Assembly: GCA_022226955.1 (NCBI GenBank)
Contig: CP092079.1
Coordinates: 1,457,053 to 1,521,052, forward strand
Origin: Nitrospira sp.
GTDB taxonomy: Bacteria; Nitrospirota; Nitrospiria; Nitrospirales; Nitrospiraceae
Length of the DNA stretch: 64,000 nt
Reading direction: 5' to 3'
The notes under the pieces: generated by a model
What the model saw: the letters and a program-made list of their open reading frames with translations, nothing else
What the model was told of the DNA's origin: nothing
Databases searched by the model: none
Translations under genes and position numbers: made by a program
In this document: in pieces, positions 1 to 64,000 of the stretch
Layout of the letters: each line of letters starts with the position of its first letter
Numbering within the stretch: position 1 is the first letter of the stretch

Positions 1-2
1 AA

Positions 3-1007
3 GTCGAAAAACTCGGCACCGTCCTGGAGTTCCTGGAGCAGCGGGCACGGAAGTCCGGAGCCGCACTCACCGCAACCTGCCGCGCACTCATAGAAGCGGA
101 TACGGCCCCGTCGGCATCGATCCGGCATCTCGCGCGCGTTCTCCACGGCGTCAGCGTCAAAGCCCATCCGCTGATTCACCTGGTCTTCAATGCGCTCTGC
201 CCATGGGATCTCTTCTTCGCCTTTCGCTTGCAGCAATTTCAACGGCGGCTACACGAGCTGCTCCCTCTCTGGCTGGATTGCCTGGCCGAAGTCGAAGCCG
301 CCTCGGCGCTCGCCACTTTCGCCTATCTGCATCCGTCCTATGTCTGGCCGGCCCCCACGCTGACCGCAACGCTGACCGCCGATGGACTCGGCCATCCGCT
401 CATCCCACCGCAACATCGTATCGCCAACGACATCTCCTTCGCCCGCCCCGGCACCATCTACCTCATCACCGGCTCCAACATGTCGGGCAAAAGCACCTTC
501 CTCCGCACCATCGGCATCAACCTCTGCCTGGCGCAAGCCGGCGCGCCGGTCTGCGCGCGGACGTTTACATGGACCTGGAGCCGCCTGGCCTGCTGCATCC
601 GCGTGGACGACTCCCTGGATGCCGGCCTGTCGTTTTTCTATGCGGAAGTGAAGCGGTTGAAATCGATTCTCCGAGCAACGGAAGATCGCGCGGCGCCGCC
701 GGTGCTCTTCCTGATCGACGAAATTTTCAAAGGCACGAATAATCGCGAGCGATTGATCGGCAGCCGCGCCTATGTGCGGGCGCTCGCGACGGGCAATGGC
801 TACGGCTTGGTCACCACGCACGATCTGGAGCTCGCCGACCTCGACCAATCGATTCCCGGCCTCACCAACAGCCACTTTCAGGAAACCGTATCCGCCGGCA
901 CCCTGCAATTCGATTACACCCTGCGCCTCGGCCCCTGCCCGACAACCAACGCCCTGAGGATTATGGAACTGGAAGGACTGCCGACAGACCGCCCGCCTCA
1001 ATCCTAA
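3..1007 (+). CDS. MutS-family DNA mismatch repair ATPase, C-terminal part (5' end outside window)
   Basis: The reading frame is open from base 3, so the gene begins upstream of the window. The visible 334 residues form the lever/ATPase part of a MutS-family protein. The Walker A motif is GSNMSGKST (about 155-163 of the visible part), the Walker B is LFLIDEIFKGTN, and the His switch lies in TTHDLELADL. Family knowledge: this ABC-type ATPase couples DNA lesion or structure binding to a conformational change. No Smr endonuclease domain follows, so it is not a typical MutS2. The mismatch-recognition domain cannot be seen, so the subfamily (MutS1-like or a short orphan MutS-like) is undecided. Confidence 0.9.
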   Translation, partial: VEKLGTVLEFLEQRARKSGAALTATCRALIEADTAPSASIRHLARVLHGVSVKAHPLIHLVFNALCPWDLFFAFRLQQFQRRLHELLPLWLDCLAEVEAASALATFAYLHPSYVWPAPTLTATLTADGLGHPLIPPQHRIANDISFARPGTIYLITGSNMSGKSTFLRTIGINLCLAQAGAPVCARTFTWTWSRLACCIRVDDSLDAGLSFFYAEVKRLKSILRATEDRAAPPVLFLIDEIFKGTNNRERLIGSRAYVRALATGNGYGLVTTHDLELADLDQSIPGLTNSHFQETVSAGTLQFDYTLRLGPCPTTNALRIMELEGLPTDRPPQS

Positions 1008-1151
1008 CGGCTGAGTTTCGTTTCACAACAGCCGAATTCGTGCAGCGAAAATGCCTGTATTTCCTTGCTTCAAGTAATGTTTCCTTTGACCTCCACAGGC
1101 ACTTCCTCGCATAGTGGTAGAGCAATCGCACTACACCCAGACACCGGCTCC

Positions 1152-4100
1152 ATGAATAAACCATCGCCACATCCGCTTCGCGGGCTCTTGATCGCACAAT
1201 TCTTCGGCGCCTTTAACGACAACGCCTGGAAACTCATGGTAGCGCTGCTCGGCATTCGCCAAGTCGCCGCCACTCTGGAGCCTGGGGCCGGCCTGGAGTC
1301 GGCCTCGCAAGCGCAGACCGCGCTCACCTTCATCATCTTCACCTTGCCGCTGATGCTAACATCCCTCGTGGCCGGCGTCGTGGCCGACCGTGTCAGCAAA
1401 CGCACCGTCATCGTCACGATGAAAGCCGGTGAAGTCGGCCTCATGGCGGCCGGCACCGCGGCGCTTTTCGTCAACCCGGCCGGCGGCCTGCTTCCCCTCA
1501 TCGTCCTCGGTTGCATGGGTGTCCATAGCGCCCTGTTCAGTCCGGCGAAATACGGCATCCTCCCGGAAATCCTTCCGCACGACCGGTTGTCAAAAGGCAA
1601 CGGCATTCTTGAACTGAGCACGTTCCTCGCGATTCTTGGCGGCACCGCGTTCGGCGGAATTCTGCTGGACGTGGCAGGCTCCGCCACCTGGCTTGCCCCA
1701 CTGGCGCTGACGCTGTTCTCGCTCATCGGATTTGGCGCGGCATTGACGGTGCCAGCCGTGGCCGCAGCCCGGTCGGATGGCGGCATCGCCTCGACGCTCG
1801 GCGGCGCCATACTGGCTGTGCAATCCAATCGCACCCTGCTCCTGGCCATCGTCGGCGCCGCCTGTTTCTGGACCATCGCCAGCCTCGTCGGCCAGGACAT
1901 CCTGGTCTATGCCAAGACCCGCCTCGCCTTATCGGACTCGCTGTCCGGCCTTCCGCTCGCGTTGCTCTCCATCGGCATCGGCGCTGGCGCGATGCTCGCA
2001 GGCAGACTCTCCGGCGACCATGTCGAATACGGATTGATTCCCCTCGGGACGTTCGGCATCTGTGGGTTCCTTCTGCTCCTGGGATGGCTGGGGCCAGGGC
2101 TCGCAGGCACGCTCTTCTTGATGACCGGCCTCGGCCTGTCCTGCGGACTGTTCGTCGTCCCCATCAATGCCTTGATTCAGTGGCACGCGCCCGCCGACCG
2201 GCGCGGCAGCATCATTGCCCTCTCGAACACATGCACGTATAGTGGGGTGCTCATGGGATCTCTCAGCGGCGGCGCCTTTGCCTCTTTCGGCCTCTCCCCC
2301 ACCGGCATCCTCCTCGCGGCAGCGGCAGCCACATTTGCCGGCACCCTCTGGGCACTCTGGCTAGTCCCCAGCGCGTTCGTTCGGCTCGTCCTCATGCTCC
2401 TGACCAAAACGCTCTACCGCCTGCGCGTCGTCGGGCCGGCGAACGTGCCGCAAACCGGCGGTGCCCTGCTGGTGCCGAACCATATGTCGCTCATCGACGG
2501 CTTCCTCCTCATCGCCAGCCTCGACCGTCCGGTCCGCTTCGTCGTCGATGCCGCCTATGCCACCCACCCGCTCTTCAAGTGGTTGATGAACATCATGCGC
2601 GTCATCCCGATTTCCTCGTCGGGAGGACCGCGAATCATCCTGCGCGCGCTGCGCAGCGCCGGTCAGGCGCTCGACGACGGCGAACTCGTCTGCATCTTCC
2701 CGGAAGGACAGATCACCAGAACCGGCACGCTCCTGCCGTTCCGCCGCGGGTTTGAACGGATCGTGAAAGGCCGGACCGTTCCAATCATTCCGGTCCACCT
2801 GGATCGTGTCTGGGGCAGTCTGTTCAGCTTCGTGAAAGGCCGGTTCATCTGGAAGCTCCCGGAACAGATTCCCTATCCGGTCACCGTCTCCTTCGGCACA
2901 CCGCAACCGGCCGGGACCCCGGCGCATGAGCTCCGCCGGCTCGTGCGCGAGTTAGGCGAAGCCGCCTGGACCTTGCGCAAGGCGGACCAGCACCCAGTCC
3001 ATCGCCCGGTCATCTCGGCCTGGCGCCGCCGACCCTTCACGTTCGCCATGGCGGACGCGGCACGTCCCTCCATCACCGGACTCAAAGCGTTGCTCGGCAC
3101 CATCACACTAGCCCGCGCGATGAAACCCCATTGGAAAGGGCAACGCGCAGTCGGATTGCTCCTGCCGCCGAGCGTCCCTGGCGCGCTCCTCAACGTCGCC
3201 GCCGCACTCACAGGAAAGACTAGCGTCAATTTGAATTACACCGTCGGCCGCGTTGGACTGGAATCGGCCATCACTCAAGCGAGCCTGAAAACCGTACTCA
3301 CCAGCCGGTTGTTTATCGAGAAGGCCAAGCTAGACATTCCCGGTGGCGTCACCGTCCTCTATTTGGAAGATATCGCTAAAACGATTTCAGGCGGCGCGAA
3401 ACTCGTTGCGTTATTGCTCGGGCTCTTCGCGCCGATCGGGCTAATGGAACGGGCCTGCGGACGGATGCAGCCCATCGGCATGGACGATCTGGCCACGATC
3501 ATCTTCAGCAGCGGCAGCACCGGCGAACCCAAGGGTGTCATGCTCTCGCACTTCGCCATCAATTCAAATGTCGAAGGAGCCGGACAGGTTATTCATATCA
3601 GCAAGGCCGATCGCGCACTCGGCATCCTGCCCTTCTTCCACTCCTTCGGCTATATGCTGCTCTGGTTCTATGCGCGCAACAACACCGGCATCGTGTTTCA
3701 TCCCTCACCGCTGGATGTCGCGGCTATCGGAGAATTATGCAGCAAGTACCGTATCTCTTTGCTGGTCGTCACCCCGACGTTCCTGCAACTCTATCTGCGC
3801 CGCTGCACGCCCGAGCAGTTCAGCAATCTGCGTGTCGTGCTAACCGGCGCAGAAAAACTCCCGCTGCGCCTCACCCAGGCGTTCCAAGACAAGTTCGGCA
3901 TCGCGCCGGTGGAAGGATACGGCGTCACGGAATGCGCGCCGGTCATCTCGTCCAATTGTCCAGACTTCCGCGCCTCCGGGTTCTATCAAGTCGCCTCGCG
4001 CCGCGGAACCGTCGGGCAGCCATTTCCCGGCATGTCGGTGCGCATTGTCGATCCGGAGACCTGGATGATCCTCCCGCCGGGCCAATCCGGCATGTTGCTG

Positions 4101-4571
4101 GTCAAAGGCCCTAATGTGATGCGCGGCTATCTCGGCCGGGAAGATCTCACAGCCAAGGCGATGAAAGACGGCTGGTACATCACCGGCGACATTGCGACGC
4201 TGGACGACGATGGCTTTCTCACCATTACCGACCGGCTCTCCCGCTTCTCGAAAATCGGCGGCGAAATGGTCCCGCACGGCAAAGTCGAAGAGGCCTTGCA
4301 GCAAGCGGCTGGAGCGGACCTGCAAGTCTTCGCCGTCACCGGCTTGCCGGACGAGAAGAAAGGCGAACGGCTCGCCGTGCTCTACACCATCGACGACACC
4401 GATCTCCCGGCGGTGCTCGACAAACTCGCCGTCAGCGGACTTCCCAACCTCTTCATCCCGGCGCGCAACCAATTCGTGAAAGTGGACGCCCTGCCCGTGC
4501 TCGGCACTGGCAAACTCGACCTCCGCGGAGTCAAACGCATCGCCATGGAACGGCTCACCACACCAGCATGA
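1152..4571 (+). CDS. aas: Trifunctional lysophospholipid transporter / acyltransferase / acyl-ACP synthetase (LplT-PlsC-Aas fusion)
   Basis: A protein of 1139 residues with three domains. Residues 1-400 are an LplT-like MFS transporter (AQFFGAFNDNAWK start, about 12 hydrophobic segments). Residues 410-630 are a PlsC acyltransferase with NHMSLID (443-449) and FPEG (516-519). Residues 660-1139 are an AMP-binding acyl-ACP synthetase (FSSGSTGEPKG near 785, YGVTECAP). Known family role: LplT flips lysophospholipids inward and Aas reacylates them. In E. coli these are two genes; here they are fused. Start 1152 is preferred over a TTG at 1065 because the LplT N-terminal motif begins right after it. 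The stop overlaps the ATG of the next gene by 4 bases, which implies translational coupling. Confidence 0.92.
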   Translation: MNKPSPHPLRGLLIAQFFGAFNDNAWKLMVALLGIRQVAATLEPGAGLESASQAQTALTFIIFTLPLMLTSLVAGVVADRVSKRTVIVTMKAGEVGLMAAGTAALFVNPAGGLLPLIVLGCMGVHSALFSPAKYGILPEILPHDRLSKGNGILELSTFLAILGGTAFGGILLDVAGSATWLAPLALTLFSLIGFGAALTVPAVAAARSDGGIASTLGGAILAVQSNRTLLLAIVGAACFWTIASLVGQDILVYAKTRLALSDSLSGLPLALLSIGIGAGAMLAGRLSGDHVEYGLIPLGTFGICGFLLLLGWLGPGLAGTLFLMTGLGLSCGLFVVPINALIQWHAPADRRGSIIALSNTCTYSGVLMGSLSGGAFASFGLSPTGILLAAAAATFAGTLWALWLVPSAFVRLVLMLLTKTLYRLRVVGPANVPQTGGALLVPNHMSLIDGFLLIASLDRPVRFVVDAAYATHPLFKWLMNIMRVIPISSSGGPRIILRALRSAGQALDDGELVCIFPEGQITRTGTLLPFRRGFERIVKGRTVPIIPVHLDRVWGSLFSFVKGRFIWKLPEQIPYPVTVSFGTPQPAGTPAHELRRLVRELGEAAWTLRKADQHPVHRPVISAWRRRPFTFAMADAARPSITGLKALLGTITLARAMKPHWKGQRAVGLLLPPSVPGALLNVAAALTGKTSVNLNYTVGRVGLESAITQASLKTVLTSRLFIEKAKLDIPGGVTVLYLEDIAKTISGGAKLVALLLGLFAPIGLMERACGRMQPIGMDDLATIIFSSGSTGEPKGVMLSHFAINSNVEGAGQVIHISKADRALGILPFFHSFGYMLLWFYARNNTGIVFHPSPLDVAAIGELCSKYRISLLVVTPTFLQLYLRRCTPEQFSNLRVVLTGAEKLPLRLTQAFQDKFGIAPVEGYGVTECAPVISSNCPDFRASGFYQVASRRGTVGQPFPGMSVRIVDPETWMILPPGQSGMLLVKGPNVMRGYLGREDLTAKAMKDGWYITGDIATLDDDGFLTITDRLSRFSKIGGEMVPHGKVEEALQQAAGADLQVFAVTGLPDEKKGERLAVLYTIDDTDLPAVLDKLAVSGLPNLFIPARNQFVKVDALPVLGTGKLDLRGVKRIAMERLTTPA

Positions 4572-5551
4572 CCACCAAATCGCTGATCGATTGCCACGTG
4601 CACCTGGCTGCGCTGCCGGACGAAAACAACGGCTGCTACATCTCGCCGAAGATGCTGAAGAGCCCGCTCTTTCGCTTCCTCTTTTGGAAGCATGGGATTT
4701 CCGTGAATCGGCCGCGCGAAGCCAATGAGAAGTATCTGGACGATCTCCTCATTGAGCTGCGCGCCTCCCGCCATGTGCAGAAAGCCGTGCTGCTGGGGAT
4801 GGACGGACATTACGATTCGACTGGCGCGATCAGCTTGGAGCATACCGACCTGCTCGTGAGCAACGACTATGTGCTCAAGGCGGCTCGCGCCAATCCGAAC
4901 GAGTTGCTGGCCGGCGTCTCCATCAACCCGCAGCGGCGGGATGCGGTCGAAGAAGTGCATCGCTGCGCCGACGCCGGCGCCACCTTGGTTAAGGTCTTGC
5001 CGAACGCGCAACAGTTCGACCCAGCCAATCTGCAATACAAACGCTTCTACCGAGCGCTGGCGGAACGGAACCTTCCGTTCCTCAGTCATGTCGGCTACGA
5101 GTTCAGCCTGATCGGCAAAGACCAGTCGGTCGGCGAACCGGATCGGCTCCGCGTCGCGCTCGACGAAGGCGCCACCGTCATTGCCGCCCATGCCTGCAGC
5201 TACGGATTGATCCTCTATGAAAAGTTTCTTCCGACGCTGCGCGATCTGGTCCGGCATTATCCGAACTTCTATGCCGACATCTCCGCCCTCACGCTGCCAA
5301 ACCGCTTCCGCATGCTCCTCCATCTGCGCAACTACCCCGAGGTGCAGGAGCGGCTGCTTTTCGGCACCGATTATCCGCTGTCGGTCTTTCATCTCGCCGC
5401 CTGGGGGCGCGTCGCCTTCGGCACGCTCCGCAAGATGATGCAGACCAAGAACCGCTTCGACCGGCAAGTCGAAGTGTGCAGCGGATTGAAGCTGGGGTTT
5501 CGCTCGCTTGGAGATATCCTCTCCCATTCAACAAGTCCCACGCCCCGATAA
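4568..5551 (+). CDS. Amidohydrolase-family metal-dependent hydrolase
   Basis: A 327-residue TIM-barrel hydrolase of the amidohydrolase 2 type. The first metal motif is DCHVH near the N-terminus. Further His motifs are SHVGYEFS and AAHACSYG, and the terminal metal ligand is probably the Asp of GTDYPL. The substrate is not evident. The ATG overlaps the stop of the lipid-remodelling fusion gene, so the two are probably co-transcribed and co-translated. This hints at, but does not prove, a lipid-related or detoxifying role. Full length, no signal peptide. Confidence 0.82.
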   Translation: MTTKSLIDCHVHLAALPDENNGCYISPKMLKSPLFRFLFWKHGISVNRPREANEKYLDDLLIELRASRHVQKAVLLGMDGHYDSTGAISLEHTDLLVSNDYVLKAARANPNELLAGVSINPQRRDAVEEVHRCADAGATLVKVLPNAQQFDPANLQYKRFYRALAERNLPFLSHVGYEFSLIGKDQSVGEPDRLRVALDEGATVIAAHACSYGLILYEKFLPTLRDLVRHYPNFYADISALTLPNRFRMLLHLRNYPEVQERLLFGTDYPLSVFHLAAWGRVAFGTLRKMMQTKNRFDRQVEVCSGLKLGFRSLGDILSHSTSPTPR

Positions 5552-5563
5552 CCGGACCAGCTG

Positions 5564-6061
5564 ATGGATCGAGACCGCATCCTCACCAGTCTTCGCGAAA
5601 GGATTCTGGCCTTCGCGACATCACGCGTATCGAGAGAGCAGGCCGAGGATCTGACCCAGGAGGTGCTGGCGGTCCTCCATGAGAAGTATCCTACCGTCAC
5701 TGAACTGACAGAACTTGTCCCCTTGGCCTTCCAGGTCCTGCGGTTCAAGATGCTCGACGCCCATCGCAAGGCCTTCCGCCGGGGCGAGTATAATCAGGAG
5801 TCTGTCGAGGATCTGCCGCTGGCCGATCCCAACGCCGATCCGGCAACGCGACTCGACCAGCAACAGCGCGTGGATCGGTTACTGGCCGCGATCATGCAAC
5901 TCGGCGAGCGCTGCCGTGAGCTCTTCAAGTGGAAGCTGGAGGGAAAGAGCTTCCCCGAGATTCAGAAGATCATGGGCCAATCGTCGATCAATACGATCTA
6001 CACCTGGGACCTGCGATGCAGAAAGCAGCTCTTGGCATCGATGGGCGGCAGTTGGGACTAA
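5564..6061 (+). CDS. ECF-type RNA polymerase sigma factor
   Basis: A 165-residue sigma-70 family protein. The region 2 helix sits around residues 15-65 (EQAEDLTQEVLAVLHEKY, then FKMLDAHRKAFRR). A region 4 helix-turn-helix spans about 115-160 (CRELFKWKLEGKSFPEIQKI, then NTIYTWDLRCRKQL). Sigma region 3 is absent, as in ECF factors. It lies 12 bases after the amidohydrolase stop and 3 bases before an anti-sigma-like gene, so all may form one operon. Target promoters are unknown. Confidence 0.86.
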   Translation: MDRDRILTSLRERILAFATSRVSREQAEDLTQEVLAVLHEKYPTVTELTELVPLAFQVLRFKMLDAHRKAFRRGEYNQESVEDLPLADPNADPATRLDQQQRVDRLLAAIMQLGERCRELFKWKLEGKSFPEIQKIMGQSSINTIYTWDLRCRKQLLASMGGSWD

Positions 6062-6064
6062 CCG

Positions 6065-7456
6065 ATGGCTGAACACGATCTTGAAAAGCTTCTCGGCGGT
6101 TTCGCGGCGGATACGCTGACGCCGGAGGAGCGTCAGCAGCTCTTTACCGCTGCCATGCAGGATCAACAGCTCTTCGATGCCCTCGCCGACGAACAGGCGC
6201 TGAAAGAACTGTTGACCGATCCATCTGTGCGCCGCCGGTTACTCCAAGCCTTGAACAGTACAACTCCCGCTGTCGCTGCAAAATCGGTCTCATGGCTGGA
6301 TTGGCTCCGGCAGCCCGCTCATCTGGCCCTGGCCGGCGGACTGGCTACCGCCCTCTTCGCAGTCGTCCTTGGCACCAAGGTCTATCAAGACAGCCTGAAG
6401 CAAGCAGCCCCGTCGGCGGCGGCCGAAGAAGCGAAACCTGCGTCTACTCCACCAGCTGAATCTCAACCGACTGAGCCCAAGACGAAAGAACCCGACGCGC
6501 CCGCGCCGATTGCCGCGAAGAAGGAGCGGCTCACGGATAAGCTGGCGTCGCGCGAACGAGTTGCTCCATCGCAACAACAGGATGACCGCGCAACCGATAC
6601 CGCCACCGAAAATGCATCGAAGCGGACCCGACAGGAAGAAGACCGAAAACAAACAGCGGCTCCGCTTGCATCATCCGAACATAAAAAGGACGCCCTCGCC
6701 TCGGTCGATCGGCAACCCACCGTCGATTCACCGGTGGCAGCCCCGGAGCCGAACATACTGCGGGCACCGGCCGGCGCATCTCTCCATGAAACGAGTGCAT
6801 CGACCGTCAGCGCACGGGCATTGTTCTATGGCGACGCGGTCCGCGCCGATGCCGCCGGCATGCTCCAAACGAATGAGCGCGCCATGAAACCGCTAGGCGA
6901 ATCGGCTCCACAGGCCAATGCATCCACAAGGAAGCTAGAACGGCTCTCGCCGCCCAGCAAGGCGGAAGGCCCGGTCGCACCGGTCAAGCCACTCGGGCTC
7001 CGGTACAGTCTTGTTACGCAGAACGCTGAGGGGCAAGAACAAGAAATCGGCGCAACAACCGCAGCCACCCGTTCAACGCCGATGCAGCTGACCTTGGAAG
7101 CCAATCAAGACGGCTATGTTCAGGTATGGCAGCATGTAGGATCGACCGGCACCCACCTGTTGCTGCCGCAGAAAGACAGCGGCCACATCTCCATGAAAAT
7201 CCGAGCCGGACAGCGGCAGCGCCTGCCGTTGCCGGCCGATAGCGGAACCGTCATCGTCCGCCTGTCTCGCGTTCCCTTCGGACCCATTTCAAGACAGGAA
7301 GCCGCGCTGCTCGACCGATTTTTGCCAACCCAGCTTCAGGAGTCTGGAATTTTTCCAAGTTCGGCAGGCTCGCAAGAGCAGGCCACGTACGTGGTCAGCC
7401 AGGATCTCTCCCCCACCGCGCAGATCGCGGTCGACATTCAGCTGGCGCAACGGTAA
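6065..7456 (+). CDS. Anti-sigma-like membrane protein with C-terminal DUF4384-type domain
   Basis: A 463-residue protein directly downstream of the ECF sigma gene. Residues 1-65 are a small helical region reminiscent of anti-sigma N-termini (EKLLGGFAADTLTPEERQQL) but without the zinc-binding HxxxCxxC. One transmembrane helix lies at about 85-105 (LALAGGLATALFAVVLGT). A long Ala/Glu/Lys/Thr-rich linker follows. The C-terminal domain (about 330-463) resembles DUF4384, seen in secreted or envelope sensors (TLEANQDGYVQVWQHV). Inferred role: it holds the upstream sigma factor at the membrane and releases it on an envelope signal sensed outside. Confidence 0.72.
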   Translation: MAEHDLEKLLGGFAADTLTPEERQQLFTAAMQDQQLFDALADEQALKELLTDPSVRRRLLQALNSTTPAVAAKSVSWLDWLRQPAHLALAGGLATALFAVVLGTKVYQDSLKQAAPSAAAEEAKPASTPPAESQPTEPKTKEPDAPAPIAAKKERLTDKLASRERVAPSQQQDDRATDTATENASKRTRQEEDRKQTAAPLASSEHKKDALASVDRQPTVDSPVAAPEPNILRAPAGASLHETSASTVSARALFYGDAVRADAAGMLQTNERAMKPLGESAPQANASTRKLERLSPPSKAEGPVAPVKPLGLRYSLVTQNAEGQEQEIGATTAATRSTPMQLTLEANQDGYVQVWQHVGSTGTHLLLPQKDSGHISMKIRAGQRQRLPLPADSGTVIVRLSRVPFGPISRQEAALLDRFLPTQLQESGIFPSSAGSQEQATYVVSQDLSPTAQIAVDIQLAQR

Positions 7457-7502
7457 TAATCCTTCTCATCCACCGCAACCGCAAAGGACCGGCACGACTC
7501 GC

Positions 7503-8678
7503 ATGGCGGCGATACAATCAGACGATCAACACCTCGCATTCTTGTCGTACGGGTTCCGCCCGTTTTTCCTCAGCGCCGCGCTCTTTGCCGGAGTCGCGAT
7601 TCCCGTCTGGGCATTGATTGCGACTGGATGGACGGATTCGTCGTTCAGCGCCGCGCCGCGCGAGTGGCATGTCCACGAAATGCTCTTCGGTTTTCTGCCC
7701 GCTGTGATCACCGGCTTCCTTCTGACGGCCATGCCGAATTGGACCGAACGGCCTCCGCTCAAAGGCATGCCGCTGCTGGCCTTGCTGACCGTTTGGCTGG
7801 CCGGACGCCTGACGATTGCCATTCCAGGCGTCTCACCGCTCGCCGCGGCAGCCATTGATGTCGCCTATCTTGTCGTCCTCGCGTCGATTGTCTGGCGTGA
7901 AATTGCAGGCGGACAAGCCTGGGATCGCGCGCCCATCGGCATCGTCATCAGTCTCTATGCCGCCGCCAATATCCTGTTTCACGCGCTGACGCTGGGAGGG
8001 AAAGAAACGGATCTTCCGGAGCGAATGGCGGTCGCACTCATGATGCTGCTGCTGACACTCATCGGCGGGCGCGTCACACCCAGCTTCACGGGAGACTATC
8101 TGGCCGAGCGAGGCGTACCGGAAGAACTGCCATCCTTTTCCCGGCTCGATGGGCTGGCGATTCTCCTCACCCTCACGGCCGCGCTTTCTTGGGTGGCTCA
8201 GCCTCTGGCTGCGACCACCGGATGGATCTTGATCGCCGCCGGACTGGCCAACATCGTCCGCCTCACGCGCTGGCGCGGGTGGCTCACCTGGCGCGAACCG
8301 ATTGTGCTGATCTTGCATCTGGGCTATGGATGGCTCGCCCTCTCGCTTCTGGTCATCGGTGGCGCCACGCTCGGGTTCGGCCTGAAGCCGGCCGATGCGG
8401 TCCATGCCCTTACGACCGGCGCCGTAGGCGCCATGACGATGGCCATTATGACCCGCGCCAGTCTCGGCCACACCGGACGGCCGAAACATGCCGACCGGCT
8501 GACAATCATCGTCTATCTTCTGGTCAACCTTGGCGCGCTCCTGCGAGTCTTCGGACCGGGGGCCGGGCTTCCGATGAATCTTGCGCTCGGCGCGGCAGCG
8601 ACAGCCTGGAGCGGCGCCTACCTTCTCTTTGCCGCCGTATACGGCCCCTACCTCGTCCGCCCCAGTCTCGACGAGTAG
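7503..8678 (+). CDS. NnrS family membrane protein
   Basis: A 391-residue polytopic protein of about 12 hydrophobic segments. It begins with the family motif LSYGFRPFFL and carries REWHVHEMLFGF and AVITGFLLTAMPNWTERPP, all characteristic of NnrS. Family knowledge: NnrS is a haem- and copper-containing membrane protein linked to nitric-oxide tolerance and denitrification regulons. In a nitrite-oxidising type of organism a nitrosative-stress role is plausible. It lies 46 bases after the DUF4384 gene and converges with ynfA 7 bases downstream. Confidence 0.9.
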   Translation: MAAIQSDDQHLAFLSYGFRPFFLSAALFAGVAIPVWALIATGWTDSSFSAAPREWHVHEMLFGFLPAVITGFLLTAMPNWTERPPLKGMPLLALLTVWLAGRLTIAIPGVSPLAAAAIDVAYLVVLASIVWREIAGGQAWDRAPIGIVISLYAAANILFHALTLGGKETDLPERMAVALMMLLLTLIGGRVTPSFTGDYLAERGVPEELPSFSRLDGLAILLTLTAALSWVAQPLAATTGWILIAAGLANIVRLTRWRGWLTWREPIVLILHLGYGWLALSLLVIGGATLGFGLKPADAVHALTTGAVGAMTMAIMTRASLGHTGRPKHADRLTIIVYLLVNLGALLRVFGPGAGLPMNLALGAAATAWSGAYLLFAAVYGPYLVRPSLDE

Positions 8679-8685
8679 CGCCTCT

Positions 8686-9024
8686 TTACGATGCGACCTG
8701 CCGCGGTGCGAACATGATGATCGCCATGCCGCACAGACAGACCGCAACGCCCAGCCAATCCCACGGAGACGGGCGCACGGCATCGATGAGCCAGAGCCAG
8801 AGAATGGCCACCGACACATACACTCCGCCATAGGCCGCATAGACTCGTCCAGCGGCAAGCGGATGCAGCGTCAGCAGCCAGACGAATACCGCCAGGCTCG
8901 CCGCTGCCGGAATCAATAACCAGACCGACGCATCTTTCTTCAACCACAAATAGGGAAGATAGCATCCGACAATCTCAGCGACTGCCGTCGCAACAAACAG
9001 GGCGACGGTTTTGAGTTCCATCAT
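8686..9024 (-). CDS. ynfA: YnfA family (UPF0060) small four-helix membrane protein
   Basis: A 112-residue protein made of four hydrophobic helices. It has the YnfA signature ([15 protein letters not shown] near the N-terminus, [15 protein letters not shown] in helix 3). The family belongs to the wider small-multidrug-resistance fold, and the physiological substrate is not settled. Two consecutive ATG codons open the frame. The first lies 6 bases after an AGGAAAGG ribosome-binding site. It converges with the NnrS gene. Confidence 0.9.
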
Positions 9025-9067
9025 CGGTGGCCTTTCCTGTCTAGATGCCTGTCAAAGCACAGACCTA

Positions 9068-11395
9068 TTACGGCAGTCCGTTCCGCAACTCCGTGCCATG
9101 CATCCGGGCAAACAGATCCCAGTCGAACTGTTTCGGCGATACCGCATGGAGCGGGATCGTCTCGATCACCCCGCGCTCGCGATAGGCCAGCATGCCGCCC
9201 ACAACATCCTCCGGACGTTCCACTAATCGATGGATCGTCTCATAGGCCAGATGTTGCGCGATCGCTTTGTCCTCCGGCGTCGGCGGCGCGCCGCGCAAGG
9301 TATGGCCAAGAATGGTGGCCTTCGTGGCCTGCGACAACGCATACAACCCGGGCCGCGCATCGCGTTGCGGCCATTGCGCCATCACACCGGCCACGTAGTC
9401 GAGCAGGCCATGCACCCCGCCGTCTCGATGGTGGCGATGCGGCGTGCGTTCGGCCACGACAAACAAGTGGCTCTTATTGGGCACTCCCAATGTACGCTTC
9501 AGCGTCCCGAGCACGACCTCGTCGATATAGGCATCGGGGTCCGGATGCTCGTTGACCAGCAGCCCCTCGGCGCGCGCTTGATAGGCGCAGGCCAGCGCGA
9601 GATGCCCCGACCCGGCGCCCATGACTTCAACGAAGAACACCGTGCCCATGGCGGCACTTGTGGCCTTGAGCGATTCAATCGATTGATTCGCCAGGGCAAT
9701 GGCGGAATGGTAACCCAGCGACGTCGTCCCTTCGATATTGTTGTCGATCGTGCCGGGCAAGCCGACGACCTGCACGCCGAACGCCTCGAAAATTGCCCGG
9801 GCGCCGCGCAAGCTGCCGTCGCCGCCCAGCACGATCAGCGCGCCGTCTTGCAGATAGGGTTCGAGGTGCCGCATCACCGCCTGCTGCACCGCTTCTTCCT
9901 TGAACGCTTCAAAGCGGCTGCTGCCGATGGGACTGCTCGCATGGCTGCTCATGCCCCGCGTCGCCTCTTCCGTGACCGCTTCGATCCAATTGTTCGCCAG
10001 GCCGAGGAACCCGTGCCGGGCGAAGTGCACTTCCAGGCCGAACCGGTGGCCGGTCACGCGCAATTCCTTCAACGCGGCCCCGGCGCCCGCAAAATCGCCA
10101 CCGGAGACCACCGCGACAATCCGTTTGATCTGGCGAGGCTTCAACGTCACGCGATCCTTGCGTATCCGCTCGACCGAGGCCCAGGTATCGCGCGCCGCCC
10201 GCTCCCGCTCCGATAATCCGACCGCTGTGGAGTAGCCCGACAAGCGCCCTTGCTCGTACGTAAGCAGCACGACATTATCCTGGCTCTCTTTGTAATCGCT
10301 GAATTCGGTGAAGGCTTCATGGAACGGGCGCGCGTCCAGGTAAATCATGAGCGCCCGCAACGTCGAACTGTGCGTATACAGGCAAGCCACCTGGCCCTGA
10401 TGCGCGTCGCCCATGCGATGCAGGCCATCGATCACATCGACGTAGAGGTCGAAAAACGAATTCCCGCCAGGATAACAATACAGCGGATTTTTGATCAGAC
10501 GTTTCGCGGTGGACACCTCGACACCGAACGCTTTGGCAAGTTCCTGCGCCTCCACCGTTTTTTCGACGCCCGTGATCCACCCGAAATCCGACGACTCTAA
10601 CGCAGGCGCATACGCCGCCTCGGTGGGAGCATGCGAGTCCTTGATGAGCGCGGCCTCGACACGCTCAAAGAGCTGCCTGGTATTGGGACTTCGAGTGATG
10701 AAGTGGCGAAACCTGGCGGGATCGAGATAGTTCGACAAGCGGAGAAAATCCAGCTGCCGGCCGACCACGCCAACCATCAGGGCCAGCGCCGCCCCCACCG
10801 TGTCGGCGCGCGGCACGCCCCGCTCCGCATCAAGTTGATTCGCCAAGCGGCAGCCAACCCGGTACGTCTTGCTTTCCACCCGCGAAATACCGTGGCGCAT
10901 CGTAAAGAACAGCGTGCGTTCGGCCAGCTCGCGCGGCAAGAGCCAGAATCGCTCGTCACCCAGATCCAGCACAATGCGGCCTTCCGCGAGCTGCGGGGTC
11001 AGCTGCGCGCGCGGCACGATGGCGACCGGGCGGCGATGAGCCGGCTTCAAGACCGATCCGATCGGCGCGCGCAACAAGGGCTGCAACGCGCCTTCGGCCA
11101 GCAGCCGGTTCCATGCGGCAAAAAATACCAGCGGATCGCCGGCGCAGGCCTCATCGATCACGGCTTGCCTGGCGGCCCGGTAGGCCTCGGCTCCTGAAAA
11201 TCCGGTTTGCGCATGCTGAACCAATGCCACAATCCGCTCCATGGCCTGGCGCGCGCGCGCGGCGCGATCGTTCGACGGAGCCGGAGCGGGCGGCGCCGAC
11301 ACGCCATCGATCGCCGGCTGGCGCGCGAACTGCTCTCCATAGGCCAGCAGGCCTTCAATCGTCACGAAATCGAGTGCGTTTATGGTACTCTGCAT
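9068..11395 (-). CDS. 6-phosphofructokinase fused to an FBPase-2-like histidine phosphatase domain
   Basis: A 775-residue protein. Residues 425-775 are a PfkA-type kinase: SGGDFAGAGAA (431-441), GGDGS (524-528) and PGTIDNN (547-553), then GHTLRGAPP. Gly in GGDGS and PGT is typical of ATP- rather than pyrophosphate-dependent enzymes. The second Asp of the usual TIDND is Asn here. Residues about 155-400 look like a histidine phosphatase: RHG at 167-169, S-x3-R at 236-240, YPGGNSFFDL, and the second His in THSS (342). This resembles the fructose-2,6-bisphosphatase half of eukaryotic PFK-2/FBPase-2. Residues 1-150 match nothing I recognise. The start has a good AAGGAG site. It is divergent from pyruvate kinase with a 118-base gap. 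The kinase call is secure; phosphatase activity is inferred. Confidence 0.88.
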   Translation of the reverse strand: MQSTINALDFVTIEGLLAYGEQFARQPAIDGVSAPPAPAPSNDRAARARQAMERIVALVQHAQTGFSGAEAYRAARQAVIDEACAGDPLVFFAAWNRLLAEGALQPLLRAPIGSVLKPAHRRPVAIVPRAQLTPQLAEGRIVLDLGDERFWLLPRELAERTLFFTMRHGISRVESKTYRVGCRLANQLDAERGVPRADTVGAALALMVGVVGRQLDFLRLSNYLDPARFRHFITRSPNTRQLFERVEAALIKDSHAPTEAAYAPALESSDFGWITGVEKTVEAQELAKAFGVEVSTAKRLIKNPLYCYPGGNSFFDLYVDVIDGLHRMGDAHQGQVACLYTHSSTLRALMIYLDARPFHEAFTEFSDYKESQDNVVLLTYEQGRLSGYSTAVGLSERERAARDTWASVERIRKDRVTLKPRQIKRIVAVVSGGDFAGAGAALKELRVTGHRFGLEVHFARHGFLGLANNWIEAVTEEATRGMSSHASSPIGSSRFEAFKEEAVQQAVMRHLEPYLQDGALIVLGGDGSLRGARAIFEAFGVQVVGLPGTIDNNIEGTTSLGYHSAIALANQSIESLKATSAAMGTVFFVEVMGAGSGHLALACAYQARAEGLLVNEHPDPDAYIDEVVLGTLKRTLGVPNKSHLFVVAERTPHRHHRDGGVHGLLDYVAGVMAQWPQRDARPGLYALSQATKATILGHTLRGAPPTPEDKAIAQHLAYETIHRLVERPEDVVGGMLAYRERGVIETIPLHAVSPKQFDWDLFARMHGTELRNGLP

Positions 11396-11513
11396 GCTTC
11401 TCCTTCATCTCCGGGCTGTCGATCCGGCCATCGCCGTGGCGCCCGCCACCGGGCATGAACGAGCGCATCATTGGATGTCCGCTATTTCTATGTCAAGGGC
11501 TGAGGAACACCGC

Positions 11514-12971
11514 ATGCGAAAAGCCAAGATTATCTGCACCATCGGACCGGCCAGTAACACCCCGCCGGTGCTAGACCGGCTCATTGAAGCCGGCATGAAT
11601 GCCGCCAGGCTGAACTTCTCTCATGGGAATTACGATACGCACGCGGCCGCCATTGCAGCGGTCCGCCAGGCGGCGGAACGCCGTCAGGCCGCCGTCGCGA
11701 TCATTCAAGACCTGCAAGGGCCTCGCATCCGCCTGGGCGAGTTACCCGCTGAGGGAATCGACCTGAGCGTCGGTCAATCGGTGCGGCTACAGACAATGCT
11801 GGCGCGATCCGGTGGGCAACTCGGCGCCCAGTCTGTCGCGTCACGGCAGGCCACCGTCCCCGAGATTCCCGTCACCTATCCCTATCTTGCCCGCGACGTC
11901 AAACCCGGCGCGCGGATTCTGATCAACGACGGGTTAATCGAATTAGTAGCCGATCGCATCGTCGGCGGAACCGTCGAATGCACCGTCACGACCGGCGGAA
12001 AAATCACCTCGAACAAAGGCATCAATTTACCGGGCACAGCGGTCAGCGCTCCAACGCTCACCGACAAAGACCGGGAAGACATCCGGTTCGGCATTGCGCA
12101 AGGCGTGGATTATCTCGCCCTCTCCTTCGTCAGAGGGCCGGAAGACATCGTCGCGGCGCGGGCGCTGGTCACCGCTTGCGGCGGAGCGCTGCCGATCATC
12201 GCCAAGATCGAGCGGGCCGAAGCCATCGCCGCCTTGGACGCCATCTTGGATCAGGCGGATGGGGTCATGATTGCGCGGGGCGATCTGGGCGTCGAGCTGA
12301 GCCCTGAAGCCGTGCCGCTGTTGCAGAAACGGATTATCCTGGAAGCCAACCGCCGCGGCCGCCTCGTCATCACCGCCACACAAATGCTGGAGTCGATGAC
12401 ACAGGCCTTGCGTCCGACCAGAGCGGAGGCCTCGGATGTCGCCAATGCCGTATTCGACGGCACCGACGCGGTGATGCTGTCGGCTGAAACGTCCATCGGC
12501 GCGCACCCGGTTGAAACCGTCCAGGTCATGGATCGCATCGTGTGCGTGGCGGAAGAAGGCCCCGAGCCTGGCGTAAACCTCACGCGCCACACCGATTGGG
12601 GAGGCATGGATTTCCCCGAAGCGGTCTGCACCGCCGCAGCGTCGGCAGCTAAAGCGATTGCCGCCAGCCTCATCGTCGTCTTCAGTGAACGGGGGACGAC
12701 CGCGCGTCTGATCTCGAAACAGCGTCCTGCCGCGCCGATCGTCGCCTTCACCCTGTTCGAGCCGGTCAGAAAACAGATGGCCCTCTATTGGGGCGTGCGC
12801 CCCTATACCATGCCGCAGATCGAACATACCGATGCCCGTATGGACGAAGCCGAGCGACGGCTGAAAGCGGAGGAACTGGCTAAGGCGGGAGACCGGATTG
12901 TCATTCTCTCCGGGACCCGCAGCGGGCACCCAGGGGGAACGAACCTGATCAAACTGCATGTCGTGGGATAA
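11514..12971 (+). CDS. pyk: Pyruvate kinase
   Basis: A 485-residue enzyme converting phosphoenolpyruvate and ADP to pyruvate and ATP. It shows the N-terminal AKIICTIGPAS, the NFSHG active-site loop, KIERAEA with the catalytic Lys, and MIARGDLGVEL followed by the TATQMLESM signature. The C-terminal allosteric-type domain is present and ends in a GxPGGTN motif. Start 11514 was chosen because MRKAKIICTIGP is the family N-terminus and a GAGGA site lies upstream; the frame is open further upstream. Divergent from the phosphofructokinase fusion, so the two lower-glycolysis control points share one regulatory gap. Confidence 0.96.
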   Translation: MRKAKIICTIGPASNTPPVLDRLIEAGMNAARLNFSHGNYDTHAAAIAAVRQAAERRQAAVAIIQDLQGPRIRLGELPAEGIDLSVGQSVRLQTMLARSGGQLGAQSVASRQATVPEIPVTYPYLARDVKPGARILINDGLIELVADRIVGGTVECTVTTGGKITSNKGINLPGTAVSAPTLTDKDREDIRFGIAQGVDYLALSFVRGPEDIVAARALVTACGGALPIIAKIERAEAIAALDAILDQADGVMIARGDLGVELSPEAVPLLQKRIILEANRRGRLVITATQMLESMTQALRPTRAEASDVANAVFDGTDAVMLSAETSIGAHPVETVQVMDRIVCVAEEGPEPGVNLTRHTDWGGMDFPEAVCTAAASAAKAIAASLIVVFSERGTTARLISKQRPAAPIVAFTLFEPVRKQMALYWGVRPYTMPQIEHTDARMDEAERRLKAEELAKAGDRIVILSGTRSGHPGGTNLIKLHVVG

Positions 12972-13068
12972 CTGATGTCCGCCATGGCATCGATGGGACA
13001 ACCATCCAGCGGATCAAGGAGTGGCAGCCGGCATTCCGCCTGGATCGAGAGACAGTCGCCGAACGGCC

Positions 13069-13887
13069 TCAGGGTTGAGCCCGGCCGGCGTAGCGGCCCA
13101 GCGACGACACAAACGGGAAGCGCAGCATCATGAAGAGATTCAGGCACACCGGCGGGCCGAGATGGTCGAGCCCGATTTTCACCCCCAGTTGCCCCAACCT
13201 TGGCTCCGCGCAATAGGTTCCGAACAGCCGATCCCACCAGGGCACGTTAAAGCCATAGTTGCTGTTCGTCTCGCGCACCGCCGTCGAGTGATGGATGCGA
13301 TGCATATCCGGCGTGACCACGAAATACCGCAGCACCCGATCCAGCCACAACGGCATCCGCACATTGCTGTGATTGAACAAGGATGTCGCGTTCAGGATAA
13401 CTTCAAAGACAACGACCGCCAGCGGCGCCACGCCCAGCAACAAGACCGCGAGGGCTTTCACGCCCGTTGAAATCACAATCTCGACCGGATGGAAGCGGAC
13501 GCCGCTGGTGACATCCAAGTCCAAATCCGAATGATGCATCATGTGAAAGCGCCAGAGCAGCGGCACAAAGTGAAACACTTGATGCTGCCAATAGATAATC
13601 AAATCCAGCAGCACGACCGCGATACCCGTTTCGATCCAGACCGGCCACTCCACAAGATTTAGGAGCCCCCACCCCCGTTCTTGCGCCAGCGCCGCGACAG
13701 CCACGACTCCGCCCATGAAGAATACACGGGCAATCGCTGTATTCAGAGCCACGATGGTCAGATTCCCGCCCCACCGGCAAAGCTTCGATGCCGTGAGCGC
13801 CCTTCGCGGGGCAATGAGTTCCCATGTGGCCATGATCGTCAAAACCGCGAGATAGGAGCCGATACGAATAACATCCTGCGTGGCCAT
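13069..13887 (-). CDS. Sterol desaturase / fatty acid hydroxylase family protein
   Basis: A 272-residue membrane protein with four or five hydrophobic segments. It carries the three histidine clusters of the di-iron hydroxylase family: HQVFH, HMMHH (WRFHMMHHSDLDLD) and HRIHHS (TPDMHRIHHS). A further His lies in FRHP-like GVRFHP. Family members hydroxylate or desaturate lipids with oxygen; the substrate here is unknown (a hopanoid, fatty alcohol or carotenoid is possible). A strong AGGAGG site precedes the ATG. It stands alone, 97 bases from pyruvate kinase. Confidence 0.9.
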   Translation of the reverse strand: MATQDVIRIGSYLAVLTIMATWELIAPRRALTASKLCRWGGNLTIVALNTAIARVFFMGGVVAVAALAQERGWGLLNLVEWPVWIETGIAVVLLDLIIYWQHQVFHFVPLLWRFHMMHHSDLDLDVTSGVRFHPVEIVISTGVKALAVLLLGVAPLAVVVFEVILNATSLFNHSNVRMPLWLDRVLRYFVVTPDMHRIHHSTAVRETNSNYGFNVPWWDRLFGTYCAEPRLGQLGVKIGLDHLGPPVCLNLFMMLRFPFVSSLGRYAGRAQP

Positions 13888-13924
13888 AACCGCACCTCCT
13901 ACTCGCTAAGAGCCGGACAGAGGC

Positions 13925-14061
13925 CAATGGATTCAACCGAAACAGGAACGGATCATTTTCCGTCCCGACGCGCACATACTGCTGGCATTGGTGGACGCAA
14001 TTATCCAACAGATCGCGCACTGGCAGAGATGAATGAGCCGCTCCTTGGAAACTCGGCGGTC
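13925..14061 (+). repeat. Diverged direct repeat, copy 1
   Basis: This intergenic stretch aligns with 15892-16036 in the same orientation. The best-conserved parts are the start (CAATGGATTCAA), TGGCATyGGTGrACG, and a 27-base block around CTGGCAGAGA with 23 matches by eye. Copy 1 keeps a short open frame to a TGA at about 14030, so the repeat could be a degraded gene fragment. The two copies bracket the toxin-antitoxin region. Confidence 0.6.
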
Positions 14062-14066
14062 ATGCG

Positions 14067-14429
14067 TTACGGAGAAAACGGCCCGACCGACAACCCGGCA
14101 ATCGCGACAATGCCGCCCACGCAGCAGAGCACGAATCCAGCGGCGCCTGCCACGAACCAGGGACGAACCGGCGCGAACTCGGCCGGCGTGAGCCGGTCGT
14201 GCAGCTCAACCGGCCGCCGCCACCACCATGACGGCAGCGTCATGCGCCTGGCCAACGCGCGATACAAGACGACGTGATACCACAACCCCGCCGGAATCCC
14301 GAGCAGCAAGCCTCCGGCCAGGACCCACAGACCGAACTCGATCATGATCAGTGGCGTAATCGCCTTGGCAATGAAGCCCAGCACCGCGACCCCGGCCAAA
14401 CTGATCAGTACCAGTAAGAACTCATGCAT
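14067..14429 (-). CDS. Small membrane protein of unknown function
   Basis: A 120-residue protein with hydrophobic segments at about 3-22, 28-50 and 92-115. Between them is a basic, Trp-rich cytoplasmic stretch (SWWWRRPVELHDRL). No family recognised. No clear ribosome-binding site precedes the ATG. Codon use looks normal for the region. It lies next to repeat copy 1 and has no obvious operon partner. Confidence 0.65.
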   Translation of the reverse strand: MHEFLLVLISLAGVAVLGFIAKAITPLIMIEFGLWVLAGGLLLGIPAGLWYHVVLYRALARRMTLPSWWWRRPVELHDRLTPAEFAPVRPWFVAGAAGFVLCCVGGIVAIAGLSVGPFSP

Positions 14430-14542
14430 GGGGCGGATTGTACCGGATTGACACAGGAGAGGAGAAGCACCGCGTTGTGAGGGAAATTCTAGCGAATCAC
14501 CGACAACCGCCTAACGTTCCACTGAGAACTATTCATCCACAC

Positions 14543-14917
14543 TTACTCCGGCTGCCAAAAATGCTTGATATCGAACGAGAGTTGACGATGGTGCTTGATG
14601 GCTAAAAATACGATCCGGTCCTGTCGGATAAGGTAGAGCACGAGATGGTCGTCCAGAATGGATTCGCGCAGACTGTCGCCCTTCTTCAGTAGACGACGAA
14701 GCTTCTGAGTGAGCGCTTCAGCCTTTGAAGACTTGATCGTCCGTGCAAGAAATACACGGCCTGACTCTGGAAAGCGGCAGTGGGTGGGAATCGTCTCATC
14801 GAACAGACGGTCTAACAACCGATTGAATGCCAGACGGCCTTTCAGGCCAAGAAAGGCTTCAAGATCGGCCAGATTGGCAGAAAAGTTTTCGGTAAAGACT
14901 GGCCGTTTACCGGCCAT
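14543..14917 (-). CDS. RelE/ParE-superfamily toxin-like protein
   Basis: A 124-residue protein with the RelE/ParE fold pattern: N-terminal helices (FTENFSANLADLEAF), then strands ending in DHLVLYLIRQDRIVFLAIKHHRQLSFD. Known members are mRNA interferases or gyrase poisons. Catalytic residues cannot be assigned confidently. It overlaps the 3' end of the upstream antitoxin gene by 11 bases, the standard antitoxin-first operon order. It is slightly longer than typical RelE (about 95). Confidence 0.75.
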   Translation of the reverse strand: MAGKRPVFTENFSANLADLEAFLGLKGRLAFNRLLDRLFDETIPTHCRFPESGRVFLARTIKSSKAEALTQKLRRLLKKGDSLRESILDDHLVLYLIRQDRIVFLAIKHHRQLSFDIKHFWQPE

Positions 14918-15188
14918 GTCGGGACTTGAGTTGAGCCAACGTGAGCGTTCGCTTCTTCCCCAGGTCCGTCATCCCCTTAACCGCTTCTTGGAGGAGGCTG
15001 ACATGAATCTGCTCACGCTCCAATCGATGGTAGTAATCCAAGCGGTCGGCGTCGATCAATGCCGCGCAACTTCCGCCATTCTTGGTAATGATCTTTTCCG
15101 TTCCATTTGTGCGAACCTCTTCGCACAGCTCAGTGAGCTTCGCCCTTGCCTGGCTCAGTGACACGATGTCTTTCGAGGTAATCGCCAT
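14907..15188 (-). CDS. Phd/YefM-family antitoxin
   Basis: A 93-residue protein whose N-terminal half is the Phd/YefM DNA-binding fold (VSLSQARAKLTELCEEV, then KIITKNGGSCAALIDADR). The C-terminal tail would wrap the toxin. The start at 15188 is preferred over 15200 because a GGAG site lies 6 bases upstream. It is translationally coupled to the RelE-like gene. Such antitoxins normally autorepress their own promoter, which should lie in 15200-15250. Confidence 0.82.
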   Translation of the reverse strand: MAITSKDIVSLSQARAKLTELCEEVRTNGTEKIITKNGGSCAALIDADRLDYYHRLEREQIHVSLLQEAVKGMTDLGKKRTLTLAQLKSRHGR

Positions 15189-15251
15189 GCTTCGCTCCAT
15201 ACTGAGGACAGTCTAAATTACGTACAGAATTCCGTCAACATCGCGCTCGCA

Positions 15252-15294
15252 CGAAAAACCAGGGCCACAATGGTTTTTGGAACCATTGTGGCCC
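15252..15294 (-). terminator. Rho-independent terminator
   Basis: A perfect 14-bp stem (15262-15275 with 15281-15294) and a 5-base loop. Read on the minus strand it is followed by a run of five T (complement of 15254-15258). It sits about 43 bases past the stop of the minus-strand secreted-protein gene and insulates it from the toxin-antitoxin operon. Confidence 0.75.
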
Positions 15295-15336
15295 CCGAGA
15301 TCAACGGTCATTCCCATTCGCTAGAAACCGCGAACC

Positions 15337-15798
15337 CTATTTCCCGACACACTGCCAGGTCTTGCCGACCAGCGTCAGCGCCGGACGCAGGATGCCGCTA
15401 ATCTCCATAAAAGACCCCGTGGAAGTCAGATCGTCCGTGAGAAACGTGGAAACGCGCATCCAGGAGACGGCCTGCTTGATGGAACAGCCCGACGCCTTCG
15501 TGGTGCATAAGGCATCGCAAATAATGATGCTCGTCTCCGCGCAGTTGTAGGTCTTCACGATATAGTTCTTCCAGACATGCGGCGCCCGATTCGGATTCCA
15601 GGTCTCGAAGACAGGCTTCCACGTCACATTGTACGAAAAGGTCGTCGATGAATCGCAGATCGGCGTATCGGCTGCCAATTGCGTCACATGCCAGGGCTTA
15701 ACCGGCGGGGATACTTTGATCGCGGCCTGCGCCGACGACACAACACTGGCGAGAATGCTCGCCATCAACACAGCACCAATTACAATTGCGTTTCTCAT
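15337..15798 (-). CDS. Secreted protein of unknown function
   Basis: A 153-residue protein with a clear Sec signal peptide (hydrophobic core about 4-18, cleavage likely after SSAQA). The mature part holds six cysteines (e.g. in CDSSTTF, YNCAETS, ICDALC, SGCS), suggesting disulfides in the periplasm or outside. No family recognised. A GGAGGG site precedes the ATG. A strong terminator follows, so it is probably a single-gene unit. Confidence 0.7.
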   Translation of the reverse strand: MRNAIVIGAVLMASILASVVSSAQAAIKVSPPVKPWHVTQLAADTPICDSSTTFSYNVTWKPVFETWNPNRAPHVWKNYIVKTYNCAETSIIICDALCTTKASGCSIKQAVSWMRVSTFLTDDLTSTGSFMEISGILRPALTLVGKTWQCVGK

Positions 15799-16152
15799 GC
15801 GGCCCTCCAGGTTAAGCGCCGACAGGCTACTCCGATTGATTCCAATGCGCCAGCCTCGTCATGCCGACAAAGACCTAATCGCCCAGGCATTCAATGGATT
15901 CAATGCAAAGCAGGATCGGACAGTCTTCCGCAACTACCCCTGAGTACTAATGGCATCGGTGAACGTCAAGCGATTGCCGATGGGATCGAGCGCTGGCAGA
16001 GAGGAATGAATAGCCTCTCAAAAACTCAGAATGTCCCCAGAGCATCACGCAATCGAGATGAAGGTTAACCTCTACCCAACAAAAGCAAGTGACGAAGGCA
16101 CCACTGATTCCTGAAGTGTCTTTTTGACATAGGGTAAGGCTTCGCCAAGCCT
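15799..16152. other. Gene-free stretch containing repeat copy 2
   Basis: No supportable gene here. It holds repeat copy 2 (15892-16036) and then passes into AT-richer sequence toward 16153. It probably marks the edge of an acquired segment. A small 7-bp hairpin at 16136-16153 overlaps the stop of the next minus-strand gene but has no T-run. Confidence 0.5.
15892..16036 (+). repeat. Diverged direct repeat, copy 2
   Basis: Partner of 13925-14061 in the same orientation. Its tail (AAACTCAGAATGTCC near 16020-16034) is echoed by AAATTCAGAATGTTCTC near 17621-17637, at the far side of the AT-richer segment. That could be a short flanking direct repeat, though the match is imperfect. Confidence 0.55.
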
Positions 16153-16638
16153 TTACTTTTCGAGACCGTTCTTTTTCGAAAGAGAGACCCAAATGAGCTC
16201 CGCATCGAAAGTGCCCGGAGTGTCGTCCTTCTCCTTAAGCATCTCAATTGTAATTGTCGAAACTGGATAGTTCGACGTCCCCATAAACCCACTTGAATAA
16301 CCGGTAGCCGAAAAACTCCCATAACTAGAGACCGTTCCAGTTGTATGCGTTGAACCAGGTATGTAGAAGGCCTGAGATTGCGAAGACTGGCTTTCGTTCA
16401 ATATGCGGAAGTACTTGTAGCCTTTCCCTTTGGCAATTTCTGACGCCCTCATAATCGCAAAGTCATCGCACTCGTTTTGAGGAATGCTATACCCGGCATA
16501 AGAAACACGATACACCCTCTCGTTCAACTGAGTATCTGAATACCCAAGTTTCCACATATTATCCGAATTGTGATAACTCCGGCCTATATCACAACCTCCA
16601 ACCATCAACACAACCACCAACAAAATTAGCCTGTTCAT
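16153..16638 (-). CDS. Probable CC0125/CC1285-type lipoprotein
   Basis: A 161-residue protein with a lipoprotein signal (hydrophobic N-terminus, lipobox VGGC with Cys16). The mature part resembles the CC0125/CC1285 lipoprotein family (YSDTQLNERVYRVSYAGY, then CDDFAIMRASEIA and GYKYFRI). No function is known for that family. The gene is AT-richer than its surroundings and shares strand and spacing (33 bases) with the MuF-like gene, so they may have arrived together. Confidence 0.65.
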   Translation of the reverse strand: MNRLILLVVVLMVGGCDIGRSYHNSDNMWKLGYSDTQLNERVYRVSYAGYSIPQNECDDFAIMRASEIAKGKGYKYFRILNESQSSQSQAFYIPGSTHTTGTVSSYGSFSATGYSSGFMGTSNYPVSTITIEMLKEKDDTPGTFDAELIWVSLSKKNGLEK

Positions 16639-16671
16639 TTGTTAGTCTCCGTTAGGGGCCCTCCACTCCTA

Positions 16672-17514
16672 CTACTTTCTCTGATCAGCACCCTCGCTTA
16701 ACCACAAAGCAAAAGACCGCCCTCTGTTCTCTCGATATATTGCCCCAGTACGCTTGAGAGAACTTATCGCATATCCCACCTTATCCTTCTCTTCGAGCCC
16801 GAACCGCTCATACAGCTTTGACTGTACGAGACCGGGCTCTCCTCCTAGAATGGCAATCACTTTCAGTTTATAGATCACAAGTTCCTCCTCAGTTGGACTC
16901 GAAGAAACTGGATCATATTCCAACACCGACCTATCATGCAGGTTTCGGCCTTTGGGTGGCCCAATATACTGACCAAGGGGTCCGTAGAGTGGCCTGTAAA
17001 GCACTGTGTCGCAACTACAATTAAATGTTTCCGCTATATCAGCGGCAGGATCACGGGGATAGTTGATCAATTTGCCAGTGACCGGATTACAAAACGCCTC
17101 GTTAAAGCTTACGATTTGTCCATGCATCGAAACGTGTCCATCATTTGGTTCTTTCGTGTTACCACTTTGAACCCATACCTTTTTCAACTCAGGCGAGTAT
17201 TTACACGCTTCTCCGTGGCGAATATTCTTAGCCAAGGCATAGAGATAGCCCATTTCTTGATGGATGATAAGCGCTGCATGACGGTTGTTGGGGATAGTAC
17301 AGTGCGAAGGTTGTGCATCGGGTAGCGTTTCTCGGTCAAGAACTTTTCTAACGGCTTCAATGCTGTTTCCCACAGGATGCCTTTCACGCATCCCTTTCCT
17401 CAGAATTTGTCCAATCTGCTCCCTTCCCACTTCAGAAATAAACAGCACCCAGTCGGCAATCTGACGCTGATCTAGCGCCGCTTCCAGTGATTGGGGGAAA
17501 AAAGGTTCTGTCAT
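16672..17514 (-). CDS. Phage MuF-like head-morphogenesis domain protein with C-terminal winged-helix-like region
   Basis: A 280-residue protein. The central part (about 110-180) matches the C-terminal pattern of Mu gpF/minor head proteins: KKVWVQSGNT, DGHVSMHGQIVSF, FCNPVTG, YPRDPAADIAETFNCSC. The last 70 residues look like a winged helix (YKLKVIAILGGEPGL, then YAISSLKRTGAIYREN). No other phage gene is nearby, so this is either a prophage relic or a MuF domain reused elsewhere (MuF domains also occur in polymorphic toxins). The gene is AT-richer than its neighbours. Its ribosome-binding region lies inside a hairpin. Confidence 0.6.
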   Translation of the reverse strand: MTEPFFPQSLEAALDQRQIADWVLFISEVGREQIGQILRKGMRERHPVGNSIEAVRKVLDRETLPDAQPSHCTIPNNRHAALIIHQEMGYLYALAKNIRHGEACKYSPELKKVWVQSGNTKEPNDGHVSMHGQIVSFNEAFCNPVTGKLINYPRDPAADIAETFNCSCDTVLYRPLYGPLGQYIGPPKGRNLHDRSVLEYDPVSSSPTEEELVIYKLKVIAILGGEPGLVQSKLYERFGLEEKDKVGYAISSLKRTGAIYRENRGRSFALWLSEGADQRK

Positions 17515-17522
17515 AAGACATC

Positions 17523-17553
17523 CCTTGCCAAACCTTGTAGAACGGTGGCAAGG
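17523..17553 (-). promoter_or_regulatory. Inverted repeat covering the ribosome-binding site of the MuF-like gene
   Basis: CCTTGCCA (17523-17530) pairs perfectly with TGGCAAGG (17546-17553) across a 15-base loop. On the minus strand the proximal arm contains the AAGG of the likely Shine-Dalgarno site, 8 bases before the ATG at 17514. The structure could limit translation or be an operator. Confidence 0.4.
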
Positions 17554-17660
17554 CTAAAAACATCAGAACAAAAAATTCTCTAATTTCTTTGTCGCAAGAA
17601 GCGAGCGATCATCCACTGAAATTCAGAATGTTCTCATTGCTGTTCCGTCGATTGCGATTC

Positions 17661-19322
17661 CTAGCCCCCGATAAAATACCGCCGCTTGATGTCGCGCTCT
17701 GAATTCTTTTTGAAGTGCCCCGGCACCCATTTCCGCCAGTCCTCGAACAAGTCTTGCGGCTTCCATGTGCTGAAGGCTGCCGAGCCAGCCTGTTCGATGT
17801 GCCGTTTCACCGATTCACGAAACCGATGGTGGGCGAACAGGCGCATGAACTCGCCGAAATAGATATCCGCGACACGCGAGTTGCCGCGAATGAGCACCAT
17901 GTTTTCATCGTTGGTCGTGACGCTGGCCTCGCTGAAATTTGCCGAGCCGGTGAGGGTCACCGGCTTCTTGCCGAGCGGGTCGATGAGCATGAACTTCGTA
18001 TGCACCCAGTTCACATTGACGCCGATCCCTCGCCCCTCCTGGTGCCAGCCATCGACCCAGTCCACAAAGATGCTGCTGCCAACCGCCATGCCGATGTTCT
18101 CGTGGCGGCGAATGCGCTCGATCTCGACAATCGCCGCGGCGCGCGAGGCCGCGTTGCCGCCATTGACGTACTTGTCCAGCAAGGCGAATCGCAAGACCGC
18201 ATCGTTCCGATCGAACACGGGGCGGAAGTCGGCGGCAATACCGAAGGGGAATGTCATGAAGAGCGGCTTGGGCTCGCTGGCCAAACCGATCCACCAGTCG
18301 AAGACCCCGCGACCGCGGCGCGGAGAGAAGATCGGCGTCAAGGCATCGGCATCGTCAGGCGGAGGCAAGACATTCTCCGATCCGGTCCAGTCCTTCAGAG
18401 CGTTCGATTCAGGATCGTCGTTGAGTTCCGTCCAGTATTTGAGGAAACGTGTGGCCAGGGCCTTATCGTGAATCGCATGCCCGACATTGAGCTGGCCATA
18501 CAGCGCATTCCGGCTGAGGTTCGTCGAACCGGTCCACACAGACACCGGTTTGCCGTTCTTGCTCAGCACGATGAATTTATTGTGCATCAGCTTGGCGTTC
18601 ACGCGCGGGACGCACAGCGCCGCGATGTGCGCGCGCGCGATTTCTTTGTTGTTAGCCACGCCGGTCTCGTCGTCTTTGCCGTGGTAGATGATCCGCACGT
18701 CGGCGCCGGAGACGTGGGCCGCCTTGAATGCCGCCAGCACGTCTGGCCACTTCAGCTCATAGATCGCGGCGTGAAGACTGTAACCCTGGCCTTTTGCCTT
18801 CCCGATGAACCCGAGCAGTGCGGGCAGCAGATCTCGCGTAAGCCACGCATAAGCGGGCGCGCCGGCCTCATCGAGCGTCATTCCGGGGAAGCGCTTGGCA
18901 AACGCCTGCGAGGCGATTGCGCCGCGGTTAAAGTGCACCTCATGCTTGGCGCCGGCAAGCGGTTCGGTTCCAATAGTGACGCTGGTCGCGGGCTTTTCGA
19001 TCAACGCGCCGGGACGGCCATACATCGGGACCACGCGGTACTTGTATTTGTACCCAGGCTTTGCCGAATAGTCCGCCCACTGGAAGGCTTGAAATGGATG
19101 CTCCCGGCTGCTGGCATCTTCGATGCCGGTGGAGGGACGAATACGAGCAAAGGTCTTATTGCCGCGCAACCAAACCGTCTCGCCCTCAATGAAGTCCGTG
19201 CGTTGAATCGCGAACCCCATCAGCCCGGCCGCGTCTGATTCCTTGATATCGAAGGCGAGAAAAACGACATGCGTCCCGCTGACGGCCCTGACCTTGACGT
19301 AACCCGATGCCGTTCGACGCAT
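17661..19322 (-). CDS. Phospholipase D-like (double HKD) protein
   Basis: A 553-residue protein. Residues 1-125 look like an FN3-type beta domain. Two phospholipase D catalytic motifs follow: HNKFIVLSKNGK...TGSTNLS (about 240-270) and HTKFMLIDPLGKK...TGSANFSEA (about 437-465). Both keep the His and Lys needed for the phospho-enzyme. No signal peptide is visible. Family members act on phospholipids, cardiolipin or nucleic acids; the substrate is not predictable. A GAGGAGG site fixes the ATG at 19322. GC content is back to the chromosomal level. Confidence 0.85.
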   Translation of the reverse strand: MRRTASGYVKVRAVSGTHVVFLAFDIKESDAAGLMGFAIQRTDFIEGETVWLRGNKTFARIRPSTGIEDASSREHPFQAFQWADYSAKPGYKYKYRVVPMYGRPGALIEKPATSVTIGTEPLAGAKHEVHFNRGAIASQAFAKRFPGMTLDEAGAPAYAWLTRDLLPALLGFIGKAKGQGYSLHAAIYELKWPDVLAAFKAAHVSGADVRIIYHGKDDETGVANNKEIARAHIAALCVPRVNAKLMHNKFIVLSKNGKPVSVWTGSTNLSRNALYGQLNVGHAIHDKALATRFLKYWTELNDDPESNALKDWTGSENVLPPPDDADALTPIFSPRRGRGVFDWWIGLASEPKPLFMTFPFGIAADFRPVFDRNDAVLRFALLDKYVNGGNAASRAAAIVEIERIRRHENIGMAVGSSIFVDWVDGWHQEGRGIGVNVNWVHTKFMLIDPLGKKPVTLTGSANFSEASVTTNDENMVLIRGNSRVADIYFGEFMRLFAHHRFRESVKRHIEQAGSAAFSTWKPQDLFEDWRKWVPGHFKKNSERDIKRRYFIGG

Positions 19323-19360
19323 AGCGTCCTCCTCAACGCTGACACGAAGACCGCCTCTTC

Positions 19361-19816
19361 CTATCGGCCCGATTTTCTGGCGACCGACGAATCGGCCGAC
19401 TCCAATTGCGCCTTGAGCGCCTGCAATTGCCTCCGCACCATGGCGATATCGAGGCCCAGCCAGATGCAGGCAATGTCGAGAGAATTGAAAATGATGCCCC
19501 TCACGCCATACCCCTCCGACTCCTTCACGAGCAGCAGCGCCCGGTCATACGTCTCCCGATTGACGAGCAACGCCTTCCGGCCGATCCTGAGCCGGCCGGT
19601 CATTTCGCCATAGCGCACCACGATGTCTTTCACCTGCTCCGCGGTCGTTCCGAAATGCGCACTCTCGGCATCGACCAACACAGATGCCCCGATCTTAATC
19701 GACGGGTCGTTCAAATGCCGCTGCTGATGCGCCAACAACTCATTGTGAGTGACCGAGCCGGTCCAAAGCTCCACCACCACAGTGCCGTCATTCAGGACCA
19801 CGTAGATATTAGGCAT
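19361..19816 (-). CDS. STAS/SpoIIAA-like protein of unknown function
   Basis: A 151-residue cytoplasmic protein. Alternating strand-helix character (ELLAHQQRHLNDPSIKIGAS, VLVDAESAHFGTTAEQ, KALLVNRETYDRALLL, YGVRGIIFNS) suggests a STAS or SpoIIAA-like fold. The C-terminus is helical and may be a short coiled coil. No specific family recognised. It lies 38 bases upstream of the phospholipase D-like gene on the same strand, so the two probably form a transcription unit. Confidence 0.55.
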   Translation of the reverse strand: MPNIYVVLNDGTVVVELWTGSVTHNELLAHQQRHLNDPSIKIGASVLVDAESAHFGTTAEQVKDIVVRYGEMTGRLRIGRKALLVNRETYDRALLLVKESEGYGVRGIIFNSLDIACIWLGLDIAMVRRQLQALKAQLESADSSVARKSGR

Positions 19817-20043
19817 GGGCCGTCCCCCTTTTTCGCAAAAGGCATCTCAACGGCTTCGAATTTCACGGAACCCTAGCAATGTGCGTCTAGCCTGTCAATT
19901 ACTCCACCCCGCAACAATAGGGCCTGCCCAAAGAACACCTTCTCAACTCCACCGAATATTGCGTGCCTCGTCCCTGAAAGGATTCCACCTCTGGCGCCAT
20001 ATCGCAGGTAGAGCGCAACGCCACACTACTCACGAGGTGCCAG

Positions 20044-20925
20044 ATGAATTCAGATCGCCTCCATTCTCCCTATGCAGCTCCCGATCCCCGCCTGTATCAG
20101 ATCGCGAGCCTCTCCACCATGCTCCTGTACGGGCTTCTCTTTCTTCACTTCGACGTCTCCGCCGCCCAGATCGCCGCCACCATCGGCGCAGCGCTGCTCG
20201 CGCAATATGCTGGCGCGCGCATGACCGGGCTCCCGGCATTCGACGCCAAAAGCCCGCTGATCTCCGCCCTGTCCCTCTGCCTGCTGCTCCGCACCGAACA
20301 TCTCACCGTTGCCGCGCTGGCCGCGGCCCTCGCCATCGGCAGCAAGTTCGCTTTCCGCTGGAAGGACAAGCACGTCTTCAATCCAACGAATCTCGCGCTG
20401 GCCGTCATGATCGGAAGCGGACTCGGCTGGATATCGCCGGGGCAGTGGGGACAAATCGCCTGGTTCGGGTTTCTGATCGCCTGCCTCGGCAGCCTGGTCG
20501 TGACCCGCGCCGCTCGCGCCGATGTCACGCTCGCCTTTCTCGCCTTCTACGTCGGCCTCCTCATCGTGCGGGCGCTCTGGCTCGGCGACCCACTAACCAT
20601 CCCGCTGCATCAGCTTGAAAGCGGCGCGCTGCTCATCTTCGCGTTCTTCATGATCTCCGATCCAAAAACGACGCCCGATTCCAGAGTCGGACGAATCGCC
20701 TACGCTCTGCTCGTCACGCTGGCCGCGCTCGCCGTTCAATTCGTCCTGTTCCGCCCCAACGGTCCGCTCTGGGGGTTGATCGCCTGTGCGCCGTTCGTCC
20801 CCTTGCTGGATCGCCTGTTTCCTGGCCCCCGTTACAACTGGTCCAAGCCTTCGACGGGCCATGTGCCCGCCGCGACACCTCTGTTCATTCCGCCGTCACT
20901 TCACCAACAAAGGAGGGCCTCATGA
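20044..20925 (+). CDS. RnfD/NqrB-family membrane protein, orphan
   Basis: A 293-residue protein with about nine hydrophobic segments. It has typical RnfD/NqrB family stretches (DKHVFNPTNLALAVM, and FAFFMISDPKTTPDSRVGRI). Known RnfD/NqrB proteins carry covalent FMN on a Thr in a SGAT-type motif; I do not see that motif here. No other rnf or nqr gene lies nearby. It is translationally coupled (4-base overlap) to the DUF2330 gene. Probably an electron-transfer-like or simply structural membrane partner; function unknown. Confidence 0.78.
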   Translation: MNSDRLHSPYAAPDPRLYQIASLSTMLLYGLLFLHFDVSAAQIAATIGAALLAQYAGARMTGLPAFDAKSPLISALSLCLLLRTEHLTVAALAAALAIGSKFAFRWKDKHVFNPTNLALAVMIGSGLGWISPGQWGQIAWFGFLIACLGSLVVTRAARADVTLAFLAFYVGLLIVRALWLGDPLTIPLHQLESGALLIFAFFMISDPKTTPDSRVGRIAYALLVTLAALAVQFVLFRPNGPLWGLIACAPFVPLLDRLFPGPRYNWSKPSTGHVPAATPLFIPPSLHQQRRAS

Positions 20926-22274
20926 GACGCATCCTCATTCCGGCATTCACGTTCCTGATAAGCCTGCTCGCCTGGAGCGGCAACGCCTCGGCCTTTTGCG
21001 GTTTCTATGTCGGGAAAGCCGATACGAAGCTCTTCAATAAGGCCTCTGAAGTCGCGATCGCCCGCCACGACGGCAAAACCGTCATCACCATGGCCAACGA
21101 CTTCAAAGGCGACGTGAAAGAATTCGCCATGGTCGTGCCGGTGCCGGCGGTGCTGGAGAAAGAGCAAATCCACATCGGCGATCCGGCCGTCCTCAAACAT
21201 CTGGCCGACTATTCGGCCCCCCGGCTGGTGGAATACTTCGATGAGAACCCCTGCCGGCGCGACGACATGAAGCAAGACCGGATGGGCGCCATGAAACACA
21301 TGGCCCCGGCCTCCACCGAATCCACCAGCGAACGAGGACGGGTGCTGGGCGTGACGGTGGAAGCGCAATATCTCGTCGGCGAGTACGACATCCTTATCCT
21401 GTCAGCGAAGGAAAGCGCCGGGCTGGAGACCTGGCTGGCGGAGAACGGCTACAAAATTCCCAACGGCGCGTCAGCCGTGCTTCACAGCTACCTCAAACAG
21501 AATCTGAAGTTCTTTGTCGCCAAGGTCAATCTCGGCGAACAGGCCAAGCTCGGCCTCACCCATCTGCGGCCGCTGCAAATCGCGTTCGAATCGCCGAAGT
21601 TCATGCTGCCGATTCGCCTGGGCACGGTCAACGCCGATGGCGCGCAGGAACTCTTCATCTACTTTCTGACGAAACAAGGCCGCGTCGAGACGACAAACTA
21701 TCGGACCGTCCGATTGCCGGAGGCACAGGAGATCCCGCTCTATGTGAAGGACGCATTCAGCGACTTCTATCGCGATCTCTTCGCGCAGCAAGTGAAACGC
21801 GAGAGCGAACGCGGCGTGTTTCTGGAATATGCCTGGGACATGAACTGGTGCGACCCCTGCGCGGCGAATCCGCTCTCCACTGAAGAACTGCGCGGACTGG
21901 GCGTCTTCTGGCAAAACAACCCCGGTGGCCCGCAACGAGGCCGGAGCATGCCGATGGCCCAGAACGTCTTCCTCACCCGCCTGCATGTCCGCTACGACGC
22001 GGCGCACTTTCCTGAAGACCTGCTGTTCCAGGAAACCTCGGACCGGTCGAACTTCCAGGCCCGTTACATCCTCCGCCATCCCTGGACAGGTACGGACGAG
22101 TGCGCGGCGGCGACCGCCTACCGGCAACAGCTGCGCGAACGCTATGAGCGGGAAGCGCAGACGCTGGCCAACTTGACGGGCTGGAACATCGGCGAGATCC
22201 GCAAGCAGATGAACATCGCGGCCGTGCCGGCCGGAGAAGAGAAGGCCTGGTATCGGCGGCTATGGAAGAACTAA
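20922..22274 (+). CDS. DUF2330 domain secreted or membrane-associated protein
   Basis: A 450-residue protein with a signal peptide (cleavage likely after NASA). The DUF2330 start follows at once (FCGFYVGKADTKLFNKASEV, VITMANDFKGDVKEFAMVVP). The fold is periplasmic or extracellular; no catalytic motif is evident. Cysteines occur in FCGFY, NPCRRDD and WCDPCA. ATG overlaps the stop of the RnfD-like gene, and the pair probably works together, with the membrane protein as partner. A GC hairpin follows. Confidence 0.85.
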   Translation: MRRILIPAFTFLISLLAWSGNASAFCGFYVGKADTKLFNKASEVAIARHDGKTVITMANDFKGDVKEFAMVVPVPAVLEKEQIHIGDPAVLKHLADYSAPRLVEYFDENPCRRDDMKQDRMGAMKHMAPASTESTSERGRVLGVTVEAQYLVGEYDILILSAKESAGLETWLAENGYKIPNGASAVLHSYLKQNLKFFVAKVNLGEQAKLGLTHLRPLQIAFESPKFMLPIRLGTVNADGAQELFIYFLTKQGRVETTNYRTVRLPEAQEIPLYVKDAFSDFYRDLFAQQVKRESERGVFLEYAWDMNWCDPCAANPLSTEELRGLGVFWQNNPGGPQRGRSMPMAQNVFLTRLHVRYDAAHFPEDLLFQETSDRSNFQARYILRHPWTGTDECAAATAYRQQLRERYEREAQTLANLTGWNIGEIRKQMNIAAVPAGEEKAWYRRLWKN

Positions 22275-22300
22275 CGCCTCGCACAGGCGAAAACGACAAC

Positions 22301-22327
22301 GGCGGGGCCGGAATCACCGGCCCCGCC
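22301..22327. terminator. GC-rich hairpin between convergent genes
   Basis: An 11-bp perfect stem (22301-22311 with 22317-22327) and a 5-base loop, placed between the ends of the DUF2330 gene and the minus-strand gene that stops at 22379. The T-run is weak on both sides (a TTTT lies several bases downstream on the minus strand). It likely acts as a bidirectional terminator or mRNA 3' stabiliser. Confidence 0.55.
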
Positions 22328-22378
22328 CTGTCTCGCTTACGCCAACCTTTCGGCTGACGTTGTTGTCCTTGTGGAAGA

Positions 22379-23359
22379 TTATGTTCTGATCGAGAGGGAC
22401 ACCGACGTGAGACTAACCGCTCGATACGCCAGCACCGCGCTCGTCACCGTGCCCGCGGGAGCGTCTGCGGGAGCCGCCGGTTGTTCGGCGGGAGAAGTCT
22501 GTCGCGCCTGTTTCTGTTCACCCTGCAATTCGTTGACAAGGTCCTCGCGCAACTTCTTCAGGAAATCAGGCAAATACTTGCGGACCTTCTGGGATTCGGC
22601 CTTCGCCTCTTCGAGCGCATCCAAGACTTGCTGCACCAGCGACTTCGGTTGCGACGCATCCGGCGCCGCCACGACAAGATGCGTCGTCGCGCCAGCTGCC
22701 GGAGTGGCGGCATCCGTCGAACGCGGCGAAGGCTGGGTGGGCGCCGTAGTACTCGTAGGCGGCTGCGGGATCGCCGCAGCCGTCGAAGACGCCACACCCG
22801 GGGTACCCGTTGTCGCCGATTGAGTCGAAGAAACGGAAGCTGGACGATCCGTCGAGGCTGCAGGTTGCCCCGCCACCTGAGCGGCCACTTGCGCCGCCAC
22901 GACCGTCACAGACCGTTCGACGTTGACGCTCAGGTCCAAGCTGGAGAGAGAGGATAGTCCGCCGAATTTGTCGGCCAGCTTGGCGGTCCTGGCGAGCGCG
23001 TCGTCGTCCTGTCCACGGAAATACTGGCGGAAAATATTGCCGACCTTCCGGAACAGTTTCTCAAGATCGTGCAACTCCTGTTCGTTCAAATCCCCTTCGA
23101 CCGTCACGCCATATTGTTTTTTCAATGACGCTTCAACGCTCGTGACCGCCACCTCGACCGTGCCCTGATCGGTCTCCGCCTTTGCCTGATAATTCACCGC
23201 CCGATACCGGGCTTCGACATCGGCCGTAAGTGTAATTTTATCGCCTTCGGCCGTCGTGACGCTCAGACGGCCGCTCAGATCCGCCGCCGCCGAGACCTCC
23301 GCTGCCGAAGCCTGGAAGAATTTGGACGGGTCGAACGATGCGAGCGCTGCGACTGACAT
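22379..23359 (-). CDS. Hypothetical protein with Ala/Pro/Ser/Thr-rich middle
   Basis: A 326-residue protein. The N-terminal part (1-150) alternates beta strands and helices (SGRLSVTTAEGDKITLTADV, then DLNEQELHDLEKLFRKV). Residues about 165-230 are low-complexity Ala/Ser/Thr/Pro and probably disordered. The tail (235-285) has a charged helix (VQQVLDALEEAKAESQKV). No signal peptide and no family recognised. Monocistronic, convergent with DUF2330 and divergent from the lipoprotein at 23487. Confidence 0.6.
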   Translation of the reverse strand: MSVAALASFDPSKFFQASAAEVSAAADLSGRLSVTTAEGDKITLTADVEARYRAVNYQAKAETDQGTVEVAVTSVEASLKKQYGVTVEGDLNEQELHDLEKLFRKVGNIFRQYFRGQDDDALARTAKLADKFGGLSSLSSLDLSVNVERSVTVVAAQVAAQVAGQPAASTDRPASVSSTQSATTGTPGVASSTAAAIPQPPTSTTAPTQPSPRSTDAATPAAGATTHLVVAAPDASQPKSLVQQVLDALEEAKAESQKVRKYLPDFLKKLREDLVNELQGEQKQARQTSPAEQPAAPADAPAGTVTSAVLAYRAVSLTSVSLSIRT

Positions 23360-23486
23360 ACCATCTGTTCCTGTTTGTAAGTCTTCTTGTGAGCCTTATC
23401 GGATCCCCCTAGCTAAACTTAAGGGGTGCTGTGCTATAGTGGCCGCCAGGTCGACTACTCCATGTCCTCAAGAGAGAGGAACCGTC

Positions 23487-23906
23487 ATGCGCATCCCATC
23501 CCACTCGGCACGACTTGCAGTGATGCTCTTCCCCCTTGTTCTAACCACCGGCTGTTCAATCAAGGCTACGCTCGACCAAACCATGGACACGACCTCAAAT
23601 ATCAGCGGCACCACATCGTCCGTTCGCAGCTGGGTATCGGAAGATGGGCTGGTGAAACCGAACTACAAAGCGCTTGCCCTGATCGCCGCGAGCCGGGAGA
23701 ATATGGAGCAGAACATCGCCGCCGGATCCGGCGAATACCTGAGCGCCGTAGGAACATTGCTCGGCGTGCCGGAACCTCATCGTGCCGACTTCGGCGCCGC
23801 AGTCCAACGCCAATATGCGCACGATTGGCCAGACACTCATGCAGCCCCAGAACAGTGGCTCGCGCAGCTTCATGCAACCGCTCAATCCTATCGGCCATCT
23901 CACTAA
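23487..23906 (+). CDS. Lipoprotein with DUF3015-like region
   Basis: A 139-residue protein. The lipobox is LTTGC (Cys at about 23). The C-terminal half resembles DUF3015 (ASRENMEQNIAAGSGEYLSA, then VGTLLGVPEPHRADFG), a family of small envelope proteins of unknown role. Start 23487 follows a GAGAGAGGA site. The frame is open further upstream but without a signal sequence. It lies 16 bases before the universal stress gene, so the two may be co-transcribed. Confidence 0.72.
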   Translation: MRIPSHSARLAVMLFPLVLTTGCSIKATLDQTMDTTSNISGTTSSVRSWVSEDGLVKPNYKALALIAASRENMEQNIAAGSGEYLSAVGTLLGVPEPHRADFGAAVQRQYAHDWPDTHAAPEQWLAQLHATAQSYRPSH

Positions 23907-23922
23907 CCCCTGTCGGACTCGT

Positions 23923-24777
23923 ATGACCACCACGCAAGCCTCAACCGCGACGCTTCCCTTTCAGCGCATTCTCCATCCCTCCGATTTTTCTGAGGATAGC
24001 CATACCGCCCTGCTCCACGCCGTGAAACTCGCTGTCGCGCTTCAGGGCGAGCTGACCATCATGCATGTCGATCCGGGCGTCGCCAGAAAGGACTTCGAAG
24101 ATTTTCCGAAAGTCCGGCCCATCCTCGAACGGTGGGAGCTGCTTCCCGCGGGAAGCGCGCGCGAGCGCGTGCAAGACCTGGGCATCACCATAAAAAAAGT
24201 CCGCGCGCTGGAGAACAACCCGACCGAAGGAATCTTGCGGTACATGAGCACCCATCCGACCGACTTGCTGGTCATGGCCACGCATCAGTACGACGGACTG
24301 GCCCGCTGGCGGCATCAGTCGGTGGCCGAACCGGTGGCGCGAGGCACGCATAGTCCAACCCTCTTCGTTCCGTCGCATGTGGAAGGATTCATCGCGCAAG
24401 ATTCCGGCCGGCTCAAATTGCGGCGCATTCTCATTCCCGTCAGCGCCGACGCGCATCCGCAACGCGCCGTCGATGCCGCGGCACAGTTGGCCGCCGCGCT
24501 GGGCGGCGACAATCAGACCGGCATCGTCATGCAGGTCGGCGACGAGTCAGCGCTCAGCCGCATCCAATTCCCTCATCGGGACGGCTGGCTCTGGCATTCG
24601 ATGACTTGCCGCGGCAACGTGGTCGATGTCATTCTCGCGATGGGAGCCGACTTCGACGTGGACTTGATCGTCATGACCACGGCGGGGCACGACTCGTTGC
24701 TGGACCTCATGCGCGGCAGTATCACAGAGCGGGTCCTGCGCGGCGCCCGCTGCCCGGTGCTCGCCTTGCCAACGTAA
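23923..24777 (+). CDS. Tandem-domain universal stress protein
   Basis: A 284-residue protein with two UspA folds. Domain 1 spans about 12-150 (FQRILHPSDFSEDSHTALLH, DLLVMATHQYDGLARW) and ends in a degenerate ATP loop before TLFVPS. Domain 2 spans about 160-284 (RRILIPVSADAHPQRAVDAA, VDLIVMTTAGHDSLLDLMRG) and ends with TERVLRGARCPVLALP. Tandem Usp proteins bind ATP and help survival under stress; the target is unknown. Start 23923 lies just before the first Usp strand. Confidence 0.88.
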   Translation: MTTTQASTATLPFQRILHPSDFSEDSHTALLHAVKLAVALQGELTIMHVDPGVARKDFEDFPKVRPILERWELLPAGSARERVQDLGITIKKVRALENNPTEGILRYMSTHPTDLLVMATHQYDGLARWRHQSVAEPVARGTHSPTLFVPSHVEGFIAQDSGRLKLRRILIPVSADAHPQRAVDAAAQLAAALGGDNQTGIVMQVGDESALSRIQFPHRDGWLWHSMTCRGNVVDVILAMGADFDVDLIVMTTAGHDSLLDLMRGSITERVLRGARCPVLALPT

Positions 24778-24919
24778 CCCTCGCCCAACACAAACCCACC
24801 CTCAGTCAACACGCCGTTCCTCCGGTTGCCTTGACAGGCCTTCCCTGTTTTCTTAGAGTGCCTCCGGTTTCACCCGTTTCAATCGCTCCATCTTTGGCTT
24901 AGAGATAAGGAGAACCCCC

Positions 24920-25495
24920 ATGCCGCACTCTTGGCGCCTCCCCCGGCTCGCCGTGCCAGTCCTGTTTGCCGCGGCGATGTGTTTGAGCCTGCTCTCCGCC
25001 GACGATTCGCAATCCGGCGCGGGCGCGGAATATCTCCCGATCTGCAATCTCCCCAAACGCCTCAATCCCCAGGTCACGACGAAAGCCGGGATCGGCACCG
25101 CCAATGCCACCGCCGAGGCAAGAATCCATCCCGACGATGCAGCCAAATGGTGCGCCGCGTACAAACCTCGCGATCCGCTCTGTGCGAAAGAACAAGTGCG
25201 CTCCGGCTGGATTGGATTTCGACCGCTGTATCGCGCCAGCGCGGACTGCGCCGCCGGGCACCTGACTGCAATCGACGGGAACCTCTATCTCTATAAAGGC
25301 CGCTGGGAAGACGGAGACGGCAAAGGCCGGCCTCGATTCCGCCGCAAGGGCGACCCGCAGGACCTAAAGTGGGAAGGAGCCGGAGCCACGGTAGACCACA
25401 CAGGCGCCTTCTTGGATTGGGGTGGAGGCAACTCGAATCTCGCGGCGCAGTGGGATGTGCTGTGCTCGGGCGCGCCGAATCCCGAAGTCAAATAG
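24920..25495 (+). CDS. Secreted protein of unknown function
   Basis: A 191-residue protein with a signal peptide (hydrophobic stretch about 10-26). The mature part has six cysteines (ICNLPKR, WCAAYKP, LCAKEQ, DCAAGH, LCSGAP and one more in the signal). There are repeated Gly/Asp/Trp motifs (LYLYKGRWEDGDGKG, and FLDWGGGNSNLAAQWDVLC). No family recognised. A clean AAGGAG site precedes the ATG. Its 3' end overlaps the convergent lhr stop by 8 bases. Confidence 0.68.
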   Translation: MPHSWRLPRLAVPVLFAAAMCLSLLSADDSQSGAGAEYLPICNLPKRLNPQVTTKAGIGTANATAEARIHPDDAAKWCAAYKPRDPLCAKEQVRSGWIGFRPLYRASADCAAGHLTAIDGNLYLYKGRWEDGDGKGRPRFRRKGDPQDLKWEGAGATVDHTGAFLDWGGGNSNLAAQWDVLCSGAPNPEVK

Positions 25496-28400
25496 ACTGC
25501 ACGAGCCCACGCATCTGAATGGGCTCGGCTGTTCGATTCTTCGCGGTCACCGTGCGGACCACCGCGCCGTCTCGGAAGACGAGAAAGTTCGTCGCCACGG
25601 CAGGCACGCGGGGACCTGGCAGAATAATTCCGGCAAGATTCAGCGGATCGCAGGCCGACAGTTTGATCTCGGCTCCGCCGACGGAGCTGCCGCTCTTCCG
25701 GGCCGTCCGCAAGGCTTCCACCGCCTCCGGCAGGGCGAATTGCTCACCGACAAATCCCGTAACAAACCGGCCGCCTCGAACCTCACCCTGCAGCTCCAAC
25801 TTCCGGTAGACCACCAGCAGATCGCGCCACGACTGGACCAACGACTCCCGCGCCAGCAAATCACGAAAGACCACCCCATACCGCCGCAAGAGCTGGCGGG
25901 CAACAGCCTCCGCAGGAGCGCGCTCCTGGTTGGATGCTGAGGATTGAGTCGCGCTCCGGAGCAGCGACCAACGGCCGGCGGTATGACGAGGGCGGCGCGC
26001 CCGCTCCCGGCCTTCCGCGCGGCGGCGGCGTGGGTCCATGAGCGCGCGAAGATTGTCGAACCCGTCGGCCGTCACCAGTCCAGCCGAGGCCAGTTCCCAC
26101 AACCCGGCTTCGACCTCCGCCGACAGATGATTGGTCAACCGCACGAGATCGGCAAAGAAACTTGCCCCGCGCTCATGCAAGACACGGCGCACCTCTTGAG
26201 CCACGGCACTCAACTGGCCGTAGGGATCCGGCCCAGCCTGCGCCGCGCTATCCACACAGGCTCTCATCAGCCATTCCCCGTCTTCGCGCGGAAACAGACT
26301 GAGCGGCGCCACACTGGTCGGCACAATGCGCCGCGCCCGGTCCGGCTCATCGCCGGACGCCAGGCGAGGATGCGGTGAAAGCCGCCCCCAGCTCACCGCG
26401 CCGCTCAGGCAGAGGCGATCCAGCAACTCCGGTTCATATTTCGCCAGGCGCGCGCGCAAGAGCTGCGGCTCCCAAGCCGATGCCGCCGCTTCAAACCCAG
26501 CCAGTTGGGCGATGATTTGCGCGAGCCCCACCTCCCCATGCAGGCGAGAGCCGGACGCGACATGCTGCCACAGCAAAAGAAAGCGCATGAACTCGGTCAC
26601 AGTTGCCGGTTCAATATCCTTGCGCAATCGGCCGACCGTCAATCGATGGATTCGCGCTAGAAGCCGGCGGTGGCACCATTCGGGCACCGCGGCACCGGAA
26701 CGTGCCGGGGCCTGAGCGCTGAGTGCTGAAGCGGGACGGAAACTTCCACGAAGAACCTGTCCCTGCGATTCCACCTTCAGCAGCGCGGCCGCGACGCCAT
26801 CGGCAGCCAGATGCAGACGCGCCGCCAATTGCGGCACCGTCGCCGGCCCGATACTTTCCATCCACCCTTGCACCGCCGCGACCAGCGCCTCCTCGTCGCC
26901 ACTCGCAAGCAATCGCTCAACCCGCTCCCGGTTCTCCGCCGCAGCCCAGCCCTGCACCGCTCGCCCCTCACATCTTGCCGGCAACTCCGCTATCCGCCCT
27001 TCTTCGATGAGGCGCGGCAGAAACGCGGCCCACGCGGCTCCTTCTTCGACCGGCACCCACACCAGCGTCAGCAGCGCGTCGTGCAATTCGTCGGCATCGC
27101 GCACGACCGGCCAAGCCTCCCGCTCCACTTCTTCAATCGCCGCCTGGTCCAGCGCGCCGACCTGTCCAAGCAGCTCAGGCGGCAGCGTCCGCCGCATCTC
27201 GACCGCTCGCGCGCGGCGCTCTTCCAGCGGCGCATCGTCGAGGAACGCATAGGGATTGGCATTGAGGATCTCATGGGAAAACGGCGAGGGCGCGGGGCTG
27301 TCAATGGCGACACAGCGAATTTGGCCGGACTCGATGCGCTGCAAAATTGCCGTGAGTCCGTCAAGATCCATCGCCTCTGTCAGACAATCGCGGATGGTTT
27401 CGTTCACGAGCGGATGGTCTGGAATCTGCCGCGCCGCCCGCTCGCCGGTGAGATTCTCCTGGCAGGCGATCGCATCCGGGAAAACCGCCGCGAGCAAATC
27501 TTCCGACTTCATCCGCTGGATCTGCGGGGGAACTTTCTTGCCCTTGGAAAACCTGAGCAGCGCCAGCGCGCGCGACGCATTCCACCGCCAGCGAGTCGCA
27601 AACATCGGCGCCAGCAGCGCCGCTTGAATCAGCACCTCTCGGACGGACTTCGAATGCAGATAGCCAAACACCGACTCCAACGGAAAGCTGTGCTTCTCAC
27701 CCAGCGAGATCACCAGGCCGTTGTCTGTCGCCGCGGCCTGCAACTCGAAATCGAAGGTGACACAGAACCGTTTGCGCAGAGCCAAGCCCCAGGCTCGGTT
27801 GATCCGCCCGCCGAAGGGCGCATGCAACACCAGCTGCATCCCGCCGCTCTCGTCGAAAAATCGTTCGGCGACAATCGTATCCTGCGTCGGCATCGTTCCC
27901 AGCATCGCCTTGCCGGCGAGGACATATTCGATGGCCTGTTGCGCGCCACGCTGATCCAAGGCGCATTCGCGGTGAAGCCAGATAATGGCCGATGGGTGAG
28001 GAGCGATGGCTGGATCACTCGAACAAGCCTGCTGCGCAATCTCCTGCCGCAGCGCGGCCACTTCCGCCGAAAGTTCGGCCGTCCGCGACGGCGCCTCACC
28101 GCGCCAGAATGGAATGTTTGGTGGCGCGCCCTGGGCATCTTCTACACGGACTTTCCCAGCTTCGATGCCTTTGATCCGCCACGACGTATTGCCCAGCAAC
28201 ATGATGTCGCCGGCAAGGCTCTCCACCGCGAAATCCTCATCGACCGATCCGACTACGGTCCCATCGGGCTCCGCCACCACCGCGTAGTTCGCCGTGTCTG
28301 GAATTGCGCCGCCGGAGGTGATCGCCGCCAGCCGCGCGCCGCGCCGGCCTTTGATCCGCCGGTTGATCCGGTCATGGAACAGATAGGCCAGGCCCCGCCC

Positions 28401-29786
28401 CCGTCTGGTGGCAATCCCCTCGGCCAGCATGCGCAGCACCCCGTCGAACTCGCCGCGCGAAAGATCCCGGTAGGAATAGGCCCGGCGGAACAAGGCATAG
28501 AGCTCGTCTTCCGTCCAAGCCTGACTGGCCGCTGCCGCCACAATCTGCTGAGAAAGAATGTCGAGCGGCGCGGGTGGAATCTCGATCCGATCCAGCGTCC
28601 CCCGGCGAATCGCGCGCACCAACGCCGCGCACTCCAGCAGCTCGTCCCTGGTCATGGCAAACAAGCGGCCTTTGGGAATCGCCTTGATCCAATGGCCGGC
28701 CCGGCCGATCCGCTGCAATCCAGTGGCAATCGCTCTCGGCGAGCCGATCTGGCACACAAGATCGACCGTGCCGACATCGATGCCCAGCTCCAGCGACGCC
28801 GTGGCGATGACGACGCGCGTCTGGCCAGTCTTCAATCGCTCTTCCGCCGACAGGCGAATCTGCCGCGACAGGCTGCCGTGATGCGCCGCCACCGCGCCAG
28901 GGCCCAGATCGTGGAGCCGTTCTTCCAGATAGTGCGACACCCGCTCGGCCAGGCGACGCGTATTGACGAACACCAGTGTCGAGCGATGCTGCCGAACGAG
29001 TTCGGCCACGCGATCGTAGACGTCGGACCAAATGGCATTTGTCGCCACGGCGCTCAGCTCATCCTTCGGCACCTCCACCGCGAGGTCTAATTCACGGCGA
29101 TGACCGACATCGATAATGGTTGGACGCGGGCGGGCCCCAACCAGAAACTCCGCCACCAATTCTATGGGCCGTTGCGTCGCCGACAGGCCGATGCGTTGCG
29201 GTTTGATCGCGGTCAACGCGTCCAATCGCTCCAGCGACAGCGCCGCATGAGCGCCACGCTTGTTCGGCGCCAGCGCGTGAATTTCGTCGACGATGACCGT
29301 CTGTACCGTTTGCAGCAGACGGCGGCTCTTCTCCGCCGTGAGCAGAATGAACAGCGACTCCGGCGTGGTCACGAGGATATGCGGCGGCCGCTTGAGCATC
29401 TGCTGCCGGTCCGCCATCGGCGTATCGCCAGTGCGGACGAGCACACGCAGCTCTGGCATCAGCAAGCCGACTTGCAGGGCCAACTGCCCGATCTCGGCCA
29501 GCGGCCGTTGGAGATTCTTCTGGATATCGTTGCTCAACGCCTTGAGCGGCGAGACATACAAGACATGCGTGTGATCGTCGAGCTCCCGCGCGAGGGCTTG
29601 CATGAAGAGCGCATCAATGCAGGAGAGAAAGGCCGCGAGGGTCTTGCCCGACCCGGTCGGCGCGGCGATTAACGCATCCGCGCCGGATTGAATGGCGGGC
29701 CAGGCCTGCCGCTGCACCTCCGTCGGCTGCCCAATCTGCGACTGAAACCACTCGGCAATGATGGGATGGAAGGATGTGAGCGGCAT
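25488..29786 (-). CDS. lhr: Lhr-family ATP-dependent DNA/RNA helicase
   Basis: A protein of about 1432 residues. Superfamily 2 motifs run in order: APTGSGKT (42-49), DEIHAL, SATQRP, FVNTRRLAERV, HHGSLSRQ, SLELGIDVGTVDL, RIGRAGH. The Lhr-core winged-helix and beta domains follow, then a long C-terminal extension with winged helices, as in E. coli Lhr (1538 residues). Known role: 3'-5' helicase linked to DNA repair. The start was taken at 29786 (MPLTSFHP); an ATG at 29795 is also possible and neither has a strong ribosome site. A degenerate copy of the start of this gene lies at 36905-37045. Confidence 0.93.
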   Translation of the reverse strand: MPLTSFHPIIAEWFQSQIGQPTEVQRQAWPAIQSGADALIAAPTGSGKTLAAFLSCIDALFMQALARELDDHTHVLYVSPLKALSNDIQKNLQRPLAEIGQLALQVGLLMPELRVLVRTGDTPMADRQQMLKRPPHILVTTPESLFILLTAEKSRRLLQTVQTVIVDEIHALAPNKRGAHAALSLERLDALTAIKPQRIGLSATQRPIELVAEFLVGARPRPTIIDVGHRRELDLAVEVPKDELSAVATNAIWSDVYDRVAELVRQHRSTLVFVNTRRLAERVSHYLEERLHDLGPGAVAAHHGSLSRQIRLSAEERLKTGQTRVVIATASLELGIDVGTVDLVCQIGSPRAIATGLQRIGRAGHWIKAIPKGRLFAMTRDELLECAALVRAIRRGTLDRIEIPPAPLDILSQQIVAAAASQAWTEDELYALFRRAYSYRDLSRGEFDGVLRMLAEGIATRRGRGLAYLFHDRINRRIKGRRGARLAAITSGGAIPDTANYAVVAEPDGTVVGSVDEDFAVESLAGDIMLLGNTSWRIKGIEAGKVRVEDAQGAPPNIPFWRGEAPSRTAELSAEVAALRQEIAQQACSSDPAIAPHPSAIIWLHRECALDQRGAQQAIEYVLAGKAMLGTMPTQDTIVAERFFDESGGMQLVLHAPFGGRINRAWGLALRKRFCVTFDFELQAAATDNGLVISLGEKHSFPLESVFGYLHSKSVREVLIQAALLAPMFATRWRWNASRALALLRFSKGKKVPPQIQRMKSEDLLAAVFPDAIACQENLTGERAARQIPDHPLVNETIRDCLTEAMDLDGLTAILQRIESGQIRCVAIDSPAPSPFSHEILNANPYAFLDDAPLEERRARAVEMRRTLPPELLGQVGALDQAAIEEVEREAWPVVRDADELHDALLTLVWVPVEEGAAWAAFLPRLIEEGRIAELPARCEGRAVQGWAAAENRERVERLLASGDEEALVAAVQGWMESIGPATVPQLAARLHLAADGVAAALLKVESQGQVLRGSFRPASALSAQAPARSGAAVPEWCHRRLLARIHRLTVGRLRKDIEPATVTEFMRFLLLWQHVASGSRLHGEVGLAQIIAQLAGFEAAASAWEPQLLRARLAKYEPELLDRLCLSGAVSWGRLSPHPRLASGDEPDRARRIVPTSVAPLSLFPREDGEWLMRACVDSAAQAGPDPYGQLSAVAQEVRRVLHERGASFFADLVRLTNHLSAEVEAGLWELASAGLVTADGFDNLRALMDPRRRRAEGRERARRPRHTAGRWSLLRSATQSSASNQERAPAEAVARQLLRRYGVVFRDLLARESLVQSWRDLLVVYRKLELQGEVRGGRFVTGFVGEQFALPEAVEALRTARKSGSSVGGAEIKLSACDPLNLAGIILPGPRVPAVATNFLVFRDGAVVRTVTAKNRTAEPIQMRGLVQSI

Positions 29787-29982
29787 CGGCAGCATCTTAC
29801 CATGCACAACACACCGCCTCCACGCAGCACGGCCGCTTTCTGCCATATAGACAGGCTCGCTTCTTCAGTTGCGCTTCAGTTGGCCGATAAAGAAATCGGC
29901 ACAGCAAGGGATACCCCTGCTGTGCCGCCTATTCGATAGTCGTTTTCGCAGTCCCTCTACGGCAAGGACTCTAAGGACTCTT

Positions 29983-30423
29983 ATGACGCACGCGGCAGAC
30001 ATCAGCACCAACTCGGGCCTGCCCTCGCAGAAACGATGGACTCTCCGGATCGCAATCCTCACTTGCCTCGTCATCGGAACGATCGCCGGTGCGATCTTCG
30101 CCATGAGGCAAGAGGCTCCAGCCGCTTGTCCTGACGAGTTAATCGGCGCATGGACGACCGCCGCCGCTGGATACGAAAATGGAATGCTCGTGTTCACCAG
30201 CCATGCGGTGACATTCACCGTGGGGGACGAACATCTCGAGGCGCAGACGATCAGGCGGCTGAAGGCCGCTCCCGATGGTCTGCGCATACTCTACACGCTC
30301 GTGTACGGCCCCTCGCGACGCGACGAACAAACGCTGTCGCTCTACTACCACACCCGCGACCGGACCCTTACCTTCAAAAACCAATCCCATCTGGTCTGGA
30401 CCAGGACCGCGGTGGAATCATGA
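29983..30423 (+). CDS. Single-pass membrane protein, first gene of the HAMP/pilin/kinase cluster
   Basis: A 146-residue protein. One N-terminal membrane helix (about 20-42, LTCLVIGTIAGAIF) precedes a small periplasmic beta-rich domain (DELIGAWTTAAAGYENGMLV, then TFTVGDEHLEAQTI). No family recognised; the domain resembles small lipocalin-like or DUF-type beta barrels only in general pattern. An AAGGA site fixes the ATG. Its stop overlaps the next gene by 4 bases, so it belongs to the sensory cluster. Confidence 0.65.
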   Translation: MTHAADISTNSGLPSQKRWTLRIAILTCLVIGTIAGAIFAMRQEAPAACPDELIGAWTTAAAGYENGMLVFTSHAVTFTVGDEHLEAQTIRRLKAAPDGLRILYTLVYGPSRRDEQTLSLYYHTRDRTLTFKNQSHLVWTRTAVES

Positions 30424-31088
30424 CCGGCTGGTTTCAGCGGAGACAATTGTTCGTCCACCCGATCCAATATTCGTATGTGGTCATGACGCTGCTCTACTTT
30501 TCCTGTTTGATCGTCGTGTTGTACGAAGCCGTCCTGTTGCCAATCGCGCAGCCTCTCGACGATCCGTCTCTTTCCTGGCAAGAGCAGGCTCGGGTCGCCA
30601 CTGAATTTCTGAACGCGACGGCGCGAGTCTGGCCGTGGCTGCTCATCACCTTTCTGGGGCTCCTGCTGCACTCCCTGTATTTCATGCATCGCATCGCCGG
30701 CCCGCTCTATCGATTCAAGATTCTGTTCCGATCGGTCGGCACCGGCCAGATTTACCAGCGCGTCACCTTGCGCGAACACGACTATCTGCACCCGGAGGCC
30801 CGCGACTTTAACGCCATGATGAACAGCCTGGAGCAAAAGATCGAAACCTTGCAGCTGCACTGCGAGATTGTGTCTCAGGCTTACGAGGATGTGGTGGTGC
30901 ATGTCGACCACCATGCCCCCAATGAACTCACCGACGCGCTCCGGACGCTCGAATCGAGAATACTCGGGCTCAAGACCAGTCTCGCTGAATTTCAGCATCA
31001 ACCGGCGTCGCCGCCGCCGGATCAACAGCACATCGATTTTTCCGATCCGAGGCCGATGCATTCACTGGCCTCGAAGAAAGCCGCGTGA
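30420..31088 (+). CDS. HAMP-type two-helix membrane protein, no output domain (paralog 1)
   Basis: A 222-residue protein. Transmembrane helices lie at about 19-42 and 74-97. Between them is a short periplasmic loop with the motif LSWQEQARVATEF. A HAMP-like linker (IAGPLYRFKILFRSVGTGQI) follows, then a cytoplasmic coiled coil ending near 180. There is no kinase, methyl-accepting or cyclase domain. The next gene is a tandem paralog. Translational overlaps on both sides (ATGA at 30420, GTGA at 31085) bind it to the cluster. Confidence 0.75.
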   Translation: MTGWFQRRQLFVHPIQYSYVVMTLLYFSCLIVVLYEAVLLPIAQPLDDPSLSWQEQARVATEFLNATARVWPWLLITFLGLLLHSLYFMHRIAGPLYRFKILFRSVGTGQIYQRVTLREHDYLHPEARDFNAMMNSLEQKIETLQLHCEIVSQAYEDVVVHVDHHAPNELTDALRTLESRILGLKTSLAEFQHQPASPPPDQQHIDFSDPRPMHSLASKKAA

Positions 31089-31819
31089 CCGTGCGCCGCA
31101 TGAATCCGACCGCACAACGCCCAGCCGGAACGAGCCTGCCAGACGGCATTCCAGCCAATCTGTCTTCACCGCCTGACTCAACTGAGCCAGGCTTGCGTCA
31201 GAAACACACCGACTCTCCGGCAAGCCAAACCACGGAACGCCCCCAACCATGGGCCCATCCGCTCCAAATTCGCGTGCTCTCCCTCATGATCCTGTACGCG
31301 CTGCTCATCTTCTTCATGCTGGCCATTCCGGTGTTCCAGCCATTGACGCAAGCGGTTGCCGATCCAGCCCTCACCTGGCAGGAACGCGCCCGCGCCGGCA
31401 CCGACTTGCTCACGCTGCACGACCACTACTGGCCATGGGCGCTGGGAGCGGCCTGCATCCTCGTCCTCCAATGTGTGCATGCCTTCCGAGCCATGCGCCA
31501 TCTCACCGCGCCCCTCGTCCGCTTGAGGCAGGCCTTGCCTCGCATCCGAGACGGCAACCTGTCCGTCACTACCAGGCTATGCCGGGAAGACTATCTGACT
31601 GCTGAAACAGCACTCCTGAATCAGATGACTGCGCAACTCACCGCAAAACTCAGCGCCTGTAAGCAGGCCCACGCCACCCTCGCGCTCGATTACGACCGGC
31701 TCAAACAGCGCCTTGCGACAACGCGCGAACTGGATGTTGCCAAGCTCACGAGGCCCATCGATCAGGATCTCGCAGACCTGAGATCTGCACTGGATTGGTT
31801 TAAGACTTACAAAGAATAG
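31085..31819 (+). CDS. HAMP-type two-helix membrane protein, no output domain (paralog 2)
   Basis: A 244-residue protein starting with GTG at 31085 (or ATG at 31100). After a 55-residue Pro/Thr-rich cytoplasmic start it repeats the architecture of its upstream neighbour. It has a helix (LMILYALLIFFMLAIPVF), a periplasmic loop with LTWQERARAGTDL, a second helix, a HAMP linker (LTAPLVRLRQALPRIRDGNL) and a coiled coil. The shared loop motif shows tandem duplication. No output domain. It precedes the pseudopilin gene by 10 bases. Confidence 0.73.
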   Translation: MTVRRMNPTAQRPAGTSLPDGIPANLSSPPDSTEPGLRQKHTDSPASQTTERPQPWAHPLQIRVLSLMILYALLIFFMLAIPVFQPLTQAVADPALTWQERARAGTDLLTLHDHYWPWALGAACILVLQCVHAFRAMRHLTAPLVRLRQALPRIRDGNLSVTTRLCREDYLTAETALLNQMTAQLTAKLSACKQAHATLALDYDRLKQRLATTRELDVAKLTRPIDQDLADLRSALDWFKTYKE

Positions 31820-31829
31820 ACGACTGAGC

Positions 31830-32648
31830 ATGAGCAGATGGCGTCCAGAGACTCAGGCACAACCGTTCGGGCCAACCCGGCGCCGAACGTCGCCTGGCCT
31901 CCGGCACAGCGGCGGTTTCACGCTGATCGAGCTCATGATAGCCGTCGCCATTCTAGGCATCTTGAGCTCCCTGGCCGTACCGAACTACCTGGACTTCATC
32001 GAAAGGGCCAAGGTTGCCAGATCCATTGCCGAACTGCACATGATTGCAGGAACGGTGAAGGGCTATGCCGCGACCTCAGGGCAATATCCCGATACCCTGG
32101 CACAGGCGGGCCTGAGCGCATTGCTAGACCCTTGGGGAAATCCCTATCAGTACCTCCGAATCGATTGTGGGACCAATATCATGGTCGGCCATCTGCCCCC
32201 TCCCGACGCCCCGGCACATCGATTCTCTGGACGAGTCTTTCCCGCCAATAACTCTCTACATCTGACCCGCGCACAGGTTTCGTTCGCGATAGGCGGAGGC
32301 CATTCTCAAAATCTGATCCAGCTCATCGCTAAAGGAGGAAACAATAGCAACAGCGGAAGTGGTGGAAGTGGAAGTAGCAGCAGCAGTAGCGGAAACGGAA
32401 GTGGAAGCGGGAGCGGGAGCGGAAGTGGAGGCGGGAACGGGAGTGGGAATGGGAGCGGAGGGGGAGCGACATGCGGCAGCGGGAAACCCAGGAAAGACCA
32501 CTTCCTGCACCCTGTCACTTCTGATTTCGACCTGTACAGTATGGGGAAGGATGGCGAAACCGTCGCGCCTCTCACCGCCCAGAAAAGTCACGACGACGTC
32601 ATTCGAGCCAGCGATGGCGCCTATTATGGCTTGGCGAAAAACTTCTAG
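31830..32648 (+). CDS. Type II/IV pseudopilin-like protein with Gly/Ser-rich insert
   Basis: A 272-residue protein. The prepilin motif GGFTLIELMIAVAILGILSS begins after an unusually long 28-residue leader (SRWRPETQAQ...). The GspG-like core follows (YLDFIERAKVARSIAEL, LLDPWGNPYQY). At about 171-214 it is interrupted by a linker of only Gly, Ser and Asn. The terminal part (HPVTSDFDLYSMGKDG) is the calcium-site type end seen in major pseudopilins. No secretion ATPase or peptidase lies nearby. It sits between HAMP proteins and a hybrid kinase. Confidence 0.82.
   Translation: MSRWRPETQAQPFGPTRRRTSPGLRHSGGFTLIELMIAVAILGILSSLAVPNYLDFIERAKVARSIAELHMIAGTVKGYAATSGQYPDTLAQAGLSALLDPWGNPYQYLRIDCGTNIMVGHLPPPDAPAHRFSGRVFPANNSLHLTRAQVSFAIGGGHSQNLIQLIAKGGNNSNSGSGGSGSSSSSSGNGSGSGSGSGSGGGNGSGNGSGGGATCGSGKPRKDHFLHPVTSDFDLYSMGKDGETVAPLTAQKSHDDVIRASDGAYYGLAKNF
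32340..32466 (+). repeat. In-frame hexanucleotide-like GGA AGY repeat encoding Gly/Ser/Asn linker
   Basis: An imperfect short tandem repeat of GGA/GGC/GGG and AGY codons inside the pseudopilin gene, all in frame. Such purine-rich runs are prone to slippage in multiples of 6, so linker length may vary between strains without breaking the frame. Confidence 0.7.
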
Positions 32649-32660
32649 CCCACGGGAATC

Positions 32661-35600
32661 ATGACATCCACGGTTTCTTTCTCGCTTCTCGAAAGTCGTG
32701 TCGCGCGCCGCATGCTGGGACTCTTCGTCCTCTGCGCCCTCATCCCAACATCCATTCTGGGATGGGTGTCCTATCAGCATGTTACAGACCAGTTGATCCA
32801 GCAAACCTCCGCACGTCTTAAACGGGAGAGCAAGTCACAGGGGATGGCGCTCATCAACCACTTTCTGGCCATGAAGACCGATCTTGAGCGACTCGCAACC
32901 CAATTCCCCTCGGATGAAACGGCGCTTCAGGATGCGATGCTGCCAGCTGCCGTGAAGGAACCCGGCCATCGTTTCCGCGAACTCCGGCTGCTCAGATATG
33001 GCAGCCCGGCGCAACACCAGTTAGACGAAAGCCAGGTGAACCATCTTGCGGCAGGCAAGACGCTGCTCCGGTTGCAACCTGGCGCGCACAATGTGACGAC
33101 GTTCGTCCTGCTCCGCGCCGTCAACCCCGGCCGATTGGACGCGGGACTGCTGTGGGCCCTTGTCGATGAGCAGCTCCTCTGGCAAACCCAGGACAAAGAA
33201 ATCCTGCCGCCCGACACCGATCTCATCCTTGAAGGCCCAGACCGGCAGATCCTCTACGCCACCGTGCATGGCCAAATTTCTCTTCCTAATCTCCAACGGC
33301 AAGATTTAACTCGCCCCATGGCGGAAACCTTTGTTGGAGAACTCGACGGCCATGAACAGATTCTCAGTACCTGGACCATTCCTCTCCGCTATCACTTTCT
33401 GGCGGCTCCCTGGGTGATCGCCCTGAGTCAGCCAAAAGAAATCGCCTTGGCCCCGGTCGATCAATTTCGTCACACCTTCTTTTTTGTCATGGCACTAGCC
33501 TTGAGCGTCATCGTGCTGCTCAGCCTCGCGCATATCCGCCGAAGTCTCCATCCCGTGACTCTGCTTCAAGAAGGAACCATGAGACTGGCGGAGGGAGATT
33601 TTTCCACCCGGGTGGCCGTCCACAGTCGCGACGAATTTGAGGAGCTGGCCAATTCCTTCAACCGCATGACCAGCCAGCTCAGCCAGCAATTTCACACGCT
33701 GGAAACGCTCGCGGCCATCAGTCAGGCCATTCTCTCAAGCCAAGATCCGCGGGCCACGATCAGGCTCGTACAATCCCGGATCTCGGAAAGTCTCCCGTGC
33801 CAGGCCATTGGCATGACCCTGTTTCAGACAGACCGGTCGCACGCCACCCTGCTGGCCGTGCTACAGCTGAACGCCTCATCGGGCGAAGCATTCACGGAAA
33901 CACCCTGCTTGCTTTCTCCCTCCGATCTCGCCTTTCTCGAGGCCCACCCTCACCATGCGCTGATCCCAGCGCTCTCCTTGCCGGAATATCTGAAAGCGCT
34001 GGCTGCCCCCGAACAGGCCAGTGTCGCGCTCTTTCCGATCATCGTGGACCATCTCGCCAGCGGCCTGCTGGCGCTCGCGTTTCGACAAGAGACCATCCCC
34101 TCGAAGGACGAATTGGCCGCAGTCCGCCGCCTCGCCGATCATGTTGCCGTCGCGCTTGCCAATCACCGCGCGATGGAAGCCCGCCTGCGCGCCCAAATCG
34201 AGCTGACAGGAGCCGTCGACGCACAACACCATGCCGAGGAACAGGCCTCAGCACTGCAAGCCGAAAACAGGCAGCTGGAAACGAAGGAAGAGCGGTTGCA
34301 AACTCAACAGCGCGCCACGCTGGCGCTCGTGAAAGACCGGACGGTCTTCGAAGACTCGCTGACCGCTGCCGCCAAACAAATCACCGAGACCGCAGCGCAA
34401 TCGCTTTCAGTGGAGCGGGCCAGCATATGGATCTTCGATGAGATCGGGCAGGCGCTCTATTGCCTCGACCGCTATAGTCGCTCGGAAAAAGATCACGGGC
34501 TGGAACCCACGCTTGTGCCACACCAATGTCCAATCTATTTTGAAGCGCTCCGGCGAGAGTCGGTGATTGCCGCCGCTCACGCTCAACAGCATGACTCCTT
34601 CCGGGAGTTCGCCTCCGGCACTTTTGCTCTAAAACAAATCGCGTCCCGGCTGGATGCCCCCTTCTTCACCAAAGCCGGATTGGCCGGCGTGATTACCATC
34701 GAGCATGTCGGGGCGTCACGGCAATGGGCTCAGGACGAAGAGCAATTTACGCAAGCCTTGGCAAATCTGATGACACTCATTCTGGAAGCCGCCCGCCGCC
34801 GCGAAGCGGAAGACGCACTCGCCATCGCCAAACTCGCGGCCGAAGACGCGGCCAAAGCAAAGGCGGAATTCCTCGCGAACATGAGCCATGAGATCCGGAC
34901 CCCGATGAACGGCGTGATTGGGATGACGGAAATCCTGGCGCGCACCGCTCTGTCCAGCACCCAACGCCACTACGTCGAAACCATTCGCACTTCCGGCGAC
35001 ACGTTGCTGGCCCTCATTAACGATATTCTCGACTTCTCGAAAATCGAGGCCGGAAAGCTAGACATTCATCCAGCGGCCATCGATCTCCGAGACCTGATTG
35101 AGCGCACAACAGAACAGCTGGCCGAACGCGCGCAGCAAAAAGGCCTCCAGCTGCTGGCGGAGTACGATCCAGCAGCCCCTGCCGCCGTCATCGGCGACCC
35201 TGTTCGCATCCGTCAGATCGCGACGAATCTTCTGGGGAACGCCATCAAGTTCACCCAGCAGGGCGATGTGCGCCTATCCGTCACCCTAGACTCACCGGCG
35301 TCGCGAGAACTTGGGCCGGCCATCTTCCGCATTGCGGTCACCGATACGGGGACAGGCATCAGCCCCGAAGGGCAAGCGAGGCTCTTTCAGTCGTTTTCTC
35401 AAGTGGACGGGTCCTCGACCAGAGTCCACGGCGGCACCGGCCTGGGACTCAGCATTTGCAAACAGCTCAGCAAATTGATGGGTGGCGCCATCGTGGTCCA
35501 GAGCGGCATCGGTCAAGGCAGCACGTTTTCGGTCACCCTTCCCTTGCCACTACAGGCCGATCGCGGCGCGGAACGCGCATCCGATCCCGCACTCGCAGAC

Positions 35601-36854
35601 CTTCGAATATGCGCCGCCGTGAGTCATCCCGCGACGAGGCTGCTGTTGATACAATATCTCTCCAGCTGGGGTCTTGTGCCCAAGATCGCAGACACCGGCG
35701 CGGAATTTCTTGAGCAGGTGATGGGCGAACTCGCAACGGAAGGCGGCCGGGTCATTGCGCTTATCGATGACACATTCGCGGACATGACAGATATTCACGT
35801 GCTGCAAGATCTTCAGTCCGACGCCACCCTCGCAGAGGCCGGCATCCTGAGGCTCCTGTCCTTTACTCGCCGGGCCGAGGCCGAACAAGACCCGGTGTTC
35901 GGCAAGATTCCCTTCGTGACCAAACCGCTCCGGTACCACGCGCTCCATGATGCGCTCCAGAGTCTTCTTGGCAACACTCCAATACCTGCCGCGTCGCCGC
36001 TATCCGCACCGGCCTCAACGCCCCACTTAGCCGGCGCGGTCTTGTTGGGCGAGGACAATCCTGTCAATCAGGAGATTGCCCGGCTAATGCTCGAAAATTT
36101 GGGCTGCTCCGTCACCGTCGCACAGAACGGCCGAGAGGTAGTCGATTGTGTGAAGAAAACTCGCTACGACCTTGTCTTGATGGATTGCCAGATGCCCGAC
36201 ATGGATGGATTCGAAGCCACCCGCCTCATACGGGCATGGGAAAGCGAATTAGGCAGCACCGAGTCGAAGCGGCCGATTCCTATCGTGGCGCTGACTGCCC
36301 ATGCGACCACGGGAGATCGCGCCCACTGCCTGGCATCGGGCATGAACGACTACTTGTCCAAACCCTTCACCATGGAACAATTGCACCGAATGGTGACTTT
36401 ATGGCTGGCGCAGAACGCGGCGGCTAAGATCCCGATGCTTGCCCAGTCCACCCAGGCGCCAGATACTCAGCCGACAGCGGTCGAATCCGCGGCTTACCAG
36501 ACCGTCGACCGGCAAGCATGGCAGTCGATTACCGCCCTGCAACGGCCAGGGAAGCCGGACATGCTCGGCAAGATCCTGACCCTCTACCTCACGGACTCGC
36601 AACAACTCGTCGATCAGATTCACCGAGGAGTCGCCGCAGGCGAAGCCCGGCTCGTCAGTGACGCCGCGCACAGCCTGAAATCGCGCAGCGCCGTCCTCGG
36701 GGCGGTTTCGTTGTCGGACTTGTGCAAGCAGATCGAAGCGATCGGTCGCGGTGGACCCCTTGCGGACGCGGAGCCGCTGCTCACTCCGCTCGATACTGCC
36801 TTTACCCATGCCTGCCAGGTGTTTCAAGCCGAACTCGAACAGCGAGCCGCATAG
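32661..36854 (+). CDS. Hybrid sensor histidine kinase with HAMP, two GAF, pseudo-receiver, receiver and Hpt domains
   Basis: A 1397-residue protein. A membrane helix near 15-35 and a second near 265-290 flank a periplasmic sensor of about 230 residues. HAMP is at 290-345, GAF-like at 345-500, coiled coil at 505-545 and a second GAF at 550-700. HisKA has FLANMSHEIRTPMN with His743, and HATPase has NLLGNAIKF and GTGLGLSICKQL. A degenerate receiver lies at about 970-1100. The true receiver has LLGEDN and Asp1175 in LMDCQMPDMDG. Hpt has AAHSLKS with His1337. A complete internal phosphorelay is present; the output regulator is not adjacent. Starts 12 bases after the pseudopilin. Confidence 0.93.
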   Translation: MTSTVSFSLLESRVARRMLGLFVLCALIPTSILGWVSYQHVTDQLIQQTSARLKRESKSQGMALINHFLAMKTDLERLATQFPSDETALQDAMLPAAVKEPGHRFRELRLLRYGSPAQHQLDESQVNHLAAGKTLLRLQPGAHNVTTFVLLRAVNPGRLDAGLLWALVDEQLLWQTQDKEILPPDTDLILEGPDRQILYATVHGQISLPNLQRQDLTRPMAETFVGELDGHEQILSTWTIPLRYHFLAAPWVIALSQPKEIALAPVDQFRHTFFFVMALALSVIVLLSLAHIRRSLHPVTLLQEGTMRLAEGDFSTRVAVHSRDEFEELANSFNRMTSQLSQQFHTLETLAAISQAILSSQDPRATIRLVQSRISESLPCQAIGMTLFQTDRSHATLLAVLQLNASSGEAFTETPCLLSPSDLAFLEAHPHHALIPALSLPEYLKALAAPEQASVALFPIIVDHLASGLLALAFRQETIPSKDELAAVRRLADHVAVALANHRAMEARLRAQIELTGAVDAQHHAEEQASALQAENRQLETKEERLQTQQRATLALVKDRTVFEDSLTAAAKQITETAAQSLSVERASIWIFDEIGQALYCLDRYSRSEKDHGLEPTLVPHQCPIYFEALRRESVIAAAHAQQHDSFREFASGTFALKQIASRLDAPFFTKAGLAGVITIEHVGASRQWAQDEEQFTQALANLMTLILEAARRREAEDALAIAKLAAEDAAKAKAEFLANMSHEIRTPMNGVIGMTEILARTALSSTQRHYVETIRTSGDTLLALINDILDFSKIEAGKLDIHPAAIDLRDLIERTTEQLAERAQQKGLQLLAEYDPAAPAAVIGDPVRIRQIATNLLGNAIKFTQQGDVRLSVTLDSPASRELGPAIFRIAVTDTGTGISPEGQARLFQSFSQVDGSSTRVHGGTGLGLSICKQLSKLMGGAIVVQSGIGQGSTFSVTLPLPLQADRGAERASDPALADLRICAAVSHPATRLLLIQYLSSWGLVPKIADTGAEFLEQVMGELATEGGRVIALIDDTFADMTDIHVLQDLQSDATLAEAGILRLLSFTRRAEAEQDPVFGKIPFVTKPLRYHALHDALQSLLGNTPIPAASPLSAPASTPHLAGAVLLGEDNPVNQEIARLMLENLGCSVTVAQNGREVVDCVKKTRYDLVLMDCQMPDMDGFEATRLIRAWESELGSTESKRPIPIVALTAHATTGDRAHCLASGMNDYLSKPFTMEQLHRMVTLWLAQNAAAKIPMLAQSTQAPDTQPTAVESAAYQTVDRQAWQSITALQRPGKPDMLGKILTLYLTDSQQLVDQIHRGVAAGEARLVSDAAHSLKSRSAVLGAVSLSDLCKQIEAIGRGGPLADAEPLLTPLDTAFTHACQVFQAELEQRAA

Positions 36855-36904
36855 TCCGGATGCAGATCCGCCCTCTCTCGCGACTGCTCGTGAGAATCGA
36901 CTCG

Positions 36905-37045
36905 CTCCCATTCCAGTCAGCCAACGATCAACGCAGACAAGCCGGATTGAATGGCGGGCCAGGGCAGCCACGGCACCTCCGCCGACTGCCTGACCTACGA
37001 CTGAAACCGCTCATGGAATGTGATGAAAGAAGAATAGCAGCGTAG
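36905..37045 (-). pseudogene. Decayed fragment of the 5' end of lhr
   Basis: On the minus strand the frame reads ERFQS*, then EVPW..PWPAIQSG and AL, aligned to EWFQSQIGQPTEVQRQAWP and AIQSGADAL (Lhr residues about 12-40). It carries at least one stop and several substitutions. Nucleotide identity is obvious by eye between 36944-37015 and 29688-29760. The copy has the same orientation as the intact gene 7 kb away. The 276-base gap between the kinase and the propeller gene holds nothing else I can support. Confidence 0.68.
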
Positions 37046-37130
37046 CGAGACGTCTGAACCCGCCATGGAGAGGAGTTCTACGGGGCACAAAACAAGCCAC
37101 ACCCTCTGTTATTCTTGAGAAAACTCTGCA

Positions 37131-38258
37131 CTACGGACGCCCAGGCGTTGCTATTCCAGAAGGAGCCGTACCCGCGCTGAAGGGCGATCCAGTTACCGCA
37201 GCAAGAACGCCCGTCGATCCGTTGATGGTAAACGCGGACACATTGTTGGTCCCTCCATTTGCCACATAGAGAAAAGACCCATCGGGTGAGACCGTCACAC
37301 CAGCCGGACTGGTCCCCGCGGAGAAGGGCGATCCGGCAACCGCCGTCAATGCTCCGGTCGTATTGTTGATCGTAAAGGCCGAAACATTGCTGGAACCTTG
37401 ATTGGTTACATACACAAAAGACCCGTTCGGCGACACGGCCACGGCAATCGGACTCGTTCCTACAGAAAACGGCGAGCCCGCCACGGCGGACAAGGCACCC
37501 GTCGATCCATTAATCGAATAGATGGAGATGTTGTTAGAGCCTAGATTCGTGACAAGCGCAAACAATCCATTGGGGCTTACCGCAACCGCACTGGAATTGG
37601 TTCCCGCTCCAAATGGCGATCCGGCGACAGTCGAGAGAGCTCCCGTGGATGAATTGATTGTATACCCAGACACATCCCCTCCCCCATTTGCGATATAGGC
37701 GAAGGAACCATTCGGAGAGACTGCTACTGCCGCCGGGTTTGTTCCTGCTCCGAATGGCGAACCGGCGACTCCGGACAACACCCCGGTCGAACTGTTGATC
37801 GAATAGACCGACACGTTGTTGGTGCCTTGGTTTGCGACAAATACAAATGCGTTATTCGGAGAGACGGTGACAGCACTGGGGGTGGTTCCTGCCGCAAACG
37901 GTGACCCAGCGACAGCTGTGAGTACTCCGGTTGCGCTATTCGCTGTAAATCCTGAAAGGGTATTACCTCCGGAATTTGCCACATACACAAACGCCCCATT
38001 GGAGGAAACCGCAGCTGCGGTAGGACTTGTCCCAACTGAAAATGGAGACCCCGCCACCGCACTTAATGCGCCTGTTGTACTGTTAAAGGTATAGGCCGAG
38101 ACATCGTTGGAGCTTTGATTAGCCACATAGGCAATAGCAGAAGCATTCGACCCACCCAGCGTAAAATTTCCCCCGGCACCATCGCCACCGTCACTTGGAC
38201 AGCCGGTGAGAAGAAACAGTCCTGACAACGCACACACAATCGCTATCGGCTTCTTCAT
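37131..38258 (-). CDS. Beta-propeller (lactonase/YncE-like) lipoprotein
   Basis: A 375-residue protein. The lipobox is LLTGC (Cys at about 20). The rest consists of about eight near-identical repeats of roughly 43 residues. Each contains AVAVSPNGSFVYVANQGSNN, a YTINSSTG-type strand and AGSPFSVGT. This is the YVTN/lactonase-type propeller. No lactonase active-site residues can be assigned, so a binding or surface role is likely. Start 38258 is preferred over 38273 because of the GGAG site and signal peptide. A good promoter lies upstream. Confidence 0.83.
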   Translation of the reverse strand: MKKPIAIVCALSGLFLLTGCPSDGGDGAGGNFTLGGSNASAIAYVANQSSNDVSAYTFNSTTGALSAVAGSPFSVGTSPTAAAVSSNGAFVYVANSGGNTLSGFTANSATGVLTAVAGSPFAAGTTPSAVTVSPNNAFVFVANQGTNNVSVYSINSSTGVLSGVAGSPFGAGTNPAAVAVSPNGSFAYIANGGGDVSGYTINSSTGALSTVAGSPFGAGTNSSAVAVSPNGLFALVTNLGSNNISIYSINGSTGALSAVAGSPFSVGTSPIAVAVSPNGSFVYVTNQGSSNVSAFTINNTTGALTAVAGSPFSAGTSPAGVTVSPDGSFLYVANGGTNNVSAFTINGSTGVLAAVTGSPFSAGTAPSGIATPGRP

Positions 38259-38317
38259 GGTAACTCTCCGCATCTAAGCGGCTCCATTATGTACGGCACG
38301 CTCACACCCGATATCCA

Positions 38318-38346
38318 CTTATAGCACTATGGAAAACTAATACCAA
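38318..38346 (-). promoter_or_regulatory. Sigma-70-type promoter for the propeller lipoprotein
   Basis: On the minus strand: TTGGTA (complement of 38341-38346), 17-base spacer, TATAAG (complement of 38318-38323). This lies about 60 bases before the ATG at 38258. Confidence 0.5.
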
Positions 38347-38411
38347 TCGAGACCCATATGTTTTCCGTAGACTTTGCCGGCTGTGCGCTGTCACATTGTG
38401 GGTGAAGTAGG

Positions 38412-39227
38412 ATGGAGCGTTCCATTGTGCGACCCAATCCCCTCGTCATACTCGGCTCAGGCTACACGGCCCGTTTTCTCTGGCCGCTCGTCGCCGATCG
38501 CTCCCCAACAGTCTACGCCACCAGCCGCTCGCCGGAGCAGCATCTCAGCTATGTGCCGGTCAAGCAACGTCTCCGGTTTGACCTGTTACAGCCGGCCACC
38601 TGGACACATATCACGCAAGAAGCCGACCTCATATGGTGCTTTCCGGCAGCGCCGATCGATCTTGTCCGGCAATTCACTGCGTCGCTGAGCGGCTCAACCC
38701 GCCGGCTGGTCGTACTCGGCAGCACCTCCGCCTACGATCAGGGAGACTCCCAGGCATACCCGCCACCATGGATCGATGAAACCGCGCCGATCGATCTGAC
38801 CAAACCGCGCGTGCAAGGCGAGGAGTATCTCCGCAAGGAAGCGGGCGCCATTGTGCTGCGTATCGCCGGCATTTATGGGCCAGAGAGAAATCCACTCGAC
38901 TGGATCCGAACCGGCCGCGTCATACCGTCACGCAAATATGTGAATCTGATTCATGTCGCAGATCTCGCGGCCATCTGCCTTGCCGCGCTGGAACGAGGCA
39001 TGCCAGGCGAAACGTACAATGTCAGCGACGGACAGCCCCGCACATGGAACGACATCTACGGAACGATGAATGATCGTGACACATTCAACCCTGTTCGCAC
39101 AGCCGCACAGGAAGAAGCGGGAAAACGAATCGCTTCGACCAAATTGCTTCACAACCTGGACCTACGGCTGACCCACGCCGATCTCTACCGCTCGCTCCAT
39201 GAGCTCGAATCCCAGAAGAAACCCTGA
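38412..39227 (+). CDS. NAD(P)-dependent epimerase/dehydratase-like SDR protein
   Basis: A 271-residue extended short-chain dehydrogenase-type protein. The nucleotide-binding loop is LVILGSGYTARFL (about 11-23, GxGxxA type). VVLGSTSAYDQG supplies the serine region, and LRIAGIYGPERNPLDWI is a family strand. NLIHVADLAAICLAAL and ETYNVSDGQP are typical of the YeeZ/epimerase subgroup. The catalytic YxxxK is not obvious, as in YeeZ-like proteins. Substrate unknown. It stands alone and converges with the SGNH-PAS gene. Confidence 0.8.
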   Translation: MERSIVRPNPLVILGSGYTARFLWPLVADRSPTVYATSRSPEQHLSYVPVKQRLRFDLLQPATWTHITQEADLIWCFPAAPIDLVRQFTASLSGSTRRLVVLGSTSAYDQGDSQAYPPPWIDETAPIDLTKPRVQGEEYLRKEAGAIVLRIAGIYGPERNPLDWIRTGRVIPSRKYVNLIHVADLAAICLAALERGMPGETYNVSDGQPRTWNDIYGTMNDRDTFNPVRTAAQEEAGKRIASTKLLHNLDLRLTHADLYRSLHELESQKKP

Positions 39228-39285
39228 ACCAAGCGATCTTCGCCGCCATACAGGCGCGACAACGACATCGACCGGCCCTATATCG

Positions 39286-41007
39286 CTAGATCGGCGGCTT
39301 TTTGTTGATTTCCACGATAGTGATCGACTGATCCTTGGCGCCAACATCCTGCTGGAGTTCCCAGCGGCTGAAGACCGTGATTTTCTTGCCGTCGCGGCGC
39401 TCATGAATCAGGCGTCCTTCCCAAAACCCTCTTTCCAGGAGTTCTGCCTCGATGTGCTCCAGCGACGCCGGAAATACCGTATGAAGAAGCTGATGGGACA
39501 CCTTTCCCAATGCGCTCTTCTTGTCCCATCCGTACAACTCGCGCGCGTTATCGCTCCAGTAGCGAATAGTCCCGTCCTTGTTTCGCACCATCATGGCACC
39601 CTTGGCGATGTCCACCGCGCCGTCGGCTCTTGCAGGCATCCCGCCTTCATGCTCTCCGGATGATTTCGACCCCACGTAAGCCAGGGCCTGGTGCAGCGTC
39701 TCAGCAACAACGCGATGACCCGCGCCTGTCCAATGAGTATCGTCAGGAATGAATACCAGTTGCTTGGTCTTTGCCGCAGCTGACAAGGCTGGCGTAAGGT
39801 CGACATAGCGGATATCCGGCGAAATATCGGCGACGAGCCGGTGGAGCCGCTCTGGCAAATCGTTCAGCACCCACCACTTCAGGTCCCCCTGTGCGTTTCC
39901 GTCAAACCGAACGATGTCGCGATAGACCCTAAACTTGGTCGGCGCAAATGCGACCATAAAGTCCGCGCCCTGACTGCGAGCCAGTCCATAGGCCTCCTTC
40001 AGCGCGTTGGCAGTAGCCTGCAAGGCCTCCAACTCCTGCACAGTCGGCGCGACGGATGAGGAGTGGTCGAGAAAATAGACCCGTTGCTCATGGCCGTCCT
40101 CGGCATCCATTAGGCCGTAATTCCCTGCGACTCGCTGGTTCGGCACGCACCCGTGGATCCATCGAGAGACTGCGACAAGACCGTTCAGGGTGAACGAGCG
40201 GTCCCATGCCCTATTCATCGAATTCCACATACCGTTCAGAAAGGAAACCCGTTCTCCGTAATTTTGTGCGTCAACAAGATCGTTGCCTTCATAGAAAACC
40301 CACACAATCCACTTTGGGCGCAGAGGAAGCGCATAGCGCTTGAGCACCGCCAATTCCTGCTGGGGGCCATAGCCGGACTGTCCGAGATTGGCGACGGTTC
40401 CGCCGCGCAGCTCTGCCAATCGAGTGGTCGCAAGGGCCGATCCAGGCATCATCGGAGACTCCACATACGAATCCCCAATGACGGCGACTTCCGCCGCTGA
40501 AAAATCCCCTTCGTTTCTAAATCCATTCTTGTCATACCTGACTTCGAAGGATTCAGCCGGCCGGACCGGAAGACAGATACCTTCACCGATGTTGCCTCGA
40601 CCAAAGACCGTCTTCACCGTTGCGCCAGGGCGTGGAAGCGCCAACAGCTCGCGGTCCGGAAGATAATTGGGTCGCTCCCACGGGAGAAAACCAGTGTTCC
40701 CGAAGGTCCTTCTGTAATCGATGGCATCGAGCCAGACAGGAGCTTCAGCCAATAGGAGCGCCATTCCAAGGGACAACGTCAACAATACGAATTGGCTTCT
40801 GATTTCATCCCGCGGAACATGCGAGAGCAGCGCGTATGCCCCCCATGCGAGAAGGTACGATGTGCCTAGCAGGCTGAACAAATGTCGCGCGTCCGGAGCA
40901 CCGGTCGATAACCCGGTTTTAAAGGCAAGAGCTACTCCGCCGGCAAACAGCAGGCCCGTGATGAAGAGAATCGTTCGTTTGATGCGCGCGCTTGAAGTGA
41001 CGGTCAT
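39286..41007 (-). CDS. SGNH/AlgX-type hydrolase fused to a C-terminal PAS domain
   Basis: A 573-residue protein. Three hydrophobic segments lie in the first 95 residues. The SGNH domain spans about 170-440: AVIGDSYVESP with Ser180, ANLGQSGYGPQQEL, FYEGNDLVD, and the Asp-His pair in DDTHWTGAGH near 421-428. A spacer of about 30 residues leads to a PAS domain (about 460-573: GAMMVRNKDGTIRYWSDNA, ELYGWDKKSALGKV, REDGKK-like RRDGKKITVFSRW). Family knowledge: SGNH/AlgX proteins acetylate or deacetylate polysaccharides, usually in the periplasm. PAS domains are usually cytoplasmic. ATG 41007 follows a GAGGA site. Confidence 0.8.
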   Translation of the reverse strand: MTVTSSARIKRTILFITGLLFAGGVALAFKTGLSTGAPDARHLFSLLGTSYLLAWGAYALLSHVPRDEIRSQFVLLTLSLGMALLLAEAPVWLDAIDYRRTFGNTGFLPWERPNYLPDRELLALPRPGATVKTVFGRGNIGEGICLPVRPAESFEVRYDKNGFRNEGDFSAAEVAVIGDSYVESPMMPGSALATTRLAELRGGTVANLGQSGYGPQQELAVLKRYALPLRPKWIVWVFYEGNDLVDAQNYGERVSFLNGMWNSMNRAWDRSFTLNGLVAVSRWIHGCVPNQRVAGNYGLMDAEDGHEQRVYFLDHSSSVAPTVQELEALQATANALKEAYGLARSQGADFMVAFAPTKFRVYRDIVRFDGNAQGDLKWWVLNDLPERLHRLVADISPDIRYVDLTPALSAAAKTKQLVFIPDDTHWTGAGHRVVAETLHQALAYVGSKSSGEHEGGMPARADGAVDIAKGAMMVRNKDGTIRYWSDNARELYGWDKKSALGKVSHQLLHTVFPASLEHIEAELLERGFWEGRLIHERRDGKKITVFSRWELQQDVGAKDQSITIVEINKKPPI

Positions 41008-41256
41008 GGACGCATTGTCCTCGTTCAACTACGCGTTTGAAACAGTCGGCTTTCAGGCACGGCCTCGCCGAAGCATCACCATAACAGGCACGTTCCAGGC
41101 CTGTCGACCGCTCGCATGCTTGAAAAGCATTTGGAATCTATACTTAGACACATATAACCAGCCTCACAACTCCATCCGCTCACGGAATAGAGCTCCCTCT
41201 TCTTCTGAAAAAGCGCTGCGGGGGATCGATTCGGCACCTGATGAGACAGAACCTGT

Positions 41257-42753
41257 TCAACGCAGGAGGGCCATCACGGCCAGACACACCAGCAGATTAT
41301 TCATGGCATGCGCGATCATACCGGGGATCAGGCTGCCGGTTCGCTCATAGAGCCAGGCCCAGAGCACCCCGCTCCACAGCACACTGATAAAACCGATAAG
41401 TCCATAGCCATGCGCCAGGGCAAAGATGCTGGCGCTGATGAGGGCGGCAGGTAACGGATTCAGACGGCGGCGCAAGATGGCATACAGGATGCCGCGAAAC
41501 GCCAGCTCTTCGAAGACCGGCGCAAACACCACATACTCCAGCAAGCTGATGGTCAACACCGACCCCGAGGCCCACACGAGATCGGGGTCGAACCATTCCG
41601 TCCAATGATTGGCGAGCTCCAGCGACTCCGCCACCTGGCTCATGACCCACTCACCCCACAGCCCAGCCGCGACTGCGGCAAGCACCACACTGGCCAGCCG
41701 CCCCATTTGCCGCCACTGGATCTGCAAACCGAACCCCGTGACGATATTCAATCCCGATGGTCTGAGTAAGTAGTAATAGGCCATTCCCAGCAATGGCAAG
41801 TTGGCCATCGGAATCGCCATGGCGCGCAGCGAGACATGCTCCGACGGTGCCAGCGAAATAAATGCCAGCGAGAGTACCGCCCCGAGCGCACCGCCGCGCA
41901 AAAGCACCGCCGCGCCGATCCCGCCAGGCCAGGGCGGCGGCACACTCGGCTGATGCAGCCGCAAACCGTCGCTCCCTTGAATCCTCAGCCAGGCAAATCG
42001 CAACAACAGGAACGATCCGCCGATCCACCCCAGCAATTCCAGCCCCGTGAGCAGTTGGGCACTCTCTTGAATCCTCGCGCCACGGGTGTGCATCTGTTCG
42101 CGCACAGTCGCGCCCAGCGCCGCATCGCCCGCTCGCTCGGCCAGCGCAGCCGCGAGATGATTGTAGAACCATCCGGCCGGAAGGTCCTCAGCCAGCGTCG
42201 CCTGCAATTCCAATTCACGCGCACTCGTGAGCGAACCCTCGCCATAGGCGGCATCGATAAACTCCGCATACAGCGGCAACGGAGCGGCCTCGCGAGCCCA
42301 TACGCTGGCCGCGGCCAGCGCGTCAGACGGATAGCCGGATTCGGCTTGTAGAATTGCCAGCCGCAATTTTGCTGCCGGCGAATCGGTCGTGGCCACAAGT
42401 TCCTGATACCACTGGATCGCTTGCGCTCGTTCGACCTCGTTGCTGCCGCTCGTCCAATCCGTCAGTTGCTGCTGCCAGTCCGGAGCAAGCAACAAGCCGT
42501 CTTGAGCCTCCATGGTCCGGCTGACCATCAGATCCAATGCGCGTTCAGGATCCTCAAAGCGATCAAGCTTGGGTGAATTGGAGGAGAGCCAAAGAAGCGC
42601 ACCCAACGCCGTACAGAGGAGTAGCGCGGCAAACAGGCTGACCCCGAACGAAAAGCGCGGACGATCCGGCCCATTGAATGGCGAAGGAACCTCAACACGT
42701 TCCGTTTCGGAACAGCTTGTCTGGCCGCCGTCTTGCCTGTTTGAATCGATCAT
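41257..42753 (-). CDS. CPBP-family intramembrane protease with long N-terminal region
   Basis: A 498-residue protein. The first about 240 residues have one membrane helix (FAALLLCTALGALLWL, about 37-55) and then a helical, TPR-like soluble part. The CPBP/ABI core lies near the C-terminus: EELAFRG (EExxxR), FALAHGYGL (FxxxH) and IAHAMNN (HxxxN). Known members are glutamic-type prenyl-protein or membrane proteases. Most family members lack such a soluble N-terminal extension. No clear ribosome-binding site. Substrate unknown. Confidence 0.85.
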   Translation of the reverse strand: MIDSNRQDGGQTSCSETERVEVPSPFNGPDRPRFSFGVSLFAALLLCTALGALLWLSSNSPKLDRFEDPERALDLMVSRTMEAQDGLLLAPDWQQQLTDWTSGSNEVERAQAIQWYQELVATTDSPAAKLRLAILQAESGYPSDALAAASVWAREAAPLPLYAEFIDAAYGEGSLTSARELELQATLAEDLPAGWFYNHLAAALAERAGDAALGATVREQMHTRGARIQESAQLLTGLELLGWIGGSFLLLRFAWLRIQGSDGLRLHQPSVPPPWPGGIGAAVLLRGGALGAVLSLAFISLAPSEHVSLRAMAIPMANLPLLGMAYYYLLRPSGLNIVTGFGLQIQWRQMGRLASVVLAAVAAGLWGEWVMSQVAESLELANHWTEWFDPDLVWASGSVLTISLLEYVVFAPVFEELAFRGILYAILRRRLNPLPAALISASIFALAHGYGLIGFISVLWSGVLWAWLYERTGSLIPGMIAHAMNNLLVCLAVMALLR

Positions 42754-42816
42754 AGGGAGTGACTATACCATCGGCTCCTCGCGCTCACCTATCCCTCGAA
42801 ATGGCTAGATCCTCCC

Positions 42817-42939
42817 CCAGGCTGTTGAGAAAGTCCGCCAGCGGCGTTCTCACTTCATTCCAGAGGCTCAACGTACCGAAGCGTACGCCTCGCCTCTTCA
42901 CTCGCTGCGGCCTGGCTGGGCGGCCCTTCTGAACAGCCT
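42817..42939. repeat. Terminal-inverted-repeat intergenic element (MITE/REPIN-like)
   Basis: A 123-base element bounded by 22-base inverted ends (42817-42838 and 42918-42939; 19 of 22 pairs match; the outer nine bases are CAGGCTGTT). Inside, GAGGC...CGTAC and GTACG...GCCTC (about 42862-42895) can form a stem-loop. No coding capacity. It lies upstream of both the CPBP gene (minus) and the aminotransferase gene (plus). I recall similar elements scattered in Nitrospira genomes, but cannot check that here. Confidence 0.7.
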
Positions 42940-43035
42940 GTCAATACACCGCCAAAACCACGCCACTATCGCATGGCCTCTCATGCCGGACTTGGCTATA
43001 CTAGCCCCGCAACACCGTTCGGAGACTTCGGCAAG

Positions 43036-44214
43036 ATGCGCGACTTCGTTCCTCCTCGACGCCTGCTACTCGGCCCAGGGCCCAGCATGGTTCATCCCCG
43101 TGTGCTCCAGGCCCTCTCGACCCCACTGCTCGGCCATCTCGATCCCGCGTTTCTCGGGGTCATGAACGATGTGCAGCACTTGCTCCGATCTGTGTTCGCC
43201 ACCGCCAACCCTTTTACCATTGCGGTCTCTGGAACCGGATCGGCCGGGATGGAAGCCGCCATCGTCAATGCAGTTGAACCGGGCGATGCCGTCATCGTCG
43301 GCGTCAACGGGGTCTTCGGCTCGCGGCTCGCGACCGTCGTGGAGCGAAGCGGCGGCAAAACCATCCGGCTGGAGGTCCCCTGGGGTCAGGTCATTCCTCT
43401 CGACATGATCGAGTCGGCCTTGCGCCGGTCAGGACCGGTAAAGGCCGTGGCGCTGGTCCAGGCAGAAACGTCAACCGGCGCGAGTCAACCGCTCGACATG
43501 ATCGGTTCGCTCTGCCGGAATCACAATGCGCTATTGATTGTTGATGCCGTCACCTCGCTCGGCGGCATGCCTGTCGATGTCGACCGTCTGGGAATCGATC
43601 TGTGTTACAGCGCGACACAAAAATGCCTGAGCTGCCCGCCGGGGCTGGCGCCGCTCACATTGAGCCCGCGCGCCCTCTCAGTTATCAAAGGCCGCCGCAC
43701 GCCTTGCCAAAGCTGGTACCTGGATATGGCGCTGGTCGCGGAATACTGGGCCGAAGGGTCTCGCGCCTATCATCATACCGCTCCAATTTCGATGCTCTAT
43801 GCGCTGCGCGAATCCTTGCGGCTCATTGAAGAAGAAGGATTGCCAGCTCGTGTGGCGCGTCACCGCCTCAACAGCGAGGCCTTAGTCGCCGGTCTCATGG
43901 AACTAGAACTGACCCCGCTTCCCTCAACGGAGCACCGGCTCCCGATGTTAACTTGTGTGACAATCCCTCCGCATATCGATGAAGCCGTGATCCGCCAGCA
44001 ACTGCTCCACCCCTACGGCATTGAAATCGGCGGTGGGCTAGGCCCGCTCAAGGGCAAAGTCTGGCGTATCGGACTGATGGGGGAATCCAGCACGGAGGCA
44101 AATGTATTGACGTTTCTGAATGCGCTTGAAGAGATATTCATTCGAGGCGGATGGCTGTCGACGCCAGGCGTCGCATTGCAAGCCGCCGCGCGCGTCTATA
44201 GCCGGGCCATATAG
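43036..44214 (+). CDS. Class V aminotransferase (alanine-glyoxylate / serine-glyoxylate type)
   Basis: A 392-residue PLP enzyme. LLLGPGPSMVHPRVLQA is the family N-terminus. SGTGSAGMEAAI is the phosphate loop, and VDAVTSLGGMP holds the PLP-binding Asp. SATQKCLSCPPGL has the Schiff-base Lys, and the C-terminal Arg that binds the carboxylate is in VWRIGLMG. It moves an amino group to glyoxylate or a related oxo-acid (glyoxylate detoxification, serine cycle, or purine salvage). Start 43036 was chosen over 42973 because homology starts just after it. It is followed by the DUF3365 gene 22 bases downstream. Confidence 0.9.
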   Translation: MRDFVPPRRLLLGPGPSMVHPRVLQALSTPLLGHLDPAFLGVMNDVQHLLRSVFATANPFTIAVSGTGSAGMEAAIVNAVEPGDAVIVGVNGVFGSRLATVVERSGGKTIRLEVPWGQVIPLDMIESALRRSGPVKAVALVQAETSTGASQPLDMIGSLCRNHNALLIVDAVTSLGGMPVDVDRLGIDLCYSATQKCLSCPPGLAPLTLSPRALSVIKGRRTPCQSWYLDMALVAEYWAEGSRAYHHTAPISMLYALRESLRLIEEEGLPARVARHRLNSEALVAGLMELELTPLPSTEHRLPMLTCVTIPPHIDEAVIRQQLLHPYGIEIGGGLGPLKGKVWRIGLMGESSTEANVLTFLNALEEIFIRGGWLSTPGVALQAAARVYSRAI

Positions 44215-44236
44215 CACAGGGAGAAGGAGTCTCGCC

Positions 44237-44830
44237 ATGAATCGTCCGTTGCTGGTGGTCTTGGGCGCTGTGACCTTTGCGCTGATGAGCGTCATCTTTT
44301 TTTGGGTCTTCAAGCTGACGATGGCCAATTCCATGAAGACCGACATGGTCTCGCCGGAAAAAGTGGCGGCGTTTATCCAAGCGGTGCTTGAATCCAATCG
44401 TAACAACTATACGGACAACGTCGTGGTCAAACTGCAGAAGGAAGGGATTCAGGCGCACGAACATTGGAAAGACGAACGCGGCGTCGCCCTGCCCGCTCAG
44501 TATCTGATGGAATCCGGCCGGCTGGTCTCGATGAAAGATCTGAAGTTTTCGTTTCGCCTGGCCAGCCTCACGCCGATCTATGTCTGGAATGGCCCCAACA
44601 GCGACTTTGAACGCCTCGGCCTCGCCGCGGTGGAGAAGGACCCCGACAAACCGCACTACGGATACATCACCAAAGGCGGCACCCGCTATTTCCAGGCTAT
44701 TTATGCCGACCGGGCCAACTTGCAAGCCTGCGCCGACTGCCACAATCAGCATTCCAACAGCCCTCGCCGCGATTTCAAATTGAACGATGTCATGGGCGGC
44801 ATTGTCATCACCTTCCCGGTCGGAGAATAA
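44237..44830 (+). CDS. DUF3365 (Tll0287-like) single-haem c-type protein
   Basis: A 197-residue protein with an N-terminal membrane anchor (about 5-27) facing the periplasm. The Tll0287-like sensor fold is present (RLASLTPIYVWNGPNSDF is typical) and one c-haem site, CADCH, lies near the C-terminus. Known relatives are haem-containing redox or gas sensors, often joined to signalling domains; this one stands alone. AAGGAG site before ATG. It lies between the aminotransferase and amidohydrolase genes with very short gaps, so the three probably form an operon. Confidence 0.85.
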   Translation: MNRPLLVVLGAVTFALMSVIFFWVFKLTMANSMKTDMVSPEKVAAFIQAVLESNRNNYTDNVVVKLQKEGIQAHEHWKDERGVALPAQYLMESGRLVSMKDLKFSFRLASLTPIYVWNGPNSDFERLGLAAVEKDPDKPHYGYITKGGTRYFQAIYADRANLQACADCHNQHSNSPRRDFKLNDVMGGIVITFPVGE

Positions 44831-44834
44831 TTCC

Positions 44835-46043
44835 ATGGCTATCGCCATTCAGCATGTGCGGCTTATTGACGGAACCGGCTATTCGATTGAACGCGCCACC
44901 ATTCTGATCCGCGGCCGCAAGATCGCCGCCACAGGGTCGAGCCGCACCCTGACGATCCCGAAAGGCGTGACCAAAATCGACGGCCGGGGCCTGACCGTCA
45001 TCCCCGGCTTGATCGATTGTCACGTCCACCTTTGTCTGGGAGGAGAGCCGGACGTCGTCGCCACGGTCGAATCGGATGCGCCGTCCATGACGCTGCTGAA
45101 ATCGGCGCGCCACGCGAAACAAACTATTGAATCGGGCTTCACGACCGTCCGCGATGTCGGCTCGCGCGACCACTCCATCTTTGCCTTGAAGCACGCTATC
45201 GACCAAGGAGTCATGCCCGGTCCCCACATCGTCGGCGCCGGGCTCGCCATCTGCATGATCGGCGGCCATGCCCGCTTCATCGGCCAGGAAGTCGAAGGGA
45301 TCGAACAGGTCCAACGCGCCGTCGACGCGCAACTGGCGGCTGGAGCCGGGGTGATTAAAGTCATTGCCTCGGGCGGCGTCCTTACTCCCGGCACCTCGCC
45401 GGATCAGGCACAGATGACCATTGATGAACTCACAGCCGCTGTCATGACCGCCGGGCGGGCGCAGAAAAAAGTCGCGGCGCACGCTCATGGGGCGTCCGGC
45501 ATGAAAAACGCGATTCGCGCCGGCGTCCACTCCATCGAACATGCCACCTTGCTCGATGACGAAGCTGGCGAGCTGATGAAAACGCACGGCGTCTATATGG
45601 TCCCGACGCTTTCCGCCCTCTCGACCACCGCAGCGGGACGGCCGGGGTGCGGCATTCCCGCCAGCGCGCTCGACAAGGCCAAGGCAATGACCAAACGCCA
45701 TCGAGTCAGCTTTAAGAAAGCCCATGAAAGCGGGCTCTGCATTGCCATGGGCACCGATGCGGGAACCCCCTTCAACTACCACGGCGACAATGCGCAGGAA
45801 CTGGAACGGATGGTAGCCTTCGGCATGAGCCCGATGGAAGCGATTCTCGCCTCAACGGCAGCTGCCGCGCGTTTGATCGGCATTCATGACACGGTGGGCA
45901 CGCTGATGCGAGGCCGCCAGGCCGATCTGGTGATTGTGGACGGCAACCCACTCAAACGAATCGACTATCTGCGGGACCGCAGTAGAATCATGGGCGTGAT
46001 GCAGGCAGGCAAATTCGTGGCGGGACCGCTCTCAAGGGCATGA
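44835..46043 (+). CDS. Imidazolonepropionase-like amidohydrolase (prolidase-type)
   Basis: A 402-residue metallohydrolase. PGLIDCHVHL carries the first metal His pair. VIKVIASGGVLTPGT replaces the usual carboxylated-Lys strand, followed by AAHAHGASGM and HSIEHATLLDD. The final metal Asp is in AMGTDAGTPF. Members of this subgroup (Xaa-Pro dipeptidase / organophosphate acid anhydrolase-like) cleave dipeptides or amides. No signal peptide, so cytoplasmic. It starts 4 bases after the DUF3365 stop. Confidence 0.87.
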   Translation: MAIAIQHVRLIDGTGYSIERATILIRGRKIAATGSSRTLTIPKGVTKIDGRGLTVIPGLIDCHVHLCLGGEPDVVATVESDAPSMTLLKSARHAKQTIESGFTTVRDVGSRDHSIFALKHAIDQGVMPGPHIVGAGLAICMIGGHARFIGQEVEGIEQVQRAVDAQLAAGAGVIKVIASGGVLTPGTSPDQAQMTIDELTAAVMTAGRAQKKVAAHAHGASGMKNAIRAGVHSIEHATLLDDEAGELMKTHGVYMVPTLSALSTTAAGRPGCGIPASALDKAKAMTKRHRVSFKKAHESGLCIAMGTDAGTPFNYHGDNAQELERMVAFGMSPMEAILASTAAAARLIGIHDTVGTLMRGRQADLVIVDGNPLKRIDYLRDRSRIMGVMQAGKFVAGPLSRA

Positions 46044-46077
46044 ACAGTGCGCAGGAAAAAAGAACCCTCGTTCAGAT

Positions 46078-46716
46078 TTACCGTCTCTCGTAGAACAATT
46101 CCAGCGCCGATGCGTACCCATGGATGCGGCCTTTTCTGAAACTCTCCTCCAGTTGCCCGCGCAATGAACGGAATCCGCCTTCGTCGCTCTTCTTCACCAC
46201 CCCTTGCGACACCATCATCTCAGCCGCCACTTCGACGAGCCGCCCCTTGCGGGCTTCCATCTCCTCGGTGAGGAAATCATCCATCGCCTCCGCAGCCCGC
46301 TCTGCGACCATATCTTCTTTAAACGTGTCGTACCCCTGCGCCGCCACGATCCGCTCGCGCAGAATCGCCAGCTCGGCTTTCACTCTCGCCACATTCTTGA
46401 CTAGCAACGCGAAGAGCTCTTTGCGTCCTTCATCGAAGAGCTTCTGCTCCATCTCGCGGAGCACGACCGACAAATCTACAAAATCTGCGCGAGGCTCGTC
46501 GCCCCAATAGAGCCGGTCATAGCTGCGTCGTTTCTCCGCATCGCCGACAATCTCATAGGCCGCGTTGATCTCGCGGATCTTCGCTTCCGCGTCTTTGGCA
46601 TCGGGGTTCCGGTCGGGATGGTGCTGGAAGACCAGTTTGCGATAGGCCTTCTTGATCTCGTCCTCGGAGGCTTCACGCGAAACGCCCAGCACACGATAGT
46701 AGTCCATTTGCGCCAT
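46078..46716 (-). CDS. J-domain (DnaJ-like) co-chaperone
   Basis: A 212-residue protein. The N-terminal J domain (about 3-68: [20 protein letters not shown], then [15 protein letters not shown]) has the HPD motif needed to stimulate DnaK ATPase. No Gly/Phe linker or zinc-finger domain follows. Instead there is a helical C-terminal region ([20 protein letters not shown] and on) with no recognised family. It would direct a Hsp70 to a particular client. Alternative start ATG at 46707. Confidence 0.9.
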
Positions 46717-46814
46717 GCGGGAAACTATAGCATGCGCCTTCTCCGGGCTTCATCTCGGCTCGACTCCTCTTGCCCACCCCTTGACCTTCTGCACATCCGG
46801 CTTATCTTCAAGCC

Positions 46815-47504
46815 ATGACACACAACCCAACCCCCAAAGCACTGACGAACGACGAGAAAAAAGCCGCGGACGCCGCATTTGCCGGACGCCCGTTTAACGC
46901 GGCCTGGTCGGCCGCTGCACGAGCCGTCTATGACGGCATTGTGAACGCCTTGCCAAAGGAAGTGGTTGAGGCGACCCCGGAAGTCGATGCCATACTCGCC
47001 GAGCTGGACGTGACATCGCCCGCGGCTCCAAGCCTTGAGACTGCGACGCCCGCCGGCACAGATGTGCCGCAAGCAAGTGCGGAAGCGGACGCCCCGGCTG
47101 AACCAGTCGAGTCAAGCGTGCCGACGATCAAAGACCGGCAGGAAGCAATTCAGTCTGGGGTGTTGATCGACGTGACGCCAGCAGCCAAGGAACTCGGGCT
47201 CACATTTCCGATCACCATCACCAAACCGTTATGGGATATCGGAATCGTCACGAGCCAATCGCTCTCCCAGGAGGAGCAGACCGGACGGCTGCGCGATATT
47301 CTGATGGCGTTCCGGTTGCGGCTCGCGAGCCTTGCAACCGTCTCGCCGCTGATCGATTTTCCAGCGCTCTTGGCGATACCGCCAAGCACGGTGCCGCAAC
47401 CGGTCCCGTTGTTTGCCATCATTCAACCGGACAACGGGAACCAGGCCAATGTGACACTGCTGCTCCCGAATGAAGTCTCGCTGACGATTACCCCGTCGAA
47501 CTAA
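46815..47504 (+). CDS. Hypothetical protein with DUF6573-like C-terminal domain
   Basis: A 229-residue protein. The N-terminal 45 residues are a short helical unit (NDEKKAADAAFAGRPFNAAW). An Ala/Pro/Glu-rich linker follows. The C-terminal domain (about 95-229) has RQEAIQSGVLIDVTPAAKEL, then GLTFPITITKPLWDIGI. This resembles DUF6573, common in phage and mobile elements. No known function. The gene converges with the DHH-nucleotidyltransferase gene, overlapping its stop by 4 bases. The phage-like link is only by family. Confidence 0.6.
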   Translation: MTHNPTPKALTNDEKKAADAAFAGRPFNAAWSAAARAVYDGIVNALPKEVVEATPEVDAILAELDVTSPAAPSLETATPAGTDVPQASAEADAPAEPVESSVPTIKDRQEAIQSGVLIDVTPAAKELGLTFPITITKPLWDIGIVTSQSLSQEEQTGRLRDILMAFRLRLASLATVSPLIDFPALLAIPPSTVPQPVPLFAIIQPDNGNQANVTLLLPNEVSLTITPSN

Positions 47505-50167
47505 ACCCGGTTCGACGGGCGGCGGCGGATCGCGCGCTCGATGAACGCTCGTTCTTCCGCTTCCGTCTTAACGAGCCCATCCAAATGCGCATCGCGAAGT
47601 TGGGTGAGGACTCGGCTATAGATCGGTCCGGGTTCGACCCCCATGGATTGAAGGACCTTTCCGGTCAGTCGAGGTTTCGCCTGCCGCCAGACGGTGAGAT
47701 ACGCCGACAGCAGACGCTTCACCCGATCGGACTGGCTCTGGGCCATGATGGCCACCAGCGCTTCGTCCTGCACTCCCTCTAAGAGCCGGCACACTCCAGA
47801 CGGTTTTAACGGCGGCTGCTTGCTGAGTTGCCGCAGCAGCCGATGCGCTCCTCCCCGCATGGCCTTCAGGGTCGTCGCTTCACGCTCACTGAAGGGGAAC
47901 CGCTTCAACAGATCCGCCACGCCACGATCGGGCAGGACTGCGGCAATCGCCATCATATACACCAGCCAGGCGTCCAGCTTGCGGTCCAGATAGAGCAACC
48001 GATACCAATCGAGCGTTTCTTCGACGGCAAACAACAATTTCTCCAGCCGTGGAGTCCAGGCAAGCTTCGGATGGATGAATCGCAACAGATCGAGATCCGC
48101 CAACCGCTTCAATCCCGACTTCGGCTCCCGCTCCGAACAGAGCGCTTTCAATTCTTCCAATAGCCGGTGGCCAGAAAGCTTTTGAAACAGCGCCATCTTG
48201 ACGGCCGCCTTCACCAAGGCCAGCGTATCTTTCCCAAGATGAAAGCCGAACCTGGTCTCAAAGCGGACTGCGCGAAACACGCGAGTGGGGTCTTCGACAA
48301 AACTGAGACTGTGGAGGACACGAATCGTCCGATTCTTAAGGTCCCGCTGGCCGCCATAAAAGTCGAGCAGCGATCCGAATCCACGGCCATTGAGGCGCAC
48401 CGCCAATGCGTTGATCGTAAAATCTCGGCGATAGAGATCTTTTTTGATCGAGCTTTGCTCGACCGTGGGCAACGCAGTTGGGTATTCGTAATATTCGGTC
48501 CTGGCTGTGGCCACATCGAGCTTGAGTCCGCCAGGCAACAGGACAACCGCCGTCCCGAATCGCTCATGCACCGTGACCCGCGCCGACTGCTCTGCGGCCA
48601 ACTTGCGCGCAAAGACGATCCCATCGCCTTCGACCACCAGGTCAAGATCGAGATTTTCGATCCCCAACAACAGATCGCGCACACAACCGCCCACCACATA
48701 CAACGGCAGATCCAGCCGGTCTGCCAGCTGGCCGGCCTCTTCGAGCAACGTAAATAGGCGTGGCGGAAGCCTCTCCTGTAGCTGCCGCTTGAGATTGCGC
48801 TGATGCGCTGGCTCTGGCAGGCTGGTTATACTCGTATCTTTCGAGCGAATCTTTACCACAGGCAAGATATCGTCGTGCCAAGCTCTGAGCAGATCCGTGC
48901 GCGTAATGACGCCGACGACTCTCCTGCCCTCAAGAATCGGCACGAATCGTTGATTCCGCTCCAGCATCGCCTGTTCGATCAGATGAAAGTCGGTGCCGGG
49001 GTGCGCCGTGAACTGATCCGCCTGAAGAATATCGGCGGCCGTCATCTTGCCCAATCGATGAAACAGCGCCTTCTGTATCTGCTCCCGGCTGACCAATCCG
49101 ATATACCGATCGTTGTCGTCCAATACCGGGAGCACGTTCACGCCATAACTTGTCATGCGCTGTTCCGTCTCGCCGACCGTGGCGTCGCCACCGATGCTCT
49201 TGACGGGTTTGGTCATGACATCCTTCGCCAACAGCGTGGGCCGGTACCGCTCCGTCAACAACTGCACGAGCCGATCCTTCACCTCGACGAGCGTCCGCCC
49301 TTTGACAATGGCGGCCGCCGCCACGGCGTGGCCGCCGCCGCCGAACTCCTGCGCAATCCATCCGATATCGATTTCCGGCGCGCGGCTGCGCCCGATGACT
49401 TCCACGTGTTCCCCGTTCATCACAGCAACCACGACGGCATCCACGCCTTCAAGCTCGGCCAGCTGATGCACCGCCTCCGCCGCTTCCACACGAGGCCGAT
49501 CGAACGTACTGGTCGCCACAAGCACCTTCCGGCCTTCCAGATACCGCACGTCGCTGTGCTGCAATAAATCGTTCAGCAACGCGACAATATTCGGATCGAG
49601 CGGCCGGCGCAGTGCCTGCGCGATTGTCTGCAGATCGGCGCCGGCGCCGAGGAGAAAGGCTGCCGCCTTCAAATCGCGCGGAGTGGTCGAGGAATACGTA
49701 AAGGACCCCGTTTCTTCATAGAGACCTAAGGCCAGGACCGTCGCTTCCAACGGTGCGAGCGAAATGCCAGCCGCTTGCACCCGCTCGATCAGCAGTGTCG
49801 CCGTCGCTCCCACGGTCTCCACAATCTGAGTGATGGATTTCCCCGTCGATGGAGCGCCGGTCATACCCGGGTCAATTCCATGGTGATCGAACACCACCAC
49901 CTCGACCTGCGGATCCAGCCAGCATTGCTTGAATGGACCAATTCGGCCTGGCTCATGCGTATCGACCAGAATCAACTTCGTGACTTGTGCGAGATCGAGA
50001 TCTTTGAGCTTGGTGAGATTCAGATCGTGCGCCAGGAGAAAGGCATGGACCGCTTCCTGCGCGCCGCCTGACAGCACCAGCCGTACATCGGGATATAACT
50101 TGCGCACGGCAACCATCGACGCCAACCCGTCGAAGTCCGCGTTGTGATGGGTCGTCACGACTTCCAT
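47501..50167 (-). CDS. DHH-CBS-CBS-tRNA nucleotidyltransferase (CCA/A-adding type) fusion
   Basis: An 888-residue protein. Residues 1-300 are a DHH/DHHA1 phosphoesterase (HHNADFDGL, VDTHEPG, FDHHGID at 93-99, FGGGGHAVAAA at 275-285). Two CBS domains occupy about 314-435 (DVMTKPVKSIGGDAT). The nucleotidyltransferase spans 485-720: YVVGGCVRDLLLG and the catalytic Asp pair at 507/509 in NLDLDLVVEGDG, then RRDFTINALA. A helical tail ends the protein. Known in Aquifex-like and delta-type lineages, where this class adds A or CC to tRNA. Whether DHH acts on an oligonucleotide or is regulatory is unknown. Confidence 0.92.
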   Translation of the reverse strand: MEVVTTHHNADFDGLASMVAVRKLYPDVRLVLSGGAQEAVHAFLLAHDLNLTKLKDLDLAQVTKLILVDTHEPGRIGPFKQCWLDPQVEVVVFDHHGIDPGMTGAPSTGKSITQIVETVGATATLLIERVQAAGISLAPLEATVLALGLYEETGSFTYSSTTPRDLKAAAFLLGAGADLQTIAQALRRPLDPNIVALLNDLLQHSDVRYLEGRKVLVATSTFDRPRVEAAEAVHQLAELEGVDAVVVAVMNGEHVEVIGRSRAPEIDIGWIAQEFGGGGHAVAAAAIVKGRTLVEVKDRLVQLLTERYRPTLLAKDVMTKPVKSIGGDATVGETEQRMTSYGVNVLPVLDDNDRYIGLVSREQIQKALFHRLGKMTAADILQADQFTAHPGTDFHLIEQAMLERNQRFVPILEGRRVVGVITRTDLLRAWHDDILPVVKIRSKDTSITSLPEPAHQRNLKRQLQERLPPRLFTLLEEAGQLADRLDLPLYVVGGCVRDLLLGIENLDLDLVVEGDGIVFARKLAAEQSARVTVHERFGTAVVLLPGGLKLDVATARTEYYEYPTALPTVEQSSIKKDLYRRDFTINALAVRLNGRGFGSLLDFYGGQRDLKNRTIRVLHSLSFVEDPTRVFRAVRFETRFGFHLGKDTLALVKAAVKMALFQKLSGHRLLEELKALCSEREPKSGLKRLADLDLLRFIHPKLAWTPRLEKLLFAVEETLDWYRLLYLDRKLDAWLVYMMAIAAVLPDRGVADLLKRFPFSEREATTLKAMRGGAHRLLRQLSKQPPLKPSGVCRLLEGVQDEALVAIMAQSQSDRVKRLLSAYLTVWRQAKPRLTGKVLQSMGVEPGPIYSRVLTQLRDAHLDGLVKTEAEERAFIERAIRRRPSNRV

Positions 50168-50214
50168 GCTCGCATTCTAGCAGGGTCGATGACCTCGCAA
50201 CATGCAAGACTCCC

Positions 50215-50257
50215 ACAAAACAGAACCGGCGTCGGGACATTCATCCTGACGCCGGTT
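50215..50257 (-). terminator. Rho-independent terminator
   Basis: A 10-bp stem (50224-50233 with 50248-50257), extendable to 14 bp with a wobble pair and a 6-base loop. On the minus strand it is followed by CTGTTTTG. It lies about 25 bases beyond the stop of the gene ending at 50282. Confidence 0.65.
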
Positions 50258-50281
50258 TGCTATAGGCAACGCAGCACGTTA

Positions 50282-50602
50282 CTAGTGCCGCTTTTGGCGG
50301 TCGTGCTTCTCGCGCGCAATATGCCGCGAGGCGCGATCCTGCGCGCGATCGATCCTGGCTCGTTCGCCTTTCGTCATGACACCATCGGCCTTAGCCTTAT
50401 CTTCGATTCTATTGATATGTTCTTGTTGCGTATTCAGTCGATTGGCTTCACGCTGATTCAATTCGCCGCTGACGATCCCTCGATCGATCCGCTTCTCCTG
50501 ATTCGTCTGCCGTTGATCGATGACAGGAGTCTCCGCCTGCGCAAACGCCATCCCACTCATGCCAAGCATCACCATGCCTGCGGCTAAGATCATCGTCTTC
50601 AT
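50282..50602 (-). CDS. Small secreted coiled-coil protein
   Basis: A 106-residue protein with a signal peptide (cleavage likely after MAFAQA). The mature part is highly charged and helical: QTNQEKRIDRGIVSGELNQR, REANRLNTQQEHINRIED, GVMTKGERARIDRAQDRASR. This is a repeated pattern known from small periplasmic proteins of unknown role. Start 50602 follows a GGAGG site; the upstream extension is not used. Followed by a terminator. Confidence 0.72.
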   Translation of the reverse strand: MKTMILAAGMVMLGMSGMAFAQAETPVIDQRQTNQEKRIDRGIVSGELNQREANRLNTQQEHINRIEDKAKADGVMTKGERARIDRAQDRASRHIAREKHDRQKRH

Positions 50603-50952
50603 CGGTACCTCCCTAGGATAAAAAGTTACGCCTCTTGGCTTCAATCAACGCGCCGCTATTCGATCCGTTGACAACGCCTATGTCAGGATACCGCTCGCGA
50701 GCCATCGCGGCCCAGCTTCCAAAGAATCCTAGTAGCCCGCATATCGGCCGCTGCCCTCCAGTGACATCGTGAGCAGATTTGCACAGGTGGCGCCACTTTT
50801 TTTCCTCTCATCCTGCGATCTACGTGTCCGACCTTAGAACCCCATCCTAACCCCTTGCTTTTCCAACAGGTCTTTGCTCCCGCGCTTCCGGCATGTGCCT
50901 TGCTGCATTAGCAACCAAAACCGATGCACCGTTCATTTCAAGGAGGTTGTCG
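50603..50952. other. Divergent intergenic region
   Basis: About 350 bases between two divergent small secreted-protein genes. I see no gene. It contains a perfect 10-base palindrome GTGGCGCCAC (50788-50797) followed by seven T (50798-50804). The AAGGAGG ribosome site of the plus-strand gene is at 50940-50946. Promoters for both genes should be here but no convincing -35/-10 pair was found. Confidence 0.4.
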
Positions 50953-51348
50953 ATGAAGAGCCAGATGATGACGATCGCTGTTGCCGCCCTCGCCATGGTG
51001 GCGCTGGCCACTATGCCGGCGTTGGCCAAAGATAAAGAGGCGAAAAAGAAATCCTCCGGCATGCGCCATTCCTCCGCGGCGGCTGCCGCTTCGTCTACCA
51101 GCCACATTCCTGACGTCGGCCAATCTCCGAAGCGAGGGGAACATGACTCGAAGCCAGGCCCGGCCTGGAAGACCGTCGGCGGAACCGTCAAGCAGATCGA
51201 TGGCAATGCCTATACGGTGGAAGACTACGAAGGCAATCAGGTGAAACTGTACGTCGGCCAGGGCACGAAACACATCAAGCAGAAGAAGGTCGGGGACACG
51301 GTCCGCGCCGAAATCACACGCGGTGGCTTCGCGAATTCTGTGCAGTAA
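50953..51348 (+). CDS. Small secreted protein with OB-like beta domain
   Basis: A 131-residue protein with a signal peptide (cleavage likely after PALA) and then a Lys-rich/Ser-Ala linker. The C-terminal 60 residues are beta-rich (WKTVGGTVKQIDGNAYTVED, then YEGNQVKLYVGQGTKHIKQK), like a small periplasmic OB fold. No specific family recognised. A very strong AAGGAGG site and a strong terminator suggest high expression as a single gene. Confidence 0.74.
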   Translation: MKSQMMTIAVAALAMVALATMPALAKDKEAKKKSSGMRHSSAAAAASSTSHIPDVGQSPKRGEHDSKPGPAWKTVGGTVKQIDGNAYTVEDYEGNQVKLYVGQGTKHIKQKKVGDTVRAEITRGGFANSVQ

Positions 51349-51395
51349 CGAAGTTTGAATCCGCGCACCCACCTGGGTGCGGAATGGTCCTCGAG

Positions 51396-51434
51396 GGGGG
51401 CCGGCCTGCACAGGCCGGCCCTCTTTGTTTTATG
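51396..51434 (+). terminator. Strong rho-independent terminator
   Basis: A 10-bp perfect GC stem (51398-51407 with 51412-51421) and GCAC loop, extendable by G-T and G-C pairs, followed by CTCTTTGTTTT. It ends the 50953 gene. A second small hairpin (GCACCC/GGGTGC, 51365-51380) precedes it. Confidence 0.85.
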
Positions 51435-51449
51435 TGGATCGGCGCTCGG

Positions 51450-52202
51450 TTACTTCGGCGCCTTCCTAAATTCAATATCTCCATAGAACGCGACCGCCCG
51501 CTCCTTCGTATTATCCGTATCGCTCATGATCGCGACTCCGTTAATCAACGGCGGCTCCTCGCCAAACGCCTTCTTGTAATCTTCATAGATATTCCGCTCC
51601 TCTTCTACCCACATCCCGACTCTAGACGCTCCGCTTTCGACCACAATCATCTGGGCAAAGTCGGTGTAGGCATTCTCAATGATCGTGCCGACCGGCGTCT
51701 TGGTCTCCCAGATGTAGTTCAACGCGCCGATGGGAATGTCGCCGAAGAGCACCCGGCCCGCGTTGTATTTCAACTTTCGCCCAAAGCTCACCCGGTCTGG
51801 ATCATAGGCAAAGGTGATATAGAGCCGCGCCGGATAATCGTCTCCGTCCTTCCGGCTCACGTCGCTATGCTGGAGCAGGTTCTCGACTTTCCAGCGCCAG
51901 CGAACAATGGGATAGTCCTTGGGATCGATAGTGACTTCTTTGGTCAGCCCGGAGGCCGACGCCTCGCTGACAGCCTTCACCACCACCTGCGCGCCATCGT
52001 TCACCAGCACATACTTCGTCTGCTTCGGGATTTTTTTGAACGTCAGGGGGTTCCAGCCATCAGGAAGGCCTGACCCAGGCTGATCCGAGGAAAACTTCCC
52101 AACCTCGATCACCGGCGCAGATTGCCCCCAGGACAACATCTGCCCTCCGAAGCTGGCCGTAACCAGAATGATGACCGCGATCATCCTCCGCAGGGCCGCC
52201 AT
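51450..52202 (-). CDS. DUF3047 domain secreted protein
   Basis: A 250-residue protein with a signal peptide (about 1-26). The DUF3047 domain fills the rest (PDGWNPLTFKKIPKQTKYVL, VRWRWKVENLLQHSDV, YPARLYITFAYDP, LNYIWETKTPVGTIIENAY). The family is periplasmic and predicted jelly-roll-like, possibly carbohydrate-binding; no catalytic function is known. It lies 13 bases downstream of the mercuric-reductase-like gene on the same strand, so it may be the last gene of that operon. Confidence 0.88.
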   Translation of the reverse strand: MAALRRMIAVIILVTASFGGQMLSWGQSAPVIEVGKFSSDQPGSGLPDGWNPLTFKKIPKQTKYVLVNDGAQVVVKAVSEASASGLTKEVTIDPKDYPIVRWRWKVENLLQHSDVSRKDGDDYPARLYITFAYDPDRVSFGRKLKYNAGRVLFGDIPIGALNYIWETKTPVGTIIENAYTDFAQMIVVESGASRVGMWVEEERNIYEDYKKAFGEEPPLINGVAIMSDTDNTKERAVAFYGDIEFRKAPK

Positions 52203-52215
52203 GCCGCGCCTGCTC

Positions 52216-53769
52216 CTACCGTCTCATCCAGGCAAAGAGTTTCATGAGCCGATTCCTGGTCGTCTGGGTGAAGTGCGCTTTACGCCAGAGATTCACCACC
52301 TTCTTATTGACCTCCGCTTGCGTGGGATAGGGATGAATGGTTCCGGCAATCGCCTTGGCTCCGAGCCCAGCGTTCATTGCTACGGAAAATTCGCCGATCA
52401 TCTCGCCGGCATGCGCCGCCACAATCGTCGCACCAAGAATTTTGTCCGAGCCTTTTTGAATGTGGATCCGCGCAAAGCCTTCCTCTTCTCCGTCAAGGAT
52501 GGCGCGATCGACTTCATCTAGCTTAAACGTATAGGTTTCGACATCAAGCCCCTTCTCTTTCGCGTCTTTCTCATACATCCCGACGTGCGCCACTTCGGGC
52601 GTTGTAAACGTACACCAGGGCATCATCAATGAATCCACATTGGCATAGCCTAGTCCGAAGGGATGAGGGAACAAGGCGTTCTGAATCACGATCTGCGCCA
52701 TTGCATCGGCAGCGTGGGTAAACTTGTAGCGAGAACAGATATCCCCAGCTGCGAAGATGCGTGGGTTGCTCGTCTGCAACCGGCCATTCACCTTCACACC
52801 GTTTTTATCGAACTCGACGCCGATCGCGTCCAACCCCAGTCCCTCCACATTCGGCGTGCGCCCGGCGCCTACCAGAATTTCATCGACGGCAAGATCGTAC
52901 TGCCGGCCATGGGAATCGACGGTAAGATGTTTCCCGTCGGCCGCCTTGCCGACCTTCAGGTCCTTGCCGCAACAGAACAGTTGCACCCCATCCCTCGCCA
53001 TCTGTTGCGCCACGACCTGCGCCGCATCGCGGTCTTCATTCGGCAGGATGCCGTGCAGGGCTTCGACCACATACACCTGGCTTCCAAACCGGGTAAACGA
53101 TTGCGCGAGCTCGCACCCGACAGGCCCGGCGCCGATCACCGCGAGCCGCGGCGGCAGCGCTGTCAGCGAAAACACCGTTTCGTTGGTGAGATACCCAGCC
53201 TCGCGCAACCCGGGAATCTGCGGCGCCGCGGCGCGGGCGCCGGTGCAAATCGCCGCGCTCACAAACCTGAGCGTCCGATTGCCGGCCGGGCCTTCGACCT
53301 GAATCGAATCGAGGCCGGTAAACCGTCCATTGCCAAGGTAGAGATCGACGCCTAGCTTGCTGTAACGCTGAGCCGAGTCGTTGAGGCTGATCTGGGCCCG
53401 CAGTTTGCGCATTCGGGCCATTACGCTCCCGAAATCGTATTGCACCCCAGGCGGAATATGAATCCCGAATTCCTCGGCCTTCCTCAGGTCGGCCCAAGCC
53501 CGCGCGGCGCGAATCACTCCCTTTGACGGCACGCAGCCCACGTTCAGACAATCTCCGCCCATCAAATGCTTTTCGATCAGCGCCACCTTTGCGCCCAAGC
53601 TCGCGGCAACGACCGCCGTGATCAGACCGGCAGTCCCCGCGCCGATGACCACAATGTTATAGCGCCCGGAAGGCTCCGGATTAACCCAGCCGGCAGGATG
53701 CACATGAGCGACAAGCCGCCGATTATGTTCATCGTCCGGCAATATCATGCTCTCGTCATGTTGGCTCAT
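52216..53769 (-). CDS. Mercuric-reductase-like FAD/NAD(P) disulfide oxidoreductase
   Basis: A 517-residue pyridine nucleotide-disulfide oxidoreductase. VVIGAGTAGLITA is the FAD loop. GGDCLNVGCVPSKG holds the redox disulfide. LAVIGAGPVGCELAQ is the NAD(P) loop, and the FAAGDICS motif completes FAD binding. The active-site His lies in GTIHPYPTQAE. It lacks the N-terminal metal-binding domain and the C-terminal vicinal Cys pair of true MerA, so mercury reduction is unlikely. It has an extra basic C-terminus (FTQTTRNRLMKLFAWMRR). Start overlaps the TVP38 stop by 4 bases. Confidence 0.88.
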   Translation of the reverse strand: MSQHDESMILPDDEHNRRLVAHVHPAGWVNPEPSGRYNIVVIGAGTAGLITAVVAASLGAKVALIEKHLMGGDCLNVGCVPSKGVIRAARAWADLRKAEEFGIHIPPGVQYDFGSVMARMRKLRAQISLNDSAQRYSKLGVDLYLGNGRFTGLDSIQVEGPAGNRTLRFVSAAICTGARAAAPQIPGLREAGYLTNETVFSLTALPPRLAVIGAGPVGCELAQSFTRFGSQVYVVEALHGILPNEDRDAAQVVAQQMARDGVQLFCCGKDLKVGKAADGKHLTVDSHGRQYDLAVDEILVGAGRTPNVEGLGLDAIGVEFDKNGVKVNGRLQTSNPRIFAAGDICSRYKFTHAADAMAQIVIQNALFPHPFGLGYANVDSLMMPWCTFTTPEVAHVGMYEKDAKEKGLDVETYTFKLDEVDRAILDGEEEGFARIHIQKGSDKILGATIVAAHAGEMIGEFSVAMNAGLGAKAIAGTIHPYPTQAEVNKKVVNLWRKAHFTQTTRNRLMKLFAWMRR

Positions 53770-54482
53770 CGCCGCGCTCCTCTGAATCTCTTATAGACCG
53801 CCGGAACAAGGGCCAACAGCCCCAGCAAGACAAACGCCCCAATCACGTTCGGCGAGGCGATTTCTTTCAGCGAATTGATCGTGCCCAACTGCCGCCCGGC
53901 ATAGGCATAGACAAACGAGCCGGGGATGATCCCCAACGCCGTCGCCGCAACATATGTACCGGCTTTCATGCGCGTCAGGCCGGAGACGAGGTTGATGGCG
54001 AAGAACGGAAACAAGGGAATCAGCCGCAACGTCATTAGGTAGTTGAAGGCATTCTCGGAAAACCCTTGCTGAACGGGCCCCAGCCACTTTCCAAACTTCT
54101 GCTCGACCCAATCGCGCAAAAGATACCGCGCGGCAAGAAATGAAAGCGTGGCTCCCGTTGTCGCGCCCAGATTGACAAACAGAGTGCCCAGCAGGCTGCC
54201 GAAGAGAAATCCTCCAGCCAGCGTCAGAATGACCGCGCCAGGCAGAGACAATCCCGTCACGACAATGTAGGTCAGAATAAAGAGGCCGACGGCGGCCGCA
54301 TAGTTCGCCTCAGTAAAGGCCAGCAAGTGATCGCGATTGTTTTTCAATGCGTCGAGGGACAGCAGCCGTCCCAGATCGAAGTAGAGAAACAGCCCGATGG
54401 CGAGGGCAATCCCTGCCAATATGGCAAACTTGCTTCTGTTCGATTGCTGAGATGGATTGGGCGTCGGCGCGTGACTGGTCAT
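53766..54482 (-). CDS. TVP38/TMEM64 (VTT/DedA superfamily) membrane protein
   Basis: A 238-residue protein with about six hydrophobic segments. It carries the VTT signature (LPGAVILTLAGGFLFGSLLG, then ATTGATLSFLAARYLLRD) and LRLIPLFPFFAINLVSGLT. Known relatives are lipid scramblase-like membrane proteins. It is the first gene of a coupled pair with the mercuric-reductase-like enzyme, a recurrent neighbourhood. The start at 54482 was chosen because the upstream extension lacks conservation; an earlier start is open to 54578. Confidence 0.88.
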   Translation of the reverse strand: MTSHAPTPNPSQQSNRSKFAILAGIALAIGLFLYFDLGRLLSLDALKNNRDHLLAFTEANYAAAVGLFILTYIVVTGLSLPGAVILTLAGGFLFGSLLGTLFVNLGATTGATLSFLAARYLLRDWVEQKFGKWLGPVQQGFSENAFNYLMTLRLIPLFPFFAINLVSGLTRMKAGTYVAATALGIIPGSFVYAYAGRQLGTINSLKEIASPNVIGAFVLLGLLALVPAVYKRFRGARR

Positions 54483-54669
54483 AGCGGTTTCGTCCGTATC
54501 ATGGGGACTCCCCCTCAGGTCTGTCAATGGAGCCCCCTGGCGGCAGGGTCGAAACCGCGGCCGGTTTCTGACAACCACGCGCAGACCGAGCCGCGCTCCA
54601 TTGCGCTGGAACCGGAGCGACTTGTCAACAGAGGGCTAATTCCCGTACCCTTCGACCGGAGGCCAACAC

Positions 54670-55314
54670 ATGGATGACGATTCTCGGTTAACACAATCCA
54701 AAATGCAGTGGGCCAAAGCCCGGCGCGGTGGCGAAGAGCGCGAAGTCTTCTACGAAGGCGACGACCGGCTTCCGCCAGGGCAACACCTTGTCGAAACCTT
54801 TCCGGTCCTGGATCTCGGATTCAAACCGGACATCCCGCTCTCGGAATGGACGCTGACCATCGGCGGATTTGTGACGACACCGGTCACTTGGACATGGGAG
54901 CAATTTCTTCAGCAGCCTCACATCCAAGACCGCTCGGACTTTCACTGCGTCACCTCCTGGAGCCGCTACGACAACGACTGGGAAGGCGTGAGTTTTCGCC
55001 AGCTCATGGCCGTCGTGAAACCGCTGTCGCTCGCCAAATTCGTCCTATTCAAGTCCTACGACGACTACACAACGAATCTGCCGATCGAGGTCTGCGACGA
55101 TGCCGACGTGCTGCTGACCTATAAGTGGAATGAACAGCCGCTGACCAAGGAGCATGGCGGCCCAGTCCGCGTCATTGTCCCCAAGCGCTATGCATGGAAG
55201 GGCGCGAAGTGGATCAAGGAGATCACGTTTTCAGATAAGGATGAGAAGGGGTTTTGGGAAGTGCGCGGCTATTCCAACACTGCCCTACCCTGGCAGAACG
55301 ACCGGTATGGCTGA
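54670..55314 (+). CDS. Sulfite-oxidase-like molybdopterin oxidoreductase
   Basis: A 214-residue protein of the sulfite oxidase / MsrP-like family. FETFPVLDLG-like and PLSEWTLTIGGFVTTPVTWT are the family start. The molybdenum-coordinating Cys is in DFHCVTSWSRYDNDW (about 97). PKRYAWKGAKWIKEITF and GFWEVRGYSNTALPW complete the fold. No Tat signal peptide is visible, so it would act in the cytoplasm unless exported another way. GGAGG site before the ATG. Divergent from the TVP38 operon and convergent with ydbL. Confidence 0.9.
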   Translation: MDDDSRLTQSKMQWAKARRGGEEREVFYEGDDRLPPGQHLVETFPVLDLGFKPDIPLSEWTLTIGGFVTTPVTWTWEQFLQQPHIQDRSDFHCVTSWSRYDNDWEGVSFRQLMAVVKPLSLAKFVLFKSYDDYTTNLPIEVCDDADVLLTYKWNEQPLTKEHGGPVRVIVPKRYAWKGAKWIKEITFSDKDEKGFWEVRGYSNTALPWQNDRYG

Positions 55315-55322
55315 AAGACGCG

Positions 55323-55655
55323 CTATTTCTTGGTCCAGCCGTTCGGCCCCTCGACATGATGGCCCGGCTTCGTGTTCTGAATCGCCTTCTGTCCTGCCAA
55401 AGTCTCGACGGCCGTGACCTGCGTACCGTTCTTCTTCGCGATCTCTTCGTACGCCTGCCGCCGCTTCGTATTGATCTCGCGAACCAGCGCATGCACCTCG
55501 TCCTCGCCCGACACCGCGCCCAAATACCCGCTGGATTTTTCGCCCACTAGCCCCTTGGCTTTCGCCTCATCCAGCGATAATGCCTGCGCGAACAGCGGCG
55601 CGCCGGCGAGAACCGCCGCCATGACCCCAATCACCGCCCATTGCCCGATACTCAT
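55323..55655 (-). CDS. ydbL: YdbL-family (DUF1318) periplasmic protein
   Basis: A 110-residue protein with a signal peptide (cleavage likely after LFAQA). The DUF1318/YdbL domain follows (LSLDEAKAKGLVGEKSSGYL, then VHALVREINTKRRQAYEEI). Last gene of the ydbH-ynbE-ydbL operon, 19 bases after ynbE. In E. coli YdbL works with YdbH and YnbE in outer-membrane lipid homeostasis. An AAGGAGG site precedes the ATG. Confidence 0.9.
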   Translation of the reverse strand: MSIGQWAVIGVMAAVLAGAPLFAQALSLDEAKAKGLVGEKSSGYLGAVSGEDEVHALVREINTKRRQAYEEIAKKNGTQVTAVETLAGQKAIQNTKPGHHVEGPNGWTKK

Positions 55656-55674
55656 CGCACCCTCCTTCGCGACA

Positions 55675-55878
55675 TTAGAATAATCCGCTCTGGCCGGACA
55701 AGACGCGGTCCAGATCCTTGTCTACCTTGACGCGAACCTCGTGGTCGATCTTCACGTTCAGATTGATCGTAATCGGCTTATCCGGCGCTTCGACCTCCAC
55801 ACGCGGCGTACAGCCTCCCATCACAAGGACCAGCCCGCAGATCATCCCAACCGAAATCCCTCTCGCCCATATGCTCAT
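55675..55878 (-). CDS. ynbE: YnbE-family outer-membrane lipoprotein
   Basis: A 67-residue lipoprotein (lipobox VMGGC, Cys at about 23). A short strand-rich mature part follows (RVEVEAPDKPITINLNVKI, then VRVKVDKDLDRVL), the YnbE signature. In E. coli YnbE oligomerises on YdbH to complete a bridge across the periplasm. Start 55878 follows a GGAGAGG site, with the upstream open frame belonging to the ydbH end. Middle gene of the operon. Confidence 0.88.
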   Translation of the reverse strand: MSIWARGISVGMICGLVLVMGGCTPRVEVEAPDKPITINLNVKIDHEVRVKVDKDLDRVLSGQSGLF

Positions 55879-55897
55879 AACCTCTCCCTCCGATACC

Positions 55898-58690
55898 TTA
55901 TCGCCCACGCACACGGTGTTCGAGCGTCCCCTCAATATCCTGCACGAGCCGAAGACTTTGCAAGAGCGCTGGAATATTTTCCTGAACGTTCAGATTGAAA
56001 TGGATTGGCGGGCTTTTCTTCATGTCCGGATTTCTTCCCTCCAATTGCGCCGCCAACTGCAACACGCCGTCTTCAGCATACTGCACCCCCACCCGCAGAG
56101 CCGTATACTGAAAATTGCTGAGCGCCTGAGCCGCCAGTTTCACACTCGAATCGGCATCGGCCAGGAAGGCCCCGGAATCCGGTGAGGGCTGGTAACGGAT
56201 GACCCCTCCAGGCGCTTCGGCTTCGACCATGCCATCCTTGACACTCACGCCTCCTCTCGCCGTCACCGTGACCGGGATCGTCCCGCTCAACAGGCCGGTC
56301 CCCTGTAATCCCTTTTGCTGTTCAAGACTCAACAGCTTCGCCAAATCGAATCGCCGCAACGACAACACCAGCCGGTGAGGCGGCTTCGCCGGATCGACCT
56401 GAAGACCGGGGCTCGTCACAGATCCTCCGAACAGACTGGCCTGAATATCCTTGATACCGAGCACCGGCCAGGGATCGGACAGCGTCCACCGCAGATCGGC
56501 GGTCGCCGACACATCGTTCAATGCTACTCCCGCCTGAATAGAGGCCACCTGCACCACCGCCGGCTGACGCGACCGCAGCTGTTCACCACCCAAGAGATCG
56601 AAATTCAATGTCGTGTCGATCCCTTCAATCGTCACCCCCTGAACGACGGCGGACAGCCGATCCGCCTGAACTGTGATCGCGCCGGGGTGAAGCATAACCG
56701 GCTCGGAATCCTTCATGGAGTCCTTCGATCGGCTGGATGCCCACGCAACATCCGTACTGGCCGTGATCCGGCCTGCCGTGAGATCGAATGCAGCGGGCAA
56801 GCCAGGCAGCCACTTCTGCAAACGATTCGCCTCTGCGTCAAACTGGAGCGGCCCCAACACCAGTCGCGCCGACCCTTCACTCTCTCCAAACGATTGCGCC
56901 ACCTTGGCCGTCACAACGCCCTCGCGCCCCGGGAAATCGCCCCGCACGTCGGCCTTGATCCCGGCCTGATTTGCCGTGAACTTCATCTGCCAGGCAGAGG
57001 GCGGAAACGCCACTGGCAGCGGCTCGACGCGCACGCCGGCCAAATCGATCCCGCCCTGAGCGGTCCATGAATTCCCTGCGGATTCGGCACTCTGGAGCGC
57101 CAGGGTGCCCTCGGCCAGCGTGACATCGTATCCGGCCGAACGAATGCCTTGCGCGCCGATCCGAAGCGTTCCTGGGCCGGCCGTGCATTGACCGGATGCC
57201 AGCGCGCAACGGACCGGAATCGGCGCCGCCACATCGATGGCCGCGGACGCTATCGCTACAGGTCCTTGTTGAAATTGTTTCACGGTCATCATGGATGGCA
57301 CCTGCACGGTACCGGTCACCACGCGCTGCTTGAGGGCCACGCGCCCCCACAGATCACCCCGGACGTCTCGCACAGAGATCCCCACAGTCAAACTCGGGGG
57401 CACCAGCCCTCGCAGATGGAACTCCCCCTCAGCCGACACGAGCTCTTGACCGACTACATCTGCGAGAACGACATCCACGTCGATTGCCAGCGGCCCCGCC
57501 GCGGCCCCATAGCTCACATGGACCGGGCCATCCATCGTCAAACGGATTGGCGATTCCGCCCAATAGAGCATGCCCTGAAGCGGCTGGCGCGGTTCGATGC
57601 GAAGCGGCTGATCGCCCCGCGGCAACAACGACTTCACCGCATCTGGCACAATGCGCGGTTGCATATTCACCGTCGCCGTTCCCAACAGGCCAGGATCGAT
57701 CGTCCATCCCAGCCGCGCCGGGGATCCGGAAAAATTCCCGGACGAGGATAGGGCAATCTGCTTGGCCACGCCTTTCAATTCCGGCAACGTCACGGTGACT
57801 TGAAACGATCCTTGAAAGAGCGATTCCGGGCTCTCGCGAAGCGCACTTAGCGACGCGCCGGAGGGGGCCGTTCCCGTCCATGCGACCGCCACCGCCCCCG
57901 ACACTTGGCTCAACTCCGGTCCGATCGGAACCGCGAGGGCAATGAACGGAGCGAACTCTCGAACATTGATCTCTAATTTTCCTTCAACCTGCACCTGCCC
58001 GTCACGCGCCTGCGCGGTCGACTGCCAGGTGAGAATCGGAGCGGCCTGCGTCCGTTGCGAGACCAGCGTCGCCGCCCATGTCGTCGCCGAATGCCCGGTC
58101 AGAGACAGCGTATACGACGCGGTCTCACGCCCTTGAAACGACAGCCGCCCGCCGAGCTCGCCATTCCGCTGTTCGATCACGCCCTGAATGGCCACTCGAC
58201 GAAGCGGACCGGTCGCCTGCTCGCGGAACACCGTTACCTGATTCAACTGCACCTCTTCGAATGGCAACACCGGGATCCGTCGCAGCAAATCGCCGGCCGT
58301 GAGCACATTCCATGGAGATCCACTGACGTCGCCCGGCGCATTCGCACCGGTGGACAGCTGGCCTTGATCGTGGAGCATCTGAATCGCCAGATACGGCAAC
58401 ACCACTCGCGAAACTCGGCCCTGCAGAAGATCGGGCAATCGATACTCCATCTGCACGTCGGTCACGGAAACCATCAACACCTCATCGCCCAGATCCAGCT
58501 GAAACGAGACGACTGGAATCGAGAGTTCCTGCCATCCAGGATACCCCAATTGCACAATCACATTCCGATACCCCTGCTGGCTCAACCACTGCGTCGCTCC
58601 GTACGAGACCACCAACGGAATCAGAAGATAGACGCACATCAGGCTCAGAAAAGCCACGAGCGCAATACGTTGATATCGATAGTGCAGCAT
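55898..58690 (-). CDS. ydbH: YdbH-family AsmA-like intermembrane phospholipid transport protein
   Basis: A protein of about 930 residues. An N-terminal inner-membrane helix (LVAFLSLMCVYLLIPLVV) is followed by a long, repetitive beta-rich domain of the AsmA/TamB/YdbH bridge type. The family C-terminus is present (LLSGTIPVTVTARGGVSVKD, then EAEAPGGVIRYQPS and ALSNFQYTALRVGVQYAEDG). Known E. coli role: lipid transport between inner and outer membranes, partly redundant with TamB and YhdP. First gene of ydbH-ynbE-ydbL. Start taken at ATG 58690; a GTG at 58738 is possible. Confidence 0.88.
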   Translation of the reverse strand: MLHYRYQRIALVAFLSLMCVYLLIPLVVSYGATQWLSQQGYRNVIVQLGYPGWQELSIPVVSFQLDLGDEVLMVSVTDVQMEYRLPDLLQGRVSRVVLPYLAIQMLHDQGQLSTGANAPGDVSGSPWNVLTAGDLLRRIPVLPFEEVQLNQVTVFREQATGPLRRVAIQGVIEQRNGELGGRLSFQGRETASYTLSLTGHSATTWAATLVSQRTQAAPILTWQSTAQARDGQVQVEGKLEINVREFAPFIALAVPIGPELSQVSGAVAVAWTGTAPSGASLSALRESPESLFQGSFQVTVTLPELKGVAKQIALSSSGNFSGSPARLGWTIDPGLLGTATVNMQPRIVPDAVKSLLPRGDQPLRIEPRQPLQGMLYWAESPIRLTMDGPVHVSYGAAAGPLAIDVDVVLADVVGQELVSAEGEFHLRGLVPPSLTVGISVRDVRGDLWGRVALKQRVVTGTVQVPSMMTVKQFQQGPVAIASAAIDVAAPIPVRCALASGQCTAGPGTLRIGAQGIRSAGYDVTLAEGTLALQSAESAGNSWTAQGGIDLAGVRVEPLPVAFPPSAWQMKFTANQAGIKADVRGDFPGREGVVTAKVAQSFGESEGSARLVLGPLQFDAEANRLQKWLPGLPAAFDLTAGRITASTDVAWASSRSKDSMKDSEPVMLHPGAITVQADRLSAVVQGVTIEGIDTTLNFDLLGGEQLRSRQPAVVQVASIQAGVALNDVSATADLRWTLSDPWPVLGIKDIQASLFGGSVTSPGLQVDPAKPPHRLVLSLRRFDLAKLLSLEQQKGLQGTGLLSGTIPVTVTARGGVSVKDGMVEAEAPGGVIRYQPSPDSGAFLADADSSVKLAAQALSNFQYTALRVGVQYAEDGVLQLAAQLEGRNPDMKKSPPIHFNLNVQENIPALLQSLRLVQDIEGTLEHRVRGR

Positions 58691-58844
58691 GCCGATTTGT
58701 CTCACCCTCTCTCTAGCACCTCCAGGGTTGTCGACCACTGGCCCCCACTATGTCAAGGGTTGGACCAGACAATGAGTCCCGATCCAATATCTCTCTGTAT
58801 CTTCTGATGACAGCCAGATTTCCCTGTCGGTACTATCACGATCC

Positions 58845-59817
58845 ATGACCGTCCTCATCAAGACGCCGCACGAGCCGCACGTTGGTCGCGACCGGATCGT
58901 CAAAATCGAATTCTGGCCTCTCGATATCCCGATTACCGACCCATTTGTCGTCGCAACCGGCGCTCCTGTCATCGCGGAAAACGTCTTCGTCCGCATCACC
59001 CTCCATGACGGCGCCCAAGGCTATGGAGAATCCGCTCTCTTCCCAGAAGCCGGTGGAGAGACTCGCGATTCCTGCCTGGCCGCTCTCCGCCAACTTGCCG
59101 CGCCATTGATCGGAGCATCGGCGGGACACTATACCCGGATCGCCGCCGAGATGGCGCAGACCGCGCCGGCTCGTCCTGCCGCCCGCTGTGGTCTTGAGAC
59201 GGCCATGATCGATGCCTTCTGTCGATCAAGACACATTCCCCTATGGCAGCTCTGGGGCGGACAAGACGTCCGCGCCCGAGAGACCGACATCACCATTCCC
59301 ATCGCCACGCTGGGAAAATCTGTGTCTTTAGCCCGCAGCTGGTACGCACAAGGCTTTCGCCTGTTTAAAAGGAAGGTGGGCAACGATGTGGATCAGGATA
59401 TTCGCCGGCTGGAAGCCGTGCATCGTGCGCTGCCGGGCATCGTGTTTATCGGCGACGGGAACCAGGGATTCACGCGTGAGGACTGCCTGGCCTTCGCCCG
59501 AGTCGGACTACATCAATATCAAAATTATGAAAACAGGCGTGGTTGAAGCGGTCGCGATTGCAACCGCAACGCTCGCCGCCGGATTGAAACTGATGGTGGG
59601 TGGAATGGTTGAAACCCGCATCGCGATGGGCTGCTCGTTCAGCCTCGTCATGGGGATCAAGGGCTTCGATATTCTGGATCTCGATACGCCACTCCTCTTG
59701 GCGGCGGACCCTGTGCAGGGAGGCTATCGCTATCGAGACGCTCACCTTGAACCCTGGGTCGGCCACGGCCTTGCCCTCGCGGCCCAGCCAAACCACGACG
59801 TCGAAACGGTCCAATAG
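58845..59817 (+). pseudogene. Dipeptide epimerase (enolase superfamily) with internal deletion and frameshift
   Basis: The first frame (58845-59546) gives the lid domain and the start of the barrel: GYGESALFPEAGGETR, LFKRKVGNDVDQD (K-x-K acid/base), FIGDGNQGF (first metal Asp). Near 59501-59506 the sequence jumps, in another frame, to DYINIKIMKTGVVEA (second catalytic Lys), VGGMVETRIAMGCSF and DLDTPLLLAADPVQGGYR. About 55 residues that should lie between, including the metal-binding Glu and the Asp of the DES motif, are gone. The product cannot be active. Known relatives racemise L-Ala-D/L-Glu. An assembly error cannot be excluded. Confidence 0.82.
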
Positions 59818-59823
59818 ATCCCT

Positions 59824-60405
59824 CTACTTGGAATCCATCCCGATAGATTGATTCGAATGCATCACAGTTCGCTGACCGCTACTCGTCGACGAACTACTAC
59901 TAGCGCCGGTGCCCGCCCCCGCCAGCGCGTTATCCCCCAATCCTCCCCCGTCTCCAGCCTTCGATCCCACGGAGCCGCCCACCTCTGGCAACGCAGCCGG
60001 TCCCGACGCAATGGATTTATCCATAGTCACATGTCCATCCTGGTACTGCGTCAGCACAAATCTTGTCGATCCCTCCGAGTCTTCCTTTGCAGAAGCATAG
60101 GCTTGATAGGCAATCCCCTCCGCCCCCCCAAGAAATCGCATACCGACTGAATAGAACTTCAACGGATGAATGGGATTGAAGCCGACCGCCCACAAATCTC
60201 CGGCGAAAGATCCGCTTTGAGCACGGTGCAACTGCTGCAACCGATGGATCTCCGTCAGCGCAACCTCCGCTTCCACCGATTGCGCGCGCTTGGTGAAATG
60301 CCGGTAGGCCGGTATGGCCACCGCCGCAAGAATCCCGACGGTCGCGACGACAATCGTCATCTCCACAAGCGTGAAGCCTGTTCGGGATAAACGCGGAATC
60401 TTCAT
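59824..60405 (-). CDS. Type IV pilin-like protein with Gly/Ser-rich tail
   Basis: A 193-residue protein. A short leader ends in the prepilin motif GFTLVEMTIVVATVGILAAV. The mature helix and a small globular part follow (RHFTKRAQSVEAEVALTEIH, FNPIHPLKFYSVG). The last 50 residues are Gly/Ala/Ser-rich and probably disordered, ending in a Ser run. No other pilus gene lies nearby. It starts 3 bases after the stop of a HAMP membrane protein gene, so they form an operon. Confidence 0.83.
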   Translation of the reverse strand: MKIPRLSRTGFTLVEMTIVVATVGILAAVAIPAYRHFTKRAQSVEAEVALTEIHRLQQLHRAQSGSFAGDLWAVGFNPIHPLKFYSVGMRFLGGAEGIAYQAYASAKEDSEGSTRFVLTQYQDGHVTMDKSIASGPAALPEVGGSVGSKAGDGGGLGDNALAGAGTGASSSSSTSSGQRTVMHSNQSIGMDSK

Positions 60406-60408
60406 AGA

Positions 60409-61011
60409 TCAACGAACCCGCGTAAACGAGAACTCGCCGAGAATCTTTTCAAGAGACGCGGCCGCCTGCTGCGCCTTCTGAACGGACTCCGGATGCTCCA
60501 GTTGATTCGAGGCCAATACCGCTTGAAGCGCTGCCGTCTGGCGATGCATATCTCCAAACGCCTGTTCGATCTTGGCCAATGCTTGGTTAGCCGTCGATGC
60601 CAGCTCATCCAAACGATCGGATGGTCTAAACTCCACCCGCCGGCTTAGATTCCCCTTCGCCCATTCCTGAAGGCTCTGATCAAGCTGAATTAATGGTCCC
60701 GCCACCCGGCGGGTCAAGACCAGGCTGAAAATGACCGCTCCAAGAAACAGGACCGGCACCGCCACCGACACGGTTTCACTGAGCAACAACATCTCGCTGG
60801 CGGCGGCCTGACGCTCCTCAAGTGAGCCGCCGCGATACAGGGTCGCCATCGGACCAAGATGCGGTCCATAAAAAGCCAGTGTGAAAAACAAGGCGGCATA
60901 CAAAAAGAGCAGGAGGCCAATCCAGGCGGCATACCCTTTTTGCACAGAGTGTAGAAAGAACGCTTTCCGATACTCCTGCGAAGACGGCATGGCCTCTGTT
61001 GCGATAGGCAT
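60409..61011 (-). CDS. HAMP-domain membrane protein without output domain (paralog 3)
   Basis: A 200-residue protein. Helices lie at about 28-48 and 83-105 (VAVPVLFLGAVIFSLVL) with a short periplasmic loop between. A HAMP linker follows (VAGPLIQLDQSLQEWAKGNL, RRVEFRPSDRLDELA), then a cytoplasmic coiled coil to the end. Same layout as the two proteins at 30420-31819, and again placed directly before a pilin-like gene. A GGGAGAGG site precedes the ATG. Confidence 0.82.
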   Translation of the reverse strand: MPIATEAMPSSQEYRKAFFLHSVQKGYAAWIGLLLFLYAALFFTLAFYGPHLGPMATLYRGGSLEERQAAASEMLLLSETVSVAVPVLFLGAVIFSLVLTRRVAGPLIQLDQSLQEWAKGNLSRRVEFRPSDRLDELASTANQALAKIEQAFGDMHRQTAALQAVLASNQLEHPESVQKAQQAAASLEKILGEFSFTRVR

Positions 61012-61153
61012 CGTTCCTCTCCCTTATCCTGCCTGCGAGCAAGCAATCCCTAGATTCCTGGCACTTACAAAGCAGGCTATCACCAGACGGGAGCGCCACC
61101 AAGCAAATCAGCTGTTCAGGTGGGGAAATACGAACTCAGCGATGCAGAAAGGA

Positions 61154-61363
61154 TCACGCGACGGGGGAAGATCCGTCCGGCTCGTGGCAGCGTTTGCAAT
61201 ACAGCATCTGACCCATCTGGCGCGACCGCCCCTCCGGCGTCAGCACCCACGGGCGAGAGAAGAACGGCGGGTGATGACGCACATGCTGCCCATGCCCGCA
61301 AGCCAGATCCGCGACCCAGTCGCTATGCTCATCGAGATGGTAGCCAATAATCGGTTGATTCAT
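61154..61363 (-). CDS. DUF3565 small protein
   Basis: A 69-residue protein matching DUF3565: IIGYHLDEHSDWVADLACGH, GQHVRHHPPFFSRPWVLT, then YCKRCHEP. Conserved Cys and His residues (CGH, HVRHH, CKRC) suggest a zinc site. Function unknown. Stands alone between the HAMP/pilin pair and the lipoprotein operon. Confidence 0.85.
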   Translation of the reverse strand: MNQPIIGYHLDEHSDWVADLACGHGQHVRHHPPFFSRPWVLTPEGRSRQMGQMLYCKRCHEPDGSSPVA

Positions 61364-61421
61364 GCACGAATCCCCAGCAGCAAATCACTCACCGGTTGTT
61401 CCTGTTTGCTCAAGACGATCG

Positions 61422-61877
61422 TTACCGCTTCTCGAAGGAACGCTCCGGACGTTCGGCAGCCGGCACAAAGTCCCAATGCTCGTCGGCATTTTCATCGAAG
61501 CTTCCGACGAACATCACCTCTCTATCGAGATGCCGGAACTCTGAAAGGGCAATGCTGCACTGTTGCGCATCGATCACACGAGCATCGAATTGCCCCACCA
61601 CGTAGATCAGCGCCTTGGCCGTCACATAGACATTGCGACGGCTGGCGTGGCCGGTATCGGGAAACAGATCGACGGTTTGCGCACAGCCACCGGCACGCTC
61701 AATCATCAGGGTCAGGTTATGCCGGGAAAGAAACGGATCCGTGGCAACCCGCACCAAGGTCAGCCGAAGATCCGTTCCTGGAATGTTCGTAGCCGCCGGC
61801 TCCGGCACACCGCTGTTACACGCGCTCAACAGACCAATCATCGCGACGAGGAGGCCTCGTCGTAATCGAGACCTCAT
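61422..61877 (-). CDS. Small lipoprotein of unknown function
   Basis: A 151-residue protein with lipobox LLSAC (Cys20). The mature domain is mixed alpha/beta with two further cysteines (GGCAQTV, QQCSIAL), possibly a disulfide. No family recognised. ATG overlaps the stop of the upstream GlcG/HbpS gene by 4 bases, so the two are translated together and may act on the same ligand. Confidence 0.68.
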   Translation of the reverse strand: MRSRLRRGLLVAMIGLLSACNSGVPEPAATNIPGTDLRLTLVRVATDPFLSRHNLTLMIERAGGCAQTVDLFPDTGHASRRNVYVTAKALIYVVGQFDARVIDAQQCSIALSEFRHLDREVMFVGSFDENADEHWDFVPAAERPERSFEKR

Positions 61878-62392
61878 TTTCCGGCCGAAATCTTGGGCGC
61901 CGCGCCGATGGCATCGAGCCCCGCTTCCGCGCAGGCATCGTCGAGATGGGCCCCGGGAGCCCCCCCCACACCGATGCCGCCGACAACCTCACCACCAATC
62001 TCGATGGGCAATCCTCCGCCTAACATCAGAATTTGCTCGTTCATATCCCGCAATGCCTGCATCGCCGGCATCCGGCTTATGAGGTCGGCCAATTCGCTCG
62101 TCGCACGGCGCAGACTCACGGCGGTATAGGCCTTCTTTCGGCTGCTGTCGACCGTATGCGGCCCCGCGCCATCGGCGCGGCCCATCGCGCGCAATAACCC
62201 CGCGCGATCGACGACCGACACGCTCACGCGATACCCATCCTTCTTGCACGCCTCAATGGCAGCTTGAGTGGCTCGTTGAGCAAGACTCAACGGCAAGACC
62301 GACTCCTTCGGCATCTCCTGAGCGACAGCCATTGTGGACCCGAGCATCACACTTCCAACGAGAACAGCATATCGCAATGCCACTGTATCCAT
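61874..62392 (-). CDS. GlcG/HbpS-family (possible haem- or cofactor-binding) secreted protein
   Basis: A 172-residue protein with a signal peptide (cleavage likely after AVAQ). The GlcG/HbpS domain follows (SLAQRATQAAIEACKKDGYR, VSVVDRAGLLRAMGRADGA, LMLGGGLPIEIGGEVVGGIG, then VGGAPGAHLDDACAEAGLDA). Relatives include the haem-binding HbpS and glycolate-operon GlcG; ligand here unknown. Translationally coupled to the downstream lipoprotein gene. AAAGGAG ribosome site and a promoter with perfect -35 lie upstream. Confidence 0.87.
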   Translation of the reverse strand: MDTVALRYAVLVGSVMLGSTMAVAQEMPKESVLPLSLAQRATQAAIEACKKDGYRVSVSVVDRAGLLRAMGRADGAGPHTVDSSRKKAYTAVSLRRATSELADLISRMPAMQALRDMNEQILMLGGGLPIEIGGEVVGGIGVGGAPGAHLDDACAEAGLDAIGAAPKISAGK

Positions 62393-62442
62393 ACAACACT
62401 CCTTTGTGTGCGAACAATGAGAGCACGAGAAAATCGCTACGG

Positions 62443-62471
62443 AGAGTAGTAAGGCGGCCGAAGACTGTCAA
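62443..62471 (-). promoter_or_regulatory. Sigma-70-type promoter for the GlcG/HbpS operon
   Basis: On the minus strand: TTGACA (complement of 62466-62471), 17-base spacer, TACTCT (complement of 62443-62448). The -35 is perfect, the -10 weak. The ATG follows about 50 bases later. Confidence 0.5.
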
Positions 62472-62585
62472 GTCTGTATCATTCCGTGAAACGGCTTCGG
62501 ACGTCTGAAGTGGAGACCTCTCGTGAATGCGGTTGGAGGGAAATTCTTCGGCTGGGAGGAAAAGAAGAACGGAAAGCGCGCACTG

Positions 62586-62771
62586 CTACATCCAAACAAC
62601 ACGTTCCTGGTTAAGAAGATAGTCGATCACCTCGATGCTCTCACGCATCTGGGTCTGAGCCTTATCGGACATTGGGAGAACGGCGCCAACGAGCTTTCCC
62701 GACTCCATGTCTTCCAGGGAGGGAATTCCATCGCCGGATCTGGAGTCGAAGTCTGGTCGAAAGCTGGCCAA
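62586..62771 (-). CDS. Small hypothetical protein (TTG start)
   Basis: A 61-residue acidic protein (MASFRPDFDSRSGDGIPSLE, then MRESIEVIDYLLNQERVVWM). It has no signal peptide and no family I recognise. The start is TTG, 6 bases after a perfect AGGAGG, which is the main argument that it is real. Codon choice looks coding-like. No operon partner on either side. Confidence 0.5.
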   Translation of the reverse strand: MASFRPDFDSRSGDGIPSLEDMESGKLVGAVLPMSDKAQTQMRESIEVIDYLLNQERVVWM

Positions 62772-62915
62772 TGGGAACCTCCTGATACATGCTTATCGGC
62801 TCTGCCCCCAGTTTCTTGAGAGGCCTGCGATCGGGGGAGCAAAACAGTAGAAAAAGCATACCACACGGTTTCAATCTGTCAGGGACGCAGCCCATCGCGT
62901 GAGGTTTCAACGACT

Positions 62916-63938
62916 TTAGCGATTCGAGGACAGCTTTTGAACGGGAGGAAGCGCGCCGAGAAACGGAAACTGCCCTCTATTGAGAGCCCGACTATCCGAC
63001 CGAAGCCGGAAATCGTCGTGGTCCGCATCGACAAAATGAGGATCGCCCACCACATCGGAGTCTTGCTTCAAATCGGGCGCAGGGGTATTCGGAGATCCCG
63101 CCCGCAGATAGTCGCCTTCACTGTTAAACAACGCATTGAACGAGGTCGTGACCCGGCTGGACGGGGCAATCAAAAAACCGATCTTATTTAGACCAATAAC
63201 ATTCCCGGAAGCATCGCTCTGAGACGCGCCGAGAAAAGCCGCTCCCCCGCCGTTCTTCACCAGAGTGTTGCTGACCAGCGACGCTTTCGCCTTATCGTTC
63301 ACGACCACGGCTTCGAACAAACTCCGGAGAATGACGTTCCGCTCTAATCGCACCTCGGACTTGCCGGCGACATTCACCCCATGGTCGTTATCATGAATCA
63401 CATTGCCGACTAACAGCGCCTGCGAGTCGGAAAATTGCACTCCCGTCGTCTCGCTGCCGCCGATCACACAGTCCTCGATGCGCACATCCTGCACCTGCTG
63501 CCCGAAGAGCATCCCCTTCACCCGAAGATTGCGCAACGTGATGCCCGTGCCGTTAAAAATCCCGAGCGCATGCCCGCCATGCTCATTGATCGTCAACCCG
63601 CTGATCTCAATATTCGTCGCCCCATACGGCCACTTGCCCACATGCAACACACCCACCAGGTCTTCGCGGCCCAACATCGTGACCTTATCCACTCCAGCCC
63701 CGATTAACTTGATCCGATCCTTGCTATGAATCGTGAGGTCCTGGGGGTAGGCCCCAGGTTTCAAAAAGACGGTGTCGCCTTTCTTGGCGGCATCCACGGC
63801 CTCTTGAATCGACGTAAAATCGCCCGTGCCGTCGAGCGCAACCGTAAGGGTGCGAGGCGCCGCCGCCGGAGGCTCTTCAGCCCAAGAGATCCCGCTCAGC
63901 CCCGCCACACACGCTATGATGAACAGCCAGTTACGCAT
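62916..63938 (-). CDS. Secreted right-handed beta-helix protein (NosD/pectate-lyase-like fold)
   Basis: A 340-residue protein with a signal peptide (cleavage likely after ISWA). The start of a pectin-lyase fold follows (TVALDGTGDFTSIQEAVDAA, DTVFLKPGAYPQDLTI), then parallel-beta-helix rungs (IEISGLTINEHGGHAL, ITLRNLRVKGM, VRIEDCVIGG, LVGNVIHDNDHGVNV). The repeats fit periplasmic copper-binding NosD or carbohydrate-active enzymes. No catalytic residue can be named. Alone in its neighbourhood. Confidence 0.85.
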   Translation of the reverse strand: MRNWLFIIACVAGLSGISWAEEPPAAAPRTLTVALDGTGDFTSIQEAVDAAKKGDTVFLKPGAYPQDLTIHSKDRIKLIGAGVDKVTMLGREDLVGVLHVGKWPYGATNIEISGLTINEHGGHALGIFNGTGITLRNLRVKGMLFGQQVQDVRIEDCVIGGSETTGVQFSDSQALLVGNVIHDNDHGVNVAGKSEVRLERNVILRSLFEAVVVNDKAKASLVSNTLVKNGGGAAFLGASQSDASGNVIGLNKIGFLIAPSSRVTTSFNALFNSEGDYLRAGSPNTPAPDLKQDSDVVGDPHFVDADHDDFRLRSDSRALNRGQFPFLGALPPVQKLSSNR

Positions 63939-64000
63939 GCGCTAGGTATTACAGGCGGGAAAGGCGGCCTGTCAACCGGCGTTCCGGTTTTCTTGTGAGC

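Follow-up and report, generated by a model that had tools for sequence, protein, structure and literature searches.

The window, that is, the whole 64,000-nucleotide stretch of Nitrospira sp. DNA analyzed here, carries on its minus strand an intact gene for a protein in which a histidine phosphatase (HP)-fold module precedes a phosphofructokinase (PFK) domain, with a pyruvate kinase gene divergently beside it. The initial annotation had read the product as a PfkA-type kinase fused to a histidine phosphatase resembling fructose-2,6-bisphosphatase (FBPase-2). The fusion itself was borne out by a Pfam match of the kinase half (PF00365 on residues 425 to 722; E value, 4e-53; 181 bits against a gathering score of 30.9) and by fold matches of the other half (Z up to 14.7), and the residues picked out at that stage were all found in place (RHG, 167 to 169; S236-x3-R240; YPGGNS, 308 to 313; H342; TIDNN, 549 to 553; MGA, 592 to 594). 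Nitrospira, comammox organisms among them, are major nitrite oxidizers in wastewater and soils; to our knowledge, their use of stored carbon is poorly known.

Architecture of the fusion gene

The gene and its surroundings comprise the following features:
9068 to 11395, minus strand: HP-PFK fusion open reading frame, 775 amino acids, ATG to TAA, intact, supported by orthologues
11021 to 11395, minus strand: helical N-terminal region, residues ~1 to 125, without a family (AlphaFold2 model; no Pfam match)
10211 to 10924, minus strand: predicted HP branch 1 fold, residues ~158 to 395 (fold matches; PF00300 in orthologues)
9086 to 10135, minus strand: PfkA-superfamily domain, residues ~421 to 770 (PF00365)
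11396 to 11513, no strand: 118-bp intergenic region between the divergent fusion and pyruvate kinase genes
11514 to 12971, plus strand: pyruvate kinase, divergent neighbor, with the conserved start MRKAKIICTIGP

A Shine-Dalgarno-like AAGGAG lies four bases 5′ of the fusion ATG, third-position GC is 0.75 and 0.78 in the two halves, and codon-position GC is uniform across both. The pyruvate kinase frame has its first ATG at 11382, overlapping the fusion start; the conserved start is at 11514. Orthologues at 63 to 95% identity have the same architecture. His_Phos_1 (PF00300) matched the window protein below cutoff (residues 248 to 361; E value, 0.0081) and matched all 16 orthologues scanned (best E value, 5.5e-6), and in 20,000 shuffled versions of the N-terminal half the ordered HP motif never arose. 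Pfam gave no PFK-2 family match in the protein, the kinase being PF00365. Among 148 Nitrospirota genomes, the N-terminal region plus HP module was found only in the fusion, never without the PFK half; matches in plasmid records were to PFK alone, and the HP part matched none.

In most nonsaturated pairs, dN/dS was ~0.07 to 0.13 in both domains, which indicates strong purifying selection on both halves. One orthologous frame (L036, 5830 to 7890) aligns only from query residue 142 and has no N-terminal helical region, which could reflect either genuine loss or a frameshift. Two others (L041 and L044), on small metagenome contigs, are broken into two or three frames, probably by sequencing errors.

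The histidine phosphatase-fold module

Residues 1 to 419 were modeled with AlphaFold2 using 33 orthologues (pLDDT, 77; pTM, 0.81), with pLDDT ~90 over most of residues 41 to 110 in the helical N-terminal region. Residues 160 to 393 of the model matched HP branch 1 structures in VIA-align (1ebb: Z, 14.7; rmsd, 2.8; 196 aligned; phosphoserine phosphatase: Z, 14.2; Escherichia coli cofactor-dependent phosphoglycerate mutase [dPGM]: Z, 12.6; FBPase-2 domain 1fbt: Z, 12.4; PFKFB3: Z, 12.3), and the leading PDB matches in Foldseek were all histidine phosphatases, nearly all of branch 1. The predicted HP fold of residues ~158 to 395 is well supported by the model. A profile alignment to the genome's own GpmA, whose weak statistics allow it to set the register only, paired RHG with RHG, LESSDFGW with LNERMYGE, YPGGNS with PPGGES, and THSSTLRAL with AHGNSLRAL (fusion first), which puts RHG and H342 in the two positions canonical for HP enzymes, as had been claimed.

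Conservation was read from 71 family rows, in which the window sequence stands twice (as query and as L098); the tree holds 70 distinct rows. The pocket positions are as follows:
10889 to 10897, minus strand: RHG, residues 167 to 169, position of the phospho-accepting His (71/71; GpmA register)
10874 to 10876, minus strand: E174, at the phosphate-binding Asn (RHGxxxxN) position of dPGM and FBPase-2, counted from RHG (Glu or Asp in 71/71)
10676 to 10678, minus strand: R240, canonical second HP Arg of S236-x3-R240 (Arg in 54/71)
10592 to 10594, minus strand: S268, in the register of the HP acid Glu (dPGM LNERxxG) (Ser in 71/71; GpmA register)
10370 to 10372, minus strand: H342 in THSS, second HP histidine (71/71; GpmA register)

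R167, H168, and H342 are invariant. The remaining motif residue named by the initial annotation, the Arg of S-x3-R, is not family conserved: residue 240 is Lys in 8 rows and Thr, Glu, Ser, or His in 9, the tree requires 10 or more changes there, and the His-Arg-Arg-His quartet, complete in the window protein, is not complete family-wide. The loss of R240 in a quarter of orthologues, together with Ser at the acid position, points to a noncanonical pocket, and the variability of R240 lowers the odds that the module is an ordinary phosphatase. E267 or D270 may serve as the acid in place of S268. Compared with PhoE/YhfR, phosphoserine phosphatase, and dPGM, the module shares the branch 1 fold over residues 160 to 393, RHG, and the second His, but it differs in the unconserved second Arg, in Ser at the acid Glu, and in Glu or Asp at the RHGxxxxN Asn, and identity is 16 to 18%.

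The FBPase-2-like identity was not supported. The order of motifs from RHG to H342 is shared by HP branch 1 at large and does not single out FBPase-2, and the comparison of the model with FBPase-2 and PGM upheld the HP fold but no special tie to FBPase-2. Specific kinship found no support in the Z ranking, in which PhoE and phosphoserine phosphatase (Z, 14 to 14.7) outscore FBPase-2 and PFKFB3 (Z, 12.2 to 12.4). These results bear on whether the protein could be a bacterial counterpart of the PFK-2/FBPase-2 switch, with fructose 2,6-bisphosphate or another sugar bisphosphate as a signal that its PFK-1-fold kinase would make and its HP domain destroy. By E value, PFKFB3 narrowly heads the Foldseek rows, PFKFB is also among the top rows, and the kinase changes described below fall on residues that orient fructose 6-phosphate (F6P); FBPase-2, however, is not the closest structure to the HP part by Z, the PFK-1 and PFK-2 kinase folds are unrelated, and these genomes are without a known receptor for such a signal, and we give this reading very little credence. 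Eukaryotic PFKFB is analogous in that a single chain carries both an HP domain and a kinase acting on a sugar phosphate, but the fusion has a PFK-1-type kinase, the reverse domain order, and a different HP pocket, and no evidence linked it to fructose 2,6-bisphosphate. A switch evolved independently of PFKFB, in which a regulatory sugar bisphosphate directing nitrifier carbon flow would be formed by a rewired PFK-1-fold kinase and removed by the HP-fold phosphatase, is likewise given very little credence.

Scarcely any is given to the HP half being the cell's phosphoglycerate mutase or housekeeping FBPase, fused for channeling: dPGM does belong among the HP-fold members, but GpmA is encoded separately, and class I FBPase was present in 28 of 29 Nitrospira genomes, this one included. 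The need for a phosphatase in gluconeogenesis or as a PGM was likewise not evident, and a housekeeping role of either kind was set aside on the same two separate genes.

The phosphofructokinase half

Kinase residues are numbered here after E. coli PfkA (fusion D551 = D127). D129, R171, and R243 matter in PfkA of E. coli and Geobacillus stearothermophilus; R243 is an interface Arg that, like R162, holds the 6-phosphate of F6P, and R21, R25, R54, G185, and K213 are residues of the ADP/PEP effector site. Two motifs depart from PfkA in every row, and both departures had been noted from the window sequence (the second Asp of TIDND is Asn, and MGR lacks its Arg):
9737 to 9751, minus strand: TIDNN, residues 549 to 553, with the base D551 kept and N553 in place of D129 (Asn in 71/71)
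9614 to 9622, minus strand: MGA, residues 592 to 594, with A594 in place of R171 (Ala in 71/71)

In addition, R162 is replaced by Ser, Thr, or Asn in 71/71 rows and R243 by Lys in all 70 rows with data. Asp127 is described in the 2025 PFK superfamily review as the catalytic base and Arg162, donated by the neighboring subunit, as binding the F6P phosphate (PMC12203962). D127 is kept in 71/71 rows, and G11, R72, D103, E222, H249, and R252 are kept in the orthologues with data, as are the ATP-type glycines G104 (71/71) and G124 of GGDGS and PGTIDN. The same-subunit F6P contacts (E222, H249, R252, M169, G170, and D127) are all in place. Throughout the family, the residues of the effector site are replaced (R21K; R25V/A/S; R54E/D; G185R; K213N), so control must come from elsewhere. 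An invariant His-rich segment, PHxHH (residues 652 to 656), follows E222 and is new relative to PfkA.

Overall, the kinase half resembles PfkA of E. coli and G. stearothermophilus in its full-length PF00365 match, GGDGS, PGTID, R72, E222, H249, and R252, and is unlike it in identity (~30%), D129N, R162S/T, R171A, R243K, the replaced effector site, and the N-terminal HP module. Scores fell short of the curated cutoffs for ATP-PFK and PPi-PFK subfamilies (PRK03202, 174.5 against 253; TIGR02482, 164 against 371; TIGR02483, 132 against 430; others lower). Nine separate Nitrospirota PFKs retain D129, R162, and R243 in 9/9 and R171 in 8/9. These genes (L087 to L095) appear unusual too: several have GGNGS or GGTGS for GGDGS, and D103 is present in 4/9 rows. 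The full-length fusion model (pLDDT, 66 overall; poor in the PFK half) was left unread for HP-kinase contacts and kinase-site geometry.

By sequence, the fusion belongs to the PFK superfamily and falls outside its curated subfamilies, and no precedent was found for its partner domain. No description of an HP-PFK fusion was found in the literature searched, and a term search of the 2025 review returned no mention of a phosphatase fused with PFK (PMC12203962). The sole N-terminal fusion listed in the same source is that of yeast PFK-1, which also carries an extra N-terminal domain, a glyoxalase-like one (PMC12203962); that of the fusion is unrelated to it, and the fusion has a single PFK unit against the tandem pair of yeast.

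The changes D129N, R171A, R162S/T, and R243K take away residues important in E. coli PfkA and so count against the glycolytic reading given below: the kinase might be slow, might prefer another substrate, or might be inactive. One half might be a pseudoenzyme, with the PFK half a noncatalytic sensor or scaffold and the HP half the sole enzyme, or the reverse, as the family-wide loss of D129, R162, R171, and R243 on one side and the variable R240 and Ser acid position on the other would allow. The base D127, D103, the ATP site, RHG, and H342 are nevertheless invariant and both halves are under strong purifying selection, which makes this reading rather improbable. Invariance of the odd residues, taken with the low nonsynonymous change, argues for a repurposed site and not for decay.

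Distribution, genome context, and proposed role

The architecture was present in 56 of 245 sampled Nitrospirota genomes (in one split over two contigs), in seven family groups that all belong to the window's class, a one-class restriction that holds within Nitrospirota, the phylum surveyed. A scan of a species-wide contig collection with short peptide patterns, which finds close relatives only, located it at 44 loci, all Nitrospirota, including Nitrospira moscoviensis NSP M-1 (L007). The fusion and any PFK match were missing in 8 of 28 sampled Nitrospira genomes, and some lake Nitrospira have been termed phosphofructokinase negative (PMC9239080).

In its own genome, the fusion is the sole PF00365 gene. 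Of its three PfkB-family genes, read from sequence, one appears to encode an HldE-type heptose kinase, one ThiD, and the third a sugar kinase adjoining an MTAP-like gene, which leaves no second PFK apparent; the genome also has class I FBPase, GpmA, two pyruvate kinases, and a glycogen synthase family gene. Presence of the fusion could not be discriminated by glycogen synthase, which is nearly universal in the sample. Of 50 fusion-bearing genomes, 30 have pyruvate kinase adjoining the fusion (divergent in 26, codirectional and downstream in 3, and convergent in 1), a recurrence that ties the fusion to glycolysis. The neighboring pyruvate kinase of order-level relatives is a distant paralogue (37% identity), which means that either the pairing was remade or the partner exchanged.

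We favor, tentatively and at slightly less than even chances, the reading that the fusion serves these nitrifiers as their glycolytic ATP-PFK, its substrate site having been rebuilt and its HP module acting as a regulator or antagonist in cis. It would work in the glycolytic direction, on hexose or glycogen breakdown, with the neighboring pyruvate kinase. G104 and G124 suggest ATP as the phosphate donor, and the kept same-subunit contacts make F6P the likely substrate. With both neighbor-subunit arginines lost, the substrate phosphate would be held differently, and the PHxHH segment after E222 is a candidate for this. Control by ADP and PEP would have been lost with the classical effector site and taken over by the HP module, which might either dephosphorylate the same or a related sugar bisphosphate or sense a phosphometabolite and gate the kinase. 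Absence from 8 of 28 Nitrospira genomes, the scores under the curated cutoffs, the six genomes below with an additional PFK-like gene, and the poor model of the PFK half were counted against this glycolytic role.

The kinase half might instead take another sugar phosphate (e.g., sedoheptulose 7-phosphate or another ketose phosphate), with the HP half dephosphorylating the same or a related compound, and not be a glycolytic PFK at all. Replacement of both 6-phosphate arginines (R162 by Ser, Thr, or Asn; R243 by Lys), Arg at G185, and the new PHxHH would suit such a substrate, and a canonical PFK is also present in some genomes; in six genomes, all from other orders than the window's, the fusion coexists with a separate PFK-like gene, which argues for a different fusion role there. 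The kept F6P contacts and the position of the fusion as its own genome's sole PFK gene, adjoining pyruvate kinase, speak against this reading, which we consider doubtful, if worth keeping in view.

In many Nitrospira-type nitrifiers, the fusion is the sole recognizable phosphofructokinase-1, and control of sugar breakdown in them probably differs from the textbook scheme. The one PFK candidate here, a conserved protein of two domains, has a kinase site unlike that of every canonical PFK compared and, as its partner, a phosphatase fold; at stake is whether these bacteria have rebuilt their control of PFK.

At two loci (L009, 6865 to 9463; L016, 7610 to 10362), the fusion shares its strand with pyruvate kinase and HAD-family phosphatase genes lying downstream, which may form an operon with it. 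In a distant relative (L034, 4356 to 5600, minus strand), a GlgC-type glucose-1-phosphate adenylyltransferase gene adjoins the fusion, a hint of glycogen metabolism.

What the first reader, a model, noticed from the sequence alone, without database searches (positions are those of the whole stretch)
13925..16036. Diverged direct repeats bracket the toxin-antitoxin region
13925-14061 and 15892-16036 align over about 140 bases in the same orientation, with the strongest block around CTGGCAGAGA. Between them lie a small membrane protein, the Phd/RelE pair and a secreted protein. This looks like an accessory segment acquired or duplicated between repeats.
Basis: seen in the sequence. Interest (0 to 1): 0.52.

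Follow-up and report, generated by a model that had tools for sequence, protein, structure and literature searches.

The report
Scar of an old segment duplication
Two faded repeats in a Nitrospira chromosome are leftovers of the tail end of one lost enzyme gene, most likely copied when a small block of genes was duplicated and then lost different genes from each copy, which changed the local gene order.

Summary
The repeat pair is real: 13925-14054 and 15892-16027 align at 66% over 136 columns; 0 of 2000 shuffles score as high. The copies are not ends of a mobile element. In a close relative, G076 (Nitrospira sp. SJ32), the sequence occurs once: the 3' end of an intact glyoxalase-type (VOC) gene plus its spacer to the fatty-acid-hydroxylase gene D. 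Both window copies are relics of that tail. Five relatives read D then the small membrane-protein gene M; the window reads M then D. Three scars fit a tandem duplication with reciprocal loss: the first repeat starts where homology to M's downstream flank ends; the D-M spacer survives behind D, up to the start codon of a missing M; the second repeat lacks its D. The Phd/ParE-type pair is a separate insertion of about 0.7 kb, found in 9 of 79 genomes of the genus and only here at this site. How the secreted-protein gene reached its place is unresolved. Verdict: a well-preserved case of a known rearrangement route; modest interest.

The parts
13925..14054 (-). c1: relic of the VOC gene 3' end (frameshifted by a 5-base gap) plus the VOC-D spacer; contiguous with D as in G076
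15892..16027 (-). c2: orphan relic of the same VOC 3' end plus spacer; 15940-15999 still codes for 20 VOC residues at 80% identity
13069..13887 (-). D: fatty-acid-hydroxylase (PF04116) gene, survivor of the second copy
12983..13068 (-). D-M spacer kept behind D up to the position of M's start codon; M itself is gone
14067..14429 (-). M: small membrane-protein gene, survivor of the first copy
14430..14475 (-). M's 5' flank; matches the end of the D-M spacer of G045 and the M flank of G014
14055..14066 (-). M's 3' flank; its homology to relatives ends where c1 begins (proposed duplication junction)
14543..15242 (-). inserted toxin-antitoxin unit (Phd/YefM 14907-15200, ParE-family toxin 14543-14917); limits shared with 8 other genomes
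15337..15798 (-). Sec: secreted-protein gene, in 3 of 79 genomes of the genus, each time at a different position relative to D and M; block with its 5' flank 15335-15853 matches G076 at 92%
15854..15891 (-). 38-base filler between c2 and the Sec flank, no detectable origin

Best explanation
The repeats are the last traces of a tandem duplication followed by loss of different genes from each copy. Inferred steps: (1) the ancestor read, in the direction of these genes, PLD - VOC - D - M, then pyruvate kinase on the other strand. (2) In the window's lineage VOC was cut down to its 3' end. (3) The stretch from the VOC relic to just past M was duplicated in tandem. (4) The first copy lost D and the second lost M, so D-M became M-D. 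(5) A Phd/ParE-type toxin-antitoxin unit was inserted between Sec and M. Sec now sits where the first D would have been; how it got there is not resolved. Shown: what the repeats are, their single counterpart at an intact gene in G076, the changed gene order, the D-M spacer sequence at two places, the M-end/c1 junction, and that the toxin-antitoxin unit is an insertion. Inferred: the order of the steps, and that one duplication made all the scars. No function is proposed for the repeats themselves.
For: The repeat is significant and has only two copies in the own genome. G076 has one copy, the 3' end of an intact VOC gene (PF19581, E 2.7e-45) followed by D. Both window copies align to it: c1 z 8.3, c2 z 29.6, 0 of 1000 shuffles each; c2 still codes for 20 VOC residues at 80% identity, E 2.5e-6. 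All five other relatives in which D and M are neighbours in the pyruvate-kinase region (G040, G041, G045, G065, G093) read D then M. Behind D the window keeps the D-M spacer collinearly up to M's start codon (about 98 columns against G041; z 14.8); its M-proximal half alone is matched by 3, 1 and 1 of 2000 shuffles against G041, G065 and G040. M's own 5' flank also carries that end of the spacer. Homology to M's 3' flank stops where c1/c2 homology begins. c1 and c2 share a cut-down VOC front that G076 lacks, and their VOC-D spacers resemble each other (30/41) more than G076's (25/41 and 28/42).
Against: Against G045 and G093 the M-proximal half behind D is not significant (245 and 255 of 2000 shuffles). 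In the VOC tail c2 is closer to G076 (51/65) than to c1 (40/60), so the date relative to the G076 split is not firm. G014 also reads M-D, in another neighbourhood and without c, so that order may have arisen more than once. No trace of the first D was found between c2 and Sec. A unit that held Sec does not fit both flanks. The front of c1 does not match the PLD flank, so the left end of the unit is not fixed. No relative with both copies complete was found.
Confidence: 0.74

Rival explanations
1. One of the two blocks was imported by recombination from a related Nitrospira and landed beside the native one, so the repeat is a native copy and a foreign copy of the same VOC-D region.
For: In the VOC tail c2 is closer to G076 than to c1; Sec is found in only 3 of 79 genomes.
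Against: c1 and c2 share a cut-down VOC front that G076 lacks; Sec, D and M show the same fourfold-site identity to G076 as the neighbouring genes (0.74, 0.72 and 0.69 against 0.77, 0.74 and 0.73 for g775, pyruvate kinase and PLD).
Confidence: 0.14
2. D, with its upstream region, was moved as a piece to the far side of M, without duplication of the whole segment.
For: D and its upstream region are intact and contiguous.
Against: A simple move leaves one copy of the VOC tail, not two, and does not explain spacer sequence both behind D and before M. No transposition gene lies in the interval.
Confidence: 0.06
3. The repeats bound a mobile cassette that carries the toxin-antitoxin pair.
For: Direct repeats flank the segment; the toxin-antitoxin pair is patchy, in 9 of 79 genomes.
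Against: The conserved toxin-antitoxin unit is 14543-15242 in all 8 comparisons, far inside the repeats; the segment also holds the native gene M; the repeats are a gene tail.
Confidence: 0.03
4. The repeats are a shared regulatory or RNA element in front of D and Sec.
For: Each copy lies upstream of a gene on the same strand; the c1 strand folds somewhat better than shuffles (z -2.6).
Against: c2 does not (z 0.85); no Rfam match at gathering score; no other copies in the genome; c2 still reads as VOC protein.
Confidence: 0.03

Closest known systems
SNAP model: duplication, then loss of different genes from each copy, giving a new gene order (Brandis and Hughes 2020, PMC7055797; abstract and found passages read)
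   Same: Duplication followed by loss of different genes from the two copies, leaving a new order (here D-M to M-D).
   Different: The stretch here is a few kilobases, not tens to hundreds of genes; no selection, essential gene or flanking recombination repeat is shown.
Tandem duplication random loss, as used for mitochondrial gene order (search listing only; mechanism recalled)
   Same: Same logic of duplication and complementary loss.
   Different: Bacterial chromosome, with a later insertion into the interval.
Glyoxalase superfamily protein PF19581
   Same: The repeats derive from the 3' end of such a gene.
   Different: Only the tail remains, twice, and c1 is frameshifted.
Type II toxin-antitoxin pair, Phd/YefM antitoxin with ParE-family toxin
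   Same: Family matches and two overlapping genes, antitoxin first.
   Different: The repeats are not its boundary.

Membership tests
Tandem duplication with reciprocal gene loss | Two relics of the same stretch in direct orientation | tested here: met
Tandem duplication with reciprocal gene loss | Gene order differs from relatives in the way complementary loss predicts (D-M to M-D) | tested here: met
   G014 has M-D elsewhere without c
Tandem duplication with reciprocal gene loss | Flank of a lost gene still present at its former place | tested here: met
   whole spacer behind D z 14.8 against G041; its M-proximal half alone is significant against 3 of 5 relatives
Tandem duplication with reciprocal gene loss | Trace of the lost D in the first copy | tested here: inconclusive
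   c2 is D's upstream region without D, but the 38 bases between c2 and the Sec flank match nothing tested
Tandem duplication with reciprocal gene loss | A relative that still holds both complete copies (supporting, not strictly defining) | tested here: inconclusive
   none seen among 79 genomes of the genus each for the repeat, Sec and M; an intermediate need not survive
SNAP (selected rearrangement) | Duplication kept by selection and fixed by loss of genes needed in single copy | not testable with these tools
   sequence alone does not show selection
Mobile element with terminal direct repeats | Repeats bound a unit that comes and goes as a whole, with a transposition gene | tested here: not met
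   no such gene between the repeats; the toxin-antitoxin unit has other limits
Type II toxin-antitoxin, Phd/YefM with ParE-family toxin | Family-level matches of both partners in a two-gene unit | tested here: met
   the same two-gene unit in 8 other genomes
Type II toxin-antitoxin, Phd/YefM with ParE-family toxin | Toxicity neutralised by the antitoxin | not testable with these tools
   needs expression in a laboratory strain

The most novel reading that the evidence does not exclude
The interval between the PLD and pyruvate-kinase genes is a place where small tandem duplications with complementary loss recur: three relatives hold the same three genes in three orders (Sec-D-M in G040, D-Sec-M in G076, Sec-M-D in the window), a readable natural series of duplication-driven change of gene order in bacteria over short evolutionary distances.
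Probability: 0.25. Interest if true: 0.5.

Novelty: new member of a known kind. Interest (0 to 1): 0.34.

Why it matters
How gene order changes in bacteria is argued mostly from models and from long-range comparisons; the SNAP paper itself says that further analyses are needed to test whether the process acts on genomes (abstract). A small case in which the lost genes' flanks can still be read, next to close relatives with the unchanged order, is a concrete example of the end state. It also corrects a natural misreading: repeats around a toxin-antitoxin pair need not be its vehicle.

Tried and rejected
Mobile cassette bounded by the repeats: rejected, because the conserved toxin-antitoxin unit lies well inside them and the segment holds native M. 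Regulatory or RNA element: no Rfam match, no consistent fold, no further copies. Dispersed repeat family: sequence model R1 finds only these two copies in the own genome; the weaker hits in G003 and G018 (E 0.08 and 0.15) are 3' ends of VOC genes, the rest were not followed. An early reading in which the duplicated unit was c-Sec-D-M was dropped: G076 shows VOC and D as neighbours. A unit c-D-Sec-M was dropped because the spacer behind D in the window is the Sec-free D-M spacer. An RHS/YD-repeat origin, suggested by a 37-base match in G010, was dropped for the VOC gene. Integron attC site beside the toxin-antitoxin pair: only single box-like motifs, no clear site; motif recalled. Pfam on two short c2 peptides: nothing. 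The repeat between the PLD flank and the front of c2 (17619-17636 and 16022-16039) is suggestive only (9 of 1000 shuffles). Paper searches: (Nitrospira, tandem duplication, gene order) found no paper.

Rows dropped from view: one search printed only loci L006-L024; only pairs with z above 4; (for L073), 51 and 61 left out rows of mechanical open reading frames; one search lists 22 matches at E up to 1, of which 2 are the window's.

Full report
Names used. Reading along the minus strand, the window holds PLD (17661-19322), a 280-aa gene (16672-17514), a lipoprotein gene (16153-16638), repeat c2, Sec (15337-15798), the antitoxin and toxin genes (14907-15200, 14543-14917), M (14067-14429), repeat c1 and D (13069-13887); pyruvate kinase follows on the plus strand (11382-12971). 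D is a fatty-acid hydroxylase (PF04116), M and Sec have no Pfam family.

Observation. The repeats are real: 66.2% over 136 columns, E about 1e-11, best of 2000 shuffles 33 against 54 observed. Of 3950 random pairs of window stretches 1 scored higher; it was not identified. In a self-comparison of the window only a tandem coding array near 37.1-38.1 kb and a pair at 29.7 and 36.9 kb are stronger. A sequence model of the two copies finds only these two in the window's genome.

What the repeats are. Among 79 genomes of the genus the model has strong matches in G076 (E 2.2e-14) and G101 (2.5e-7); five weaker ones, E 1e-3 to 0.04, were not followed apart from fetching the region for G048. In G076, a close relative (Sec 95%, D 91%, M 95%, pyruvate kinase 90% identical in protein), the match is the 3' end of an intact 127-aa gene of the glyoxalase superfamily (PF19581, E 2.7e-45), followed by the spacer to D. 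In G101 it is the 3' end of the same kind of gene in another place. The window's genome has no VOC gene of this kind at E 0.001, but c2 still encodes LPALDPIGNRLTFTDAISTQ against LSVCDPFGNRLTFTDAISTQ (80%, E 2.5e-6). c1 has lost five bases in this stretch and is out of frame. Both copies align to the G076 stretch beyond all 1000 shuffles. G076 is the genome of Nitrospira sp. isolate SJ32: its Sec locus lies on a contig of 470,359 bases, the same length as record JADLEJ010000004.1 found with the same protein.

Gene order. M was found in 10 of 79 genomes of the genus. In five (G040, G041, G045, G065, G093) D directly precedes M, with pyruvate kinase next or a few genes on. In G076 the order is D-Sec-M. 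In G014 it is M-D, in another neighbourhood, without c. In G048 and G095 no D lies in the stretch held. The window is the tenth: M-c1-D. Sec occurs in 3 of 79: before D in G040, between D and M in G076, before the toxin-antitoxin pair and M in the window.

Scars. Behind D, where relatives have M, the window keeps the D-M spacer collinearly, about 98 columns against G041 up to the start codon of M (z 14.8 for the spacer), and then passes straight into the pyruvate-kinase end. The M-proximal half alone was tested apart: 3, 1 and 1 of 2000 shuffles reach the score against G041, G065 and G040, but 245 and 255 against G045 and G093. The same end of the spacer stands before the surviving M (against G045 and G014). 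M's 3' flank matches relatives for about 20 bases and stops where c1/c2 homology begins. c2, D's former upstream region, is followed by a 38-base filler of unknown origin and then by the flank of Sec. These are the marks that a tandem duplication of VOC relic - D - M, with loss of the first D and the second M, would leave.

Timing. c1 and c2 share a cut-down VOC front that G076 lacks, and their VOC-D spacers are closer to each other (30/41) than to G076 (25/41, 28/42), which puts the duplication after the split from G076. The VOC tail does not show this: c2 to G076 51/65, c1 to c2 40/60, c1 to G076 37/60; c1 has evolved faster there. Fourfold-site identity of Sec, D and M to G076 (0.74, 0.72, 0.69) is like that of neighbouring genes, so no recent import is seen. 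How Sec came to stand after c2 is not explained.

The toxin-antitoxin pair. The toxin matches in 9 of 79 genomes. In all 8 others antitoxin and toxin are together, and DNA similarity covers the same unit of about 0.7 kb and ends on both sides. Two of the 8, G065 and G093, also have M, on other contigs. It is a module that moves on its own and has entered here between Sec and M. The PLD to D interval differs in content in every relative read, so it is a variable spot in general.

Known models. Duplication followed by loss of different genes from the two copies is proposed as a route to new gene order in bacteria (SNAP; PMC7055797, abstract and passages), and segmental duplication is named as one cause of operon-cluster changes (PMC8046335, abstract only). 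The window fits the end state of that route on a small scale. Selection cannot be judged. A search for Nitrospira with tandem duplication and gene order found no paper.

Verdict. Observation confirmed; interpretation partly right. The thing is a duplication scar, a new example of a known kind.

Noticed in passing
37149-38137: Tandem coding repeats: self-alignments at offsets that are multiples of about 144 bases, 61-65% identity.
   Followed up: no
29653-29782 and 36913-37042: Another direct repeat pair, 74% over 131 columns.
   Followed up: no
17619-17636 and 16022-16039: An 18-base direct repeat flanks the lipoprotein and 280-aa genes; the same motif lies behind PLD in relatives. Possibly a second duplication scar.
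   Followed up: partly
15261-15295: Strong terminator-like hairpin on the minus strand directly after Sec, 15 pairs and a T run.
   Followed up: no
L058 7927-10871 (G041): The same interval in G041 holds other genes, one with a weak match to TIR-type defence effectors (E 0.006): a variable spot between PLD and D.
   Followed up: partly
16153-16638: The lipoprotein gene matches the CC0125/CC1285 lipoprotein family, E 4.5e-19.
   Followed up: no
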